Source: Veillonella parvula
GTDB lineage: Bacteria > Bacillota > Negativicutes > Veillonellales > Veillonellaceae
NCBI RefSeq assembly: GCF_036456085.1
Contig: NZ_CP138632.1
Location: 2,027,001 to 2,091,000, forward strand
Direction of reading: 5' to 3'
DNA length: 64,000 bases
A program made the translations under genes and the position numbers. Below are positions 1 to 64,000 of this stretch, one piece after another. Positions within the stretch are counted from its first letter, which is position 1, and each line of letters opens with the position of its first letter. The notes under the pieces are model-generated. The model worked only from the letters and a program-made list of their open reading frames with translations. It searched no databases and was not told the DNA's origin.

Positions 1-1
1 G

Positions 2-460
2 AAATTAGAACCAATTGTCACAAACTATGGTTTTGAAGCCATTCGAAATGACCATCCTGAACTAGGGCAAGGCGTATCCATAGCGATGGGAGTACGTCAT
101 TTGATGAATACGTCATCCATACCGCTAGACGGTATTCTCTGTTCAGTAGGAGATCAACCACTTCTGACGAGTGCTGTTGTACACGAGGTCATTCGTGCGT
201 TTAATGAAAACTTTCATCCGAAAACTATCGTCGTTCCACATTATGGGGCAAATTATCACTCGGGAAATCCCGTTCTCTTTGGTTCTCATTGGTTTGATTA
301 TTTACAACAGATTCAAGGGGATCAAGGGGGTAAGACCATTATTCATGGTGATGGTAAAGCCCATGTCGTGAAATTATGGATTAGTGATGATATTGGCGAC
401 GATATCGATACACCCGATGATTTTGAGCGTTTGAAACATCGTGAAAGTGAGGCATTATGA
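2..460 (+). CDS. MocA/MobA-like molybdenum cofactor nucleotidyltransferase, C-terminal part
   Basis: The frame is open to the left edge, so the 5' end lies outside the window. Visible motifs are GQGVSIAMG, a DQPLLTS segment (the DQP of the MobA/MocA fold), PHYGANYHSGNPVLF where relatives have a GHPVL-like stretch, and the ending DIDTPDDFERL typical of MocA. Members transfer CMP or GMP to molybdopterin to make the dinucleotide cofactor of molybdenum hydroxylases. It overlaps the next gene by 4 bases (ATGA) and belongs to a hydroxylase maturation operon. Whether it makes the cytosine or another dinucleotide cannot be told from this part. Confidence 0.8.
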   Translation, partial: KLEPIVTNYGFEAIRNDHPELGQGVSIAMGVRHLMNTSSIPLDGILCSVGDQPLLTSAVVHEVIRAFNENFHPKTIVVPHYGANYHSGNPVLFGSHWFDYLQQIQGDQGGKTIIHGDGKAHVVKLWISDDIGDDIDTPDDFERLKHRESEAL

Positions 461-1269
461 AACCATTGGTACTCATGCGTGGAGGCGGAGACATTGCTTC
501 CGGCGCTGTATATAGATTGAGACGGGCGGGCTATCCCGTTGTAATTAGTGAAATAGCGATTCCTACCATGATTCGCCGCGAAGTATGTTACGGTAATGCG
601 GTTCATCGTGGAGAGATGATTTTGGAACGTTTTGTTGCTCGTCATGTGTCTCTTAGTGAAGTGAAGGATACATTGGCACAGGAAATCATCCCCGTTGTTA
701 CTAGCTCATATGAGGAATTATTGGACACTTTAAAACCAGAGATTGTAGTCGATGCTATTTTGAGTAAAAAGAATCTTGGTACAAAACGGGATGATGCAGA
801 TCTCGTTATCGGTGTGGGCCCTGGATTTATTGCTGGAGAAGATGTAGATGTAGTCATTGAAACGATGCGTGGTCATTCATTAGGTCGCTGTATCTATGAT
901 GGACCAGCTCAACCTAATACAGGTATCCCTGGAAATGTAGGTGGCTACACTCATGAGCGCGTTATTCATTCTCCAAAGGCTGGACTATTTACAGCAAAAC
1001 GTCATATTGGGGATTCTGTACAAGCTAATGAAGTAATTGGTTATGTTGATGAAGAACCAGTAAGAGCGAAAATTACAGGTATTCTACGAGGCATTTTAAA
1101 AAGTGGGCTCATCGTATCAGATCATTTTAAGTTGGCTGATGTGGATGCTCGTTGTGAAGAGTCTCATTGCTATAGTATTTCAGATAAATCCCTTGCTGTC
1201 GGTGGAGGTGTATTAGAGGCTGTTACCGCTTGGGATTATGAAAGGAATCTAGATGGAAACAATTTATGA
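457..1269 (+). CDS. yqeB: YqeB-family selenium-dependent molybdenum hydroxylase system protein
   Basis: 270 aa, with a GGGDIASG nucleotide-binding-like loop at the N-terminus and the segment GPGFIAGEDVDVVIETMRG in the middle. This is the EF2563/YqeB family, which genome surveys link to bacteria that have SelD and selenium-dependent molybdenum hydroxylases. The biochemical role is unknown; a part in cofactor or selenium loading is inferred from the family. It overlaps both neighbours, so it is translated with the MocA-like and XdhC-like genes. The selD-yedF pair at 31-33 kb is the expected partner. Confidence 0.85.
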   Translation: MKPLVLMRGGGDIASGAVYRLRRAGYPVVISEIAIPTMIRREVCYGNAVHRGEMILERFVARHVSLSEVKDTLAQEIIPVVTSSYEELLDTLKPEIVVDAILSKKNLGTKRDDADLVIGVGPGFIAGEDVDVVIETMRGHSLGRCIYDGPAQPNTGIPGNVGGYTHERVIHSPKAGLFTAKRHIGDSVQANEVIGYVDEEPVRAKITGILRGILKSGLIVSDHFKLADVDARCEESHCYSISDKSLAVGGGVLEAVTAWDYERNLDGNNL

Positions 1270-1981
1270 TGTGATGAAAGATCGTCTACAGGTTACTGAA
1301 ACTACTGTGATGGTTACTGTTCTATCCGGTCCTCGTCAAGGGGATAAGACTATTTATGCTGAAGATGGAAGGGTTCTATACGGAACTCCTATTGAAGGGT
1401 TTACTGTAGATAAAGCAAAGCTAAATTCTCTATGCATGGTAGGCGAAATGGAGTGTTTCGTACAACCTGTAGAAAATGATCCGTCAGTTCTCGTATTAGG
1501 CGCAGGTCATGTTAGCCGAGCGATTACAGATTTGCTGCTGTTTATTGGATGTCGTGTTACAGTCGTAGATGACCGTCCAGAATATGTAGTTCCTGAATTC
1601 TTTGATGAACGTGTCATACGTAAATGCTTACCTTTAGAAAACTTCAAGAACGATTTACCTCTTGATGAATATACTGGTTTTATCATTGTGACACGTGCTC
1701 ATGAGTACGATAATATATGCTTAGAGCAATTACGAGGGTACTTGCCTACCTATATGGGCGTTATGGGCAGCCAAAAACGCATCCATCACGCTTTTGAAGT
1801 GTTGCGTGAGCAGGGATGGACTCAAGATGAGTTAGATATGGTATATGCGCCTATTGGTCTAGATTTAGGAGCTCAAACGCCTGAGGAAATTGCATTATCT
1901 ATCGTTAGTGAATATTTGGCAGTGGTGCGTGGAAAAAAAGGCGGCTCATTGCGGAAAGGTAGAGTGATCCATGAATCGTGA
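1253..1981 (+). CDS. XdhC/CoxI-family protein with Rossmann domain
   Basis: 242 aa. The C-terminal two thirds form an XdhC Rossmann domain: VLVLGAGHVSRAI (about residues 81-93), VTVVDDRPEY, and MGVMGSQKR near residue 170. About 75 N-terminal residues precede it. XdhC proteins hold molybdenum cofactor and help insert its sulfurated form into xanthine-dehydrogenase-type hydroxylases. The gene overlaps yqeB by 17 bases and the next XdhC-type gene by 11. The usual XdhC N-terminal domain is weak here and is supplied by the small following gene, so the function may be split over two polypeptides. Confidence 0.85.
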   Translation: METIYDVMKDRLQVTETTVMVTVLSGPRQGDKTIYAEDGRVLYGTPIEGFTVDKAKLNSLCMVGEMECFVQPVENDPSVLVLGAGHVSRAITDLLLFIGCRVTVVDDRPEYVVPEFFDERVIRKCLPLENFKNDLPLDEYTGFIIVTRAHEYDNICLEQLRGYLPTYMGVMGSQKRIHHAFEVLREQGWTQDELDMVYAPIGLDLGAQTPEEIALSIVSEYLAVVRGKKGGSLRKGRVIHES

Positions 1982-2285
1982 GTTTATTGAATACCTTAGT
2001 GAACGTAAAAACGAAACCTTAGCAGTAGCCACTATTTTATATACTTGTGGATCCACACCTCGTAAAGCTGGTACATCTATGGTTGTATTTCCTGATGGAT
2101 CTATTTTTGGTACTATCGGCGGCGGACGTGCGGAAAATGAAATCCGCCTAAGTGCGGTGGACTCTTTGAATAAAAAAGAAGCTCACCGTCGTATCGATGT
2201 TCATCTCGATGATGACGTAGCTGTTAAAGAAGGCATGGTTTGTGGGGGCCAAATGGATGTTTGGATTGAAACACAAAACATCTAA
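1971..2285 (+). CDS. XdhC N-terminal (CoxI) domain protein
   Basis: 104 aa, consisting only of the XdhC/CoxI N-terminal domain: VATILYTCGSTPRKAGTSM, then GTIGGGRAENEI and VCGGQMDVWIE. The Cys in TCGSTPRK and in VCGGQMDV are conserved positions of this domain, which is thought to contact molybdenum cofactor. It overlaps the preceding Rossmann-domain XdhC protein by 11 bases, so the two probably work together. It is the last gene of the maturation operon and is followed by a hairpin terminator. Confidence 0.8.
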   Translation: MNREFIEYLSERKNETLAVATILYTCGSTPRKAGTSMVVFPDGSIFGTIGGGRAENEIRLSAVDSLNKKEAHRRIDVHLDDDVAVKEGMVCGGQMDVWIETQNI

Positions 2286-2315
2286 TAAAAATCTCATTCA
2301 GCGTTTGTTTATAAA

Positions 2316-2344
2316 TTTACAGTACTCTCAAAATGAGTTAAAAT
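2316..2344 (+). promoter_or_regulatory. Probable promoter of cdaA
   Basis: TTTACA at 2316-2321 and TAAAAT at 2339-2344 with a 17-base spacer match a housekeeping promoter with one mismatch in each box. The start point would fall near 2350, inside the left arm of the hairpin that follows. Confidence 0.5.
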
Positions 2345-2378
2345 ATAAGGTACAGTCAAAGAATTGATTGTACCTTAT
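2345..2378 (+). terminator. Hairpin between the molybdenum operon and cdaA
   Basis: Arms ATAAGGTACA(G)TCAA and TTGA(T)TGTACCTTAT pair over 14 bp and are followed by TATTTTG. It can end read-through from the xdhC genes. Because a promoter ends exactly where it begins, it may also shape the cdaA leader. Confidence 0.6.
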
Positions 2379-2402
2379 TATTTTGTATAAGGAGCTATTT
2401 TT

Positions 2403-3215
2403 ATGCATATTGACGCACTTATACATACCTTTAGGCTTCTTGATATTGTTGATATCATAATCGTTGCTATTGGTATTTACTATTTATATAAATTGCTTAA
2501 AGATACACGGGCCGTTTCTCTTTTAAAAGGTCTCGTTATGTTGGCGATTTTTAATTTATTGAGTCATCTGTTAAATCTATACGTTATCAACTGGATTTTG
2601 CAACAAAGTATGACCGTTCTTCTCTTTGCGTTACCCGTTGTATTCCAACCTGAATTGCGTCGTGCTCTAGAACAATTGGGGCGTGGCCGAATTTTCAGCA
2701 AGGCACAAAATGTAAACGAAGAAGAAATGGATATGGCTATTAATGAAGTGATGGCTGCGGCTCGCGTTATGTCTCGCGAACATACGGGGGCACTTATCGT
2801 TTTTGAACGTGAAGTAGGTCTCAATGACTTTGTAGATACTGGTATTCTTATCGATGCTGTATTGAGCCGCGAGTTGATTAAAAATATCTTTGTTCCTAGT
2901 ACACCGCTTCATGATGGGGCCTTGATTATTCGTGATGGGCGAATTCGTGCAGCGGGCTGCTTGTTGCCGTTGACTGAGGACCGCACATTGAGTACTGAAC
3001 TAGGTACACGTCACCGTGCAGCTATTGGCTTGTCTGAACAAACTGACGCTGTTGTAGTCGTTGTCAGTGAGGAAACAGGGACCATTTCTTATACATATGG
3101 CGGTCATATTTATCGCCATTTACCAGAGGATCAAATTAAAGAGGCATTGCGCACCTTTATGGAACGCCCTCGTCAAACCATTACTAGTATGTGGAAATGG
3201 AGGGCAAATAAATGA
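2403..3215 (+). CDS. cdaA: Diadenylate cyclase CdaA
   Basis: 270 aa membrane enzyme making c-di-AMP from two ATP. About 80 N-terminal residues hold three membrane segments. The DAC domain follows, with the catalytic DGA motif (DGALIIRDGRI, about residues 174-184) and the RHR motif in RHRAAIGLSE. RBS AAGGAG lies 7 bases before the ATG. The stop overlaps the cdaR start (ATGA). In Firmicutes cdaA, cdaR and glmM form a conserved group that links c-di-AMP to potassium, osmotic and cell-wall control; that order is kept here with one inserted gene. Confidence 0.95.
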   Translation: MHIDALIHTFRLLDIVDIIIVAIGIYYLYKLLKDTRAVSLLKGLVMLAIFNLLSHLLNLYVINWILQQSMTVLLFALPVVFQPELRRALEQLGRGRIFSKAQNVNEEEMDMAINEVMAAARVMSREHTGALIVFEREVGLNDFVDTGILIDAVLSRELIKNIFVPSTPLHDGALIIRDGRIRAAGCLLPLTEDRTLSTELGTRHRAAIGLSEQTDAVVVVVSEETGTISYTYGGHIYRHLPEDQIKEALRTFMERPRQTITSMWKWRANK

Positions 3216-4138
3216 TGATTCATTTGAAACGCAATTGGCCTGCTAAATTATTATCCTTGTTAGCAGCTATCGTCATGTGGTTCTTTATTATGCGCGATCA
3301 GAACCCTGTGATGGAAGTAACCTACACAATACCTGTACAGGTTCAAAATCTCAATTCTGGCTATATCATAGAAGATGCACCAGATGTGGTCCGTGTTGTT
3401 CTGGCTGGTCCACGTGATACCATTATGTCTATGAAATCAGATAATTTACGGGCTTATATTGATGCATCTGGTGTAAAACCAGGTCAAAATAATGTAACTA
3501 TTAATTTTACGCCTCCAGCAGGGATGAATCTTGTGGAGGTTAAACCAGATAACATCATCATCAATGTTGATGAATATGCAGAGAAAACCATTCCTGTTGA
3601 AATAGTTCCAATCGGCAAGTTCTCTGATGATATTGCTTTGAAATCGGTAACGATTGTGCCGAAAGAGGTAACTGTTTCTGGTCGTAAGCAACAAGTTAAT
3701 GCAGTGAGCAAGGTTGTGATGAAAGTCAATGTGGCTGGTCAAACGAAGAATTTTAGCGCTGTTAGTACTTTAGAAGCTTGGGATACGGCAGGTAATGTAC
3801 TGGATGTACATATTAATCCAAACCAAGGCCAAGCACAATACGAACTCAACTTATTACGTAAAGAAAAGGCGGTTCCTATTACTGTTCCGACTGTTGGTAC
3901 AGTAGCAGAAGGTTATGAAGTTAAATCCACGTCTGCTACACCAACGCAACTAACAGTTACAGGTCGTGAAGAAATGATTGATTCCGTTACAGAAATACAA
4001 ACGGAACCTATCGATGTATCGGGTGCTACTGAAACTGTACAGGGTAACTATAATTTAGTATTACCGAATGGAGTTAATAGCAATACCACAACGGTACGGG
4101 TGAAAGTAGAAATACAAAAGAAGGTACTTAATGGATGA
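3212..4138 (+). CDS. cdaR: CdaR, YbbR-domain regulator of CdaA
   Basis: 308 aa. One N-terminal membrane segment (about residues 9-27, KLLSLLAAIVMWFFIM) anchors an extracytoplasmic region of about three YbbR repeats. CdaR binds and tunes the activity of CdaA in studied Firmicutes. It overlaps cdaA by 4 bases and so is translated with it. A strong terminator follows, which separates the pair from the downstream FAD-enzyme gene. Confidence 0.9.
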   Translation: MMIHLKRNWPAKLLSLLAAIVMWFFIMRDQNPVMEVTYTIPVQVQNLNSGYIIEDAPDVVRVVLAGPRDTIMSMKSDNLRAYIDASGVKPGQNNVTINFTPPAGMNLVEVKPDNIIINVDEYAEKTIPVEIVPIGKFSDDIALKSVTIVPKEVTVSGRKQQVNAVSKVVMKVNVAGQTKNFSAVSTLEAWDTAGNVLDVHINPNQGQAQYELNLLRKEKAVPITVPTVGTVAEGYEVKSTSATPTQLTVTGREEMIDSVTEIQTEPIDVSGATETVQGNYNLVLPNGVNSNTTTVRVKVEIQKKVLNG

Positions 4139-4175
4139 TAAGTTTTTTGTGAGGCTTTGAAATCTTGCGACAAAG

Positions 4176-4215
4176 ACCCTAATAGAGTGAATATTTCTCT
4201 ATTAGGGCCTTTTTA
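4176..4215 (+). terminator. Rho-independent terminator after cdaR
   Basis: Arms CCCTAATAGAG and CTCTATTAGGG pair over 11 bp and are followed by CCTTTTTATG. Confidence 0.85.
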
Positions 4216-4354
4216 TGATTTATATATTAGCTTTTATAGTAGTGTTGTATAATAAAGATGTATGACTACTTTCTTACTGGTCAAGTGGTAAAGAATTTTG
4301 GTCAAAGATTAAAGAAGTAGGCTCACCTAAAAGGGAGGCTTTAATAGGAAAGCT

Positions 4355-5953
4355 ATGATTAGAATAATAAATCTCCGCGTGGCTGTTACGGTTAAGTCGG
4401 ATATCAAAAGTATTGTAGAAAAGAAATATCCCCCGTTGCGTGGTGCTATCGAAACGATTCATGTTGTTCGACGTGCCGTAGATGCCCGTAAGAAGCCAAA
4501 CATTGTTTTTGTATATACCCTATTCATTGAGGTTCATAATGAAGGTCAAGTCATGAAAAAGCTTGGTAAAGAAAAGGATGTATCTGTATTTGCTGCAGAA
4601 GATCCAGAACCTATCGTTTTGGGGTCTGTACCATTAGCACATCGTCCTGTTGTTATGGGCTTTGGCCCTGCGGGGATGCTTGCAGCCTTTTACTTAGCTC
4701 GTGAAGGCTATCGCCCAATCGTGCTTGAACGCGGTCAAGATGTAGATACACGTAGTCATGATGTAGAGACATTTTGGAAAAAGGGTATATTTAAGCCTGA
4801 GTCCAACGTACAATTTGGGGAAGGCGGCGCAGGAACTTTTTCCGATGGTAAGTTGACAACTCGCATTACCCATCCGCGTTTACATGAAATATCTAAATAC
4901 TTTGTAGAGTTTGGCGCGCCTGAAGAAATCTTATATAAACATAAACCTCATGTAGGTACTGATAAATTGCGTACCATGGTAAAAGCCATGCGTGAGCGCA
5001 TCATCGAATGGGGCGGTGAAGTCCGCTTTGGTTCTAAGGTAACAGATTTATTTATTGAAAATGACCGTATCGTAGGCGTTGAAGTTAATGGTAGTGAGCG
5101 TATTGATACGACTGTTGTTTTGTCTGGTGTAGGCCATAGTGCACGTGACACATATGAAATGCTTTATAAACGTAATGTGGAAATGACGGCAAAACCATTT
5201 GCTATCGGTGTTCGTATTGAGCATGATCAAGCTGTAATCGATGCGTCCCAATATGGCGTGGAACCATCTAGCTTGGGCCTCGGTGCAGCAGAATACTCCC
5301 TCGTGTACCATGATAAAGAATCAGGCCGTACTGCATATAGCTTCTGTATGTGCCCAGGAGGTCAAGTAGTAGCATCTGCCTCTGAAGATGGTGGCGTTGT
5401 CGTAAATGGCATGAGTTTATACGCTCGGGATAGCGGTGTTGCTAATAGTGCTATCGTAGTCAACGTAGGTCCAGATGACTTTGGTACTCATCCATTAGAT
5501 GGCATCGCATTTCAACGAGAATGGGAACGCAAGGCCTATGAGTTGGGCGGTTCTAACTTCCATGCACCTGCACAAACAGTAGGGCAGTTTTTAGGGCTTT
5601 CACAAGCACCTAGCGTACAAAATAGTATATATAGCTACGAGCCAGGTGTTGTAAATTGCGATTTACATGATTGCTTGCCATCATTCGTCACATCCGTATT
5701 AGAGCGTGCCTTGCCATACTGGGGACGTCGCATCCGAGGGTTTGATGATCCTGCGGTGTGTATGACAGGCGTTGAAACACGTACCTCTGCGCCGCTCCGT
5801 ATGGGACGCAATGAAGAACGCATTTCTCCTACTGTAGGAGGTTTCTATCCTATGGGTGAGGGGGCTGGCTATGCAGGGGGAATTATGAGTGCTGCCCTTG
5901 ATGGCGCGGAAACGGCCATTTTATGTATGGCAAAATACGCAAAACCTAATTAG
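4355..5953 (+). CDS. FAD-dependent dehydrogenase (COG2509 type)
   Basis: 532 aa. About 90 N-terminal residues are followed by an FAD Rossmann motif (GFGPAGMLAAFYLAREGY, near residue 95), the family signature GEGGAGTFSDGKLTTR, and a C-terminal PMGEGAGYAGGIMSAALDG that closes over the flavin. This matches the widespread but poorly studied NAD(FAD)-utilizing dehydrogenase family. It lies between cdaR and glmM, which are usually adjacent, but has a terminator before it, so it is probably its own unit. The substrate is unknown. Confidence 0.85.
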   Translation: MIRIINLRVAVTVKSDIKSIVEKKYPPLRGAIETIHVVRRAVDARKKPNIVFVYTLFIEVHNEGQVMKKLGKEKDVSVFAAEDPEPIVLGSVPLAHRPVVMGFGPAGMLAAFYLAREGYRPIVLERGQDVDTRSHDVETFWKKGIFKPESNVQFGEGGAGTFSDGKLTTRITHPRLHEISKYFVEFGAPEEILYKHKPHVGTDKLRTMVKAMRERIIEWGGEVRFGSKVTDLFIENDRIVGVEVNGSERIDTTVVLSGVGHSARDTYEMLYKRNVEMTAKPFAIGVRIEHDQAVIDASQYGVEPSSLGLGAAEYSLVYHDKESGRTAYSFCMCPGGQVVASASEDGGVVVNGMSLYARDSGVANSAIVVNVGPDDFGTHPLDGIAFQREWERKAYELGGSNFHAPAQTVGQFLGLSQAPSVQNSIYSYEPGVVNCDLHDCLPSFVTSVLERALPYWGRRIRGFDDPAVCMTGVETRTSAPLRMGRNEERISPTVGGFYPMGEGAGYAGGIMSAALDGAETAILCMAKYAKPN

Positions 5954-6046
5954 TGGGAATTATACTGATGAATTGAATTACAGTATAGATTCATACTATT
6001 TATGTAATATAGATGTGACTTTATAGTAGGTATGCTTTCTATATTA

Positions 6047-6055
6047 TGATATAAT
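6047..6055 (+). promoter_or_regulatory. Extended -10 promoter of glmM
   Basis: TGATATAAT is an exact extended -10 element (TGnTATAAT). No good -35 box is visible at the usual distance. Confidence 0.5.
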
Positions 6056-6101
6056 ACACAACAGTAATTATTGAAAAGATACACACGGTAGATATATAGA
6101 C

Positions 6102-6118
6102 TTGTGAAACTTTCACAA
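6102..6118. promoter_or_regulatory. 17-bp palindrome in glmM leader
   Basis: TTGTGAAACTTTCACAA is a perfect 8-1-8 palindrome 20 bases before glmM and just upstream of its RBS. It resembles a Rex box (TTGTGAAnnnnTTCACAA) but the spacer is one base short. The right half recurs upstream of other genes in this window. Confidence 0.45.
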
Positions 6119-6138
6119 ATCCTTAGAGGAGGATAATT

Positions 6139-7491
6139 ATGGCTCGTTTATTTGGTACAGATGGTGTACGTGGTGTTGTTAATGAGTTTTTAACGCCGGA
6201 ATTAGCCTATCATTTAGGTCGTGCGGCAGGAACGCATTTTGGTAAGAAAAAGGATCACCCTACGTTCTTGATTGGTCGCGATACACGGATTTCTGGTTCT
6301 ATGCTTGAAAGTGCATTAGCGGCGGGCATTTGCTCTGTTGGTGGTAATGTAGTAATTGCAGGCGTTATCCCAACTCCAGCAGTAGCGTACCTTGTACGTC
6401 AACAAGGTTTTGATGCGGGTGCTGTTATTTCTGCATCTCACAATCCATATCCAGATAATGGCATTAAATTCTTTGATGGTAATGGCTATAAATTACCTGA
6501 TGAAGTGGAAGATGAATTGGAAAAATATGTTCGTCAAAGTGCAGATAATGAATTGGCGCGTCCTACTGGTGATGGTATTGGTAAAATTGAGTTCAATAGT
6601 AACTTGGCTCATTTATATGCTCATTTTGTACGTCACACAATCGATACGTCCCTTGAAGGTTTGACTATCGTTTATGATGGTGCTAATGGCGCAGCGTCCA
6701 GTGTAGGTCCGGAAATTTTGTCTGGACTAGGGGCTAAAGTCATCAATATTAATGTGAATCCAGATGGGTTGAATATCAATCATCATTGTGGTTCCACACA
6801 TATTGAAGGCTTACAAGTAGCCGTACAACAACATAATGCAGACCTTGGTATTGCTAATGATGGCGATGCTGACCGCTGTTTATTGGTTGATGAAAAAGGT
6901 CAAGTCCTCGATGGTGATCAAATCATGTTGCTATGCGCCCTTAAGTTGAAAGAAGAAGGAAAACTTAAAGGTGATACCATAGTTGGTACCGTTATGAGTA
7001 ATATTGGATTCCATAAAGCAGCAGAAGAACTTGGTATGAAAACAGTTTCCACTGCTGTTGGTGATCGATATGTATTGGAATACATGCGTGAACATAATCT
7101 TTCCGTTGGTGGTGAACAATCTGGTCACGTAATCTTTTTAGATCACAATACCACTGGTGATGGCATGTTAACAGCTGTTCAAGTGGCAGCTCTTATGAAG
7201 GAGAAAAAGCAACCTCTTTCTGAATTGGCCGGCATTATGACAAAATACCCACAAGTTCTTGTAAATGTTCGTGTAGCTACAAAAACTGGCTGGGAAGACA
7301 ATGACCTCATCAAAGCTGCTATCGTAACAGCTGAAGGAGAACTTGGTGATGAAGGTCGCGTTTTAGTACGTGCATCCGGGACAGAACCACTCATTCGTGT
7401 CATGGCTGAAGGGCCTAACCAAGAAGAACTACAATCCCTGTGCCAAGAAATTGCTGATATTATCGGTAGAGAACAAGGGTTGGCTGAATAA
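6139..7491 (+). CDS. glmM: Phosphoglucosamine mutase GlmM
   Basis: 450 aa, normal length. It converts glucosamine-6-phosphate to glucosamine-1-phosphate for UDP-GlcNAc and cell-wall synthesis. Four family motifs are present: the phosphoserine loop SASHNPYPDNGIKFF (active Ser near residue 101), the metal loop DGDADRC, the sugar loop GGEQSGH, and the phosphate loop RASGTEPLIRVM near the C-terminus. RBS GAGGAGG precedes the ATG. The glmS gene lies 4.5 kb downstream rather than next to it. Confidence 0.97.
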   Translation: MARLFGTDGVRGVVNEFLTPELAYHLGRAAGTHFGKKKDHPTFLIGRDTRISGSMLESALAAGICSVGGNVVIAGVIPTPAVAYLVRQQGFDAGAVISASHNPYPDNGIKFFDGNGYKLPDEVEDELEKYVRQSADNELARPTGDGIGKIEFNSNLAHLYAHFVRHTIDTSLEGLTIVYDGANGAASSVGPEILSGLGAKVININVNPDGLNINHHCGSTHIEGLQVAVQQHNADLGIANDGDADRCLLVDEKGQVLDGDQIMLLCALKLKEEGKLKGDTIVGTVMSNIGFHKAAEELGMKTVSTAVGDRYVLEYMREHNLSVGGEQSGHVIFLDHNTTGDGMLTAVQVAALMKEKKQPLSELAGIMTKYPQVLVNVRVATKTGWEDNDLIKAAIVTAEGELGDEGRVLVRASGTEPLIRVMAEGPNQEELQSLCQEIADIIGREQGLAE

Positions 7492-7815
7492 AAGTAGGGT
7501 GTGAGGAGGCAGAGGAGCTTGCGACGATGAAGCCCACACATCACTTTGTTCCGAGTGTAAGATTTCGCCAAGCAAAATCCACAGCGAGGAACCATCTTTA
7601 CTGAGATTAATCCTATGGATTTTAATAATTGTGAATCCATTCTACAATTTGATATCAAAGGTATCCCCTCCTATATATGTCCCTTTGCTCCGTCCTACGT
7701 AAAGTCACTGCAGGAACATATATAGGAGGTTTAGAGATGAGTGATATTTAAAATTGAATAATCATAATGAATAATCTTTTTATTTTGGTTTATTCTAAGC
7801 TTAGAGGGTGAAATT
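7492..7815. other. 324-base gap with unexplained structured block
   Basis: There is no convincing gene. The first 120 bases are much richer in G and C than other gaps here. They hold GTGTG/CACAC arms (about 7500-7540), a GTTCC...GGAAC pair and a GATTT...AAATC hairpin, which suggests a folded RNA or a repeat element. The rest holds the long inverted repeat listed separately. A short frame across the reverse strand reads into glmM and looks like a shadow. I do not recognise the element. Confidence 0.3.
7667..7729. repeat. 14-bp perfect inverted repeat enclosing a ribosome-site sequence
   Basis: CCTCCTATATATGT (7667-7680) and ACATATATAGGAGG (7716-7729) are exact reverse complements with a 35-base loop. 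The right arm contains AGGAGG, followed by TTTAGAG and a five-codon frame ATG AGT GAT ATT TAA. In RNA the hairpin would hide this Shine-Dalgarno sequence. It could be a leader device or the end of a small mobile repeat. Confidence 0.5.
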
Positions 7816-8511
7816 ATGAAAACAATAGGTTTAATTGGGGGAATGAGCTGGGAAAGTACGATTACGTATTACCAAGTCTTGAATGAAACTATTAAGCACG
7901 TTTTGGGCGGCTTACATTCAGCAAAATGTATTTTATATAGCGTCGATTTTGAAGAGATAGAAAAGTGTCAAGTAAATGGAGATTGGGTCAGAAGTGCTGA
8001 AATTTTATCCGATGCTGCTCAATCTTTAGAAAAGGCTGGTGCTGATTATATTGTTATATGCACGAATACAATGCATAAAGTAGCGGATGAAATAAAAAGA
8101 CATATTCACATTCCACTTCTTCATATTGCGGAAATGACTGCAGTAGAGTTGGAAAAATCAGGTATTACAAAGGTAGGTCTGCTCGGTACCAAGTACACGA
8201 TGCAACAAGATTTTTATAAATGTATCTTGGAAAATCGGGGGATTCATGTTGTTATACCTAACGAAGATCAAGTCGAACTTGTGAATGATATTATATATAA
8301 TGAATTGTGTTTAGGTGTTATTTCTAATGAATCTAAACAACAATACTTAGATATTATTGGTGATTTGGTAAAATCTGGTGTACAAGGTGTTATCTTAGGC
8401 TGTACTGAAATTGGGCTACTTATTAAACAAGATGATACGGATATACCTTTATTTGATACTACATTGATACATGCAAAAAATGCGGCTTTAATTTCTATTG
8501 ATAGAGCATAA
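7816..8511 (+). CDS. Aspartate/glutamate racemase family protein
   Basis: 231 aa. Starts with the family signature MKTIGLIGGMSWEST. The two catalytic cysteines of PLP-independent racemases are present: C82 in VICTNTMH and C196 in ILGCTEIGLL. Members interconvert L- and D-aspartate or related amino acids for peptidoglycan or D-amino-acid pools. RBS AGAGGGTG precedes the ATG. It is a single gene with its own terminator. The substrate may be Asp, Glu or another amino acid. Confidence 0.85.
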   Translation: MKTIGLIGGMSWESTITYYQVLNETIKHVLGGLHSAKCILYSVDFEEIEKCQVNGDWVRSAEILSDAAQSLEKAGADYIVICTNTMHKVADEIKRHIHIPLLHIAEMTAVELEKSGITKVGLLGTKYTMQQDFYKCILENRGIHVVIPNEDQVELVNDIIYNELCLGVISNESKQQYLDIIGDLVKSGVQGVILGCTEIGLLIKQDDTDIPLFDTTLIHAKNAALISIDRA

Positions 8512-8541
8512 TATAGTTAGGTTTTATTTTGTTCAAGCAAC

Positions 8542-8600
8542 ATAACTCTCTATTAGATATTTTATTCATTTTTAGAATATTTAATAGAGGGTTATTTTTA
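8542..8600 (+). terminator. Terminator after racemase gene
   Basis: Arms at 8542-8555 and 8582-8595 pair over 14 bp (one G-U), then a TTTTTA tail. Confidence 0.7.
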
Positions 8601-8755
8601 TGCAATTAGAATTAGATAGAGGCTAAAGGAAATCTTTTTGTATAGTTTGAATTTATATGAGCGGCGTTATTATAGGCACAACAGTATATAAGTAATAAAT
8701 TATGTTATTATAAACATATGGTCTAAAACATGTTCGGTGATAGTAAAGGTGTAAT

Positions 8756-9868
8756 ATGAAACTTGCTATAAGAGAGTATTGGCAAAATCTAAAAATAGAA
8801 TATGAAACTACTTATAAGGTATCTATATTTAGTGATTATAATGTATTAAAGGAATATGTAGAGTGTTTTAAAACATACTTGAATGGTTTGCTGCATGAGC
8901 ATCCGCATGATTTAAATATAGTATGTGCTTTAGCAACTGTTGAACAGGTGTTGCGGCATGAAGAAAATTCAATACAACTATTAGAAGAGTTTCTCAGAAA
9001 ATATATAGAAGAACTGAGTGATACCGATAAAGCAAGAGTTTATACTAATTTAGCTTTTTATTATAACGATGAGGGAAATATAAAAGAATATGACTATCTA
9101 TCTGCAGCTGTGAAGCTAAATTCTCCATATATAGAAACTTACAGAGGGCTGGCTTTATATCATTTTTCAGCTTATAGAGATAAAGGTTCTGTAGAGGAAT
9201 TGAAGGAAAGCTTACGTGCCTTTGAAAAGGGAAGAACAGTATCCGATGGTTATGAAATGAACTTTGGCTATGCAGTGTGTTTGTTTGAGCTTAAGGAATA
9301 CGAGAAAGCAAAGGTCATTTTTGAAGAGTTATTAAAAAGCTATCCCAATAGGATGAGGTTACTAGTTTGTATTGCTTATTGTGATGTGTATTTAGGTAAT
9401 AAAAAGCAAGCCCTCGATCGTTTGAAGCAAATTAAGCTTGGAGGCGATGTAGCATATCATTTAAGTAATGATGAAGTTTTTGAGTTTGATATCATTGACG
9501 TCTATTATATATTAGATGAGTATAGCCTATTCTTAGACGAATGTGAAAAGGCTAAAGAGCACTGTGATTTAAGTGATGGCCCTTATTACTTTGGTCTTTG
9601 GATTATGAATCAACATGATATGTTCCGTCGTGAAGTGGACAAGCAACGAACAGAAATATTGGCATGCATTGGAAATGCAAAAATGGACGAAGACTTTGAT
9701 AGCGAAGAAGAAAAGCAGGACTATATCAAAAGCTGGGAAGATGATTTAGAGAATCTAAATTTGTTGGAACATAAAATTAAAGACGAAAACTACAAACCTA
9801 TGGTTAAATTAAAACTGTGGCCTATATATGGCTGCTATTTAATAGACCGTTTAACTCATAACTTATAA
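8756..9868 (+). CDS. TPR-like helical repeat protein, unknown function
   Basis: 370 aa, soluble, with no signal peptide or membrane segment. It is rich in Glu, Lys, Tyr and Leu, with repeating helical pairs such as ARVYTNLAFYYNDEGNIKEY, a segment around ETYRGLALYHFSAYRD and one around EKAKVIFEELLKSYPN, which is TPR-like spacing. It starts with an AAAGGTG ribosome site 8 bases upstream. It stands alone between a racemase and a secreted protein on the other strand. Base composition is more AT-rich than in the core genes, in keeping with an accessory gene. I see no catalytic motif. Confidence 0.65.
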   Translation: MKLAIREYWQNLKIEYETTYKVSIFSDYNVLKEYVECFKTYLNGLLHEHPHDLNIVCALATVEQVLRHEENSIQLLEEFLRKYIEELSDTDKARVYTNLAFYYNDEGNIKEYDYLSAAVKLNSPYIETYRGLALYHFSAYRDKGSVEELKESLRAFEKGRTVSDGYEMNFGYAVCLFELKEYEKAKVIFEELLKSYPNRMRLLVCIAYCDVYLGNKKQALDRLKQIKLGGDVAYHLSNDEVFEFDIIDVYYILDEYSLFLDECEKAKEHCDLSDGPYYFGLWIMNQHDMFRREVDKQRTEILACIGNAKMDEDFDSEEEKQDYIKSWEDDLENLNLLEHKIKDENYKPMVKLKLWPIYGCYLIDRLTHNL

Positions 9869-9943
9869 TACGCTAACTTCATAGTGATAGGGCTAAAGAA
9901 TATTTATATAGTTGAAGTTTTATAGTTTTGATTGAAAAAGAAT

Positions 9944-9984
9944 AGCACTACTTTGGATTGGAATAATTCAAAGTAGTGCTTTTA
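9944..9984. terminator. Bidirectional terminator between convergent genes
   Basis: AGCACTACTTTG (9944-9955) pairs perfectly with CAAAGTAGTGCT (9969-9980). A T run follows on the plus strand and an A-rich tract precedes it, so it can serve both convergent genes. Confidence 0.85.
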
Positions 9985-9987
9985 TTA

Positions 9988-11508
9988 TTATTTATCAGCC
10001 ACAACGAGTTTGTATCCATTTAAGTGAATGTTACTACCTGTTGAGTCTTCGTTGTTCAAGGATTTTACATAGCTGTCGCCTGTTAATATCCAATTGGAGT
10101 CTTTGCTGAGTTTCACAGTTACTTCTTTAGCAGCATTGTCTGTGTTTACAGCGCCTACAAGACTAGATCCATTTGTCATGTCTAGTGCGATGGTACTGAT
10201 TGAATCAGCCACAATATTACCGCTTAGTTCTTGATTAGATGTGCGGAGTGTAAGATGACCGCCGTTCTCACCAGTTTTTCCCCAACGGGAGTCGGCAGCT
10301 GCTTTCACTAGGGTAGAAGTGTTCGGCATAGAGATTACATTGTTAGAAAGGTCTACTTCAGCAGTAGTGTTGTTTACATAGAGGAACGCACCCGTAGCGT
10401 GAGTTGTAAGTGTGTTATTTTCTGCTTTCAGACGAGCAATACCGTTTTCAGCATCACCAGAGAAGCTTTGATATAGCATGAAACCATTATCTTTGTAGCC
10501 TGTTACATTGGAGTTTGTAAGGGTAATAGAATTTTTACCTTCTACGACGCCAATTTCACTGTTATTCGCTATGCCGTTGACATTGTTCACTATAATATTA
10601 CCCGTGGAGTAGATAACAGGACTGCCTTCGCCAGATGTCGTAAGTTTGGCTGCTTCTGTGGTGATAGTGCCTTCTCCGCGATCTGTAGCAAGTGTAGCAG
10701 AGTGAGCCCCTTCAGTGGTGATAGTTAGGTTTTTGCCATTTACCGTACCTTTGTAAGTAGCATCTAAACCACGAGAGGAATCGCTTTTGGTGTGAATATT
10801 AGTATTTTCTACGTTGATAACAGAGCCTTCACCAGTGGCAAAGACTGCGTTAGAGCCTTTAGAGTTAGATGTAATATTACTGCCTTTAATATTGATTTGG
10901 CTCCCCTCGATACCGAGGACTACTGCATTTTGACCACGGAAATTGCTGTTGTCATCGCTTGTAGTGTCGCCTGTTTTATCGAAAACGCTATTTTCAATAT
11001 CAATTACCGCTTTATTTTTACCGATGAAAGCATTCTGATCGGCCGTTGTGTTTGTCATCGATTCGTGAGCAATGGATTTGTTTTCTGTAGCGATAGTTGT
11101 GCCTTTAAAAGTACTAGGATCTACTTCAACTTGTGGTGCCATTCCATTAGGGGCTCCATTCTGCATAGCTGTTGGAGGCATACCGTTAGGAGTGCCAGAA
11201 GGAGGATTCCCATTTGGAGGTATTTGGTTAGACGTGCCTGTAGGGACATGACCGGCAGGTGGTTTGCCGTGAGGTGCACCGGTTGGAGGTGTGCTTCCTT
11301 GTGCAGATGGTACTGTTTTAGTTTGTTCTGTTGTGGTTACAACTGCTACGTTGGTATTAGTTTGAGTCTCTGCAGCTAATGTTGGGATAACTGCTAATGT
11401 CGATAAAGCGGCACCAAGGACTGCAGGTAACACCCAACGACGTAATTTTCTATATGATAAGCTATTCTTTTTAGTTTTATGTTGTTTCTTTATAGTTGTT
11501 TTATTCAT
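9988..11508 (-). CDS. Secreted beta-helix (pectin-lyase-like) protein with Pro-rich linker
   Basis: 506 aa from the ATG at 11508, which has GGGAG upstream; a longer frame to 11622 lacks a ribosome site. Residues 1-20 are basic, then comes a hydrophobic segment ending in LAAE (an export signal, cleavage near residue 47). Residues about 65-115 are a low-complexity PPxG/NGxPP linker. The rest is repetitive in Asn, Thr, Gly and Ser with motifs such as VIDIENSVF, INIKGSNITSN, VINVENTNIHT and SITLTNSNVTG, the pattern of a right-handed beta-helix. There is no autotransporter barrel and no C-terminal Phe. It may be a surface or secreted adhesin-like protein; how it reaches or holds the surface is unclear. 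Confidence 0.75.
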   Translation of the reverse strand: MNKTTIKKQHKTKKNSLSYRKLRRWVLPAVLGAALSTLAVIPTLAAETQTNTNVAVVTTTEQTKTVPSAQGSTPPTGAPHGKPPAGHVPTGTSNQIPPNGNPPSGTPNGMPPTAMQNGAPNGMAPQVEVDPSTFKGTTIATENKSIAHESMTNTTADQNAFIGKNKAVIDIENSVFDKTGDTTSDDNSNFRGQNAVVLGIEGSQINIKGSNITSNSKGSNAVFATGEGSVINVENTNIHTKSDSSRGLDATYKGTVNGKNLTITTEGAHSATLATDRGEGTITTEAAKLTTSGEGSPVIYSTGNIIVNNVNGIANNSEIGVVEGKNSITLTNSNVTGYKDNGFMLYQSFSGDAENGIARLKAENNTLTTHATGAFLYVNNTTAEVDLSNNVISMPNTSTLVKAAADSRWGKTGENGGHLTLRTSNQELSGNIVADSISTIALDMTNGSSLVGAVNTDNAAKEVTVKLSKDSNWILTGDSYVKSLNNEDSTGSNIHLNGYKLVVADK

Positions 11509-11663
11509 GATTAATATCTCCCAAATTATATACATACATTTTGAAAATACAACAAAATCTAATTGCGTAAAATTTAGAATGATAGAAGTATAATTTCTTA
11601 CAATGAAAAGGATGTGAAGCATAGAAACAATCTTTTTTATTCCTTTTGACTTATCTGTGGTGG

Positions 11664-11693
11664 TTTACTTTTTATCGATTTTTCTAGTATAAT
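11664..11693 (+). promoter_or_regulatory. Promoter of glmS ribozyme and gene
   Basis: TTTACT (11664-11669) and TATAAT (11688-11693) with an 18-base spacer. Transcription would start near 11700, about 70 bases before the ribozyme. Confidence 0.6.
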
Positions 11694-11764
11694 ATACCTC
11701 AGTACATATTTTATTTTGTACTGATTCTGCCGTATATCATAGAAAGGAATTCCAAATTCGTAAA

Positions 11765-11908
11765 GGCGAATAGCGCAAGTACCCGCGAAGGCAGTCGTTA
11801 GGGTAGACGAGGTGAAGAGTGATCGAGTCATCAGCGGATGCTCTTCCGGCATATTCATGTCGTAACAGGTATTAAAAAGCCCATCGGTAACGATGGGGAC
11901 AAAGTATA
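11765..11908 (+). ncRNA. glmS ribozyme (glucosamine-6-phosphate riboswitch)
   Basis: The sequence shows the ribozyme core in order: the cleavage site A/GCGC (cut expected between 11772 and 11773), GACGAGG, ATCGAG, AGCGGATGCTCTTCCGG (matching the family's GGCGGATGCCTCCCGG stretch), then the P4 hairpin CCCATCG-GTAA-CGATGGG and GGACAAAG. Bound glucosamine-6-phosphate triggers self-cleavage, which lowers glmS mRNA. The position 125 bases before glmS, on the same strand, fits. Confidence 0.9.
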
Positions 11909-11948
11909 TCTGAATGAATTGTATTGAACTAATATTTAATACATTAAA

Positions 11949-11973
11949 TAGAATATTAATCTAGAATATTAAT
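11949..11973 (+). repeat. 13-bp direct duplication in glmS leader
   Basis: TAGAATATTAAT occurs twice with one C between the copies. A CTGGGG/CCCCAG hairpin (11993-12014) follows, just before the glmS ribosome site. Confidence 0.6.
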
Positions 11974-12032
11974 TAGTTAGCCTTAGTTTTTGCTGGGGCT
12001 AGAAATACCCCCAGTTATAGGAGGATATACGT

Positions 12033-14908
<2,876 letters not shown>

Positions 14909-14944
14909 AATCATATAGTAGACTTTCAATTTGTGAGGTAAACC

Positions 14945-15421
14945 ATGACGAAACAAGAGGCGATGGAACGCTTTTCATCAGGTGCCGTACAACAGAGCTT
15001 AGAAATACATCGCGGTATACAATGGACCGGTCGCATCATCGGTCTAGTTGCGTGTGCGTTGATTGTAAAATATATGCCCTCAGACTGGGTGGAACGTGTA
15101 TGGTATTATCTGTTGTTGCTCGTGATATTATGGACCCTTCATAGATTAGGTGAAAGTCAAGCTTTTATCTGTGAAAAGGGCCTCGTGTTAAAACGTAGGC
15201 CTTTTTCTGTGAAAGAATACTTTCACAGTTTATTCTATGGGGATGAATATTTCGTCTTTGTTGATTATGAGCATATTATTGGATTCACTGAGGAATGGCG
15301 TGAGTTGCAAGCAATGAATGGTCATGGTGGGATCTATGTGATACCACTTGATCTGCATCAGATGGCGTACAAGGATAAAATGGCGATGATTGAGGCTATC
15401 CATAAACATACGCAGTCATAA
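14945..15421 (+). CDS. Small membrane protein, unknown function
   Basis: 158 aa. Two hydrophobic segments (about residues 27-44 and 50-66) separated by a short loop are followed by a roughly 90-residue cytoplasmic-type domain with alternating strands (AFICEKGLVLKRRPFSV, YFVFVDYEHIIGF) and a C-terminal helix. That layout resembles small PH-like membrane proteins, but I do not recognise a family. It lies 36 bases after trpS and may be co-transcribed. No terminator is visible after it. Confidence 0.7.
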   Translation: MTKQEAMERFSSGAVQQSLEIHRGIQWTGRIIGLVACALIVKYMPSDWVERVWYYLLLLVILWTLHRLGESQAFICEKGLVLKRRPFSVKEYFHSLFYGDEYFVFVDYEHIIGFTEEWRELQAMNGHGGIYVIPLDLHQMAYKDKMAMIEAIHKHTQS

Positions 15422-15568
15422 AGTACAGGTATGAAGCGTCATATAATATAGGTATACAGAAATATAAATATAGGACTACAGAAACATAAAGCAAATGAAT
15501 CTAGAATCATAAACTATATATGTGGAGAGTCTGTAAAATAAAAAATATAAAATTCATCGAATTAACTA

Positions 15569-15597
15569 TTTACAACTTTAATGAACTAAAGTATAAT
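15569..15597 (+). promoter_or_regulatory. Promoter of amino acid ABC operon
   Basis: TTTACA (15569-15574), a 17-base spacer and TATAAT (15592-15597) form one of the best promoters in the window, about 75 bases before the binding-protein gene. Confidence 0.75.
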
Positions 15598-15680
15598 ACA
15601 ATCATTAAGTACGGAATCTAAATCTGTATTGAACATATTATTAAGTAGTAAATAGGCGATAATCGCCGTGGAGGATAGTT

Positions 15681-16493
15681 ATGAATTGGAAAAAGATGAT
15701 GGCCGTAGGCCTTGCAGCCGTGTCTATGATGGCATTTGTAACAGGTTGTGGCGGTGATGCTAAAAAAGCTAATACAGAATTGCCTAAGAAAGTTGTTATC
15801 GGTTTAGATGATAGTTTCCCTCCAATGGGCTTTAAAGATGAAAAAGGTGAAATCGTTGGCTTTGATATCGACATGGCTAAAGAAGCAGCTAAACGTGCTG
15901 GCATGGATGTAGAGTTCAAAGCTATCGACTGGTCTAGTAAAGAAGCGGAACTAAAATCAAAAAAAATTGATGCGTTGTGGAATGGCTTAACAGTTTCTCC
16001 TGAGCGGGAGAAAAATATTTTGTTCTCCAATACATATATGAAGGATAAACAATATGTCATTGTTCGTAATGACGATGATTCCATTAAAGGTAAAGCCGAT
16101 TTAGCTGGTAAGGTAGTAGGCGTGCAACAAGCTAGTACTGGTGAAGCAGCATTGCAAAACGACCCAAGCGGTAAGACTGTTAAAGAAACAAAATCCTATG
16201 CGGATTTTGTAAGTGCCTTCATGGATCTTGGTATTGGTCGTGTTGATGCGGTTATTGCTGATGGTGTAATCGCTCGTTATCTCATGACAAAAGAACCTGG
16301 TAAATACAAAATCGTAGAAGGTACTGACTACGGTGTTGATAATTTCGCTGTTGGCTTCCGCAAAGATGATACTGCTTTGCGTGACAAAATTAATGGTATC
16401 TTAGCTGAAATGAAAAAAGACGGTACTGCTGATAAAATTGCTGAAAAATGGTTAGGCTCAGGCGCAGACTTAGATAAGAGCGATGCTAAATAG
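15681..16493 (+). CDS. Polar amino acid ABC transporter, substrate-binding lipoprotein
   Basis: 270 aa. A lipoprotein signal ends in the lipobox FVTGC (Cys23). The mature part is a periplasmic-binding-protein family 3 domain: VVIGLDDSFPPMGFKDEKGE, GFDIDMAKEAAKRAG, and the hinge-region ISPER-like TVSPEREKNILFS. It captures a polar amino acid and delivers it to the permease encoded next. The ligand cannot be read with confidence. A strong hairpin separates it from the permease gene, as is common where the binding protein must be made in excess. Confidence 0.92.
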   Translation: MNWKKMMAVGLAAVSMMAFVTGCGGDAKKANTELPKKVVIGLDDSFPPMGFKDEKGEIVGFDIDMAKEAAKRAGMDVEFKAIDWSSKEAELKSKKIDALWNGLTVSPEREKNILFSNTYMKDKQYVIVRNDDDSIKGKADLAGKVVGVQQASTGEAALQNDPSGKTVKETKSYADFVSAFMDLGIGRVDAVIADGVIARYLMTKEPGKYKIVEGTDYGVDNFAVGFRKDDTALRDKINGILAEMKKDGTADKIAEKWLGSGADLDKSDAK

Positions 16494-16562
16494 TACAATT
16501 CGTGATATACTAATAGTACTATGGTCAGTAGGTACAACTGATAATTAAAGAACGAAATGTAC

Positions 16563-16600
16563 ACTAGAGAAGCGGCCAGATGGCCCTTCTCTAGTCGTGT
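16563..16600 (+). promoter_or_regulatory. Hairpin between binding-protein and permease genes
   Basis: ACTAGAGAAG(C)GGCC and GGCCCTTCTCTAGT form a 14-bp stem with one bulged C and an AGAT loop, followed by CGTGTTTT. It may act as a weak terminator or shield the upstream mRNA from decay and so set the binding protein to permease ratio. Confidence 0.65.
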
Positions 16601-16616
16601 TTTGAAGGAGTCTTTC

Positions 16617-17273
16617 ATGTTAGATTATTTATTGCAGATTATCCCAACTATCGCTGATGGTTTAAAGGTAACCGTATCGCTATTCTGTATTGTATGGATT
16701 TTATCTATTCCTGGTGGCATTTTAATGGCTATGTTACGCCTATCTAAATTGCCTTTAGTAGATAAGCTTGTCGATGCGTTCGTATATTTAATGCGGGGCA
16801 CACCGTTGATGCTACAAATCTTATTCGTCTATTATGCATTACCAATCATCACAGACGGTGCCATTCAAATGGATGATGCGACGGCAGCAGTTCTTACCTT
16901 CGTATTAAACTACGCAGCTTATTTATGTGAGATTTTCCGTGGGGGTATTCAATCTATCTCTCGAGGTCAGTACGAAGGGGCGAAGGTGCTTGGTTTTACC
17001 TATGCACAAACTATGCGTAAGATCATCTTGCCACAAATGTTTAAACGTGTATTGCCTCCTCTTGCGAATGAGACGATTAACTTATTGAAAGATACATCTC
17101 TCGTGTATGTATTGGCGATGAATGATATCTTGCGTATTACAAAATCTATCGTACAACGTGACTTTGATATTTCTGCATTCCTCGTGGCAGCATTATTCTA
17201 CTTGATCTTTACCTTTATTTTAACGAATATCTTCAACTACTTAGAACGAAGATTTGCTGTATACGAAGATTAA
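16617..17273 (+). CDS. Polar amino acid ABC transporter permease
   Basis: 218 aa from the ATG at 16617, with GAAGGAG upstream; an earlier ATG at 16557 lies before the hairpin and is unlikely. It is a HisM/GlnP-type permease with about five membrane segments, the MRGTPLMLQ motif and an EAA-type ATPase-contact loop (YEGAKVLGFTYAQTMRKIIL). It forms the channel with the ATP-binding protein encoded 150 bases downstream. Confidence 0.92.
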   Translation: MLDYLLQIIPTIADGLKVTVSLFCIVWILSIPGGILMAMLRLSKLPLVDKLVDAFVYLMRGTPLMLQILFVYYALPIITDGAIQMDDATAAVLTFVLNYAAYLCEIFRGGIQSISRGQYEGAKVLGFTYAQTMRKIILPQMFKRVLPPLANETINLLKDTSLVYVLAMNDILRITKSIVQRDFDISAFLVAALFYLIFTFILTNIFNYLERRFAVYED

Positions 17274-17320
17274 TCTAATTCTATGATAGTTTGTCGTATG
17301 TAATGATGTAGCTAGTTTTA

Positions 17321-17388
17321 TAGGTGAGATACTTTTATTTGATGCTATAGATGCGATTTTGTAGATGAGATATCTTTACTTGAGGTGC
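17321..17388 (+). repeat. Imperfect 25-bp duplication between permease and ATPase genes
   Basis: A copy at 17321-17345 (TAGGTGAGATACTTTTATTT...) recurs with a few changes at 17362-17388 (TAGATGAGATATCTTTACTT...). The role is unknown; it lengthens the intergenic spacer. Confidence 0.5.
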
Positions 17389-17425
17389 TGGTTATATACT
17401 TAATATGACGACGTAAGAGGTACTT

Positions 17426-18181
17426 ATGACATTTGTAAATATGGAGCGTATTGAAAAACGCTTTAATAATCAATCAGTATTGCGCGATGTGTCGCTTAAA
17501 ATGAATAGAGGAGAAATCGTTTCTATTATTGGACCTTCTGGTTCAGGTAAATCCACATTTTTACGCTGCTTGGGCCAGTTAGAAACGATTGATGGAGGCT
17601 CTATTACCGTTGATGGTACGGTTCTTGCTAGTACTGAAAATGGGGTTGTAAAATATGCTTCTCCTCAAACTCAGCATGAATTATTGCTTCGTATGGGGAT
17701 GGTATTCCAATCTTTTAACTTGTTCCCACATATGACGGTATTAGATAATATTATGATTGCTCCACGTATGGTAAAAGGTATGAAAGATGATGAAATCTCA
17801 CCGATTGCAGAGCAATTACTCAATAAAGTAGGGCTATGGGAAAAACGTAATATGTATCCATCTCGCTTGTCTGGTGGTCAGCAACAGCGTGTAGCTATTG
17901 CTCGTGCGTTAGCGATGAATCCTGAAATTATGCTCTTTGATGAACCTACATCTGCTCTCGATCCAGAGCTTACTGGTGAGGTTCTTAAGACGATTAAACA
18001 ATTGGCGGACGATCACATGACGATGATTATCGTAACCCATGAAATGAACTTTGCTCGTGAAGTATCGGATCGTGTTATCTTTATGGCTGATGGTGTTATC
18101 CAAGAAGAAGGAACACCAGAACAAATTTTTAATCATCCGCAGAACGAAAGAACGAAAGCGTTTTTGGATAATATGTTATAG
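17426..18181 (+). CDS. Polar amino acid ABC transporter ATP-binding protein
   Basis: 251 aa GlnQ-type ATPase. Walker [10 protein letters not shown] (about residues 36-44), Q-loop in [15 protein letters not shown], signature LSGGQQQR and Walker [14 protein letters not shown] are all intact, followed by the switch His in IIVTHEM. It powers the uptake system encoded just upstream. The next gene starts 8 bases after its stop. Confidence 0.95.
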
Positions 18182-18189
18182 GAGGTTCT

Positions 18190-19461
18190 ATGAAGTTACG
18201 TTTATTTGCGGCAACCTTAGCTGTCATGGCTTTGGGAACGACTTCTATTATGGCGGAAGGTTTACAGAAGACGCCTGATACACCTTTATCTATTGTGGAA
18301 TCTCAGAAGGATTCTGCATCTATTTTGCCAGAACAATACAAATCCTATGCTACTAAGATGAACACGGTGGTAAAGGATTACAAAAATGGTTATATGTTCT
18401 CGATTCCTTGGCGTGTAGCTGATGGTGTTATGATAGATATGGATGTGCGTAGTGAGAGTGAACATATTCAAGGGTATTCCTTTAATTTAGCGGGCCCTAC
18501 GCAAGAGGATTCCTATACAGTATCTTTTACTAAGCGTAATAATACACCACAAGAAGGGGTATCTCAAAAAGAATGGAATACAACTTGGTATGGTGTACCT
18601 ATTAAGGGCATGTCTAATGAGGAGTATTTGAATATTTGGCGCCAACATAGCAATAACTTTGAACATAATGATATTGTTGGTGGGTTCTTTACTAAGAAAG
18701 GTGCAGTTTCCGCACGCTGGGATAAGAGTACACCAAAATCTTATGCAGATATGACATCTACAGAGCCGGTTCAGTCTGTATTTGAAGCAGAATTTATCAT
18801 GGAGAAAGATCCAACTCATCGGTACAATTTGTCTAGCACATATGCTCCTGTTCGTGCAGAGTTTATGGAACTAGGTTTGATGGAGCATACCATTCCATCC
18901 TTTGAACTAATCAATAAGCGTGGTTCTAATGCTATTAAAGGGGTTAAAAAAATACTAACCGGCACAAGCGATATCAGTGTTGTAGAAGGTATCAAATTTA
19001 CCTATCCGAAAGGTTTTACCCGTCTTAATGAAAAGGGCAAGATTGCTTTCACTAAACATAATGTACGCCTCGACATTGAGTCCTTTACAATTCCTGTACA
19101 AGCTGTTAGCTCCGGCATGCCAACTATGATGGCTAAGCAAATGCTTGGTGATTATTATCTTAAACAATTGGTTGATGTGAACAAGGCCACAATTACTCGT
19201 TATGAAACGCATATTATTGACGGTAATGTGATGTTCTATTTGGCGGGACATATGAAAAATCCAAATACGTCTGATACATCTGTAGCGGAACCAGTATCCT
19301 TTGGCGCGACGATTATTCTTGGCAATGAAGGTAATGTGGCAGTAGCTCGAATGATTGGTCCATCCGGTAGTAATCTTGCTACTCAGGAATTTATAGATAT
19401 ATTAGATGGCTTTAAATTGACTACTACACTCAATACAAACCAATCGTCTCAAGTTCTTTAA
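18190..19461 (+). CDS. Exported protein of unknown function, last gene of amino acid ABC operon
   Basis: 423 aa with a clear N-terminal signal peptide (MKLRLFAATLAVMALGTTSIMAE). The mature part has no Cys, no membrane segment and no motif I recognise. Its central and C-terminal segments (FSIPWRVADGVMIDMDVRS, VEGIKFTYPKGFTRLNEKG) suggest beta-rich folds with a repeated layout. It follows the ATPase gene by 8 bases with an AGGAGG ribosome site, so it is part of the operon. A role in uptake or in handling substrate at the envelope is inference only. Confidence 0.75.
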   Translation: MKLRLFAATLAVMALGTTSIMAEGLQKTPDTPLSIVESQKDSASILPEQYKSYATKMNTVVKDYKNGYMFSIPWRVADGVMIDMDVRSESEHIQGYSFNLAGPTQEDSYTVSFTKRNNTPQEGVSQKEWNTTWYGVPIKGMSNEEYLNIWRQHSNNFEHNDIVGGFFTKKGAVSARWDKSTPKSYADMTSTEPVQSVFEAEFIMEKDPTHRYNLSSTYAPVRAEFMELGLMEHTIPSFELINKRGSNAIKGVKKILTGTSDISVVEGIKFTYPKGFTRLNEKGKIAFTKHNVRLDIESFTIPVQAVSSGMPTMMAKQMLGDYYLKQLVDVNKATITRYETHIIDGNVMFYLAGHMKNPNTSDTSVAEPVSFGATIILGNEGNVAVARMIGPSGSNLATQEFIDILDGFKLTTTLNTNQSSQVL

Positions 19462-19630
19462 TATACGCATAATATTCTTTTATTTGTATAATTCTGTACG
19501 ATTTGTGCTATAATGTAATAAATCCTCAGAAAAAAGAGGAGTTTTCCTTGATGGTCTAGAATATATTAGTATAGGCTAAACGATATTTGATCATATCCCC
19601 TTTGAGGGATTAGGAATAGGAGGGGTTATT

Positions 19631-20077
19631 ATGGTTACCTACAAAACTATTGTCGTACCTACTGATGGTTCTGAAAATGCTAAACGTGCGTTGGAACATG
19701 CTCTCGCTGTAGCGGATCGCAACCAAGCTGAATTGATTGTTGTTCACGTTGCAAATATTGTGTCTGCTATTTCCAATTTTGATCAAACACCAATTTCTGG
19801 TGGATACGTATCTGAGCAAATTGCTGAGGATATGGAAGAAACTGGTAAGGAAATTCTTAATGATGTAGTGAAAGAAATTCCTGCAGGCGTAAAAGTTAAA
19901 AGTGTTTTCGAAGTTGGCTCCCCTGGTCCTGCATTACTTGCAGTGGCAAAAAAATACAATGCTGATCTCATCGTAATGGGTAGCCGTGGCCTTGGCCCTT
20001 TGAAAGGCTTATTCATGGGTAGCGTAAGTAGCTATGTAACTAGCCACTCCACTTGCCCTGTATTAATCATTAAATAA
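19631..20077 (+). CDS. Universal stress protein, UspA family
   Basis: 148 aa single Usp domain. Begins KTIVVPTDGSENAKRALEHA and ends with the nucleotide-binding pattern GSRGLGPLKGLFMGSVSS followed by CPVLIIK. The GxxG-x9-GS signature predicts ATP binding. RBS AGGAGG. It is a single gene with a terminator directly after it. Confidence 0.93.
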   Translation: MVTYKTIVVPTDGSENAKRALEHALAVADRNQAELIVVHVANIVSAISNFDQTPISGGYVSEQIAEDMEETGKEILNDVVKEIPAGVKVKSVFEVGSPGPALLAVAKKYNADLIVMGSRGLGPLKGLFMGSVSSYVTSHSTCPVLIIK

Positions 20078-20101
20078 TTTATATCTTATATAGATATGAT
20101 A

Positions 20102-20140
20102 AAAAAAAAGAGACTTTGGTTTCTCAAAGTCTCTTTTTTA
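20102..20140. terminator. Terminator after uspA-like gene
   Basis: AAAAAGAGACTTTG pairs with CAAAGTCTCTTTTT, with A and T runs on both sides. Confidence 0.85.
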
Positions 20141-20162
20141 TATTAAAAATGATATAATGTTT

Positions 20163-20181
20163 ATATGTATGCCATACATAT
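20163..20181. promoter_or_regulatory. Candidate operator upstream of ArsR gene
   Basis: ATATGTATG-C-CATACATAT is a perfect 9-1-9 palindrome 5 bases after a TATAAT box (20153-20158). Its position over the start of transcription suits repression by the ArsR protein encoded 80 bases downstream. Confidence 0.5.
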
Positions 20182-20263
20182 TGGCGTTATACGTTAAGTC
20201 GTATCGATTAGTGAAACAGAAGAGCTACAAAAAAGAATGAATAGGATTGAAAAGGGGGATTAT

Positions 20264-20554
20264 ATGACCGACAAACAAGAATCATTGCTGAAGCTAGCAG
20301 AACTGTTTAAAATCTTGGGTGATCCTACACGCCTTAAAATAGTAGAGCTATTATTAGAAAGTGAAATGTGTGTTAATCACATTGCAGAAACCATGGAGAT
20401 GGGACAATCTGCTATTTCTCATCAATTGCGTGTATTGCGCCAAGCACGCCTTGTTACATATCGTAAAGATGGGAAAACAGCATACTATTCTCTAAACGAT
20501 GATCATGTTGAATGTTTAGTTCGCATGGGGATGGAACACGTAGCTCATCAATAA
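20264..20554 (+). CDS. ArsR/SmtB-family metal-sensing repressor
   Basis: 96 aa from the ATG at 20264, which has AAGGGGG upstream; an ATG 9 codons earlier lacks a ribosome site. Winged-helix DNA-binding segment: CVNHIAETMEMGQSAISHQL. The C-terminal helix reads DDHVECLVRMGMEHVAH, an exact DxH-x10-HxxH alpha-5 metal site as in zinc or cobalt sensors of the CzrA/SmtB type. The alpha-3 CxC site of arsenic or cadmium sensors is absent. It probably represses its own gene and a transporter; the DMT gene downstream is separated by a terminator. Confidence 0.9.
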   Translation: MTDKQESLLKLAELFKILGDPTRLKIVELLLESEMCVNHIAETMEMGQSAISHQLRVLRQARLVTYRKDGKTAYYSLNDDHVECLVRMGMEHVAHQ

Positions 20555-20572
20555 TTACATTTTAGTATCAGG

Positions 20573-20611
20573 AACACATTTCGTCCTATTTAGGAGGAAA
20601 TGTGTTTTTAT
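20573..20611 (+). terminator. Terminator after arsR-type gene
   Basis: AACACATTTC (20573-20582) pairs with GAAATGTGTT (20597-20606), with TCCTA/TAGGA pairing inside, then a T-rich tail. Confidence 0.8.
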
Positions 20612-20652
20612 ATTTAATCTGAGTTGTATCTGATTATGGAGAAGTATATAAA

Positions 20653-21540
20653 GTGAATCTGTTAATGAAAAATATAGGAATATTAGTGGTATTTTTAGCT
20701 ACTGTATTCTTATCAACAAAATCTATATGGGCAAAACTAATTTATTTAGATTCACTGAGCCCCTTGAATGTTCTTGTGTGTAGGGCTGTTTTATCATTAC
20801 CTTTTTTTCTTATACCAATGATTCGTTTTGATTGGAATAGCGTGAATAAAAGTAAGGTTTTTAAATACTCATTTTTTGGAGCTATTCTTTATTTATCTTC
20901 ATCTATAGCTGACTTTATAGGATTATTATATATATCTGCCTCATTAGAACGTGCTGTTCTATTTACATTTCCAATTTACGTTTTTCTGTTATCTTCAGAT
21001 TTATCACGCATTACATTTTCAAAAGTAGTTCTAATTGTATCTACTGTGCTAGGCTTAGCAATTATGTTTAATCCTACCGTTGATAACCACCTTATAGATA
21101 CTTTAATAGGTATTTCACTAGTTTTACTTTCTGCCATTTTTTGGGCGTTGTTTATTATTTATAGTAAGAGGGCTGTTTCGAATATTAGTCCTACTATTTT
21201 TACTAGTACTTATATGTGTATAACTACAGTACTTTTACTTTTTGGCTTTATAATTGATAGCAAAAATTTTACTACGTTTTTAACGCTTCAAACTCATACT
21301 ATGATTTATTTAGTATTTTTGGCCATTTTTTGTTCTATCATTCCTTCATACTTGATGTCTTTTGGTCTTAAAAAAATTAATGCATCTCTTGCAGCAGTTA
21401 TTAGTGCAATGGGACCAATAGTTACTTTAGGTTTAGATGTAGTTATTCTTAATCATAATTTAGCCTTGAATGAAATTATCGGTGCTATAATTGTTACAGC
21501 TTGTGTAACTTGTTTAACAAGGCTAAATGCTAAGGCATAA
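20653..21540 (+). CDS. EamA-family drug/metabolite transporter (DMT)
   Basis: 295 aa hydrophobic protein with about ten membrane segments in two homologous halves, as in EamA exporters. It starts at a GTG with GGAGAAG 8 bases upstream; an ATG four codons later is possible. The gene is more AT-rich than its neighbours and has runs of Ser, Phe, Ile and Leu codons ending in T or A, which may mark recent acquisition. The substrate is unknown. Confidence 0.85.
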   Translation: MNLLMKNIGILVVFLATVFLSTKSIWAKLIYLDSLSPLNVLVCRAVLSLPFFLIPMIRFDWNSVNKSKVFKYSFFGAILYLSSSIADFIGLLYISASLERAVLFTFPIYVFLLSSDLSRITFSKVVLIVSTVLGLAIMFNPTVDNHLIDTLIGISLVLLSAIFWALFIIYSKRAVSNISPTIFTSTYMCITTVLLLFGFIIDSKNFTTFLTLQTHTMIYLVFLAIFCSIIPSYLMSFGLKKINASLAAVISAMGPIVTLGLDVVILNHNLALNEIIGAIIVTACVTCLTRLNAKA

Positions 21541-21580
21541 AAAATCACTCATAGCCATACGACTATGAGTGATTTTTTAT
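21541..21580. terminator. Bidirectional terminator between convergent transporter genes
   Basis: AAAATCACTCATAG (21541-21554) pairs exactly with CTATGAGTGATTTT (21563-21576). T runs are usable on both strands. Confidence 0.85.
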
Positions 21581-21581
21581 T

Positions 21582-22574
21582 TTAATATAATGGGAATAGG
21601 TAATAGGCTATAGTAATAAACAGTGGCATAGTTATAGCGGATAAAATGGTAGTCCCCATTACGATTTGTGTTGCATATTCTGGATTATTCTTCATTTCAA
21701 TAGCAATAAGAGACATATTGATAGCGGTAGGTACGCTGTAGGTTATGATGATGGTTTGTGCCGCTATTGGATGCATAGGACCGTAGAACATTATAAATAG
21801 TATGGTAATACCGGCGGCTATGAGTGGGCTCACAATGAGTCGTAAGGTCGATGCGAGCATGACATCCATCTTGAAGAAGTTTAGCGGTGTTCTATTAATC
21901 TGTACACCTAAGGCAATCATAGCGACGCCAACGAAGGCATTGGCAAATATATTGAGCGGTGCAAAGAAGAAGAGGCCGTGTAAATCAAAAGGGAGTAGGT
22001 GGCAAAGTAGTGCTAGTGGAATGGCATATACCATGGGCATGTGAAATACGACTTTTAGTGCATCCCTAGGGGTTAATCGTCCTGCTCCCGCTTGGTAGAA
22101 ACCGTAGGTATTACTGCTAATAGTTTGGATAATCATGATAGATACAACACTCACTAAACCTAGATTAGCATAGGGGGTAGCACCATCGATGACGTAGGGA
22201 ATGTTAGTAAATACAAAGATGGCAAGAGCGACACCCATGTTCCCAACATTATTAAACATGACGCAGTTTTTCAGAGTTGCAATCTTAGCCACATCATAAC
22301 CTTGCATCTTTCCTACTACATCTGAAAGAATTGAGTTTAGTATTAGTACACAGAGTGCACAGAATACAATTTCCAAGGTACCTGAGTTAAGTTTGGCTTC
22401 GTACATCGCTCGAAATATAAAGGTAGGCAGCAGTATATAAAAGTTTAGTTTACTCAGCGTATATAGATCGAGTTTAAATTTTCTATCTAATACAAATCCT
22501 ACCCCTATAAGTACTAGGATGGGTACCATAGAGTTTATAAAGATATGGCCTACTAATTCGAATAGATTCATCAT
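21582..22574 (-). CDS. AEC-family (auxin efflux carrier type) transporter
   Basis: 330 aa with about ten membrane segments. PMVYAIPLALLCHLLPF, MIALGVQINRTPL and YSVPTAINMSLIAIEMKNNP are typical of the AEC family, which in bacteria often moves malate or other organic acids. That would suit a lactate- and dicarboxylate-using organism, but the substrate is inferred. Two ATGs occur in a row (22574 and 22571) after AGGTGAG. Confidence 0.88.
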   Translation of the reverse strand: MMNLFELVGHIFINSMVPILVLIGVGFVLDRKFKLDLYTLSKLNFYILLPTFIFRAMYEAKLNSGTLEIVFCALCVLILNSILSDVVGKMQGYDVAKIATLKNCVMFNNVGNMGVALAIFVFTNIPYVIDGATPYANLGLVSVVSIMIIQTISSNTYGFYQAGAGRLTPRDALKVVFHMPMVYAIPLALLCHLLPFDLHGLFFFAPLNIFANAFVGVAMIALGVQINRTPLNFFKMDVMLASTLRLIVSPLIAAGITILFIMFYGPMHPIAAQTIIITYSVPTAINMSLIAIEMKNNPEYATQIVMGTTILSAITMPLFITIAYYLFPLY

Positions 22575-22940
22575 CTCACCTAGAGTTTCTCATTAATATA
22601 AAGGCATAGTTTTAATGTATCATATAACTATATAGCAAATATACAGTTATCTTATATAAGTTAAAAGTGAATAAGCGTTATAGAATGTGCTTATTCTTTA
22701 TAATATTATCATACCATAGTATGTATTTTTTGGAATTTAAAAAATTATTGATTATAATTTCTTATCATAATCATCAGAAATATCTATGCAATATGTGTTT
22801 TTGGATATACGACTTTAACCATCAATTTATAGTATAATATGAATATATTGTATATTTTAGTTTAGTGTTAGATTATGTATCTCTAGGGTGAGTAAGCATA
22901 GCTTTATAGCATGGGTCATAAGGGATACACAGGAGAAATT
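22575..22940. other. 366-base AT-rich gap before modA
   Basis: No gene is visible. The modA promoter probably lies here: TATAAT at 22833-22838 with no good -35 box. A stretch around 22745-22775 (TTATCATAATCATC) resembles half of a Fur-type site only weakly. I see no molybdenum-cofactor riboswitch. Confidence 0.4.
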
Positions 22941-23729
22941 ATGAAACGAATTTTATTAGTGTTAATGAGCGTTTTCATGCTTGCCTTTTTAGTTGGTTGT
23001 GGTAATGATGCAAGTAAACAAGCTGAGTCGGCTAAACCAAGTACATCTGAAAAGATTACTGTACAAGCTGCAGCGAGTCTTAAAGGTGCTCTTACCGAAT
23101 TGGCAGATGCATACAAAAAAAGTCATAACTTAGCAGATGATCAAATTGCTATTAACTTTGCTGGCTCTGGTACATTACGTCAACAAATCGAACAAGGTGC
23201 GCCAGCTAGTTTGTTCATTTCTGCTGACGAAAAAAACATGAAAATGTTACAAGAGAAAGACTTAGTAACTGATGTAAAACCATTTGTGACTAACGAACTT
23301 GTTCTTGTTGTTCCAAAAGGCCAACCTAAAGTTGAATTGAATCAAATCGCCTCCGTAAAACGTATCGTGTTAGGTAACCCTGAAACAGTACCAGCTGGTA
23401 ACTATGGTAAACAAGTATTAACAAAACTAGGCGTTTGGGAACAAGTAGAACCTAATGTAGTGTATGCGAAAGACGTTAAAGCTGTAACTGCTTCCATTAG
23501 CCAAGGTGCTGGTGATGTTGGTTTCATCTATAAAACTGATGCTATTGCAGCGGGCGATGCCGTTGAAATCTCTGCTGTAACACCTGCTGACTCTCATGAT
23601 CCAGTTATCTATCCAATCGGTATTATCAAAAAATATGACAACGCATTGGCAAAAGACTTCTACCAATACGTAATGAGCCCAGAAGGCCAAAAAGTATTAG
23701 AAAAATACGGTTTCTCTACTTCTAAATAA
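22941..23729 (+). CDS. modA: Molybdate ABC transporter, substrate-binding lipoprotein
   Basis: 262 aa from the ATG at 22941 (AGGAG upstream). A lipoprotein signal ends at FLVGC (Cys20). The mature domain shows ModA features: VQAAASLKGALTELADAYK, NFAGSGTLRQQIEQGAPASL, FISADEKNM, and ALYPIG-like DPVIYPIGIIKK. It binds molybdate (or tungstate) outside the membrane. A terminator follows, then modB and modC, so binding protein and channel may be expressed separately. It supplies metal for the molybdenum hydroxylase trait seen elsewhere in the window. Confidence 0.93.
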   Translation: MKRILLVLMSVFMLAFLVGCGNDASKQAESAKPSTSEKITVQAAASLKGALTELADAYKKSHNLADDQIAINFAGSGTLRQQIEQGAPASLFISADEKNMKMLQEKDLVTDVKPFVTNELVLVVPKGQPKVELNQIASVKRIVLGNPETVPAGNYGKQVLTKLGVWEQVEPNVVYAKDVKAVTASISQGAGDVGFIYKTDAIAAGDAVEISAVTPADSHDPVIYPIGIIKKYDNALAKDFYQYVMSPEGQKVLEKYGFSTSK

Positions 23730-23735
23730 GAGTAA

Positions 23736-23768
23736 AACGCTAGCTTTCAGGGCTAGCGTTTTCTTATG
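23736..23768 (+). terminator. Terminator after modA
   Basis: AAACGCTAGC and GCTAGCGTTTT pair around TTTCAGG, followed by CTT. Confidence 0.75.
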
Positions 23769-23982
23769 ATACAATAGAGACATTATTGGTATTACTAATA
23801 ACATTATTTCTAAAGGTATGCTATTTTTAACTGTATGTAATTTCTAGCTCATTTGTAGTGATGACTATTAAATAATCTAGTATATGATATGATTTTAGGC
23901 ATATAATTTGCTTAAAAATATTTTGGAATTAATGGATATAGTACATATTGTAGAGTTGTTGTGTATAGAAAGGGGGCGTGAC

Positions 23983-24651
23983 ATGAGTCCATTATGGCTA
24001 TCGCTATGGGTAGCAAGTATAGCTCTTATCATAGTGATTGTAAGTGGTTTAGCCGCATGTTATTGGATGAATCGCTGTAAATGGAGTGGCATGGCTATTA
24101 TTGATGCACTTATTACCTTGCCGCTTGTATTGCCACCAGTTGTTGTTGGCTTTGCTCTTCTCATGGTGTTTACGCCAGGCTATGCCTTTGGCGCATGGCT
24201 TGAGGCGCATGGGATGAGCGTTGTATTTGCCGCATCTGGGGCGGTGGTAGCATCTTCAGTTATTGCGTTTCCATTATTTTATCAGACGGTGCGTTCTGCA
24301 TTACAATCTGTCGATCATAATATGGAGGATGTAGCGCGCACATTGGGTGCTTCAGAGTTACGTATCTTTTTTACTATTTCTGTACCACTCGCTTGGAAAG
24401 GCATTTTGACGGGCAGTATTTTAGCATTTTGTCGTGCTATGGGCGAGTTCGGTGCCACAATCTTGATTGCCGGTAATATTCCAAAGGTAACGCGCACCAT
24501 GCCACTTGCTATCTACTCTTACGTAGAGGCAGGACAGTACATGGATGCCTTTGAATTAGTTATCTATATTTGTGTGCTCACATTGGCGTTGTTGAGCGGG
24601 ATTCACCTCATCACAAAGGGGTCCTTGTTCCGGCACATTGATAATAATTAG
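23983..24651 (+). CDS. modB: Molybdate ABC transporter permease
   Basis: 222 aa from the ATG at 23983 with AAAGGGGG upstream; a longer frame from 23908 has no ribosome site. About five membrane segments with TLPLVLPPVVVGFALL, the EAA loop (MEDVARTLGASELRIFFTIS) and the ModB stretch RAMGEFGATILIAGNIP. It forms the molybdate channel and is followed 8 bases later by modC. Confidence 0.93.
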   Translation: MSPLWLSLWVASIALIIVIVSGLAACYWMNRCKWSGMAIIDALITLPLVLPPVVVGFALLMVFTPGYAFGAWLEAHGMSVVFAASGAVVASSVIAFPLFYQTVRSALQSVDHNMEDVARTLGASELRIFFTISVPLAWKGILTGSILAFCRAMGEFGATILIAGNIPKVTRTMPLAIYSYVEAGQYMDAFELVIYICVLTLALLSGIHLITKGSLFRHIDNN

Positions 24652-24659
24652 GAGGTCTG

Positions 24660-25286
24660 ATGATTACATTTTCCTTTACCGTAGCTAGACCTTCTGTGAC
24701 TGTGAAAGCCGATGGTGTACTTTCTTCTGGTATTACCGTGTTAACAGGCCAATCTGGCAGTGGTAAAAGTACATTTATTAAGTGCATTGCAGGGCTTGTG
24801 AAACCGACTATAGGTAGCATTCAATATGATGAAACTATATGGGTTGATCGTGACAAAAAAATCTGGGTACCTGCTCAAGAACGTCAAGTTGGCTATATGC
24901 CACAAGGTAATATCGTATTTCCACATTTATCGGTGGAACATAATATTACCTATAGTAAACGAGGCACGTCAGAGATGTGTGACAGCTTATTAAAACGCTT
25001 AGGCCTTGAGAAATATCGTAAAACGAAAGCAGGTAGCTTGTCTGGTGGTGAGCAGCAACGCGTTGCATTGGGGCGTGCTCTTTACTCTAAACCAACCATC
25101 TTGCTTCTTGATGAACCATTATCTGCACTAGACTGGAATTTACGTAAGCATGTTCGAGAGGATCTTGTTTCCATTATTCGCGAATGGGATGTGCCATGTG
25201 TATGGGTTACCCATGATGAAAGCGAAGCCGAAATGGTTGGAAATCGGCACTGGACCTGTGAAGATGGGCTCATAGTAAGGCGTTAG
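24660..25286 (+). CDS. modC: Molybdate ABC transporter ATP-binding protein, short form
   Basis: 208 aa. Walker A GQSGSGKST, LSGGEQQR and LLLDEPLSALDW are intact, and the VTHDESEAE switch is present. It ends right after the ATPase core and lacks the C-terminal MOP/TOBE molybdate-sensing domain of longer ModC proteins, so it cannot use that domain for feedback inhibition. The 3' end overlaps the convergent cytX gene by 17 bases. Confidence 0.9.
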   Translation: MITFSFTVARPSVTVKADGVLSSGITVLTGQSGSGKSTFIKCIAGLVKPTIGSIQYDETIWVDRDKKIWVPAQERQVGYMPQGNIVFPHLSVEHNITYSKRGTSEMCDSLLKRLGLEKYRKTKAGSLSGGEQQRVALGRALYSKPTILLLDEPLSALDWNLRKHVREDLVSIIREWDVPCVWVTHDESEAEMVGNRHWTCEDGLIVRR

Positions 25287-26454
25287 CAGTTTTACTTATG
25301 AATCCAACGATGGATGTTACGATAAATGCTATTGTAAAGGCTGGTAGTGTTGCACCTATGGAGCTTTCACTATGCAACATATAATGGTATAAACCTACGG
25401 ATACAGCCCAAATCAACCCGCGAACTAGATAAGCCGAGAGTGTTTGCACTTGTTGGCGATTGACAAAATAGTCTGCCAACAAGATGGCAATCATTGGAGC
25501 AAAGACGGATCCGATGAGATATAGGAATTCTGTAATATCGTCCATCGGATATAGGATGGCTGCAATGGCGCCGACAATGGTTACGATAACAGCTACGCCT
25601 TTACTAGATGCTCCATTATAGATAGTCGTACTAGATACGCCAGCTGAGTAAGCGTCCATGAAGGTCGTAGTTACAGTGGAGAAGATAATGACGATGAGCC
25701 CTGTAAGACCAAGGCCTGCGTTCATCATAATAGTAATGATAGAGTCCCCACCGCCGAAGATCGCCGCGCTAAGGCCCAAGGTGTACATGGCGACACTCGT
25801 TACGGTGTAGATGGCAGCACTTGTTAGTGATGCGGAGAAAGGGCTTTTGCTTTCACGAGTATAATCACTGATGAGAGGTAGCCAAGATAAGGGCATAGCG
25901 ATTGATAGCTCAAGGGCTGCTATAAAGCTCATATTGCCGTTAGTCATGAGGCTACTGTCACTAGGCCATTGAGAAATCATGTGAACTCCCATGTAGAGTG
26001 TGAGGCCTAGTAATAAAACAGATACGATGGCTTGAATATAGCCTGTATTGTGAAGACCGATGAAGAGCCATAAAATGACGAGTACCCCAATAGCAATAGT
26101 CCAAATCATAGGAGATAGGGGCGCCAGTTCCTGTAAGGCAAGCATGGCATCATAAATCATAATACTAGTCCAACCGATTAGTTGGACCATATTTAAAAAG
26201 GCAAAGCCCTTTGCCCCTAAGGGACCAAAGCTAAAGGCTGTCGTGTTCATACTGCCTTGCCGCAAACGGCCACCGATGAGTCCTGCTCCAAAGAGCAGAA
26301 TACCGCCGATGATATGGCCTAAGATGATGGCATATAGCCCTTGAGTGAGGCCTAAGGGTGCCAGATAGGTACCGGTCATGATCTCCGCTATAGATAGGGC
26401 GGCACCAAACCATATCATGGCAAACTGTGGTTGTGTGATATGTGTATCTTTCAT
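25270..26454 (-). CDS. cytX: Hydroxymethylpyrimidine transporter CytX
   Basis: 394 aa from the ATG at 26454, with AAGGAGG upstream. An in-frame ATG at 26496 lies inside the leader terminator and is unlikely. It has twelve or so membrane segments of the NCS1/cytosine permease type (FAMIWFGAALSIAEIMTG, AMPLSWLPLISDYTRESKSP). The TPP riboswitch in its leader supports uptake of the thiamine precursor HMP rather than cytosine. It sits divergent from thiW-thiD-thiME, also under TPP control. Confidence 0.9.
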   Translation of the reverse strand: MKDTHITQPQFAMIWFGAALSIAEIMTGTYLAPLGLTQGLYAIILGHIIGGILLFGAGLIGGRLRQGSMNTTAFSFGPLGAKGFAFLNMVQLIGWTSIMIYDAMLALQELAPLSPMIWTIAIGVLVILWLFIGLHNTGYIQAIVSVLLLGLTLYMGVHMISQWPSDSSLMTNGNMSFIAALELSIAMPLSWLPLISDYTRESKSPFSASLTSAAIYTVTSVAMYTLGLSAAIFGGGDSIITIMMNAGLGLTGLIVIIFSTVTTTFMDAYSAGVSSTTIYNGASSKGVAVIVTIVGAIAAILYPMDDITEFLYLIGSVFAPMIAILLADYFVNRQQVQTLSAYLVRGLIWAVSVGLYHYMLHSESSIGATLPAFTIAFIVTSIVGFISKTANALL

Positions 26455-26480
26455 ACGTCCTCCTTGCCAGGAAGTCATAG

Positions 26481-26508
26481 AAAAAGCCGAGCTCACAGGA
26501 ACTCGGCT
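26481..26508 (-). terminator. Regulatory terminator of cytX leader
   Basis: On the minus strand AGCCGAG and CTCGGCT pair, followed by TTTTTCT. It lies between the TPP aptamer and the cytX start, so TPP binding should favour termination. Confidence 0.85.
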
Positions 26509-26522
26509 ATTAATCCTCTATG

Positions 26523-26602
26523 TTCCCTACGTTGGCATTATCCAAATCAGGTTATGGGTTAAAGCATTAGCTTACTCTCAGCCCACTCTTGTGAGCACCC
26601 CG
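26523..26602 (-). ncRNA. TPP riboswitch (THI box) of cytX
   Basis: The minus strand carries the aptamer hallmarks GGGGTGC, GGGCTGAGAGT, ACCTGATTTGGATAATGCC and GTAGGGA in order. It is directly followed by the terminator, the layout of transcriptional OFF control. Confidence 0.95.
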
Positions 26603-26612
26603 TTATGGTTTC

Positions 26613-26641
26613 ATTATACGAGGTGGTGCGGGAACCGTCAA
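26613..26641 (-). promoter_or_regulatory. Promoter of cytX riboswitch
   Basis: On the minus strand TTGACG, a 17-base spacer, then TATAAT (26613-26618). Transcription would start about 6 bases before the aptamer. Confidence 0.8.
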
Positions 26642-26661
26642 TTCTTTTGTTGCATAGATTG

Positions 26662-26667
26662 TATAAT
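26662..26667 (+). promoter_or_regulatory. -10 box of thiW riboswitch
   Basis: TATAAT lies 35 bases before the plus-strand aptamer. The -35 region would overlap the divergent cytX promoter and is weak. Confidence 0.5.
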
Positions 26668-26701
26668 GATGTTATAACTAGAGTATAAAAATATATGGCC
26701 A

Positions 26702-26775
26702 CTAGGGGTGCTTTTGCTGAGATTGATCATTCAAAACCCTAGACCTGATCCAGATAATACTGGCGTAGGGAAGTG
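26702..26775 (+). ncRNA. TPP riboswitch (THI box) of thiW-thiD-thiME
   Basis: AGGGGTGC, TTGCTGAGATTGATC, ACCTGATCCAGATAATACTGG and CGTAGGGAAGTGG occur in order. This is the second aptamer, head to head with that of cytX. Confidence 0.95.
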
Positions 26776-26802
26776 GAGTGAAACATAATACTAAATTATT
26801 AC

Positions 26803-26838
26803 GAGACCATTCCATTTGAGGTGGTCTCATTTTTTATT
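26803..26838 (+). terminator. Regulatory terminator of thiW leader
   Basis: GAGACCA (26803-26809) pairs with TGGTCTC (26822-26828), then ATTTTTTATTT. It lies between the aptamer and thiW. Confidence 0.85.
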
Positions 26839-26852
26839 TAGTTGGAGGTATT

Positions 26853-27332
26853 ATGAAAAAACTGATTATTGCTAGTATATGTGTAGCCTTAGGTGTCGTC
26901 TTATCAACTACGTCGATTCCCATTGGCCCGGCCCGAATTTTTCCATTTCAACATATGATAAATGTGATCTTAGCCGTTATAGTTGGGGCGAGATTCTCTG
27001 TAGGCGCAGCCTTTAGTACCTCTTGCTTACGTAATGTACTAGCACTAGGCTCTCCACTAGCCTTTCCTGGTAGCATGATTGGCGCTTGGTTATCTGCGTA
27101 TTTATATAAGAAATACAATGCCATATGGGCGGCGGCTCTAGGAGAAATCATAGGTACAGGTATTCTCGGGGCTCTTATTAGTTATCCAATTGCTAACTTC
27201 CTACTAGGTAAACCGTTGGCCTTGTTGACTTTGATTACATCCTTCTCCATGAGCTCTGTTGCAGGTGCTTGTATTGGCTTCGTGGTATTACAAATCTTAT
27301 CTCGACGTAATTTGTTACACAAGGAGGCATAA
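26853..27332 (+). CDS. thiW: ThiW, thiazole-specific S-component of ECF transporter
   Basis: 159 aa, about five membrane segments. GPARIFPFQHMINVILAVIVGARFS and the segments SCLRNVLALGSPLAFPGSM and AAALGEIIGTGILGALISYP are ThiW hallmarks. It should bind the thiazole precursor hydroxyethylthiazole and work with shared ECF ATPases encoded elsewhere. TPP riboswitch control supports this. Its stop overlaps the thiD start by one base. Confidence 0.9.
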   Translation: MKKLIIASICVALGVVLSTTSIPIGPARIFPFQHMINVILAVIVGARFSVGAAFSTSCLRNVLALGSPLAFPGSMIGAWLSAYLYKKYNAIWAAALGEIIGTGILGALISYPIANFLLGKPLALLTLITSFSMSSVAGACIGFVVLQILSRRNLLHKEA

Positions 27333-28165
27333 TGAAATTACATACTGCATTGACAATTGCCGGTACCGACCCTAGTGGTGGCGCTGGCATTATGGCTGAT
27401 TTAAAATCCTTCCAAAGCCGCCATGTATATGGTATGGCAGTGGTTACCTCCGTAGTAGCTCAAAATACAACAGGGGTTCACCACGTAGAACACCTATCGC
27501 TAGAAAGCATAGAAAAACAGTTACACGATGTATATTCAGATATTCTTCCTCAAGCCGTTAAGACGGGCATGATTGCTTTACCAGAGATGATGGATCTCAT
27601 TTATCCGTATGTGAGCAAGAATATTCCTTATGTGATGGATCCAGTTATGATTGCCACTAGCGGTGATCGACTTGTATCGGATGAGGCCGTCGATTTCTTA
27701 AAATCTAAACTCATTCCAGTTGCCACAGTTATTACACCTAATCGTAGCGAGGCAGAGGTGTTAGCGGATATGTCTATTATTTGTGAAAGTGACATCACAA
27801 CAGCAGCTAAGCGTATTTTACATGAATTAGGACCTCGAGTGGTTATTATAAAAGGCGGCCATATTGGAGATGATGCTACGGATTATGCTTTCACCAAAGA
27901 TGGAGATGTGCGTACGTGGACAAGTCCTAAATATGATACTGTTCATACTCATGGTACGGGCTGTACCTTCTCAGCAGTTATTACGGCAGAACTTGCTAAA
28001 GGACGTGATGTAATGGATGCTATTGGTATTGCAAAGGACTATATCGCTCTAGCTATTAAACATAACCCTGCACTTGGTCATGGCTGTGGACCTGTTAATC
28101 ATATGGCTTATGGGTTATTGGTAAATGGCCCTCAAACGATGGATGAACTTTTGAAAAATGACTAG
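27332..28165 (+). CDS. thiD: Hydroxymethylpyrimidine (phospho)kinase ThiD
   Basis: 277 aa ribokinase-fold enzyme that phosphorylates HMP and HMP-P to HMP-PP. The N-terminal AGTDPSGGAGIMADLKSF binds substrate, and the C-terminal HTHGTGCTFSAVITAELA holds the anion hole and catalytic Cys region. It overlaps thiW by one base and is followed at once by the thiM-thiE fusion, so HMP imported by CytX can be used directly. Confidence 0.96.
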   Translation: MKLHTALTIAGTDPSGGAGIMADLKSFQSRHVYGMAVVTSVVAQNTTGVHHVEHLSLESIEKQLHDVYSDILPQAVKTGMIALPEMMDLIYPYVSKNIPYVMDPVMIATSGDRLVSDEAVDFLKSKLIPVATVITPNRSEAEVLADMSIICESDITTAAKRILHELGPRVVIIKGGHIGDDATDYAFTKDGDVRTWTSPKYDTVHTHGTGCTFSAVITAELAKGRDVMDAIGIAKDYIALAIKHNPALGHGCGPVNHMAYGLLVNGPQTMDELLKND

Positions 28166-28178
28166 AGGAGATAGTTAT

Positions 28179-29699
28179 ATGACCTACAACAATCTAAATA
28201 TAAATGGTTCAAATTGGTCCGAACTGAATATATTAGAGACTCTACGCAAAAGAAACCCTCTTGTTATTTGTATTACCAATGATGTGGTGCGGACCTTTAC
28301 AGCTAACGGTTTGCTAGCCATCGGTGCATCACCCGTGATGAGTGAGTGCAGCGAAGACTTAAAAGATCTTATCGTTCATGCTGCGGCACTACTCATTAAC
28401 ATTGGGACCGTTACACCAGATAAGGTTACTTATTACAAAGAGGCTATTACGTTAGCGAAGGCTCATGAGGTACCCATTATACTAGACCCTGTGGGTTGTC
28501 ACGCTGGAGCTTATCGATTATCTGTTGTTTTAGACTTGATTAAAACTAATACTATTTCGTTGCTACGAGGGAACCAAAGTGAAATCAAAGCCATCTATGA
28601 TGCTCTTAATACAAATCATAAGATTGACAGGTCTCTCTCTGGTAAGGGCGTAGATGGGGAACAAGTTGAGGATAGCGCAATTATAACGTATCGTCTTGCA
28701 CGCCAAATTAACTGTCCTGTTGTCGCAACGGGCGAAGAGGACTACGTTTCTGATGGAACTCGTGTATTTGCTGTTCCTCATGGGCATCCAATCATGACAG
28801 CTGTAACAGGGACCGGCTGTCTGTTAGGGGCTGTGTTAGCTGCGTTTTTTAGTTCCTATTATCCATTCATGCATGACAGGTCTATCGGTGAGTTTCTTGC
28901 GTATGCACTGGCTTACTATGGACTTGCTGGTGAAAGTGCGGTTAAGGTGAGCGGTGTAAAACCTGGCAGCTTTAGTGTGGCATTTATGGATGCCTTATAT
29001 GAATTCGATGATGCGATGCTTTTATCTGGAAACAGAATACGACCCGTAGTTGTGCCCGATCAACTAAAGGTATATTTTATTAGTGGTACGCAAGATGTAG
29101 GTTTTAATGAAAGACATTTACTAGATACTGTTGAAGCTGCTTGTCGGGGTGGCGTGACATGCTTTCAGTTTAGAGAGAAGGGCACAGGAACATTAGGAGG
29201 GCAACAAAAATTAGAATTAGCTCAACAGTTAAAAGAAATCTGTGCCATGTATAATGTACTTTACATTATTAATGACGATGTAGACTTAGCAGTGGCTGTT
29301 AATGCTGATGGTGTTCACGTAGGACAAGAGGATATGCGTTTAGAAGACGTTCGTAATCTTGTAGGAAATAAGGTTGTTGGTATATCCATTCATTCTGTGG
29401 AGGAACTTCATAAGACTGATGTAGTGTATGCAGATTGTGTCGGTGTAGGTCCTATGTATGCCACAAGTAGCAAACCTGATGCTCAAGAGCCATGCGGACC
29501 AGATCGTATTACTGAGTTACGAGCAGAAGGTCTAACATTACCGTGCGTTGGTATTGGGGGTATTACCTTAGATAACGCAACGCCTGTTTTGCAAGCTGGT
29601 GCCAGTGGAGTAGCCGTAATATCTGCTATTGCTCATGCAGATAATCCATATGAAGCAGCAGAAGCATTTAAAAATTTAGTAGATAAAATAAAAATCTAG
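28179..29699 (+). CDS. thiM-thiE: Hydroxyethylthiazole kinase / thiamine-phosphate synthase fusion (ThiM-ThiE)
   Basis: 506 aa from the ATG at 28179, with GAGGAG 7 bases upstream; an ATG at 28158 lacks one. Residues 1 to about 275 are ThiM: DPVGCHAGAYR, then TGTGCLLGAVLAAF with the catalytic Cys. Residues about 295-506 are ThiE: FQFREKG, IINDDVDLAVAVNADGVHVG, GVGPMYATSSKPDA, VGIGGI. One polypeptide thus phosphorylates hydroxyethylthiazole and joins it to HMP-PP to give thiamine phosphate. The two halves are usually separate genes. It closes the salvage operon and precedes a strong terminator. Confidence 0.95.
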   Translation: MTYNNLNINGSNWSELNILETLRKRNPLVICITNDVVRTFTANGLLAIGASPVMSECSEDLKDLIVHAAALLINIGTVTPDKVTYYKEAITLAKAHEVPIILDPVGCHAGAYRLSVVLDLIKTNTISLLRGNQSEIKAIYDALNTNHKIDRSLSGKGVDGEQVEDSAIITYRLARQINCPVVATGEEDYVSDGTRVFAVPHGHPIMTAVTGTGCLLGAVLAAFFSSYYPFMHDRSIGEFLAYALAYYGLAGESAVKVSGVKPGSFSVAFMDALYEFDDAMLLSGNRIRPVVVPDQLKVYFISGTQDVGFNERHLLDTVEAACRGGVTCFQFREKGTGTLGGQQKLELAQQLKEICAMYNVLYIINDDVDLAVAVNADGVHVGQEDMRLEDVRNLVGNKVVGISIHSVEELHKTDVVYADCVGVGPMYATSSKPDAQEPCGPDRITELRAEGLTLPCVGIGGITLDNATPVLQAGASGVAVISAIAHADNPYEAAEAFKNLVDKIKI

Positions 29700-29710
29700 C
29701 AAAAGAATGC

Positions 29711-29747
29711 AAAAAAAGACGATGACAAATGTCATCGTCTTTTTGTT
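29711..29747. terminator. Bidirectional terminator after thiM-thiE
   Basis: AAAAAGACGATGACA pairs with TGTCATCGTCTTTTT around AA. It also lies at the 3' side of the convergent rubrerythrin gene. Confidence 0.85.
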
Positions 29748-29760
29748 AAGGAAGTTGTCA

Positions 29761-29853
29761 GTACTTACTGTAAGTTTAGATTGTACTTACAGGTATAGTT
29801 TTATTAAAATCTGTACTTACAGGTTATTAATCTAGTTAGTGTCGTACTTACAG
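29761..29853. repeat. Four copies of GTACTTACAG-type repeat after rubrerythrin
   Basis: GTACTTACTG at 29761, TGTACTTACAG at 29782 and 29812, and CGTACTTACAG at 29843 are spaced 22, 30 and 31 bases apart. The last ends one base before the rubrerythrin stop codon. On the rubrerythrin strand they read CTGTAAGTAC. A fifth copy (GTACTTACG, 30415) overlaps the rubrerythrin ribosome-site region. Confidence 0.7.
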
Positions 29854-29854
29854 A

Positions 29855-30400
29855 TTAGATGGATTCAACGAAACGGTGGAAGAAAGCTTGTGGATGTGCA
29901 CATACAGGGCAAATTTTTGGAGCTTCTTCACCAACGTGTACGTAACCGCAGTTAGCACAGATCCAAGCTACTGGTTCGTCATTGTGGAATACTTTGTTAC
30001 CGGATACTTGAGCTGCTAATGCAAGGTAACGAGCTTCATGACGAGCTTCGATTTTACCAACTTCGCGCATTTGGAAAGCGATTTTAGCAAAGCCTTCTTT
30101 TTCAGCTTCGTCAGCGAATTCTTTGTACATTGTAGTATGTTCGTAGTTTTCACCAGCTGCTGCATCGCGAAGGTTAGCTTCGATATCAGCGGAAATATCG
30201 CCACCATGAAGAGCTTTGAACCACAATTTAGCATGTGCAGATTCGTTGTGAGCTGTTTCTTCGAAATAGTCAGCGATTTCGTTCATGCCAGCTTTACGAG
30301 CTGCACTAGCGTAGAATGTATATTTTTGGAATGCTTGGGATTCGCCAGCAAATGCTGCTTGAAGATTTTTTTCAGTGTTAGAACCTTTTAATTCTGCCAT
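29855..30400 (-). CDS. rbr: Rubrerythrin
   Basis: 181 aa. An N-terminal four-helix diiron domain has ExxH ligands in EETAHNESAHAKLW and EARHEARY. A C-terminal rubredoxin-like domain has two CxxC pairs (CANC and CPVC, 12 residues between). It reduces hydrogen peroxide to water using electrons passed through the rubredoxin site, a main peroxide defence in anaerobes. RBS AAAGGAG. A 750-base gap upstream holds two Fur/PerR-like boxes. Confidence 0.96.
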   Translation of the reverse strand: MAELKGSNTEKNLQAAFAGESQAFQKYTFYASAARKAGMNEIADYFEETAHNESAHAKLWFKALHGGDISADIEANLRDAAAGENYEHTTMYKEFADEAEKEGFAKIAFQMREVGKIEARHEARYLALAAQVSGNKVFHNDEPVAWICANCGYVHVGEEAPKICPVCAHPQAFFHRFVESI

Positions 30401-30741
30401 TTTAATACTCCTTTGTACTTACGATAATTTTCAAAATTGTTACTTAACGTATATATTCATAACCACTTGGTTGTGAATGCAATGGAATAGAATACTTATT
30501 CTATCAATCTCGAGGGCGACTTCGCCTTAGTAAGAAAACTTATTCTTAGATCAAATAGACACTTGCCTAACTCTTAAAATAGTACTTACTTATTTGTGTA
30601 TTTCGGCACTTGCCGTCTTAACAGTTTTATATACAATGTGTTATCCGTATACTTAACGAATAATCATTGTTGACTATATTGTAACATACTAAATGAGAAA
30701 TGCAAGTCTTTTTGTAAAATTTATTTCGAAAATTTTCTAAA

Positions 30742-30756
30742 TGATAAATATTATCA
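30742..30756. promoter_or_regulatory. Fur/PerR-like box
   Basis: TGATAAATATTATCA is a 7-1-7 palindrome matching the Fur consensus TGATAATnATTATCA except at the inner pair. It lies 340 bases upstream of rubrerythrin. Confidence 0.45.
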
Positions 30757-30820
30757 ATGCAGTAAAAATATGGGTTTATAAAGATTGAATAGTATGGGGT
30801 TTATAAAAAATCTCTATATT

Positions 30821-30838
30821 GATATTGAGAATGATAAC
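30821..30838. promoter_or_regulatory. Second Fur-like site (three hexamers)
   Basis: GATATT GAGAAT GATAAC reads as three adjacent GATAAT-type hexamers with one or two mismatches each, 65 bases beyond the first box. Confidence 0.35.
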
Positions 30839-31148
30839 TAAATGAAAAATCATTATTGTTTAGTTACTAATGTTGATTTCTTTAGATGCACTAATATTTC
30901 CCTATAAAATATAATGATTAAGCTAAACATTTTTGTGATCTTTTGGTGATTATATAATACTATTTTTCTTGTGTTATGGTTTTAATTATAAGAACAGCAG
31001 ACATATCAAATCTTTGCAATATATATTTAGGGCGAAAATTTTATGGTTATATAATAGACGATTGAACTATAGAATCAGGATATATTTATAGAACCAACTA
31101 TTTCATGTATAATAAATATAAATACTGACATAAGTTAAAGGAGGCGCC

Positions 31149-31352
31149 ATGGCATTTGTTAGATATTACGTAGGCGATGTAGTGAAGATGAAAAAATCAC
31201 ATCCTTGTGGCAGTGATGAGTGGGAAGTTAAGCGAATCGGCACAGACTTCCTCATCGTATGTAATGGCTGTGGACATCAACTCTTGATGCCGCGCCCTAA
31301 ATTTGAAAAGGCTGTTAAGAAAATCGTCTCTCGATTGCCGGAAAATGAGTAG
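31149..31352 (+). CDS. DUF951 family small protein
   Basis: 67 aa. The family pattern is clear: YVGDVVKMKKSHPCGSDEWEV, FLIVCNGCGHQLLMPRPKFEK. Cys in HPCG and CNGCG could bind zinc. Such proteins are common in Firmicutes and often lie near ychF or ssb-rpsR genes; the function is unknown. It is 9 bases before selD and probably co-transcribed with it. Confidence 0.9.
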   Translation: MAFVRYYVGDVVKMKKSHPCGSDEWEVKRIGTDFLIVCNGCGHQLLMPRPKFEKAVKKIVSRLPENE

Positions 31353-31361
31353 GGAGAAATT

Positions 31362-32393
31362 ATGGTACGACTTACTGATTATGTGACAAGTGGAGGCTGT
31401 GCGTGTAAGATTGGGCCTCATATATTGAACCGTGTGCTAAAAGCTGTAACACCCGTTACTAACGAGCATGTTCTCGCAGATATGACTGGTGCCGATGATG
31501 CAGGTGTATATCAAATCTCTGATACCTTTGCATTGGTGCAAACCTTAGATTTCTTTACACCTATGGTTAATGATCCTGGTTTATTTGGTAAAATTGCAGC
31601 TGCCAATGCACTAAGCGATGTGTATGCTATGGGTGGAACTCCTTTAACCGCGATGAATATCGTAGGCTTTCCGGTTCCTCTCGTCGAGCAAGGTGTTTTG
31701 ACGGATGTGTTAAATGGGGCTGGTTCGATTGTAGCCGAGGCTGGTGCAGCTATCGTAGGTGGACACAGCATTGAAAATAAGGAACCTATCTTTGGGATGT
31801 CTGTGACTGGTCAAGTAAATCCCCATCAGATTTGGAAAAATAAAGGTGCTCAAGTAGGGGACGTGTTGGTACTAACAAAACGCATTGGTACAGGTATTAT
31901 GAATAATGCGTTGAAAGCAGATTTATTCCCTGTAGGCACGGAACAGGCCGTTACTAGTATGAGTACTTTAAATCGTGCAGCGGCTGAGGTGGCACATAAC
32001 TTTACAGTTCATGCTTGTACAGATGTTACGGGTTTTAGCCTCATGGGACACTCTGTAGAAATGGCAAGTGCTTCTGATGTGACGATTCATATTAAAGTTT
32101 ACGATATCCCTCTTTTTGATGATGTCATCGAGGCGGCTCAAATGGGGTTAATTCCGGCTGCATCTTATGGTAATCGCAAGGCTATAACTGAAGTGCAAGT
32201 TGATGAGGCCTTGGATCCTGTATGGACGGATATTGTATTTGATCCTCAAACCTCTGGAGGGCTATTATTCTCTGTTCCTGCTAGCGAAGGTGAGCCACTT
32301 GTTGAGGCCTTTCATAAGACGGGTATTGACTGTGCTGCTATTGTGGGGACTGTTGAAAGCTTCAGCGGTTTAGCGGTACGCGTTACAGAATAA
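31362..32393 (+). CDS. selD: Selenide, water dikinase SelD
   Basis: 343 aa. It makes selenophosphate from selenide and ATP. The N-terminal loop SGGCACKIGP carries the active Cys13 and Lys16 (Cys, not selenocysteine: no in-frame TGA). Metal and ATP sites appear as MTGADDAGVYQI, QTLDFFTPMVNDP and GGHSIENKEPIFG. It is followed by yedF and a DUF3343 gene. No selA, selB or selC is seen in the window. With YqeB and XdhC genes at 0.5-2.3 kb, this points to selenium for molybdenum hydroxylases. Confidence 0.96.
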   Translation: MVRLTDYVTSGGCACKIGPHILNRVLKAVTPVTNEHVLADMTGADDAGVYQISDTFALVQTLDFFTPMVNDPGLFGKIAAANALSDVYAMGGTPLTAMNIVGFPVPLVEQGVLTDVLNGAGSIVAEAGAAIVGGHSIENKEPIFGMSVTGQVNPHQIWKNKGAQVGDVLVLTKRIGTGIMNNALKADLFPVGTEQAVTSMSTLNRAAAEVAHNFTVHACTDVTGFSLMGHSVEMASASDVTIHIKVYDIPLFDDVIEAAQMGLIPAASYGNRKAITEVQVDEALDPVWTDIVFDPQTSGGLLFSVPASEGEPLVEAFHKTGIDCAAIVGTVESFSGLAVRVTE

Positions 32394-32450
32394 AATTATA
32401 AAAATCAGGTCTATACTATTGAGGATAGATATTTAATTAAATTATTATTA

Positions 32451-32506
32451 GCTGATAGCTGATAGCTGATAGCTGATAGCTGATAGCTGATAGCTGATAG
32501 CTGATA
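32451..32506 (+). repeat. Perfect heptanucleotide tandem repeat, 8 x GCTGATA
   Basis: Eight exact copies of GCTGATA lie between selD and yedF, ending 36 bases before the yedF start. Tracts of this kind change copy number by slipped pairing. Here a change would alter spacing in the yedF promoter or leader, not a reading frame. Confidence 0.95.
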
Positions 32507-32515
32507 CTTTCACAA
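32506..32515 (+). promoter_or_regulatory. ACTTTCACAA element before yedF
   Basis: The ten bases directly follow the heptamer tract and equal the right half of the palindrome before glmM, in the same orientation to the gene. Confidence 0.35.
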
Positions 32516-32542
32516 ATTATATGATGTATATAGAGGTGTATG

Positions 32543-33142
32543 ATGAGCAATACAAAGGAATTAACGGTAGATGTGCGCGGTAGCTTGTGTCCAAAACCTG
32601 TTATTGAAACTAAGAAGGTAAGTGATGCGAATCCAAATGCTGTTATTACTACAATTGTAGATAATGAAGTGAGCCGCGATAATGTAGAGAAGTTTGGTAA
32701 GTCTCGTGGTTATGGTGTAGCTATTCGCCAAGATGGCAAGGATTTTTATCTTACTATGACACCAAATGCAAATCCGGTAACGGAAGTAAGTTGTGAACCT
32801 ATGAACTATGGAAATCGCGTCATTCTGATGACGAAGGATTATCTTGGTGAAGGTAGTGAAGAGCTTGGCCGAAATTTGATGAAAACCTTCTGGGTATGTA
32901 TGCTTGAAGCTGACGTAAAGCCTTCTAAGATTTATTTCATCAATAGCAGTGTTAAGATGGTAGTCAATGATTCGGTTCATTTGGAAAATATCAAGAAATT
33001 AGCTGAGCTTGGTGTAGAAATTGCAGCATGCGGCATTTGCCTTGATTATTTCGGTGTGAAAGATGAGTTGGGCGTAGGCAGTATTACTAATATGTACGCT
33101 ATTACAGATGCAATCCTTGGAGATAATATTGTTAAGCTATAA
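32543..33142 (+). CDS. yedF: YedF, sulfurtransferase-like selenium metabolism protein
   Basis: 199 aa (ATG at 32543 preferred by spacing from GAGGTG; 32540 is possible). The N-terminal TusA/SirA-like domain has the active Cys in RGSLCPKPVIETKK. A DsrE-like C-terminal domain follows (VILMTKDYLGEGSEELGRN, ELGVEIAACGICLDYFGVKDEL). The family occurs with SelD in selenium-dependent molybdenum hydroxylase genomes and is thought to carry selenium or sulfur. The heptamer repeat tract lies in its leader. Confidence 0.92.
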   Translation: MSNTKELTVDVRGSLCPKPVIETKKVSDANPNAVITTIVDNEVSRDNVEKFGKSRGYGVAIRQDGKDFYLTMTPNANPVTEVSCEPMNYGNRVILMTKDYLGEGSEELGRNLMKTFWVCMLEADVKPSKIYFINSSVKMVVNDSVHLENIKKLAELGVEIAACGICLDYFGVKDELGVGSITNMYAITDAILGDNIVKL

Positions 33143-33266
33143 TATTAGTATTTTATTTTGATATATCGATTTAGAGCTACTGATTTAAAGTAGATTTCTT
33201 ATTTCTAGAATGAATCATTGAGATGAAAGACATTTAATCGTATCTACTTTGGTAGGAGGTGAGGCA

Positions 33267-33524
33267 TTGGAAAATAAGAAATTACTTATAGTCTTTACAT
33301 CCTATTATTTTGGGGATAAGGCAGATAAGGTATTAACAGAATTAGAGGTGCCTCATCAGTTGATGGCTACCCCCCCAGAGCTTTACGATATGTGCGGTTT
33401 ATCTATTGCAATAGACTCAAGTATAGTGGATCAAGTAAAGACAATTTTAAAAGAACATAAAATTAGTATATCTGGCTTATTTTGGTATGAAAAAGGAGAG
33501 CTAGCCGTACCGTATAAAGTCTAG
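33267..33524 (+). CDS. DUF3343 protein, putative Se/S carrier
   Basis: 85 aa with a TTG start at 33267, chosen because AGGAGGTG lies 5-9 bases upstream. It begins KKLLIVFTSYYFGDKADKVLTE, has PPELYDMCGLSIAI with one Cys, and ends LFWYEKGELAVPYKV. DUF3343 proteins are often encoded next to selD and yedF and are proposed carriers of selenium or sulfur. A small terminator follows. Confidence 0.82.
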   Translation: MENKKLLIVFTSYYFGDKADKVLTELEVPHQLMATPPELYDMCGLSIAIDSSIVDQVKTILKEHKISISGLFWYEKGELAVPYKV

Positions 33525-33544
33525 ACGTTGTCTAGGCTTTTTTT
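33521..33544 (+). terminator. Terminator after DUF3343 gene
   Basis: A short stem CTAGAC/GTCTAG is followed by GCTTTTTTTAC; the left arm overlaps the stop codon. Confidence 0.6.
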
Positions 33545-33642
33545 ACTTTAGTGTCCATCTTCATATAACTTGAACGATGAGTGTGGTACTATAGAAACAT
33601 GATATATTTTATCAATTACAGATATTAATTATGGAGGTATAT

Positions 33643-34350
33643 ATGAGTAAATATGAAATAGAAAATGTAAAATTAACAGCCCCTAAATTTGATCGTAAAG
33701 ATTTAGAGTACGCTATGACATATCGTTATGCATGTAAGAAATTTGATAGTACTAAAAAGATTTCTGATGAAGATTGGCAAGGTATTTTAACAGCGGCGCG
33801 ATTGTCTCCAACCTCTTTAGGTTTTGAGGCTTACCAATTATTAGTTATTCAAAATCCTGAAATCCGTGAAAAGATGAAGGCTTATGGTTGGGGCATTCAA
33901 GCTGGTCTTGAAGCGAGTCATTTCGTAGTGTTCTTAACACGTAAAAAGGTGGATTTGGAATTTGATTCTCCTTATGTACGCTACATTCAAGAAGAGGTGA
34001 AACAATTACCTGCTGAAGTCGATGCTATTTATAAAGAAAAATATGCTCAGTTCACAACTGAAGACTATAAAACATTTGAGTCTGATCGTGCTGCCTTTGA
34101 TTGGTCTTCAAAGCAAGTGTATATTGTAATGGCTAACATGATGACTATGGCTGCTTATGAAGGTCTTGATTCCTGTGCATTGGAAGGCTTTAATCAAGAT
34201 AAGATGACAGTGCTCTTAGGTGATGAATTAGGTCTTTTTGATACAAAGCATTTTGGCATTGCTGTGATGGCTGCCTTTGGTTATCGTGATGAAGAACCAC
34301 ATCGAAATAAAACACGTCGTACAATGAATGAAATTGTTACCGTAGTTTAA
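33643..34350 (+). CDS. Nitroreductase-family NAD(P)H flavin oxidoreductase
   Basis: 235 aa (ATG at 33643 after GGAGG). YRYACKKFDSTKKISDEDWQ at the N-terminus, RLSPTSLGFEAYQL (flavin-contact region) and the C-terminal FGYRDEEPHRNKTRR match NfsB-type FMN enzymes. They reduce nitro compounds, quinones or flavins. It is probably a single gene. The physiological substrate is unknown. Confidence 0.9.
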   Translation: MSKYEIENVKLTAPKFDRKDLEYAMTYRYACKKFDSTKKISDEDWQGILTAARLSPTSLGFEAYQLLVIQNPEIREKMKAYGWGIQAGLEASHFVVFLTRKKVDLEFDSPYVRYIQEEVKQLPAEVDAIYKEKYAQFTTEDYKTFESDRAAFDWSSKQVYIVMANMMTMAAYEGLDSCALEGFNQDKMTVLLGDELGLFDTKHFGIAVMAAFGYRDEEPHRNKTRRTMNEIVTVV

Positions 34351-34507
34351 TCGATTGTGACTTTTATAACTACATCGAATTTCTTCATCTAATCTTTAGA
34401 AATGAATGGTATATTATAAATATACAAATTATTTATTATATTTATAAAGCCCATATAATTTGGTAGGATATTATAAATATATTGATTAAATAGGAAGGAG
34501 TGATCGT

Positions 34508-34747
34508 ATGTTATGGTCAATTATTGTTGGTGGTTTTATCGGTTTTCTTGCAGGAGCCATCACTAACAAAGGTGGAGCAATGGGCATTATTGCCAATGTT
34601 GTTGCTGGTTTAGTTGGTTCGTCTGTAGGTCAAGCAATATTTGGCATATGGGGTCCTAGTTTAGCTGGCATGGCATTAATTCCTTCTGTTCTTGGCGCTG
34701 TAATTGTTGTTGCTGTTGTTTCGTTTTTCTTCGGGAAAAAGGGATAG
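34508..34747 (+). CDS. GlsB/YeaQ/YmgE-family membrane stress protein
   Basis: 79 aa, Gly-rich, with three short membrane segments and the pattern GGFIGFLAGAITNKGGAMG ... NVVAGLVGSSVG. This is the transglycosylase-associated/GlsB family, common in general stress regulons. It lies just before a CsbD-like gene, another stress-family member. RBS GGAAGGAG. Confidence 0.88.
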   Translation: MLWSIIVGGFIGFLAGAITNKGGAMGIIANVVAGLVGSSVGQAIFGIWGPSLAGMALIPSVLGAVIVVAVVSFFFGKKG

Positions 34748-34825
34748 TAATCTATTTTTAAAAGTATAGATAACATATATAGCTAACATAATTAAAAATG
34801 ATTTTATATGAAAGGATTCATAATT

Positions 34826-35062
34826 ATGGCATTAGAAGATAAATTAAATCAAGCTAAAGGTGCATTAAAAGAAAATGCCGGTAAATTAACTGGTGACAAA
34901 GAATTGGAAGCAGAAGGTGCTGTAGAAAATACAGCTGCAAAAGTTAAAGACGCTGCACATGATGTTGCTGAAGATCTCAAAAAAGCAGCTGAAGATGTTA
35001 AAGATGCTGTAGATGGTGCGATTAGTGGCGTCAAAAATGTTCTTCATAAAGACGATAAATAA
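34826..35062 (+). CDS. CsbD-family stress protein
   Basis: 78 aa from the ATG at 34826 (AAAGGA upstream; an ATG six codons earlier is less likely). [20 protein letters not shown] is the CsbD signature. The rest is a long amphipathic Ala/Lys/Glu/Asp helix ([20 protein letters not shown]) that recalls desiccation proteins. It is followed by a bidirectional terminator. Confidence 0.88.
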
Positions 35063-35088
35063 TATTATATAAAGGTTATAATTAGTAA

Positions 35089-35126
35089 TAAAAAACCAGT
35101 AAATCTTGAGATTTACTGGTTTTTGT
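35089..35126. terminator. Bidirectional terminator between csbD-like gene and ychF
   Basis: AAAACCAGTAAATC and GATTTACTGGTTTT pair around TTGA, with A and T runs outside. Confidence 0.85.
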
Positions 35127-35139
35127 TATATAAGTTTGT

Positions 35140-36246
35140 TTATACATTGAAGCGGAAATGGGTTACATCGCCGTCTTTCATAACGTAGTCTTTGCCTTCA
35201 AGGCGTACAAGGCCTTTTTCTTTAGCCGCGTTTTGGCTACCGCAAGCTTGTAGATCATCAAAGGAGACAATTTCAGCGCGGATAAAGCCTTTTTCAATAT
35301 CCGAGTGAATTTTACCAGCAGCTTGAGGTGCTTTGGTGCCATTTACGATTGTCCAAGCACGAGCTTCCATTTCACCAGCTGTGAAGTAATTGATAAGACC
35401 TAAAAGTGCATAACTTGCTTTGATAAGTTTAGTTAAGCCAGACTCTTCAAGGCCAAGATCTTCAAGGAATGCAGCGGATTCTTCTTCGGATAACTCTGCA
35501 ATTTCGGACTCGATACGTGCGGACACAACAACGATACCAGCGCCTTCGTTTTTCGCATATTCCTCTACGCGTTTTACATATTCGTTGGCAGAATAATCAG
35601 ATACTTCATCTTCGGAAATGTTGGCTACATAAAGAGATGGTTTAGCTGTAAGCAATGTCAACTCTTTGATCATTTCCAATTCTTCTTCTTCAAGACCTTG
35701 TGCACGAACGGGTTTTGCTTCACCTAAACCTTCGATGATACGCTCTAATAATGGCAGTTCAGCACGAGCATCTTTATCGCCAGATTTGGCGATTTTTTCG
35801 ATGCGTTGTTTTCGTTTTTCTACGGATTCAAGATCAGCAAGGCAGAGCTCAGTATTAATGATTTCGATGTCGCGAATTGGATCAATAGAGCCAGAAACGT
35901 GAGTGATGTTAGGGTCATCGAAACAACGAATAACTTGTGCTATCGCATCTACTTGGCGGATATGGCTAAGGAATTTATTACCCAAACCTTCGCCCTTGGA
36001 TGCACCTTCTACGAGGCCAGCAATATCTACGAAGCGCATAGCAGCAGGGAGGATGCGTTTGGAACCGAACATTTCAGCCAATACAGCTAAACGATTATCT
36101 GGAACGTCAACGACACCTACATTAGGTTCAATTGTACAGAATGGATAATTGGCAGCTTCAGCGCCCGCTTTTGTGATAGCGTTGAATAATGTACTTTTAC
36201 CAACATTTGGAAGGCCTACGATGCCTACTTCTAAATTTGTGCTCAT
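35140..36246 (-). CDS. ychF: Ribosome-binding ATPase YchF
   Basis: 368 aa from the ATG at 36246 (AAAGGTGG upstream). G1 loop GIVGLPNVGKSTLFNAI, G3 FVDIAGLVEGASKGEGLGNKFL, and NISE in place of the GTPase NKxD, which marks the ATP-preferring YchF/OLA1 type. A C-terminal TGS domain ends MKDGDVTHFRFNV. It binds ribosomes and takes part in translation and stress responses. An ACTTTCACAA element lies 36 bases upstream. Confidence 0.96.
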   Translation of the reverse strand: MSTNLEVGIVGLPNVGKSTLFNAITKAGAEAANYPFCTIEPNVGVVDVPDNRLAVLAEMFGSKRILPAAMRFVDIAGLVEGASKGEGLGNKFLSHIRQVDAIAQVIRCFDDPNITHVSGSIDPIRDIEIINTELCLADLESVEKRKQRIEKIAKSGDKDARAELPLLERIIEGLGEAKPVRAQGLEEEELEMIKELTLLTAKPSLYVANISEDEVSDYSANEYVKRVEEYAKNEGAGIVVVSARIESEIAELSEEESAAFLEDLGLEESGLTKLIKASYALLGLINYFTAGEMEARAWTIVNGTKAPQAAGKIHSDIEKGFIRAEIVSFDDLQACGSQNAAKEKGLVRLEGKDYVMKDGDVTHFRFNV

Positions 36247-36599
36247 GGTACCACCTTTTATTAACAAATTGATTTCGTTCTTTGTGAAAGTTTATAGCAA
36301 TAGTTTGTTATAAACCTTATCAAATAAATATTATACCATACTAATAGGATGGAATTACTCAATAAATATAAAATAGATTATTTCAAAGTGCTATAATATA
36401 AATAGAGTTAAATATATTACTTAAATAATGTGATAAGTTCATATTAAAATATAGGATTAATATAGATTTTTATTCGCCATAACTATATTGATATAATTTA
36501 TAGGTGTATATATTAATAGGGTATGGAATGTATCCAATCATGTTAATGTATATATTTTTAAACCTATATAGTGAAAGCTAATAGGAAAGGAAGTTCAGT
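36247..36599. other. 353-base AT-rich divergent gap ychF / cfa
   Basis: No gene is visible. On the minus strand ACTTTCACAA (36282-36291) precedes ychF. On the plus strand TATAAT at 36492-36497 may be the cfa -10 box, with a poor -35. Confidence 0.4.
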
Positions 36600-37772
36600 A
36601 TGTTTTCCAAGCTATTTGATAGTTTCTTAGTCCATTATTTAGAACGCTTTAATGATCATTGTTTTACCGTAAAAATTGGAGATAATGAATATACAATCGG
36701 TGACGGAGAATCCGAGTTTACCGTCATCGTTAATCGCGATATTCCCAAGAAAGATTTGTTAATATCCGCAGAACTCGCCCTCGGTGAAGCGTATATGCGT
36801 AAAGATATCGAAATTGAAGGGGATTTGTTTAAAGCCCTTTGTGTAGTCCTTGGTCATGTAGGTAAGGACTCTATCAATCGTAAGGTACTTAGCTCGCTCT
36901 TTAATGCAGGTCTTAAAAAGAAAGATCAAAAACAACAAGTATCTTCCCATTATGATTTAGGCAATGAATTCTATAAATTGTGGCTCGATGAAACCATGAG
37001 CTATTCCTGTGCGTATTTTAAGCATGAGAATGATAGTCTTAAAGATGCGCAATATCAAAAGGTTCATCATATTCTCGATAAATTGTACTTAAAAGAGGGA
37101 ATGACTTTACTTGATATCGGTTGCGGATGGGGATTCCTTCTCATTGAAGCGGCTCGTAAATACGGTGTTAAGGGCTATGGGTGTACTCTTTCCGAAGAAC
37201 AATGGAAAAAAGGGCAGGAACGTATTAAAGAATATGGTCTTGAAGGACAGGTTGAGATTGAGCTTATAGATTATCGCGACGTAGCGGCTTCCGGGCGTAC
37301 CTTTGACCGCATTGTCAGCATCGGAATGCTTGAACATGTAGGTCGGCCTAATTTTCCTCTGTATATGGAGGACGCATCGGATATGCTTAAAGATGGTGGT
37401 TTGTTCCTGCTTCACTACATCAGTGATCCCTCTGAAAAGGAAACAAGTGCCTGGATTCGTAAATATATCTTTCCGGGTGGATGTTTGCCGTCCCTTCGCG
37501 AAATGGTCACTCTCGCTTATGACTATGACATGAATGTCATCGATGTTGAAAGTTTACGGTATCACTATTATAAGACTTTAATGCATTGGTATAACAATTT
37601 CCAAGGCGTCCGTGAGCAAGTAGAAGCGAAACGGGGGAGTGAATTCGTACGCATGTGGGATTTGTATCTTTGTGGATGTGCGGCAGGTTTCTACATCGGT
37701 AATATGGACTTGCATCAAATTTTGATGACAAAAGGTGTTACGAATGAGTTACCGTTAACACGTTGGTATTAA
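36600..37772 (+). CDS. cfa: Cyclopropane-fatty-acyl-phospholipid synthase
   Basis: 390 aa. An N-terminal lipid-binding part (FTVKIGDNEYTIGDGE, GEAYMRKDIEIEG) precedes a SAM methyltransferase domain: SSHYDLGNEFYKLWLDETM, SYSCAYF, LLDIGCGWGF (SAM motif I) and the segment SIGMLEHVGRPNFPLYM. It converts double bonds of membrane lipids to cyclopropane rings using SAM, often in stationary phase or acid stress. Confidence 0.96.
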   Translation: MFSKLFDSFLVHYLERFNDHCFTVKIGDNEYTIGDGESEFTVIVNRDIPKKDLLISAELALGEAYMRKDIEIEGDLFKALCVVLGHVGKDSINRKVLSSLFNAGLKKKDQKQQVSSHYDLGNEFYKLWLDETMSYSCAYFKHENDSLKDAQYQKVHHILDKLYLKEGMTLLDIGCGWGFLLIEAARKYGVKGYGCTLSEEQWKKGQERIKEYGLEGQVEIELIDYRDVAASGRTFDRIVSIGMLEHVGRPNFPLYMEDASDMLKDGGLFLLHYISDPSEKETSAWIRKYIFPGGCLPSLREMVTLAYDYDMNVIDVESLRYHYYKTLMHWYNNFQGVREQVEAKRGSEFVRMWDLYLCGCAAGFYIGNMDLHQILMTKGVTNELPLTRWY

Positions 37773-37801
37773 TTAAACGTAAAATAAGGTTAATAGAATA
37801 A

Positions 37802-37832
37802 AAAAGAGACCATCTGGTATGGTCTCTTTTAA
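37802..37832 (+). terminator. Terminator after cfa
   Basis: AAAAGAGACCAT and ATGGTCTCTTTT pair around CTGGT. Confidence 0.8.
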
Positions 37833-37840
37833 TGTGTATG

Positions 37841-37878
37841 AAAAAGGCCCTCATCTATTAAGTCGATGAGGGCCTTGC
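37841..37878 (-). terminator. Terminator after ddh
   Basis: On the minus strand AAGGCCCTCATC pairs with GATGAGGGCCTT, followed by TTTC. Confidence 0.8.
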
Positions 37879-37882
37879 TCTA

Positions 37883-38854
37883 TTATAGAGAATGTGCTCT
37901 TAATTCTTCAGCAGATTGTGTGGAAATCCAAGCTGGTGGAATGTCGAATACTGTATAGCAACCTGTGCCGCCGTGTTTAGCAAGTCGGTAGAGACCACGA
38001 GCGTAAGCAACAAGTGCAGAGCCTGTGAACTCAGGGTTAGAGTCAAGTTTCAAAGAGTACTCGATAACGTGACGTGTGCCTTCTGTACTTTCACCAGAGC
38101 GAAGAACGAAGCCACCATGTGGAATGCCTTTGTGGTCGCGATCAAGTTCTTCTTGGGAAATGAAGTTGACTACAGTTTCATAGCCTACGAAGTAGTTTTC
38201 CATAGTTTTGATTTCATTTTCGATTTTAGCTTTGTCCGCATCAGGAGCAGCTACTACGTAGCACTCACGAAGGTGACCTTTGTAGCCATCGACGTCTGGA
38301 GTTTCGCCGTTACGGATAGCTTCTAGGTATTGTTCTTTAGGAACAGTATATTGACGAGCGTCAAGAACACCATCGATACGGCGAATGGCATCGGAATGGC
38401 CTTGGGATACACCGCGGCCCCAGAATGTGTAGGATTTACCTTTTGGTAAGATTGCTTCCGCGTAAACGCGTTGCAAAGAGAACATACCTGGATCCCAACC
38501 ACAAGAAATTAATGTAGCAGTTTTGGCCTCTTTAGCTACTTTGTCTACATTAGCGAAGTGTTCAGGAATACGTGCATGTGTATCGAAGGAATCGATACAG
38601 TTAAAGTATTTTGTTACCATCGGTGTTTGTTCGATAAGATCTGTTGCAGAACCACCACAAAGAACCATTACATCGATTTTGCCTTTAAAGTTAGGAATAT
38701 CTTCCATCGTGTAAGTAGGTACACCAGATACAGTTTCAATACCTTGACGGCGAGAGAATACGCCGATGAGCTCCATATCAGGTTGTAACTGAACAGATGC
38801 TTCTACGCCACGAGCTAAGTTGCCGTAACCAACGATACCAATACGAATATTCAT
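37883..38854 (-). CDS. ddh: meso-Diaminopimelate D-dehydrogenase
   Basis: 323 aa. N-terminal NADP site RIGIVGYGNLARGVEASVQ, then VLCGGSATDLIEQTP, SCGWDPGMFSLQRVYAEAIL and GRGVSQGHSDAIRRIDGV, all Ddh signatures. It makes meso-diaminopimelate in one step from tetrahydrodipicolinate, ammonia and NADPH, for peptidoglycan and lysine. RBS AGGAGG. A dapL gene for a rival route lies 3 kb away. Confidence 0.95.
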   Translation of the reverse strand: MNIRIGIVGYGNLARGVEASVQLQPDMELIGVFSRRQGIETVSGVPTYTMEDIPNFKGKIDVMVLCGGSATDLIEQTPMVTKYFNCIDSFDTHARIPEHFANVDKVAKEAKTATLISCGWDPGMFSLQRVYAEAILPKGKSYTFWGRGVSQGHSDAIRRIDGVLDARQYTVPKEQYLEAIRNGETPDVDGYKGHLRECYVVAAPDADKAKIENEIKTMENYFVGYETVVNFISQEELDRDHKGIPHGGFVLRSGESTEGTRHVIEYSLKLDSNPEFTGSALVAYARGLYRLAKHGGTGCYTVFDIPPAWISTQSAEELRAHSL

Positions 38855-39058
38855 ATTAGCCTCCTATATAAGTTGAAATTTAATAATTAACATATTTATT
38901 ATAGCATAAAATTAATAGCTTTTAATATTTTTCTATAGAATTTATTAGATGGTATAGAAAATAATTAATATCTAATTTAAACAAGTAATTTGTGCACAAT
39001 TATATCGATACATATCGTGTCGTTATGGGGGACAAATAAAAAATCATATGAGTAGAAA

Positions 39059-39089
39059 TTGACACATATACCCTGAATCTAGATACAAT
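39059..39089 (+). promoter_or_regulatory. Probable promoter of autotransporter gene
   Basis: A perfect TTGACA (39059-39064) and TACAAT (39084-39089) are separated by 19 bases, a long spacer. Confidence 0.5.
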
Positions 39090-39145
39090 TAAATTGGTTA
39101 TATTAGCTAGTTATGTTCATAGTTGAAGTGTTAAGGAGGTATAAT

Positions 39146-41368
39146 ATGAGAAGAAATGTAAAAGCTGCTGTTATTGCTGCATTAATCGTAACAGGTGCTA
39201 ATGCTTTTACCATGGTATCAGCCACAACTGTAGAAAGTCATACAGACGGAAAATCCATTGGCCTTAATTTGTGGGGGGAAAAGAGACATTATACAGATGA
39301 CTTAACTGTTAATGTATCAGGTTTAGGTGTAAATGGAACAAAATATCATAATAATGTTACAGGTATTTACGCCCTTGATGGGACACAAGTCGCTATTGAT
39401 AAAAATGTAACTGTAACAGTTAAAAATCCAGCGCCTGCAGAAAGTGGCGCGAAACGTAGACCTGATTTGGCACATTATTACATGAGCGGTATCTATGCTG
39501 GTTATGGTGGACTTACTAATGATGGAAATAACGATGATACTCGAATTACCGTAAAGGGTAATGCTAAAGTCGATGCTGTTGGCGTTGGTTTGCAAGCCAA
39601 TAAAGATGGATATATTCGCATATTAGGTGGGGCTGATATAAAAACATATCCTTTAGATACCTCTGATACCTATTCTGCATTATCTGAAGAAGGTTTTGTT
39701 TATGTAAATACGGGTATGGATGGCTTACATCCGGGAACGAATGATGTGAAGATGTATGGTAATATAGGATTTTTAGATAAAAACTATGGTATAGACAAGA
39801 ATCCACATAACCATGGATCTGAAATTTCTTTAGGTTTAACAACACCAAATTCTAAATTGGTAGGTGGTGTGCTGAATGAATTTGATGAAAGCAACAACAA
39901 TCCGTACCATGGTGGTTTGCGATTGTACTTACAAAATGGTGCGACTTGGCGCAATGAATGGCTAGGAGCTGAGCGCGTATATCCTACACAAGGTCGTCCT
40001 AATAATGCAAACTATTTATATACTGGTAGTCGTGTAGAACATTTTATTGGTGGTAAAGATATAAATAGTCAAGGTATTATCCAAGCCGTAGATCCACGAC
40101 CAATTACTATTAACAACTATGCTGGTCATGCAGCTATCGACTATGAAAAGGGAGCCCCTGCGACTGCACAAGGTAAGGGCAAAGTCGTTATCAACCATGC
40201 TGATAAAGGTTCTTCTGTGACTATGCGCAGTTCGGCAGATGCACTTAAAGGGTATGTAAACGTAGACAACCCACGAGGCACTTTGCAGCAGTTGGCTAAT
40301 AAATTAACATACGCTGGCTTTACTAAGGGTGAACGTAATTTAAATGTGAATGTTCAAGTCGATTCAGGCCTTATTAGCCCTGCATATGCTACTAAGCTTG
40401 GTACAGATAGTTTTACTGTTGATGGGAAACCTAGTATTACTGACCAAGCGGTTGTGACAGCTCGTGAAAGCGAAGTTGTTTCTGGTGCTAAGAGTGCGTT
40501 AGTCTCCTCTGTGATGCAAATGAGAGCCGATACGAATGATTTACAACGTCGCCTCGGTGATGTGCGACTCAACTCCAATAAGCATGGTGTATGGGGGAAA
40601 TACATCGGTGGTAAATCTAAAATTACGGACAGTGCCTATGTAAACCAAACCTATAATATGGCGCAAGTAGGCTATGACACATTGCGTGGCGATTGGACTA
40701 TTGGTGGGGCCTTGTTATATGGTACAAGTAATAGCGATTACGCTTTAGGTTCAGGGTCTGGTAAAACTGCGGGTTTAGCATTATACGGTGCAAAACAATA
40801 CAATGATGGTCGTTACTTCGATGTTATTGGTAAAGTAAGTCGTTTGAAAAATGATTTCACTGTACGTAATAGCTTGGGTACAAGCTTGAGCGGAGATTAC
40901 CGCAATACAGGTACCTCTTTGAGCGTTGAATATGGTAAACGAATCAAGAAAGACAATGGTTTCTACATCGATCCTAACGCAGAATTGACGCTTAGTCGAT
41001 TGTCTGGTGTAAACTTTGATGCTCGTACAAATACAGGTAGTACAGTGCACATTAACTCTGATGCGGTGAATTCCGTTATCGGTCGTATCGGTGTAGGTAT
41101 TGGCAAGGAAAGTAAGAACAGCAACCTCTTTCTCAAAACTGCATTAGCGCATGAATTCTCTGGTAAAATGAAAGCTACTTATAGGATGACCGGTGAGCCA
41201 ACTACAGGTAGTGAAGTGAACCTTAAAGATACATGGTTAGATCTTGAACTAGGTGGTTCATGGAGCGTACGTCCTAATACATATATTTATGGGACTTTCA
41301 CTAAAAACTTTGGTGCTATCGTAGACAATTCCTATCGTATTGACGCAGGGATTCGTCATAACTTTTAA
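39146..41368 (+). CDS. Autotransporter outer-membrane protein
   Basis: 740 aa from the ATG at 39146 (AAGGAGG upstream). A signal peptide (about 1-27, ending VSA) precedes a passenger of about 440 residues rich in Gly, Asn, Asp and Tyr with beta-helix-like repeats. A linker helix (LVSSVMQMRADTNDLQRRL) leads to a C-terminal beta-barrel of about 250 residues (HGVWGKYIGGKSKITDSAY ... YRIDAGIRHNF) that ends in Phe, the usual outer-membrane signal. It is exposed on the cell surface, probably for adhesion or co-aggregation. It proves an outer membrane in this organism. Confidence 0.92.
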   Translation: MRRNVKAAVIAALIVTGANAFTMVSATTVESHTDGKSIGLNLWGEKRHYTDDLTVNVSGLGVNGTKYHNNVTGIYALDGTQVAIDKNVTVTVKNPAPAESGAKRRPDLAHYYMSGIYAGYGGLTNDGNNDDTRITVKGNAKVDAVGVGLQANKDGYIRILGGADIKTYPLDTSDTYSALSEEGFVYVNTGMDGLHPGTNDVKMYGNIGFLDKNYGIDKNPHNHGSEISLGLTTPNSKLVGGVLNEFDESNNNPYHGGLRLYLQNGATWRNEWLGAERVYPTQGRPNNANYLYTGSRVEHFIGGKDINSQGIIQAVDPRPITINNYAGHAAIDYEKGAPATAQGKGKVVINHADKGSSVTMRSSADALKGYVNVDNPRGTLQQLANKLTYAGFTKGERNLNVNVQVDSGLISPAYATKLGTDSFTVDGKPSITDQAVVTARESEVVSGAKSALVSSVMQMRADTNDLQRRLGDVRLNSNKHGVWGKYIGGKSKITDSAYVNQTYNMAQVGYDTLRGDWTIGGALLYGTSNSDYALGSGSGKTAGLALYGAKQYNDGRYFDVIGKVSRLKNDFTVRNSLGTSLSGDYRNTGTSLSVEYGKRIKKDNGFYIDPNAELTLSRLSGVNFDARTNTGSTVHINSDAVNSVIGRIGVGIGKESKNSNLFLKTALAHEFSGKMKATYRMTGEPTTGSEVNLKDTWLDLELGGSWSVRPNTYIYGTFTKNFGAIVDNSYRIDAGIRHNF

Positions 41369-41481
41369 TTAATGGTAAATATAGTGGACACAAATAATAT
41401 GGGGATATTATTTGCTAGTACTATGGTGTTAAGGAATATAAGGAATACTAGAATTAAATATTCATATATGTAAGGGTATAT

Positions 41482-41530
41482 AAAAAAGACCGACTACATT
41501 CCTATTGAAGGACTGTAATCGGTCTTTTGG
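41482..41530. terminator. Terminator after autotransporter gene
   Basis: AAAAGACCGACTACA and TGTAATCGGTCTTTT pair (one G-U) around a 15-base loop. Confidence 0.75.
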
Positions 41531-41631
41531 TTTTATAGATATAAACTATTTTAAATCACATAATCCAGATTTAATGTAATCTAAATATAAATCAAGATAT
41601 AAATCTAAACCTAAATATAGACATAATCATA

Positions 41632-42861
41632 TTAGAATTGTAATGTTTTGATTCTTTCAACGGCACGAATTGTATTTTCACGGCTACCGAATGCTGTCAA
41701 ACGAAGGTAACCTTCACCATGAGGGCCAAAGCCAGAGCCTGGTGTAGATACGATTTGAACTTGTTTGAGCAAGATGTCGAATAATTCCCAGCTAGTCATG
41801 TTGCCAGGTGTTTTTAGCCAAATGTATGGAGCGTCAACACCGCCGTATACAGTAAGGCCGATAGATTCAAGGCCTTCTTTGATGATGCGAGCATTTTCTT
41901 TGTAGTATGCAATGTTTGCACGTGTTTGCTCACGACCTTCTTTTGTGTATACTGCTTCAGCACCGCGTTGGATGATGTAAGGAACACCATTGAATTTAGT
42001 ACATTGACGGCGGTTCCACATAGGGTTTAGCGGTTGGCGTTCACCAGATTTAGTTTTGCCAGTGACCTCTTTAGGTACTACGGCGTAAGCACAACGTGTA
42101 CCAGTGAAACCTGCAGTTTTGGAGAAGGAACGGAACTCGATAGCTACTTCGCGAGCACCTTCGATTTCGTAGATAGATTTTACAGTATCTTCTGTGCTGA
42201 TGAAAGCTTCGTAAGCGGAGTCAAACATCAAAATCGCATCATTATCTTTACACCATTTGATCCATTCTGCTAAACGAGCACGGCTCAAAACAGTACCGGT
42301 TGGATTGTTAGGTGAGCAAAGGTATACGATGTCTACGCGTTCAGAAGGGAATTCTGGAGAGAAGTTATTTTCTGCGTAAGTAGGGAGGTATACAACCTTT
42401 TGGAAGATGCCATCTATAGCTTCGCCAGTACGACCACCCATAACGTTGGAGTCTAAGTATACTGGGTACACAGGATCTGTGATAGCAATGATGTTATCTT
42501 CGCTGAATAACTCTTGGATATTACCAACGTCAGATTTTGCACCATCGGAAACGAATACTTCGTCAATAGCGATATCTACGCCTAATGGTTTGTAATCGCC
42601 ATCAACAATAGCTTGACGTAAGAAGTCATAACCTTGCTCAGGACCATAACCGCGGAACGTTTCAGCTTTACCCATTTCTTGAACTGCTTTGCTCATAGCG
42701 TCGATAATTGCTGGAGCAAGAGGTAATGTAACATCGCCGATACCAAGACGAATAATATCTGCATCTGGATGAGCAGTTTGGTATTCATTTACCTTTTTAG
42801 CAATATTAGCAAATAAATAAGAACCTTGAAGGTTTAAGTAGTTTTCATTGATATTAGCCAT
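41632..42861 (-). CDS. dapL: LL-diaminopimelate aminotransferase
   Basis: 409 aa PLP enzyme. [67 protein letters not shown] and the PLP lysine in [15 protein letters not shown] are DapL features. It converts tetrahydrodipicolinate directly to LL-diaminopimelate with glutamate as donor. RBS AAGGAG. With Ddh nearby, two separate shortcuts to diaminopimelate are encoded. Confidence 0.96.
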
Positions 42862-43200
42862 GATGACTCCTTTTTATAATTAGATTTCTCTATATATAGT
42901 AAATTATATAGAATAATGACGCAAGGATTTTCTATAGAATTTTTTCTTAATCTAAATAGTGTAAATAATTTTAGTATAAAAGATTATAATATGAGGAATT
43001 TATTACTCGTTGATTGTATTAAAGTAGAAATATAGGAAGATAGTATTCGCATAGAATTTGATTTCTTCATTATTTACTCATAAAAAGATCGTTGATATAA
43101 TGAATCTATAATAAAAGCATTAATTTATTATAGATAATACAGGGATAGTGTTAGTAGTTATGTGCAGTGGGGTAAATTGCTATTAAGGGAGGCGTTTATA
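42862..43200. other. 339-base AT-rich gap before nuclease cassette
   Basis: No gene is visible. It holds the dapL promoter region on the left and the cassette promoter (listed) on the right, with a leader of about 95 bases before the nuclease start. Confidence 0.4.
43073..43101 (+). promoter_or_regulatory. Promoter of nuclease / beta-CASP cassette
   Basis: TTTACT (43073-43078), a 17-base spacer and TGATATAAT (TATAAT at 43096-43101) give a good -35 and an extended -10. Confidence 0.7.
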
Positions 43201-44292
43201 ATGTTAAAGTCTAAAGAGGCATATGAATTTATTTGTAAAGGTATTAATCGAAAAGATAAATTTGATGAGTTTGAAACCCTTTTTGGGCAATATAAGAACG
43301 ATACAACAGAAGATACTGTTAATATAAAAAAAGTAAAGCAAAGAGATAACGATGGAGATATAAAAAGATTTGCAGCAAACTTTTATAAGTCATCTATTGT
43401 AAATTACAAAGGCTATGTACAAGGAGCGTCGCAAGCGGACAAAAACCGCTATAGTGAAGTTATTGCCAGTACTCTTTTATCAAAAAATCTTTTAAAGACA
43501 TGGACAGATTTAAAGCCAGTACGATCTAACCATTTTGATACAAATCATTCCCCTTCCGAAATAGTAGATATGAAAAAGCTGCAAGGCACAAATCGTAAAG
43601 AAGAAATTTTAGCGAAATTGTTGTTTTATCAACGTGAGGTTGATGGATTAGGCTATATCTTTGATTATCAAACACCATTAAAGGCGACACAAAATGATTC
43701 TTACGGAAAAATAGATTTATTAGGCTATAACACTGATGACGATTGTTATTCTGTAATTGAATTAAAATATCGTCCATCTGGTAGTGAGGAAACTTTACTA
43801 CGCTGTGTTTTAGAAGCTTATACATATTATAAATTGCTTGATTTAAAACAGATTAAATCCGATGTTGATCACGCTGGCATAAAGGCTCTAAAGAAAGAAT
43901 TACCTAAATATAAGCACACTGATAAGTCTGAATTAGTAATTTTATTTGATGAAAAATCTTGTACAGATGATGATGGTGGGGTAGAGACTAATTTGTTGCT
44001 TCGTATTGATCCAGTGGTAGTGGATAAACCTAACTATCCGTCTAAAACTGTTGTGTCACAACAGTATAAAGAGTGTCAGGAATTAATTAATCCAAGTAAA
44101 AGAAAAAATCTACGAGCTTTATGTGAGGCTATATTAAAACAAGAGTCTAAATTGAAACAAATTCGATTCGTTGTCCTAAGAACAGAAGATATAGATAAAG
44201 CTGTCCCTTTAAAAAATGTGCAAAAGTGGTCTTCAGAATTAGATCGCTCTTATCGAGCAGAAACGTTGCTAACGATTACTGGTAAAGGTTAA
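43201..44292 (+). CDS. Putative PD-(D/E)XK nuclease-like protein
   Basis: 363 aa from the ATG at 43201 (AAGGGAGG upstream). I do not recognise the family. Residues 165-215 fit a restriction-endonuclease-like core: GKIDLLGY (Asp172), SVIELKY (Glu187-x-Lys189), and an ETLLRCVLEAYTYYKLL helix after it; Glu134 or Glu135 could be the motif I acid. The N-terminal 120 residues are charged and Lys-rich, and the C-terminal part has FVVLRTEDIDKAVPL. No membrane segment or signal. The beta-CASP gene starts 2 bases after the stop. A nucleic acid cutting or defence role is inference. Confidence 0.6.
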   Translation: MLKSKEAYEFICKGINRKDKFDEFETLFGQYKNDTTEDTVNIKKVKQRDNDGDIKRFAANFYKSSIVNYKGYVQGASQADKNRYSEVIASTLLSKNLLKTWTDLKPVRSNHFDTNHSPSEIVDMKKLQGTNRKEEILAKLLFYQREVDGLGYIFDYQTPLKATQNDSYGKIDLLGYNTDDDCYSVIELKYRPSGSEETLLRCVLEAYTYYKLLDLKQIKSDVDHAGIKALKKELPKYKHTDKSELVILFDEKSCTDDDGGVETNLLLRIDPVVVDKPNYPSKTVVSQQYKECQELINPSKRKNLRALCEAILKQESKLKQIRFVVLRTEDIDKAVPLKNVQKWSSELDRSYRAETLLTITGKG

Positions 44293-44294
44293 GT

Positions 44295-45470
44295 ATGAAT
44301 GTAGTTATACACCGTGGCACTCATCAGATTGGTGGTAGTGCTATAGAAATTAGTACAGCATCTACTCGCATTATGTTAGATTTTGGTAATGAATTAAGTT
44401 TAGATGAAAAGTACACACCTATAAATCTGGATATAGAAGGCGTTACAAAAGGAAAGCTGGATTGTGACGGTATTGTGATTTCTCATTATCATATGGATCA
44501 CTTAGGCCAACTAACCTCTGCACTATCAGAAATTCCATTATATATGGGTGAATTAAGTAAGGAAATCGCGCTAATAGGTGCTGAGTATCAAGATAGAGGT
44601 TTATACTTGCGCTTATTAGGTGCTAATACATTTCGTGGGGGAGAGGCTTTCACTATTGGTGGTATACGGATTAGGCCTTTGGTTATTGACCATAGTGCCG
44701 CTGATAGTTATATGTTTGTTATTGAGACTGAAGGTAAACACATTTTATATACAGGTGATTTCCGGATGCATGGGCTGCGTCAACATGTATTAGAGAAGTT
44801 AGTTAAGACCTATATAGGTGAGGTTGATGTATTAATTACAGAAGGAACTTCATTATCTAGAGATGCCAATGACCCTATAGCTGAAGTAGCTGTATTAGAT
44901 GATATTTCTTCTTATATTCAAGATGGAAAATATGTTTTTGTTATGTGTTCCTCTACGAATATTGACCGTATTATGGGGATTTGGCAGAATATGCCAACTG
45001 ATAAAGTACTCATTTGTGATGCTTATCAGAAAAGAATATTAGATACTGTGATTAATAATGTATATTATGAAAGTTCTTTGTATCGTAGACATGATAGCCC
45101 ATTAGTTATTGATAAAGGACGGTATCCTAAATACTATATGGAACATGGATTTGTATCCTTAGTAAGAGGGACAGAAAATTTTATTTCTAAAATTAAAGAG
45201 TTCCCTAAAGATGATGTACGTATTATATATTCCATGTGGACAGGATATATTGAGGAGAATTTAGCATTGAAAGAATTGTTAGATACATATCCATCTTATA
45301 TATGTCATGCCAGTGGTCATGTCTCAAAGGACGATTTAGTTCAGTTCATAGAAATGGTTGATCCTGATATTGTTATTCCGGTTCATACTGATATCCCTGA
45401 AAAACTAAAGAGAATACTGCCTAATAGAAATGTTTATGTCGTTAATGATAAAGAGCCATTTATCATATAA
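44295..45470 (+). CDS. Beta-CASP-type metallo-beta-lactamase-fold hydrolase
   Basis: 391 aa. Metal site motifs are intact: SHYHMDHLG (His64, His66, Asp68, His69), IDHSAADSY (His133) and YTGDFR (Asp155). Beta-CASP-like motifs follow: ITEGTS, a HASGHVSKDDL stretch with its His, and VIPVHTD near the C-terminus, an order like that of RNase J and related RNA/DNA nucleases. It is shorter than RNase J (about 550 aa) and lacks its C-terminal domain. It is coupled tightly to the PD-(D/E)XK-like gene, so the two are probably one functional unit. Confidence 0.8.
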   Translation: MNVVIHRGTHQIGGSAIEISTASTRIMLDFGNELSLDEKYTPINLDIEGVTKGKLDCDGIVISHYHMDHLGQLTSALSEIPLYMGELSKEIALIGAEYQDRGLYLRLLGANTFRGGEAFTIGGIRIRPLVIDHSAADSYMFVIETEGKHILYTGDFRMHGLRQHVLEKLVKTYIGEVDVLITEGTSLSRDANDPIAEVAVLDDISSYIQDGKYVFVMCSSTNIDRIMGIWQNMPTDKVLICDAYQKRILDTVINNVYYESSLYRRHDSPLVIDKGRYPKYYMEHGFVSLVRGTENFISKIKEFPKDDVRIIYSMWTGYIEENLALKELLDTYPSYICHASGHVSKDDLVQFIEMVDPDIVIPVHTDIPEKLKRILPNRNVYVVNDKEPFII

Positions 45471-45474
45471 TTCC

Positions 45475-45503
45475 TTTAAGAAATTCTATTTATGTTGTAT
45501 AAT
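45475..45503 (+). promoter_or_regulatory. Probable promoter of structured RNA
   Basis: TATAAT at 45498-45503 with a weak TTTAAG -35 and a 17-base spacer. It starts just after the beta-CASP stop codon. Confidence 0.5.
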
Positions 45504-45509
45504 AAATAA

Positions 45510-45696
45510 AAAGAGAGCCATCAACGTGTGGTAGTGTTAGGCTCATCTTATAAACTGTTTTAAGAGGATTGCCTAGCGTGCGAGTATTTTGAATGCTCTG
45601 TTGCGTTAGGCTTTTATCTTTACACTATTTGAATAGTGCAAAGAGTGATAGTGCTTATAGACCAATTTTTGCGTAGTATTTTACTACGCTTTTTTA
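45510..45696 (+). ncRNA. Candidate structured RNA of unknown class
   Basis: About 187 bases between the beta-CASP gene and an MFS gene fold well by eye. GAGCC/GGCTC closes 45515-45544. A long hairpin at 45571-45611 has a 10-bp stem (with G-U pairs), a 1x3 internal loop and a further 7 bp. CACTAT/ATAGTG lies at 45623-45638, with a second possible ATAGTG partner downstream. GCGTAGTA/TACTACGC plus TTTTTT ends it. It has its own -10 box before it and its own terminator, and the MFS gene has a separate promoter, so it is probably not a leader. I could not match it to 6S, SRP, tmRNA or RNase P. Confidence 0.55.
45671..45696 (+). terminator. Terminator of the structured RNA
   Basis: Perfect 8-bp stem GCGTAGTA/TACTACGC with a TTT loop, then TTTTTTATT. 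Confidence 0.85.
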
Positions 45697-45736
45697 TTGA
45701 AAAAATCAAAACTTTATATAGCATTAATTTTATTTC

Positions 45737-45745
45737 TGATATAAT
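45737..45745 (+). promoter_or_regulatory. Extended -10 promoter of MFS gene
   Basis: TGATATAAT (TATAAT at 45740-45745) lies 50 bases before the chosen MFS start codon. Confidence 0.5.
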
Positions 45746-45794
45746 CTAAATGAATACATATTATAGTGCGGTTTTATATGAAAGTGGTGCCTTT

Positions 45795-46979
45795 ATGCTG
45801 ACGATTAACAATAAAGGATGGCTTTTTACTTCTATATTAAGTGCTTTGATGGCGTTTACGTCGTTATCGACGGATATTTATTTGCCTGCCATGCCTGAGA
45901 TGGGGCGTGATCTCAATGGTGATGCGGAGTTAACGTTGACTGGTTTCTTAATAGGTTTTGCGCTAGCTCAGCTTTTCTGGGGAGCTGTTAGCGATAAAAT
46001 TGGTCGTAAGAAGCCTTTGATTATAGGGATAGTCTTATTTATCATAGGGTCTGTGGGCTGCGCCCTAAGTTCGTCTATGCTAGAATTACTAGCTTGGCGC
46101 GTATTCCAGGCTTTTGGTGCCTGTGTAGGACCGATGCTATCGCGGGCTATGATTCGGGATTTATATGGTCGGACTGAGGCGGCTAAAATGTTGTCTACAT
46201 TGGCCATTGTTATGGCTATAGCGCCTATAGCAGGCCCAATGTTAGCGGGGCATTTACTTGTATGGTATACATGGCATTCTATATTCTGGTTGCTTGTTGG
46301 TATAGGACTTTTAATGCTCGTTGCCGCACTGGTGATTCCTGAGACACATCCCGTAGAGAAGAGGAGCAAAAAGTCCATAGGTCATACCTACAATAACTAT
46401 TGGATTTTATTACGCAATAAAGGTTTTATGAAATATACCTTATGTGTTAGCTCATTTTATATTGCCATTTATGCGTTCTTAACGGGATCGCCTTATGTAT
46501 ATATAGATGTGTATGAAGTGCCCAAAGAATATTTTGGTTATCTCTTTTCTGTTAATATTATTGGTGTTATGTTGTTAAGTGCCATTAATCGTCGTATTGT
46601 TAGTGCTATACGCCTTGATAGACTATTGAAATATGCCACACTATTTGCTGCTGTTTGTGTATCCGTTGTTATGGGCTTGATGTTCTTAGGTTACCATTCA
46701 TTGTGGTTAATCGTTATTGGCTGTTTTTTATTCTTCTCCATGAATGGTATCATTGCCGCTGTAACTAATGCATTAGCTTTAGATAGAGCAGGTAGAATGG
46801 CTGGATCTGGGGCGGCACTATTAGGTGCCATGCAATATGGTAGTGGTATTGTGTCATCGTTGATACTTACCTTCTTACCAAATGATACGGCCTATCCTAT
46901 GATGGGTGTAATAGCCATATTTGTAATTATCTGTGCTATGATTGCCTTTCCTGAGGATGAAAAATATAATCGTATATAA
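45795..46979 (+). CDS. Bcr/CflA-type MFS drug exporter
   Basis: 394 aa from the ATG at 45795; an ATG at 45750 would overlap the start of transcription. Twelve membrane segments. The first contains STDIYLPAMPEMGRDL, the hallmark of the Bcr/CflA subfamily, followed by the MFS motif WGAVSDKIGRKKPLI and PIAGPMLAGHLL. It probably exports drugs or metabolites such as sulfonamides, bicyclomycin or Cys, as in relatives; the substrate is inferred. Confidence 0.9.
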   Translation: MLTINNKGWLFTSILSALMAFTSLSTDIYLPAMPEMGRDLNGDAELTLTGFLIGFALAQLFWGAVSDKIGRKKPLIIGIVLFIIGSVGCALSSSMLELLAWRVFQAFGACVGPMLSRAMIRDLYGRTEAAKMLSTLAIVMAIAPIAGPMLAGHLLVWYTWHSIFWLLVGIGLLMLVAALVIPETHPVEKRSKKSIGHTYNNYWILLRNKGFMKYTLCVSSFYIAIYAFLTGSPYVYIDVYEVPKEYFGYLFSVNIIGVMLLSAINRRIVSAIRLDRLLKYATLFAAVCVSVVMGLMFLGYHSLWLIVIGCFLFFSMNGIIAAVTNALALDRAGRMAGSGAALLGAMQYGSGIVSSLILTFLPNDTAYPMMGVIAIFVIICAMIAFPEDEKYNRI

Positions 46980-46987
46980 TATTGGTA

Positions 46988-47036
46988 AAAGCAAGGGTTT
47001 TAATTTGAATCCTTGCTTTCATCATTTTTTTAGGTT
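46988..47036 (+). terminator. Terminator after MFS gene
   Basis: AAAGCAAGG (46988-46996) pairs with CCTTGCTTT (47011-47019), followed by CATCATTTTTTT. Confidence 0.75.
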
Positions 47037-47072
47037 ATAATAGTAAGGCTTATTGATGGTAAGCACTTCCTA

Positions 47073-47102
47073 CCCCTATGTGTCGATAGGGGCATTAGTC
47101 CG
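47073..47102 (+). promoter_or_regulatory. Candidate S6:S18-binding leader of rpsF operon
   Basis: CCCCTAT/ATAGGGG (47073-47092) forms a 7-bp hairpin, followed 7 bases later by CCG (47100-47102) just before the ribosome site. A hairpin plus a conserved CCG is the core of the known rpsF-leader motif bound by the S6:S18 complex for feedback. Confidence 0.5.
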
Positions 47103-47121
47103 AAAGAGGAGGTGATTTTGT

Positions 47122-47406
47122 ATGAACAAATACGAAGTCATGTTTATTGTGAAACCAGCTGAAGAGGAAGCAACTAACGCTGTTATTGAAAAAGTAGAAG
47201 CTTTAATTGCTCGTGTAGGCGGCACAGTAGAAAAGGTAGATCGTTGGGGCAAGCGTCGTCTTGCTTACGCGGTGAAGAAATTCACTGACGGTTTCTATGT
47301 ATTGATTAACTTTGAGGCAGCTCCTGCTGAAATCAAAGAAATCGATCGTGTATTGAAAATCAACGATGAAGTCCTAAGACATCTAATTGTTAAACACGAA
47401 GCATAA
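47122..47406 (+). CDS. rpsF: 30S ribosomal protein S6
   Basis: 94 aa. MNKYEVMFIVKPAEEEATN and DRWGKRRLAYAVKKFTDGFYVLI are the S6 pattern. It binds S18 and 16S rRNA in the platform of the small subunit. First gene of the classic rpsF-ssb-rpsR operon; the leader hairpin suggests autoregulation by S6:S18. RBS GAGGAGG. Confidence 0.98.
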   Translation: MNKYEVMFIVKPAEEEATNAVIEKVEALIARVGGTVEKVDRWGKRRLAYAVKKFTDGFYVLINFEAAPAEIKEIDRVLKINDEVLRHLIVKHEA

Positions 47407-47425
47407 TTAAAGCCTGGAGGAAAAC

Positions 47426-47824
47426 ATGAACTCTGTACAAATTCTAGGTAATTTAGCTCGTGATCCTGAAGTACGCTATACCAAAACTGGTCGTGCGGTA
47501 GCAACTTTCACAGTAGCTGCCACAAATACCTATATTGATTCCACAACAAATGAGACGAAAGAACAAACTGCTTTCATCAACTGCGTTGCTTGGGGTAAAC
47601 TTGGTGAAGCGGCAGGCAATCTTCGTAAAGGCAGTCGTTGTTTTGTAGAAGGTCGTTTGCAAACTCGTTCTTACGAGACTCAGGACGGTCAAAAACGGTA
47701 CGTTACTGAAGTAGTAGCGAACTTTGTGGGCCAATCCCTTGATATGAATACTAATTCTTTCGAAGGTGGGTCCAATTTTGATAGTTTCAGTACAGGCGGC
47801 GATGACGAAAACATCCCGTTCTAG
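47426..47824 (+). CDS. ssb: Single-stranded DNA-binding protein
   Basis: 132 aa. OB-fold with MNSVQILGNLARDPEVRYT, FINCVAWGKLGEAAGN and VEGRLQTRSYETQDGQKRY. A short flexible tail ends in DDENIPF, the acidic tip that recruits repair and replication partners. It coats single-stranded DNA. Sits between rpsF and rpsR with 20- and 40-base gaps. Confidence 0.97.
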   Translation: MNSVQILGNLARDPEVRYTKTGRAVATFTVAATNTYIDSTTNETKEQTAFINCVAWGKLGEAAGNLRKGSRCFVEGRLQTRSYETQDGQKRYVTEVVANFVGQSLDMNTNSFEGGSNFDSFSTGGDDENIPF

Positions 47825-47863
47825 TGTCAGGGACTCCTACTAATTCGAAAAGGAGGATTCGCA

Positions 47864-48094
47864 ATGAGAAGAGATAGAGGCAGAAAGCCAAGAAGAAAAG
47901 TATGCGTTTTCTGTGCAGACCATATCGATCAAATCGACTATAAAGATGTTGCTAAACTTCGTCGTTTTACGACTGAACGCGGTAAAATCTTACCTCGTCG
48001 TATTTCCGGTACTTGCGCAAAACATCAACGCAAATTGACTACATCTATCAAACGTGCACGTGCAATTGCTTTATTGCCATTCACTGCTGAATAA
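47864..48094 (+). CDS. rpsR: 30S ribosomal protein S18
   Basis: 76 aa, highly basic. [40 protein letters not shown] and [20 protein letters not shown] are S18 landmarks. Four Cys or His positions (CVFC, C-x-KH) suggest the zinc-binding version. It partners S6. Last gene of the operon before a strong terminator. Confidence 0.98.
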
Positions 48095-48104
48095 TTGATG
48101 AATC

Positions 48105-48141
48105 AAGGCGGTACAATCATTTGGTTGTACCGCCTTTTTGC
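48105..48141 (+). terminator. Terminator after rpsR
   Basis: AAGGCGGTACAA (48105-48116) pairs exactly with TTGTACCGCCTT (48125-48136), then TTTG. Confidence 0.9.
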
Positions 48142-48146
48142 TATAC

Positions 48147-48176
48147 AAAAAAAGAAGCTATCCGTTGGATAGCTCC
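48147..48176 (-). terminator. Terminator after merR-type gene
   Basis: On the minus strand AGCTATCC pairs with GGATAGCT around AAC, followed by TCTTTTTTT. Confidence 0.8.
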
Positions 48177-48182
48177 TCTTTG

Positions 48183-48680
48183 TTATACAGCTTTATATTT
48201 TTTAGGTGGTTCACCATTTTCGGCGGCTTCTTTATCGGCGCGCCATTTGCGTTCGAAATATTTATGATACTCAAGCGGGATATCATCAGGTGTAGCTGTT
48301 TCGTAAAAACTACAAGTACCTCGACGTTGTGCTTCTTCATAGAACCAGGTTTTAAACTCTAGCATGGATAAGCGGGTTTGTAGGTGCTCAATTTCAGCTA
48401 ATACGCGATCTCGCTGATTTCTGATAATAGATAATCGATCGTTGATGCGGCTATCGCCTTCAACGCAGCAGTCGATAAAATGTTTGATTTCTTTTATAGG
48501 CATACCCGTACGTTTCATACATTCGATTAATTCTAGCCAATCCATATCTTCTTCTCGAAATATACGGATACCTCCACTAGAACGTTCTACGAAAGGCAAT
48601 AAGCCCTCCTTGTCGTAATAACGCAAAGCAGAGGGGGCTATGTTTAGTTTTTTTGCGATTTCGCCAACAGTATATGTCAT
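48183..48680 (-). CDS. MerR-family regulator, NmlR/AdhR-like
   Basis: 165 aa. N-terminal winged helix (TVGEIAKKLNIAPSALRYYDKEGLL), then a long coiled-coil dimer helix and a Glu/Lys-rich tail. LIECMKRTGMPIKEIKHFI places a Cys at position 54, the place where NmlR/AdhR aldehyde sensors carry their reactive Cys; C71 and C72 follow. It is divergent from the DXS-like gene, whose promoter has a 19-base spacer with a CTTAAA..TTTAAG palindrome, the usual target of this subgroup. Electrophile sensing is inferred. Confidence 0.85.
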   Translation of the reverse strand: MTYTVGEIAKKLNIAPSALRYYDKEGLLPFVERSSGGIRIFREEDMDWLELIECMKRTGMPIKEIKHFIDCCVEGDSRINDRLSIIRNQRDRVLAEIEHLQTRLSMLEFKTWFYEEAQRRGTCSFYETATPDDIPLEYHKYFERKWRADKEAAENGEPPKKYKAV

Positions 48681-48739
48681 TGAACCTCCTAATATATATC
48701 ATTTATAGATGGATATAAAAATTGTAAATGTAAGATGTA

Positions 48740-48770
48740 TTGACTTAAACCTAACTTTAAGTTTTATACT
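48740..48770 (+). promoter_or_regulatory. MerR-type promoter with 19-bp spacer and operator
   Basis: TTGACT (48740-48745), exactly 19 bases, TATACT (48765-48770). The spacer carries the palindrome ACTTAAA-CCTAAC-TTTAAGT (48743-48762). The long spacer with a centred dyad is the hallmark of promoters that MerR proteins activate by untwisting DNA. It drives the DXS-like gene. Confidence 0.85.
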
Positions 48771-48889
48771 TGGTACATACTTGAAGTATAACACTAGTTA
48801 TTTTTAGTGACAATCTTTATAATCTTTATACTATTTGATGTATAGTGATTGTAGTTGAAGTAATTATAATTTGTATTGAAAGGATTACC

Positions 48890-50647
48890 ATGAACTTAAT
48901 TGATGTAAAATCCCCAGCCGATTTAAAAGGCTTATCTATTTCTGAATTAACAGATTTGACAGCACAAGCTCGTCAAGCTCTCATGACAAAGGTTTCTGAG
49001 CACGGCGGTCATTTTGGTCCACCTATGGGTGCAGCAGAAATGATTATGGCCTTGCACTATGTATTTAATTCTCCTGTAGATAAAATCGTATATGATGTAT
49101 CCCATCAATCGTATGTACATAAAATGGTTACAGGACGTGCCATAGCATTTTTAGATCACGACCATTATGATGATGTAACAGGCTATACGGACCCAACTGA
49201 AAGTGACCATGATTTCTTTAACATTGGTCATACATCTACATCGATCTCTTTAGCATCTGGCCTGGCTACTGCTCGAAATCTAAAGGGAGACTCTGAAAAT
49301 ATTATTGCTATCATTGGTGATGGTTCTTTATCTGGTGGGGAAGCCTTTGAAGGTCTTGATTATGCCGCAACATTAAACAGTAATATGATTATTATCGTAA
49401 ACGATAATGACCAATCTATTGCAGAAAACCATGGTGGTTTATATCGTGGCCTTCGCGAATTGCGTGAGTCTAATGGTGAAAGTTCTAACAATATCTTTAA
49501 GGCTCTTGGTCTAGATTATCGTTTTGTAGCAGATGGCAATGACTTGGAAACATTAATCAATGTGTTTAAGGATGTAAAAGACATTGACCATCCTATCGTT
49601 TTACATATAGTTACTCAAAAAGGTAAGGGCTATGCCATTGCAGAGCAAAATAAAGAAGCCTTCCATTGGACAATGCCCTTTGATTTAGAAACAGGCAAAC
49701 CAAAAGAAGAGGAGAATGGTCCAACGTATGCTGGTACCATCGCTAATTACTTGATGGAGCAAATCAAAGTAGATCCAACTGTGGTAGCTATTAATGCGGG
49801 CACACCAGGTGGCTTTGGTTTTACTCTAGAATGGCGTAAGGTAGCAGGCAAACAATATATCGATGTAGGTATTGCAGAAGAACATGCCATCGCAATGAGT
49901 TCTGGTATTGCTAAAAATGGTGGTAAACCAGTATTTAATGTATATAGTACATTCTTACAACGCACTTATGACCAATTGGTGCAAGATCTTTGTGTGAATA
50001 ATAATAGTGCGGTCATTATCAATCATATGGCATCTGTATATGGAATGAATGATGTAACGCATTTAGGTTTCTTTGATATTCCTATGCTTACTAGCATTCC
50101 TAATTTAGTATACTTAGTACCTACTAATAATGAAGAGCTATTGGCTATGACTGAATATGCTGTGCATCAACACGAGCATCCTGTAGCAATTCGTGTTCCT
50201 GTAGGTGAATTCACAACTACAGGTGTAGCGGATACAACGGATTATAGCATCTTGAATAAATCTGAAGTGACTCGCCGTGGTGAAGGGATTGCTTTATTAG
50301 GTCTTGGTAATTTTTACCATTTGGCTAATCAAGTGGCCGATGAATTGGCTAAAGAGGGTATCCATGCAACTGTAGTAAATCCTAAATTTGCGTCTGGCCT
50401 TGATGAAGAACTACTAGAAGAATTGAAAGCAAATCATTCTGTAGTATTTACATTGGAAGATGGTGTAGTTGAAGGCGGTTGGGGCCAGCGTGTAGCTAGC
50501 TTCTATGGTCCATCTAATATGCGTGTTAAAAATTATGGTATTGCTAAAGAATTCCACGATCGTTATGATGCAACTGAATTGTTACGAGAAAATGGCGTTT
50601 CTCTAGATCAGATTGTGGCGGATGCAAAACAAGTGTTATCTGTTTAG
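48890..50647 (+). CDS. DXS-like thiamine-diphosphate enzyme
   Basis: 585 aa from the ATG at 48890 (GAAAGGA upstream), a little shorter than usual DXS (about 620). TPP site GDGSLSGGEAFEGLDYAATL ... NDNDQS; the transketolase-type Glu lies in DVGIAEEHAIAMSSGIA; FLQRTYDQLVQDL follows. Several places where DXS is highly conserved differ: SHQSYVHKMVTGR (usual GHQAYPHK), INHMASVYG (usual DRAGxVG) and IRVPVGE (usual RYPRG). Arg residues that hold glyceraldehyde-3-phosphate in DXS are thus absent. It may be a divergent DXS or an enzyme for another acceptor. MerR-type control supports a special role. Confidence 0.75.
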   Translation: MNLIDVKSPADLKGLSISELTDLTAQARQALMTKVSEHGGHFGPPMGAAEMIMALHYVFNSPVDKIVYDVSHQSYVHKMVTGRAIAFLDHDHYDDVTGYTDPTESDHDFFNIGHTSTSISLASGLATARNLKGDSENIIAIIGDGSLSGGEAFEGLDYAATLNSNMIIIVNDNDQSIAENHGGLYRGLRELRESNGESSNNIFKALGLDYRFVADGNDLETLINVFKDVKDIDHPIVLHIVTQKGKGYAIAEQNKEAFHWTMPFDLETGKPKEEENGPTYAGTIANYLMEQIKVDPTVVAINAGTPGGFGFTLEWRKVAGKQYIDVGIAEEHAIAMSSGIAKNGGKPVFNVYSTFLQRTYDQLVQDLCVNNNSAVIINHMASVYGMNDVTHLGFFDIPMLTSIPNLVYLVPTNNEELLAMTEYAVHQHEHPVAIRVPVGEFTTTGVADTTDYSILNKSEVTRRGEGIALLGLGNFYHLANQVADELAKEGIHATVVNPKFASGLDEELLEELKANHSVVFTLEDGVVEGGWGQRVASFYGPSNMRVKNYGIAKEFHDRYDATELLRENGVSLDQIVADAKQVLSV

Positions 50648-50683
50648 TTTGATAAAATATTAAATAAATAATTCTCTGTAAAT

Positions 50684-50728
50684 ACAGTAGAAATCTGGAA
50701 TTGGCAGATTTCTACTGTGTTATTTTTT
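50684..50728 (+). terminator. Terminator after DXS-like gene
   Basis: ACAGTAGAAATCTG (50684-50697) pairs exactly with CAGATTTCTACTGT (50705-50718), then GTTATTTTTTTATT. Confidence 0.9.
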
Positions 50729-51111
50729 TATTTCATACTTTATAAAAATATAATATTTCTTAGGTAGATTAATAGCTTTTACTCCAAGTAGTCCATAGTG
50801 ATTACCTCGGTTATATTTTGATTAGACACCTAAATCATAACACAAGGTTTACTATGGATTTTTTATTTGTTCAATTTCATTCTATAATTAAGCGTGGTTT
50901 ATAAATATATAATTTTTATAGATAAATATATATAATTTATTAAAAGATTATAGATTTTTTTCGAATAGGACTATAAAAATTAGATGAAGTATTATATAAT
51001 AATATCTACAGTATGTATTACAGTAGAACAGTAAAATAAATCCATTGATAATGTACGCTACTATTGCAGTATTATACAATTAGTATTAATGATAAGGGAG
51101 ATTGTAAGACT
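50729..51111. other. About 380-base AT-rich gap
   Basis: I see no gene, strong hairpin or convincing promoter pair. It contains many A and T runs (TATATAATTTATT and similar), so several weak -10-like boxes are possible. Confidence 0.4.
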
Positions 51112-51798
51112 TTGAAAAGAGTATTAACCTTAACATTAGCCGTGGCCATCGTTGCCGGTGGCTATATGTTTGAGGCTAATGGGGCGGGAGAACAACCTTC
51201 TAAACAGGCACCATCTATATCTGAGATAAATATATATACGCCAAAAGAGCTTAATGCACGTCAGAAAGACTTGGTTGAAATCGGCCGCTATACTGCGTCT
51301 GGTGATCAAGGTGCATTAAAGAGTGCAATTGCATCTGCTATTGAGCGAGGCACGTTGACGCCACAAGAGGTGAGTATTGCCATTCGTCAGCTTTACTCTG
51401 CTGCGGGCTTGAAACAAATGAATGCTGCTTTAGCTACATTTGATCAATTACGTGATGAACGCCCTGAGTTTGGCGATGAGTACGAAAAATTAGTTCCAAA
51501 GCAAACAGGACTTAGTGCTTTATTGGGGAATGGCACTAATGGGGCACCTTTAACAAAGCCGAAAGCTGAGGAAACAAAAGAGGGGGTTCAATATAATACG
51601 TTCCGTATGAAAAAACCAAAACCTCAAAATCGTAATCGTTCACGTTTAGGTAAATTGGACCGTGAATTGGTCGCTGCGGCAGCACTAGGTACTCGAGTTG
51701 GTAAAAATAATCTTTTTACTGCAGCTGAAAAGAGTTTATCTGAACTTGGCCTAAGTCAATATCAAATTGAAAATTTAGAAGCTATGATTTTCCAATAA
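51112..51798 (+). CDS. Exported protein of unknown function
   Basis: 228 aa with a TTG start at 51112, chosen because it gives a clean signal peptide (KRVLTLTLAVAIVAGGYMFEANG) and AAGGGAG lies 11 bases upstream. The mature protein has a helical segment (ELNARQKDLVEIGRYTASGD, IRQLYSAAGLKQMNAALATF), a low-complexity linker with Lys, Pro and Asn (MKKPKPQNRNRSRLGK), and a C-terminal helical part (LSELGLSQYQIENLEAMIF). No family recognised. Single gene with a terminator. Confidence 0.7.
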   Translation: MKRVLTLTLAVAIVAGGYMFEANGAGEQPSKQAPSISEINIYTPKELNARQKDLVEIGRYTASGDQGALKSAIASAIERGTLTPQEVSIAIRQLYSAAGLKQMNAALATFDQLRDERPEFGDEYEKLVPKQTGLSALLGNGTNGAPLTKPKAEETKEGVQYNTFRMKKPKPQNRNRSRLGKLDRELVAAAALGTRVGKNNLFTAAEKSLSELGLSQYQIENLEAMIFQ

Positions 51799-51803
51799 AA
51801 TGT

Positions 51804-51837
51804 AGACCTACTTCTTTCGGAAGTAGGTCTTTTTTTA
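51804..51837 (+). terminator. Terminator after exported-protein gene
   Basis: AGACCTACTTC (51804-51814) pairs with GAAGTAGGTCT (51820-51830), then TTTTTTT. Confidence 0.88.
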
Positions 51838-51999
51838 TGGCTTCTACTTTCACAGTTTTAATGATTAGGGTTAAATCCATAGAATGTAATTGACGTTTAA
51901 GGTCCCCTTTTCTATAATTAATAAGATAGGTATATGACCTGTAATAATAAATATAAACAAATATAAATATATTATTAAAAATAGATGTAAGGAGAAAGT

Positions 52000-52659
52000 A
52001 TGCGCCTTCGTAGAAAACCATGGATTGATGAAGCTATCCACGAATATGACTCTCACATCATTTTGTCTGGCCAAGAAGAGTTTAAAGGCAAGTGGCGTGA
52101 ATTATTTGAACATCCTGAGTACCCATTATATATGGAACTAGGGACGGGGAAAGGTCGCTTTATTGCGGGGATGTCTGAAGCGTATCCAAATGCTAACTTC
52201 GTAGGTTTTGAAGTACAAATGGGTGTTATCTATTATGCAGCACAAAAAATCTTTGAAGGAGAGCGAAACAATGCAAAGGTCTCTCTATTTGATATTGCAG
52301 GTATCGAAGAGATAGTGGCACCTGGAGAAGTTGATCGTTTCTATATTAACTTCTGTGATCCTTGGCCTAAGGCTAAACATGCAAAACGCCGCCTTACATA
52401 TCACACATTCCTTGATCGTTATGCCCGCCTTTTGAAAGATGGTGGAGAAGTTCACTTTAAGACAGATAATGAAGGGTTGTTCATGTTCTCTCTTGAAGAG
52501 TTTAAAGCGTGTGGTTGGGAGCTTAAAAATGTAACGTATGATTTACATAGCACAGACCTTCCAAATGTAAAAACTGAGTATGAAGAGAAATTTAGTAAAA
52601 AGGGACAACCTATTTTTCGCTTAGAAGCAATTAAGCCAAAAGTTCAAAAGGAGGCTTAA
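52000..52659 (+). CDS. trmB: tRNA (guanine-N7)-methyltransferase
   Basis: 219 aa. MRLRRKPWIDE at the N-terminus, SAM motif LYMELGTGKGRFIAGMSE, FVGFEVQMGVIYYA, and the TrmB signature NFCDPWPKAKHAKRRLTY. The C-terminal NVKTEYEEKFSKKGQPIFRL is also diagnostic. It methylates G46 of tRNA. It is followed one base later by the ftsW/rodA-type gene. Confidence 0.96.
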   Translation: MRLRRKPWIDEAIHEYDSHIILSGQEEFKGKWRELFEHPEYPLYMELGTGKGRFIAGMSEAYPNANFVGFEVQMGVIYYAAQKIFEGERNNAKVSLFDIAGIEEIVAPGEVDRFYINFCDPWPKAKHAKRRLTYHTFLDRYARLLKDGGEVHFKTDNEGLFMFSLEEFKACGWELKNVTYDLHSTDLPNVKTEYEEKFSKKGQPIFRLEAIKPKVQKEA

Positions 52660-52660
52660 C

Positions 52661-54004
52661 ATGCAAACACTGAATAAGGGGGATAGTCGGTGGGGCTCAC
52701 TCTTTAAAAATGACTTACAAGGTATGCTCTTACCTATTCTTCTCATTACAATTATAGGCAGTGTAAATATCTTTAGTGCTACGTATATCAGCTCTATCTA
52801 TGAAAATACGGGATTATTAGGATACTTTTTAAAACATATGACATTCTTGTTTTTGTCTATGGCGGCAGGTGTCATATTGTATCGTTACGATTACCGTCAG
52901 TTACAGAAGCCTCACATGTTGCAAAGAATTATGATTGCTACACTAATTGGGATGATCTTGGTTCTTGTAATTGGTGCAGTCATTAATGGTGCGCGTCGTT
53001 GGATTGTTATTGGGCCTGTATCGATTCAACCTTCAGAATTTGCGAAATTAGCTGCCCTGATATGGACATCAGCTAAATTGAGTACCATGCGAAAATGGGG
53101 AAAACCAAAGCATACTAACCCTCTCATTAATTTACAAGGTTATTTTAGTGAACGTATAAGTTATATGTTGCCCATGTTAATATGGCCAATTATATTTGCA
53201 GGCTTAACAATCTTGCAACCAGATATGGGCACGACCGTATTGATTTTTGGCTTTTCTTTTGTGCTCATCTATTTAGCGGGCTTTGATGGAAAATTCTTTG
53301 GCGGAGCTTTTGTGATAGCTGGATTTCTTGGCTTTATTGCAGCTCGTATGTCGCCATATCGCTGGGAACGTATTCAATCTTGGTTTGATCCTTGGCCTCA
53401 TGCGCAGGATATGGGGTATCAAACAGTTCAAGGGCTGTTGGCCGTAGGTTCTGGCGGTATTTTAGGCGAAGGCTTTATGCAAGGTACATCAAAGTATTTT
53501 TACTTACCAGAAGCACATACGGACTTTGCCTTTGCTGTATGGGCCCAAGAAATGGGTTTCATTGGTGCAGTATTTGTTGTCGTTCTGATTGCAGCTTTTA
53601 CCTATTTTGGGTTCCGCATTTCTAATAAGGCTCGTGATGAATTCGGGAAATGGTTAGCAATGGGCATAACATTGCTTATCAGTGGTCAGGCTTTGTTTAA
53701 CATCGCCATGGTATGTGGTATCATGCCTGTAACAGGGGTACCATTACCGTTTGTTAGTTATGGGGGCTCTTCATTATTGATGAATTTCATGGCTATTGGG
53801 TTGTTGGCAAGCATTGGTCGTCGTAATGTAGAAGGGGTAAAACAAGTTGGTACAGCTGAACCATTACCATCTTTGCGTGAAGAAACACAAAGTCGTTTTA
53901 AGCCTGCTGCTACGACGCATACTAATAAGACAAATATGCCCGGACCGTTTAAACCACGACCTTCTAAAAAGTCAGCTCGTAGACAGACTAAATTTGAACG
54001 TTAA
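52661..54004 (+). CDS. SEDS-family peptidoglycan polymerase (FtsW/RodA)
   Basis: 447 aa, about ten membrane segments. GPVSIQPSEFAKLAALIW, ILQPDMGTTVLIF (active Asp region), RIQSWFDPWPHAQDMGYQ and PLPFVSYGGSSLLMNF are SEDS hallmarks. It polymerises lipid II glycan strands with a class B PBP. A 70-residue basic Pro/Lys-rich cytoplasmic tail (PGPFKPRPSKKSARRQTK) follows. FtsW and RodA cannot be separated safely from sequence alone; no partner pbp gene is adjacent. Confidence 0.88.
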   Translation: MQTLNKGDSRWGSLFKNDLQGMLLPILLITIIGSVNIFSATYISSIYENTGLLGYFLKHMTFLFLSMAAGVILYRYDYRQLQKPHMLQRIMIATLIGMILVLVIGAVINGARRWIVIGPVSIQPSEFAKLAALIWTSAKLSTMRKWGKPKHTNPLINLQGYFSERISYMLPMLIWPIIFAGLTILQPDMGTTVLIFGFSFVLIYLAGFDGKFFGGAFVIAGFLGFIAARMSPYRWERIQSWFDPWPHAQDMGYQTVQGLLAVGSGGILGEGFMQGTSKYFYLPEAHTDFAFAVWAQEMGFIGAVFVVVLIAAFTYFGFRISNKARDEFGKWLAMGITLLISGQALFNIAMVCGIMPVTGVPLPFVSYGGSSLLMNFMAIGLLASIGRRNVEGVKQVGTAEPLPSLREETQSRFKPAATTHTNKTNMPGPFKPRPSKKSARRQTKFER

Positions 54005-54114
54005 TACCTAACTTATGTATCATAAGATGAATCTATTTGTGTAAATTCATAGAGTATATTTAAGGACTGTACTATATGAACTTAGCATCGTTATATTGTG
54101 TGTGAGGAGAAACG

Positions 54115-55398
54115 ATGAAAGATTATATTGATATTCAAGAACGCCCATCATGGGGCCGAATGTTACCACTTAGTTTTCAACATTTATTTGCCATGTTTGG
54201 CTCTACTGTATTAGTACCGTATTTATTAAAAGTAGACCCTGCAACAGCATTGTTTATGAATGGTATTGGTACATTATTGTACTTATTCGTGTGTAAGGGT
54301 AAGATTCCTGCATATCTTGGTTCCAGCTTTGCCTTTATTGCGCCTGTAGCAGGTGTGTTATCTGCAGGTCTTGGTTATGAAGCGGCAAAAGGGGCCTTCG
54401 TTGTATTTGGTCTATCTTTTGTAATTTTATCTGTTCTTGTACGTTATATTGGTACGCGTTGGATTGATAAATTATTCCCACCAGCTGCTATGGGTGCTAT
54501 CGTAGCGATTATCGGCTTAGAATTAGCACCAGTAGCGATGAGTATGTCTGGCCTTATCGGTAATCAAGATTTAGGCATGAGCCATAGCCAAGCTGTTATT
54601 ATCTCTATGTTTTCCTTAGTTGTTACCTTACTAGGAACTGTTGTGTTCCGTGGTTTCTTAGCTGTTATTCCTGTTCTTATTGGTGTTGTATCCGGTTATG
54701 TATTGTCTGCTGTGATGGGAGTTGTTGACTTCTCTGGAGTAGAAGCTGCTCCTTGGCTTTCATTGCCTCAGTTCTACGGCATGCCTGTGTTTGATATCAA
54801 TGCGATTATCATGATTATGCCGGCGCTCTTCGTAGTATTTGCAGAGCATGTTGGTCATTTAGTTGTTACTAGTAATATTGTCGCTAAAGACTTGATGAAA
54901 GAGCCAGGTCTACAAAGATCCTTGCTTGGTGATGGCCTTGCAAATATTCTTTCTGGTTTCTTTGGTGCTACACCAAATACGACGTATGGTGAAAACATCG
55001 GCGTACTTGCAATTACTCGTTGTTTTAGCGTATGGGTAATTGGCGGTGCTGCAGTGCTTGCGATGATTATATCCTTTGTTGGTAAAGTGGCAGCACTTAT
55101 TCATGCTATCCCAGTACCTGTTATGGGTGGGGTTTCTATTCTCTTGTTCGGCATTATCGCAGCATCTGGGTTGCGTATGCTTGTAGAACGTAAGGTGGAT
55201 TATACAAACCCTGTTAATATGATTCTTACATCCGTTATCCTTGTGGTAGGTCTTAGTGGTGCAGAACTTGCGGTTGGACCTGTAGTTTTAAAAGGGATGG
55301 GGCTTGCTACTGTAGTAGGTATGGCGATGAGCATTTGTTTGTTGATCCTTCAAAAAACAGGCGTTGGCAATGACCAATTGAAAAAAACAGAAGTATAA
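54115..55398 (+). CDS. uraA: Uracil permease
   Basis: 427 aa with 12-14 membrane segments of the NCS2 family. RPSWGRMLPLSFQHLFAMFGSTVLVP at the N-terminus, FAEHVGHLVVTSNI and the NCS2 signature FFGATPNTTYGENIGVLAIT point to UraA-type uracil-proton symport. No pyrimidine riboswitch or attenuator is obvious. A terminator follows. Confidence 0.92.
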   Translation: MKDYIDIQERPSWGRMLPLSFQHLFAMFGSTVLVPYLLKVDPATALFMNGIGTLLYLFVCKGKIPAYLGSSFAFIAPVAGVLSAGLGYEAAKGAFVVFGLSFVILSVLVRYIGTRWIDKLFPPAAMGAIVAIIGLELAPVAMSMSGLIGNQDLGMSHSQAVIISMFSLVVTLLGTVVFRGFLAVIPVLIGVVSGYVLSAVMGVVDFSGVEAAPWLSLPQFYGMPVFDINAIIMIMPALFVVFAEHVGHLVVTSNIVAKDLMKEPGLQRSLLGDGLANILSGFFGATPNTTYGENIGVLAITRCFSVWVIGGAAVLAMIISFVGKVAALIHAIPVPVMGGVSILLFGIIAASGLRMLVERKVDYTNPVNMILTSVILVVGLSGAELAVGPVVLKGMGLATVVGMAMSICLLILQKTGVGNDQLKKTEV

Positions 55399-55469
55399 CC
55401 TTATACGACTTTAAGCTCTTGGCATAGAACCTTGAGATTAAAGTGAATTGATTTGTATTCAATACAATA

Positions 55470-55516
55470 AACGACTACTGAATCAGATTGTATCTGTGAA
55501 AGTAGTCGTTTTTGTT
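55470..55516 (+). terminator. Terminator after uraA
   Basis: AACGACTACT (55470-55479) pairs with AGTAGTCGTT (55501-55510), with an inner CAGAT/ATCTG hairpin, then TTTG. Confidence 0.8.
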
Positions 55517-55523
55517 TAGTATC

Positions 55524-55552
55524 TTTATAATTTATCTTCAATATTGTATAAT
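55524..55552 (+). promoter_or_regulatory. Probable promoter of nfeD-floA operon
   Basis: TTTATA (55524-55529), 17 bases, TATAAT (55547-55552). Confidence 0.5.
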
Positions 55553-55595
55553 AAACATATAAGTTGTATAAAATTAATTTTAGAGAGGAGGGCCT

Positions 55596-56060
55596 ATGGA
55601 GTTTTTAATATGGATGGCTATCGGTGTTTCTTTGATGGCTGTAGAACTCGTAGTACCAGGCGGTATTCTAGGTCTTATCGGTTACTGCGCGTTTCTATGG
55701 GGCGTTTATGTAGCTCTTGGGGAAGGTACGGTAGCATTGTATGCTGTGCTAGGATTAACAGCCTTGTTAATTGTCATTATCATTGTGTTCTTTAATCACT
55801 TTGAAAAGACGTGGATAGGCAAATTGTTTACCTTAGGGCAAAGGTCTACGACAAAAGCTGGTTATGTATCTAATGATGTATTAGAAGATTTGACTGGCAA
55901 GGAAGGCGTAGCTCATACAACACTACGCCCTGCAGGTATTGCTAAGATTAATGGTAATTTGGTAGATGTTGTAACCGAAGGTGACTTCATCGATGCCGGT
56001 TCACCTATTGTGGTCCTTCGAGTTGTAGGTGGTCGCAATATTGTTAGAAAGCGAGATTAA
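55596..56060 (+). CDS. NfeD-family membrane protein
   Basis: 154 aa. Two or three membrane segments (about 1-75; LVVPGGILGLIGYCAFLWG is typical) and a C-terminal OB-like domain (TGKEGVAHTTLRPAGIAKI, VVTEGDFIDAGSPIVVLRV). NfeD proteins are partners of flotillin-like proteins, and floA follows here at once. Together they organise membrane microdomains. Confidence 0.92.
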   Translation: MEFLIWMAIGVSLMAVELVVPGGILGLIGYCAFLWGVYVALGEGTVALYAVLGLTALLIVIIIVFFNHFEKTWIGKLFTLGQRSTTKAGYVSNDVLEDLTGKEGVAHTTLRPAGIAKINGNLVDVVTEGDFIDAGSPIVVLRVVGGRNIVRKRD

Positions 56061-56096
56061 GCTTTCACAACATCGTCGTAAATTATGGAGGTTATT

Positions 56097-57053
56097 ATGG
56101 ATGTAGGTATTTTAATTTTGATTCCCATTCTGCTGATTGGTATTATGGTATTTTTATATGTTGTGCCATTAGGGCTTTGGGTATCTGCTTTAGCAGCGGG
56201 TGTTAATGTTGGTATCTTTACACTTGTAGGTATGCGCTTGCGTCGCGTAAATCCGTCTCAAATTGTAATGCCGTTGATTAAAGCTAATAAAGCGGGGCTT
56301 GATGTGAATGTAAATCAGTTGGAAGCTCATTACCTAGCAGGTGGTGACGTTGACCGCGTTGTAGATGCTTTGATTGCCGCTGAACGGGCATCCATTCCGT
56401 TGACCTTTGAACGTTCCGCAGCTATCGACCTCGCCGGTCGTGATGTATTGGAAGCGGTTCAAATGTCCGTTAATCCTAAAGTGATTGAAACTCCAATTAT
56501 TTCTGCGGTAGCAAAAAATGGTATCGAATTGAAAGTTCGTGCTCGTGTTACTGTACGTGCGAATATCGATCGCCTCGTTGGTGGTGCTGGTGAAGCCACA
56601 ATTATTGCCCGTGTAGGTGAAGGTATCGTAACGACTGTAGGTTCCTCTGAAGAACATACAGATGTATTGGAAAATCCAGATCACATTTCCCGTACTGTAT
56701 TGGGTAAAGGCCTTGATGCGGGTACTGCATTCGAAATCTTGTCCATCGATATTGCTGACGTAGATGTGGGACGTAACATCGGTGCTCAATTGCAAACTGA
56801 CCAAGCGGAAGCAGATAAGAAAATTGCTCAAGCTCGTGCCGAAGAACGCCGTGCAATGGCGGTTGCGACAGAACAAGAAATGCGTGCTAAAACACAAGAC
56901 ATGCAAGCTAAGGTTGTGGAAGCACAAGCTGAAGTTCCTAAAGCGTTGGCAGAGGCTTTCAGAAATGGTAATCTAGGCGTTATGGATTACTACAATATGA
57001 ACAATATTATTGCAGACACTAAAATGCGTGAAAACTTAGCAGATGGTGAATAG
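56097..57053 (+). CDS. floA: Flotillin-like protein FloA
   Basis: 318 aa from the ATG at 56097 (GGAGG 6 bases before; an in-frame ATG at 56085 is less likely). N-terminal membrane segment(s) (about 4-50), then a PHB-like domain ([26 protein letters not shown]-like [17 protein letters not shown]) and a Gln/Glu/Ala-rich coiled coil ([20 protein letters not shown]). It scaffolds functional membrane microdomains. An ACTTTCACAA-like element (GCTTTCACAA, 56061-56070) lies just upstream. Confidence 0.95.
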
Positions 57054-57061
57054 GAGTAGCT

Positions 57062-57718
57062 ATGGACTCTATTTTGTCTTCAGTGCTATCCATCTTTTCG
57101 CATAATCCAATCTTTGTTTTAGGTATCATCGCGTACATTGCTTTTTCCATTATAAAAAATAAGAATACTGAAGAGTCTGAAGAGTATGATGAGTATGAAA
57201 GCTCTGGTGGCGGAACTTGGGAAGATATGGAGCGCGAATATGGCATCTCCATAGAACGCAAGGTAGATGAACCGTCTATGGATGATTTGTCTAAGGTTGA
57301 TGACTTTTATCGGGACTCTTATGAAGATAAACCGATTGTAAATCAGCAACCAGAAGCACCATCGAAAACTATGGAGGACATACATTTCAATGAAGAGGCT
57401 GCAGCAGCTCAACGAGATATTGAAGCCTTATCAATGAAAAGTTCCAGTAGCAATCCGAGTTATACTACCAGTAAGACTCGCTTAGATAGAGAAGCTGTTA
57501 CGGGACCGACCTTAAGTGAAAGACTAGCTGAGTTTAAACGAGATAAAGTAGCTAAAGAGGGGCAAGTTCTTATTGAAAATGTAGGCATTACAACTGCGCC
57601 TACTGCTCTAGCTGCGACTTCAACTCGCGGTCGTAAATCTAATCATGCTTTAAAAGAGGGCATGAAATGGTCCATCATTTTAAGTAAACCTAAAGCTCTT
57701 GAACGTAGATACCGTTAA
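57062..57718 (+). CDS. Membrane-anchored acidic protein following floA
   Basis: 218 aa. One N-terminal membrane segment (about 17-31, FVLGIIAYIAFSII) is followed by a Glu/Asp/Ser/Tyr-rich, probably disordered cytoplasmic region (EESEEYDEYESSGGG, DDLSKVDDFYRDS) and a basic C-terminus ending MKWSIILSKPKALERRYR. No family recognised. It starts 8 bases after floA, so it is the third gene of the operon and may be a FloA partner (inference). Confidence 0.75.
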   Translation: MDSILSSVLSIFSHNPIFVLGIIAYIAFSIIKNKNTEESEEYDEYESSGGGTWEDMEREYGISIERKVDEPSMDDLSKVDDFYRDSYEDKPIVNQQPEAPSKTMEDIHFNEEAAAAQRDIEALSMKSSSSNPSYTTSKTRLDREAVTGPTLSERLAEFKRDKVAKEGQVLIENVGITTAPTALAATSTRGRKSNHALKEGMKWSIILSKPKALERRYR

Positions 57719-57854
57719 TGAAGCAATCTATTTATAAATGTATAAACTAATTATGGTTTTATTGGAACATAAATAATAATGGATTGTGCATTGATGTGGT
57801 ATAGCAACCATACTGTCACATATCATAATGTGGGGCATATAATTACATATTGAA

Positions 57855-57904
57855 AGAGGTTCCTATTGGTCACCTATGTGACTATTAGGAACCTCTTTTT
57901 TATT
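57855..57904. terminator. Terminator after floA operon
   Basis: AGAGGTTCCTA (57855-57865) pairs exactly with TAGGAACCTCT (57886-57896), then TTTTTTATTG; GGTCAC/GTGAC pairs inside. Confidence 0.85.
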
Positions 57905-57913
57905 GTTTTTTCC

Positions 57914-57930
57914 TAGTGAAACTTTCACAA
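57914..57930. promoter_or_regulatory. Palindrome before five-HTH gene
   Basis: TAGTGAAACTTTCACAA differs from the glmM-leader palindrome by one base and lies 40 bases before the start codon, again with ACTTTCACAA in sense orientation. Confidence 0.45.
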
Positions 57931-57970
57931 TAATAGGGGAAGGAGTTCGTTTATAAGGAAAGGTAAAATT

Positions 57971-58702
57971 ATGTATCGAAATGTGCGTGTTATACCAAAA
58001 CAGTTGTTGCACCAATTATATATAGAGAAGCAATGGAGCGTTCGCGATGTGGCGGATTATTTTCAATGTAGTGTTGATACCATCATGCGCCGTATGAAAG
58101 CGTACGATATCGAACGGAGGCCTCTGAAGAAAGAAATCAATATGGTCCATGTACAAGCTTTGTATGAGACCGGTAAGTGGTCGCTCCATTCATTAGCAAA
58201 GCGTTATGATGTGTCTATTACGACGATAGCGAATCGCTTGAAAGAATATGGATTGGCTTGTCAGCAATCAAATAAAAACGTCTCTATAGATGTAGTACGT
58301 ATATGTAGGGCTTATAAAAGTGGAAATAGTACAGATGCCATTGCTCGTATGTATGGTATATCGCGATGGAAAGTTCACCATGTATTGCGGCATATGGGGA
58401 ATTGCTTACTTCCTAAAGTTCGAAAGCCTATGCGCGTAGAGGAGATGGCTTATTTATATATTCATCATCACATGAGTACAGATGACATTGGACTGGCTTA
58501 TGGGATACGTGGTTCTACAGTGGCAATGTATTTGCGAGAGCAAGGTATAGAAATAAGGGCAAATACTCTTGATCTAGACGAAAATAAGATTAAAAAACTC
58601 CGTGCACAAGGTTATGGAGTTGCAAAGATTGCACAGGCGATGGGATGCTCTACCTCTGCTGTGCGAAAGCGTCTAGCTATGAAAAAATATATCTCTCCTT
58701 GA
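57971..58702 (+). CDS. Protein of five tandem helix-turn-helix units
   Basis: 243 aa made almost wholly of repeated HTH units of about 45 residues: about 10-46 (WSVRDVADYFQCSVDTIMRR), 57-94 (WSLHSLAKRYDVSITTIANR), 104-141 (NSTDAIARMYGISRWKVHHV), 154-190 (MSTDDIGLAYGIRGSTVAMY) and 203-237 (YGVAKIAQAMGCSTSAVRKR). Each looks like the HTH of resolvases or transposases, but no catalytic domain is present. It could be a DNA-binding protein that reads long or repeated targets, or a domesticated transposase part. A membrane-protein gene follows 54 bases later. Confidence 0.75.
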   Translation: MYRNVRVIPKQLLHQLYIEKQWSVRDVADYFQCSVDTIMRRMKAYDIERRPLKKEINMVHVQALYETGKWSLHSLAKRYDVSITTIANRLKEYGLACQQSNKNVSIDVVRICRAYKSGNSTDAIARMYGISRWKVHHVLRHMGNCLLPKVRKPMRVEEMAYLYIHHHMSTDDIGLAYGIRGSTVAMYLREQGIEIRANTLDLDENKIKKLRAQGYGVAKIAQAMGCSTSAVRKRLAMKKYISP

Positions 58703-58756
58703 TGTAGTGTGGTAGATACTATATACTTAAATTTATACAATGATGGGAGGAATATT

Positions 58757-59695
58757 ATGCTCGAAATTATATCTGCTTTAACACCGTTTTTATTACTGGG
58801 CTTAGTGGCTGCTGGCTTATCTCGCCTTTCTGGGGTAGCCTTATCAATGGTTGTAGTACCAACCTTATTGATTTGGGGTGCCACTGCGGTTGACGTAATC
58901 GCCTTTATGTTGCTTTTTGTGGTGTACAACAACTTCACTATGGAAACACAAGATATTCGTTTAGATTATAAAGATCTTGTCTTATTCCCTAAATGGCGCT
59001 TGTGCATTCCCTTCATTTTGAGTTTGGGAAGCGCCTTCTTTGTTCCTGCTGCAGGCATTGCTGTTTTTATGGCTTGCTTTGTTTTAGAGTTATTGGCTAC
59101 TGTGTATAAACGCATTCCTGAAAATAAACGGCCTCGTTTACAGCGCGTAATAGTGGCATCGATTTTGAGTGCCATTGTAACAGCTGTAGGCGCGTATATA
59201 GGTCCTAAAATTCCTAGTGAATTCTACTTTGTTTGTGTAGGCTTATCCATTTTAATCGTTACGGACTTTGCATGGTATGCCGGCAAGCATAGAGATGCTT
59301 TTAGAAGCGCATGGGATAGCATTTGGGCTGGTTTTAATATATTCTTAGGTATGTTTGGCGTAGAGGCTTCCTATTATCCAGCTGCACTTACGCGATCCAT
59401 TCCAAATCCAATGGATCGCATGTTGCCTATGGTTACTGTAGTAGGTGGCTATGCAGGACTTATGGTAGTATTCGGCTTTTATAACATTTTTTCTATACCG
59501 TCTTTAATTACAGCTATTGGTGCTGCTATAGGGATACGCCTCTTTGGTATGTATGAATTTCCTCGGAATGGCAGTTTTTCTTATTTAGCAATCGGTTTTG
59601 CCGTGGCTGCTGTAATTTGCTTGTATCTCGTATCTCCGACACCAGTTGGTTTTGATCATATTAATACCTTAGTTTCTCAACCAATTGGCCAATAA
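58757..59695 (+). CDS. Multi-pass membrane protein, possibly TauE/SafE-like
   Basis: 312 aa from the ATG at 58757 (GGGAGG upstream). About eight to ten membrane segments. LLLGLVAAGLSRLSGVALSM near the N-terminus and a repeated layout in the second half (FNIFLGMFGVEASYYPAALT) recall TauE/SafE anion exporters, but the match is loose. It follows the five-HTH gene and may be under its control. The substrate is unknown. Confidence 0.7.
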   Translation: MLEIISALTPFLLLGLVAAGLSRLSGVALSMVVVPTLLIWGATAVDVIAFMLLFVVYNNFTMETQDIRLDYKDLVLFPKWRLCIPFILSLGSAFFVPAAGIAVFMACFVLELLATVYKRIPENKRPRLQRVIVASILSAIVTAVGAYIGPKIPSEFYFVCVGLSILIVTDFAWYAGKHRDAFRSAWDSIWAGFNIFLGMFGVEASYYPAALTRSIPNPMDRMLPMVTVVGGYAGLMVVFGFYNIFSIPSLITAIGAAIGIRLFGMYEFPRNGSFSYLAIGFAVAAVICLYLVSPTPVGFDHINTLVSQPIGQ

Positions 59696-59843
59696 TAATA
59701 GATAATGTAAGTCTATTGATATATTTTAATAAGTTCTTTAGTTGCTTTCACCTAGGAGCTAATTGGATTATAATGTGTGATATATCTCATATATTGTATT
59801 GAAAATTAAGTTCATATTAGAATGTGAAAGGAGTTGATGCTAT

Positions 59844-60437
59844 ATGGCAGAAACAATTGAAACAAGACCATTCCCTCCATTCTTACCAAAGAAGGCAACA
59901 GTCATGATGATGGGCACATTTCCTCCAGAACAATCAAAACGTGCTATGGAATTCCATTATCCAAATTTCCAAAATGATATGTGGCGTGTTTTTGGCCTCG
60001 TATTCTTTGATGAAAAGGATCATTTTAGAAATGGTGAGGAAAAAGCGATGGATCCTGAGAAGATTAAAGCCTTTTTGTCTGAAACTGGAATTGCATCTTG
60101 TCCTACTGTTTTGAAAGCTATTCGCGAAAAAGGGAATGCATCTGATGCATTTCTTAAGGTCGTTGAACCAGTTCCACTTGCGGACGTACTGGAGCAAATC
60201 CCTGACTGTAAGCATATTGGTACAACAGGCGGCAAGGCTACGGAGATTTTATTGAGCCTTTTACCAGAAAAGGTTAAATTACCTAAAACTGGTGAAACAA
60301 TTCCTTTTGTATTTAATGGTCGGGAATTGACATTGACACGTTTGCCATCTACATCACGTGCCTATCCGTTGAGCCTACCGAAAAAGGCTGAAGCGTACAA
60401 GAATTTCTTCAAAGCTTGTGGTCTAAAAACAAAATAA
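59844..60437 (+). CDS. Uracil-DNA glycosylase-superfamily protein
   Basis: 197 aa. MMMGTFPPEQSKRAMEFHYPN has the GTFPP-type nucleotide-pocket motif, then QNDMWRVFGLVFF, a mid segment with IASCPTVLKAIREKGNASD, KHIGTTGGKATEILL and RLPSTSRAYPLSLPKK. This is a single-domain member of the UDG fold group close to Mug-like hypothetical proteins. A base-excision role is likely but untested. RBS GAAAGGAG. Confidence 0.8.
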   Translation: MAETIETRPFPPFLPKKATVMMMGTFPPEQSKRAMEFHYPNFQNDMWRVFGLVFFDEKDHFRNGEEKAMDPEKIKAFLSETGIASCPTVLKAIREKGNASDAFLKVVEPVPLADVLEQIPDCKHIGTTGGKATEILLSLLPEKVKLPKTGETIPFVFNGRELTLTRLPSTSRAYPLSLPKKAEAYKNFFKACGLKTK

Positions 60438-60450
60438 ATATTTAAAGTAG

Positions 60451-60512
60451 CACCTTTAATGGTTGGCTTTGAGTCTTTTGGTCTCATCTGTCGCTATTGA
60501 AGGTGTTTTTAT
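60451..60512 (+). terminator. Terminator after UDG-family gene
   Basis: CACCTTTAAT (60451-60460) pairs with ATTGAAGGTG (60496-60505) including one G-U, with a 35-base loop, then TTTTTA. Confidence 0.6.
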
Positions 60513-60696
60513 ATCGTAAAAATATATGAGATATTAAAATGGAAATTAATGCATATTTATTGTGAATATGTAGTTTGTTATAAATAAAATTGATGAGATA
60601 TATAATATTTTAATTCTTGTTTTTTATAATGAGAGGTTTATAATTAACCGTTGTCGCAAACTGGTTGACAATAATTTAAAAAATGGAGTTGATAAT

Positions 60697-61947
60697 ATGG
60701 ATAAGGCTAAGGAGGCCTTGTGGACAAAATCCTTTGTCCTTGATACTTTGATTAATTTCTTAGTATTTTTAATTTATTATTTATTAATCGTTATTATTGC
60801 GGTTGTAGCAAAAGATAATCTTCATGCTACGGCTAGTCAAGCGGGACTTGCTGTTGGTATATATATTATTGGCACCGTTGTAGCCCGTTTGTTGGCAGGA
60901 CGGTTTATCAGTATCCTAGGGTGTCGCAAGATGCTCTATTTAGGGTTATTGATTTACTTGATTTCAACGGCTATGTATTTCTATACACCTAATTTACTAA
61001 TGCTTGATAGTGTTCGTTTCTTAAATGGTTTTGCTTATGGTATTACATCTACTGCTACAAGTACTATCATAGCTGCTATTATTCCTACGTCACGCCGTGG
61101 GGAAGGGATTAACTATTATGGCTTATCTACCTCTCTCGCCGCTGCAGTAGGGCCATTCTTAGGTATCTTGATGCTTCATAGTCTTGGTTATGATTTTATC
61201 ATCGCATTCTGTGTTGCACTTATCATCCTTTGCGGTATTGGCTCTGTCATCATGAAATTTAATGAACCTAAACTTGGTATTGAATCTGAAGCACATAAGG
61301 GCATTAGAATCTCGGACTACATTGAACCACGGATGAATTCAATCAGTCTTGTTTCCATTCTAGTCGGTTTTGCCTACTCTGGTGTTATTGGCTTTATGGC
61401 AGCCTACACAAAAGACCTAGATCTTATTATGGCAGGTACCTTCTTCTTTGTTGTATATGCTGTAGTTATTACTATAACAAGACCATTGCTTGGTATTGTG
61501 TTTGATATGAAAGGTGAAAACTTCGTTCTTTATCCTTGTTTTGTATCCTTAGCACTTGGTATTTTCTTATTATCCATCGCCCACTCTACATGGCTTGTGC
61601 TTTTATCGGCTGTGTTTGTTGGCCTTGGATATGGTACATTTATGTCCAACGGACAAGCTGTTACTGTTAAAATAGTACCTGTTCATCGTATTGGTGTTGC
61701 CACATCCACATACTTCATTGCCTTGGACATGGGGCTAGGCTTTGGCCCCTATATTTTAGGCGCTGTTAAAGAGGTTGTAGGTTATACTAGTATGTTCCAT
61801 GTAACCGTTGTTGTGGCGCTCCTTGCGCTGGTTGCTTATTATTTATTATATGGTCGTTATGTGGGGACTGAAAGAGATCTTTCTTTAAAAGCTCGCGCTG
61901 AAGAGGAAGAAATTAGAAATCGTAAGCGTAATAATAAGCTTGCGTAA
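60697..61947 (+). CDS. MFS transporter
   Basis: 416 aa, twelve membrane segments. The MFS loop motif appears as AGRFISILGCRKMLYLGLL, and VRFLNGFAYGITSTATSTII is typical of segment 4. A long central loop (EPKLGIESEAHKGIRISDYI) separates the halves, and the C-terminus is basic and Arg/Lys-rich. Probably an exporter of the drug or metabolite type; the substrate is unknown. Confidence 0.88.
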   Translation: MDKAKEALWTKSFVLDTLINFLVFLIYYLLIVIIAVVAKDNLHATASQAGLAVGIYIIGTVVARLLAGRFISILGCRKMLYLGLLIYLISTAMYFYTPNLLMLDSVRFLNGFAYGITSTATSTIIAAIIPTSRRGEGINYYGLSTSLAAAVGPFLGILMLHSLGYDFIIAFCVALIILCGIGSVIMKFNEPKLGIESEAHKGIRISDYIEPRMNSISLVSILVGFAYSGVIGFMAAYTKDLDLIMAGTFFFVVYAVVITITRPLLGIVFDMKGENFVLYPCFVSLALGIFLLSIAHSTWLVLLSAVFVGLGYGTFMSNGQAVTVKIVPVHRIGVATSTYFIALDMGLGFGPYILGAVKEVVGYTSMFHVTVVVALLALVAYYLLYGRYVGTERDLSLKARAEEEEIRNRKRNNKLA

Positions 61948-61957
61948 TATGTAAATT

Positions 61958-61998
61958 AAAAGGACTATACGAGCCTAGGCTCGTATAGTCCTTTTTGT
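61958..61998. terminator. Bidirectional terminator between MFS gene and pepT
   Basis: AAAGGACTATACGAGCC and GGCTCGTATAGTCCTTT form a near-perfect 17-bp stem around TA, with A and T runs outside. Confidence 0.9.
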
Positions 61999-62024
61999 TA
62001 TCTACTACTGCTTTGCTAATGCTA

Positions 62025-63248
62025 TTATTTTTCGATATTTACAATATTAACGATAACTTCAACAGCTTTTTTCATATCATCGATACATGCGAATTCATGA
62101 CGGCCATGTAGGTTTTCTACGCCTGTAAAAATATTTGGTGTAGGAATGCCCATGAAGGAGATTTTGGATCCATCTGTGCCACCGCGAATAGGATCACAAA
62201 TAGGTGTAATCCCAGCTTTTTCCATTGCTGCTTTGGCTACATTTACACATTCCATATTATCTTTGATGACATCGTACATGTTGTAGTATTGGTCTTTTAC
62301 AGATACTTCACATACTTCACGACCATATATTTCGTTCAATGTTTGACCTGCTTGTAAGAAGAATGCTTTTTTTGCTTCGAACAGTTCCTTGTCATGGTCG
62401 CGGATAATGTAGTTCATTTTACCGGTATCTACTTGTGTTTCCATGCTCATGAGCATAAAAAAACCTTGGCGACCACAGGTGTGTTCAGGAACAGCTGCTC
62501 CTGGCAATAAAGCGTCAAATTGCATAGCTAGTTTAGCACAGTTGATCATAATGCCCTTGGCTGTGCCGGTGTGAACAGAAACACCTTTTAGGGTAACGGT
62601 ACCGCCAGCTGCATTAAAGGTTTCGTATTCAAGTTGGCCTAGACTTTCACCATCGATAGTGTAAGCATAGTCTACAGGGAATTGTTTAACATCGAAGTGG
62701 TCTGCTCCAGTACCGATTTCTTCGTCTGGACCGAAAGCACACATGATTTTACCATGTTTGATTTCTGGATGAGCTACGAGGTAGGTGAGCGCTTCCATGA
62801 TTTCACAGATACCAGCCTTGTCGTCACCACCGAGGAGTGTTAAACCGTCGGTTACAACTAAGGACTTGCCAATGTAATTTTTTAGATTTGGAAAGTCGGC
62901 ACGTCGGGTGAAGATTTGGTGTTCTTTATTGAGGCAAATATCACTACCATCATAGTTTTCTACGATACGAGGTTTAATATTTTCTGCATTATAATCAGCT
63001 GTATCCATATGGGCAATGAAGCCGATGGAAGGAGCTTTCTCATCAGTGTTAGCATGTAATGTGCCGATGACAAAACCATTTTCACGATTATAAATAACCT
63101 CATCTAAACCTATTGCTTTTAAATCGGGAACGAGCACATTCGTAGCAAAGTCTACTTGAGTTTGAGTACTAGGAATGGTTGTACTTTCCTCATTAGACCG
63201 TGTATTTATGCTCGTATAGCGTACAAAACGTTCGACCATTGATTCCAT
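62025..63248 (-). CDS. pepT: Peptidase T (tripeptide aminopeptidase)
   Basis: 407 aa M20 metallopeptidase. Zinc ligands are seen in order: GFIAHMDTADYN (His, with the catalytic Asp), GGDDKAGICEIM (bridging Asp), FGPDEEIGTGADHF (catalytic Glu and ligand), YTIDGESLGQ (Asp) and a C-terminal GRHEFACI (His). It releases the N-terminal residue of tripeptides in the cytoplasm. RBS GGAGG. It is divergent from an oligopeptide transporter, which would supply its substrates. Confidence 0.95.
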   Translation of the reverse strand: MESMVERFVRYTSINTRSNEESTTIPSTQTQVDFATNVLVPDLKAIGLDEVIYNRENGFVIGTLHANTDEKAPSIGFIAHMDTADYNAENIKPRIVENYDGSDICLNKEHQIFTRRADFPNLKNYIGKSLVVTDGLTLLGGDDKAGICEIMEALTYLVAHPEIKHGKIMCAFGPDEEIGTGADHFDVKQFPVDYAYTIDGESLGQLEYETFNAAGGTVTLKGVSVHTGTAKGIMINCAKLAMQFDALLPGAAVPEHTCGRQGFFMLMSMETQVDTGKMNYIIRDHDKELFEAKKAFFLQAGQTLNEIYGREVCEVSVKDQYYNMYDVIKDNMECVNVAKAAMEKAGITPICDPIRGGTDGSKISFMGIPTPNIFTGVENLHGRHEFACIDDMKKAVEVIVNIVNIEK

Positions 63249-63495
63249 AATGAAGCCTCCTCGTAAGTAAACATACGTGTTATACAGGGCAGTATACGAT
63301 ACCGTTACATAATAGAGATTCTTAATATACTTTCATTGTAGAACAGGGACGCCAAAAATGCAAAATAATTATTTATAGGGGGTGTATTGTTTTATTCGCA
63401 TAGTGCATAGAAAACCATTGAACCATGTGTAGTACCGTGTTAGTATAAAGGTGAATAGTTATACGTTTGTACTTTTTCTGTGAGGAGGTTTTACT

Positions 63496-64000
63496 ATGTC
63501 GGACGAGGTTCGTTCCATTCCACCCATAGAACCGGTGTTAGATCCTAAGAAAGATTACGTAGAGATTAACTCATATGTAGTATTCTGGGGCTTGTTCTAT
63601 GCGGCAGTTTTCACACTGGCTGTTGGCTATTTATGTTTGAAAATCGGTCAAACAGTAGATGCTTTTGCACCAGTATCTGTACTTGCTATGGGTACAGCAG
63701 TTATTTTAAAACGGCAAAATGCTTTTGCCGAAACGGTACACATTCAAGCTATCGCTAGTTCTAGTACGAACACATTAGCAGGGGCTATGTTCTTCTTGCC
63801 AGCTCTTTACATCTGGAATGTAACAGATGTATCATTCGTACAAATGGCGATTCCTATCATTCTTGGCGGCGTTTTAGGTGTTTTATTATGCGTTATGTTC
63901 CGTCGCTATTTCGTTGAGGAAATGCACTATGTGTATCCGTTCCCAAGTGGTCGTGCTGCAGCGGAAGTATTGATGAGTAATGAAGGCAGCAAAGCAAAAC
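63496..64000 (+). CDS. OPT-family oligopeptide transporter, N-terminal part
   Basis: 168 codons, open at the right edge. The start ATG at 63496 has GAGGAGG 6-7 bases upstream. LFYAAVFTLAVGYLCLKIGQ, then the segment IQAIASSSTNTLAGAMFFLPAL and VYPFPSGRAAAEVLMS (the proton/peptide-coupled OPT pattern) identify the family. It is divergent from pepT, a sensible pairing of peptide import and cleavage. Substrates may be small peptides or metal chelates. Confidence 0.9.
   Translation, partial: MSDEVRSIPPIEPVLDPKKDYVEINSYVVFWGLFYAAVFTLAVGYLCLKIGQTVDAFAPVSVLAMGTAVILKRQNAFAETVHIQAIASSSTNTLAGAMFFLPALYIWNVTDVSFVQMAIPIILGGVLGVLLCVMFRRYFVEEMHYVYPFPSGRAAAEVLMSNEGSKAK

Follow-up and report, generated by a model that had tools for sequence, protein, structure and literature searches.

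A beta-CASP metallo-hydrolase of Veillonella parvula is paired with exchangeable PD-(D/E)XK-like proteins in a putative mobile defence module

Two adjacent genes of Veillonella parvula, one coding for a nuclease-like protein (NUC) and the other for a beta-CASP metallo-hydrolase (MBL), are located between dapL, which is read from the reverse strand, and an MFS gene, with rpsF and ssb beyond it. What kind of unit do these genes form, and does the structured RNA downstream belong to it? The locus was analysed in a window of 64,000 nucleotides (G000:C1:2027001-2091000; G and L numbers denote genomes and loci) from a genome that is a single contig of 2.21 Mb. An earlier note on this DNA had proposed a cassette for defence or RNA processing, in which one protein, or the RNA, controls the other. 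Both reading frames, their sizes (363 and 391 aa), the gap of 2 bp between the end of NUC and the start of MBL and the two flanking genes were found as described there. So was the pair's own promoter; it is sigma-70-like with extended TG and is kept in 6/6 pair-bearing Veillonella genomes (Table 1). GGGAGG precedes the ATG of NUC, and the two genes span 2.3 kb. The same locus is carried by Veillonella sp. T11011-6.

Table 1. Features of the NUC-MBL locus, in window positions
Feature	Position	Strand	Remark
Pair promoter (TTTACT-17-TATAAT, extended -10)	43073..43101	+	Conserved in six pair-bearing Veillonella genomes
NUC, predicted PD-(D/E)XK-fold protein, 363 aa	43201..44292	+	No Pfam, NCBIfam, PADLOC or PHROG family; fold from homolog model
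Putative NUC catalytic core: E134, Q157xPL, D172, E187-x-K189, helix LLR..LEAYTY (199-209)	43600..43827	+	Invariant columns
MBL, beta-CASP metallo-hydrolase, 391 aa; D29, H64xH66xDH69, H133, D155, E183, H338, H364	44295..45470	+	
Two-hairpin dispersed genus element	45505..45625	+	Adjoins the module, not a part of it
Intrinsic terminator after the two-hairpin element	45671..45697	+	

The motifs of MBL were compared across the aligned members. Motifs I-IV are conserved in 20 of 20, motif A is E183, motif B (H338) is nearly invariant, and motif C (H364) is again present in 20/20. The HxHxDH site, already recognised as intact from the letters, is thus accompanied by every other beta-CASP motif. 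A His at motif C is the signature of RNA-cutting members. The RMMBL Pfam match of MBL lies above the cut-off, and the nearest large family by profile is RNase J (TIGR00649, E 6e-18), with which MBL shares the MBL and beta-CASP domains and the motif C His. However, MBL scores 64.5 bits against the RNase J cut-off of 400, it has 391 residues as against about 550, and the profile scores separate the two. A longer RNase J-like protein is encoded elsewhere in every genome of the genus (14 genomes). The best PDB sequence match is EF2904 (2az4, 1.7e-16); a gene that looks EF2904-like, though, belongs to an ABC-transporter operon lacking a nuclease and sits on a very long branch of the MBL tree. In PADLOC 2.0 no model was matched by MBL, the best hit being a partial and weak one to LmuA (0.0017). 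As judged from motifs and profiles, these results show MBL to be a near-constant beta-CASP enzyme of a subfamily distinct from RNase J.

NUC proved to be as unrecognised as it had first appeared, since Pfam, NCBIfam, PADLOC and PHROGs gave no family that reached its cut-off or scored convincingly. In Pfam the strongest hint was YhcG_C, a PDDEXK domain (0.036, residues 150-191), and the best PADLOC 2.0 hit was PDC-S02 (0.0047), partial, weak and matching no model. The proposed core, Asp172...Glu187-x-Lys189, is invariant in aligned relatives down to about 30% identity, and E134 and the Q157-x-P-L block can be added to it; these residues provide the D...(D/E)xK motif and the helix acidic residue of the PD-(D/E)XK superfamily. 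Relatives of about 30% identity, from other families of the phylum, also retain LLR..LEAxTY. The AlphaFold model of NUC itself has a mean pLDDT of 62 (core blocks about 70-80), and most of the structures that it resembles are PD-(D/E)XK enzymes: EndoMS with its relative (Z 6.2), HamA (5.3), and also PaqCI, FokI, HindIII and McrC, with acetyl-CoA carboxylase rows at lower Z. A compact homolog from L099 was modelled at pLDDT 87.7. Its best matches are almost all PD-(D/E)XK enzymes, among them XisH (Z 9.6; 122 residues, 3.4 A), EndoMS/NucS (9.5), Upx (8.7), Can2 (8.1) and Card1 (7.6). The alpha-beta-beta-beta-alpha-beta core is present in this model and, with lower confidence, in that of NUC itself; neither model had a significant PDB match by Foldseek alone. 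A structure prediction lacking a nuclease core, which the earlier note had named as the outcome that would speak against its proposal, was therefore not obtained. The PD-(D/E)XK fold of NUC is well supported by these models, and the conserved residues suggest that the protein is catalytic.

Within the genus the pair is all-or-none, both genes being present in 6 of 14 genomes and neither in the other 8, and in all six it is located at the dapL site. The mean dN across these six genomes was 0.235 for NUC and 0.070 for MBL, as compared with 0.014 for dapL and 0.020 for DapDH, and 0.015 for the MFS gene in the five genomes that have it. The pair thus evolves far faster than the neighbouring genes. 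Divergence within NUC is distributed unevenly, with dN of 0.37 in the N-part, 0.12 in the core and 0.25 in the C-part. The dN/dS ratio is below 1 throughout (0.29 for NUC) and therefore does not demonstrate positive selection, which counts against the defence reading preferred below. The NUC alleles of G216 and G213 are mutually closest, whereas in MBL and flanks G216 is nearest to G210 and G211, a discordance suggestive of allele exchange. The Veillonella locus does not qualify as a classic defence island. The pair-less G217 has a gene for a 775-aa type I/IIG-like methylase between an autotransporter and dapL (L050:4202-6526); the dapL neighbourhood therefore hosts alternative defence-type cargo.

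The association of the two genes was followed in a sample of 398 Bacillota genomes. The NUC profile matched eight of them, and in five (G000, G164, G250, G294, G374) MBL adjoins NUC. G142 has a type 1 NUC (the type of the window) without MBL, G288 has a broken NUC with no MBL nearby, and the copy in G365 stops at a contig edge. From the other side the pairing is complete: the MBL subfamily occurs in 9/398 genomes, and a PD-(D/E)XK-like ORF lies beside MBL in 9/9. A second profile gave the same nine followed by a gap, after which came other beta-CASP proteins at no better than 1e-39. Searching the family of G164 and the class of G250 yielded no new subfamily member either. Besides type 1, the partners comprise type 2 (G136, G076) and type 3 (G059, G026), the latter with invariant residues that include RxD, FxExK and QxxxY. 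In G076 a WG-repeat gene separates the type 2 nuclease from MBL, and the MBL is broken.

Among plasmids, 13 records matched MBL and 12 were examined, the thirteenth having the same length and match as one of these. A nuclease-like gene adjoins MBL at eight of the 12 loci: upstream in Cereibacter, two Sphingomonas and Cupriavidus, downstream in Ochrobactrum and Rhizobium phaseoli, as a type 1 relative on a Butyrivibrio plasmid and as an HSDR_N protein on a Thermococcus plasmid. At the remaining four (Prevotella, R. leguminosarum, Methanothermobacter and the EF2904-like record) no nuclease lies beside MBL, and at least two of these relatives, the EF2904-like and the Methanothermobacter ones, look to be outside the MBL subfamily. 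IMG/VR was scanned with wider MBL alignments after the pairing rule had been stated, and 5/5 distinct loci had a nuclease-like neighbour of MBL; two fragments with weak MBL similarity (L142, L143) were left out of this count. At L138, L139, L140 and L141 the nuclease-like ORF terminates on the MBL start, and at L144 (= L145 over the compared region) the nuclease is convergent and downstream of MBL, among phage structural genes. The weakest case is L140, whose partner has E-x-E instead of E-x-K. Viral scans with Veillonella-dominated alignments gave zero matches, whereas the wider alignments did match; a single plasmid MBL as viral-scan query also gave none, nor did tblastn of plasmids and phages with NUC or type 1 homologs.

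The earlier note had allowed that the two genes might never be found together outside close relatives; the counts in Bacillota, plasmids and viral contigs speak otherwise, and the pair was found conserved together on plasmids, on mobile elements and in variable chromosomal sites. The genome comparisons thus show a pair that is present or absent as a unit in Veillonella and occupies mobile or variable sites elsewhere. A motif regex tuned on the known partners recognised 16/22 partners, 0/37 neighbours of the nearest other beta-CASP genes and 3/257 background ORFs, one of which is the lone G142 homolog; this contrast is supportive rather than blind because the regex was tuned after the partners had been seen. 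The calling of partners of types 2, 5 and 6 rests on motifs. By profile searches the partner nucleases are almost all outside Pfam, NCBIfam and PADLOC families. Partners other than NUC gave no or weak PADLOC 2.0 matches, with a weak RM match for the archaeal HSDR_N protein, and SduA_C and HEC-02B matched the viral-contig partners only, weakly.

The MBL tree does not follow the partner types. G136, with a type 2 partner, is sister (100/100) to G374/G294 with type 1, and G026, with type 3, groups with the type 1 bearers Veillonella and Butyrivibrio (98/95). This shows that the nuclease partner has been swapped among at least three sequence groups whose folds are possibly related; since the profile-profile comparison of the types aligned around the catalytic site only, "swap" denotes different sequence groups and no common descent is claimed. 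The stop and start codons of the two genes overlap at many loci. The contexts include conjugative and mobilizable plasmids, Tn3/TniQ genes, serine recombinases and relaxases. WYL regulators above the Pfam cut-off are found at four loci (L122, L124, L125, L140), Eco57I-type RM and DUF262 genes neighbour some pairs, and an HTH regulator lies near the G250 pair. At two unrelated plasmid loci a calcineurin-like metallophosphoesterase gene lies 3' of MBL with overlapping ends (L119:6212-6853, L122:6458-7024), and such an enzyme is possibly a third component of the module. By analogy, these features resemble those of defence modules.

The RNA next to the pair does not share its distribution. Compared with shuffled sequences, the stretch downstream of MBL has the better fold (z = -3.2), and a terminator closes it, so that the structured RNA described in the earlier note stands; it is nevertheless a repeat dispersed through the genus and not specific to the locus. 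The element is retained in G217, which has no pair, and is missing at the dapL site of G218, which has one. A match occurs somewhere in 11/14 genus genomes, many at unlinked sites. The copies (L062-L090) align as an imperfect two-hairpin palindrome of about 120 bp with the core GCCTAACG/CGTTAGGC. In the genome of the window the copy number rests on two BLAST matches because the perfect-core pattern found zero copies there. An Rfam search of the element gave no family. The element is a dispersed intergenic element of the genus lying beside the module, possibly REPIN- or MITE-like or an sRNA family. The idea that this RNA controls the pair or acts in the system is thus not supported. The RNA was rejected as a module component, as it is separable in both directions and has dispersed copies. 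A type III toxin-antitoxin system, with a nuclease and its cognate repeat RNA, was rejected likewise, the element being decoupled and dispersed. A host RNA-processing unit guided or regulated by the adjacent RNA would account for a structured element and terminator directly 3' of the pair; given the same separability and dispersal, it is very improbable.

The reading that we prefer, with somewhat better than even confidence, is that the pair is a horizontally exchanged two-gene module directed against invaders. The sequence context is compatible with a defence function and suggests it. Such a module is probably undescribed as bacterial defence. NUC and MBL would act together, probably as a complex made through coupled translation. 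The fast-changing flanks of NUC would face the invader and its core would cut or nick DNA, while the beta-CASP subunit, with its motif C His, may destroy RNA or trim what its partner exposes. MBL would then be the conserved effector and the PD-(D/E)XK protein the diversified recognition or trigger subunit. More tentatively, and with rather less than even confidence, we propose a new class of bacterial immunity: a single conserved beta-CASP enzyme of the RNA type would be joined with exchangeable PD-(D/E)XK subunits, and these would determine the target specificity.

Alternatively, the pair may serve accessory repair of nucleic acids: damaged DNA or R-loops would be nicked or trimmed by the PD-(D/E)XK protein, and ends or hybrid RNA processed by its beta-CASP partner. 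This would fit the repair nuclease EndoMS/NucS among the best structural matches, the membership of the SNM1/Artemis repair enzymes in the beta-CASP proteins and the metallophosphoesterase genes after MBL at two loci. Yet patchy all-or-none presence, interchangeable partners, plasmid and recombinase contexts and fast divergence are unlike core repair, and the motif C His in every aligned MBL is of the RNA type; we consider repair unlikely. We give no greater weight to a selfish addiction or element-stability module of the toxin-antitoxin kind, with one toxic protein restrained or counteracted by the other. Two adjoining, often overlapping genes, mobile contexts and presence or absence as a unit speak for it, but both proteins have complete catalytic sites, neither is small or antitoxin-like, and G142 has NUC without MBL. 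The addiction reading does not exclude a defence role. Less probable still is that the pair is counter-defence or superinfection cargo of mobile elements and not host immunity. Plasmid copies and copies in viral or provirus contigs, one between phage structural genes, point that way, whereas the Veillonella copies lie between chromosomal housekeeping genes, and having WYL regulators and RM genes as neighbours is more typical of a defence system; the two roles are not cleanly separable because mobile elements carry defence genes too.

The defence reading was compared with described systems. Beta-CASP enzymes have mostly been described as RNases with housekeeping tasks or as repair enzymes, type VII CRISPR being the immune exception. 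If the defence reading is true, bacterial immunity would gain a two-nuclease design in the form of a mobile beta-CASP subfamily with swappable PD-(D/E)XK proteins, and a function would be given to genes annotated 'MBL fold metallo-hydrolase' and 'hypothetical protein'. The core fold of NUC is shared with Hachiman HamA, Shedu SduA, Upx, Can2/Card1, EndoMS/NucS and XisH, several of them immune effectors, but NUC has no sequence-level membership in any of these. CBASS swaps effectors, whereas the design proposed here would swap the trigger subunit. HamM/canu is a 'gated' MBL nuclease with a protease partner, found in Hachiman, AVAST, Lamassu and DRT (PMC12799240). It resembles the present pair in that an MBL-fold nuclease stands beside a partner enzyme and is repeatedly recombined with different systems; there, however, a ComEC-like MBL is joined to a trypsin- or caspase-like protease, and here a beta-CASP MBL, the constant member, to a PD-(D/E)XK protein, with no protease among the neighbours (dapL, NUC, MFS). 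Cas14 of type VII CRISPR is a beta-CASP RNase acting as an immune effector (PMC10910872, PMC12669027), but MBL reaches 22.7 bits where the cut-off is 800, no cas-like gene, Cas5 and Cas7 included, is adjacent, and MBL is too short for the Cas10-like C-terminal domain of Cas14. The NUC-MBL pairing was not found in the literature searched, the main text of freely available papers.

A few further features were seen around the pairs and in the window. In G164 a 642-aa von Willebrand A-domain protein is encoded immediately 3' of the pair (L060:2150-4075). On three rhizobial-type plasmids that have the nuclease downstream or lack it, similar small proteins of 131-158 aa with no known family lie 5' of MBL (L117:5558-5953, L118:4516-4992, L126:4561-5001). 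A CRISPR-like array (L098:10941-12221), in whose translated ORFs FPAYLRGIET is repeated, and the regulator near the G250 pair are about 1.2 kb apart. Elsewhere in the window a glmS ribozyme is present at 11761-11922, and two divergent TPP riboswitches lie about 80 bp apart at 26507-26612 (-) and 26694-26788 (+).
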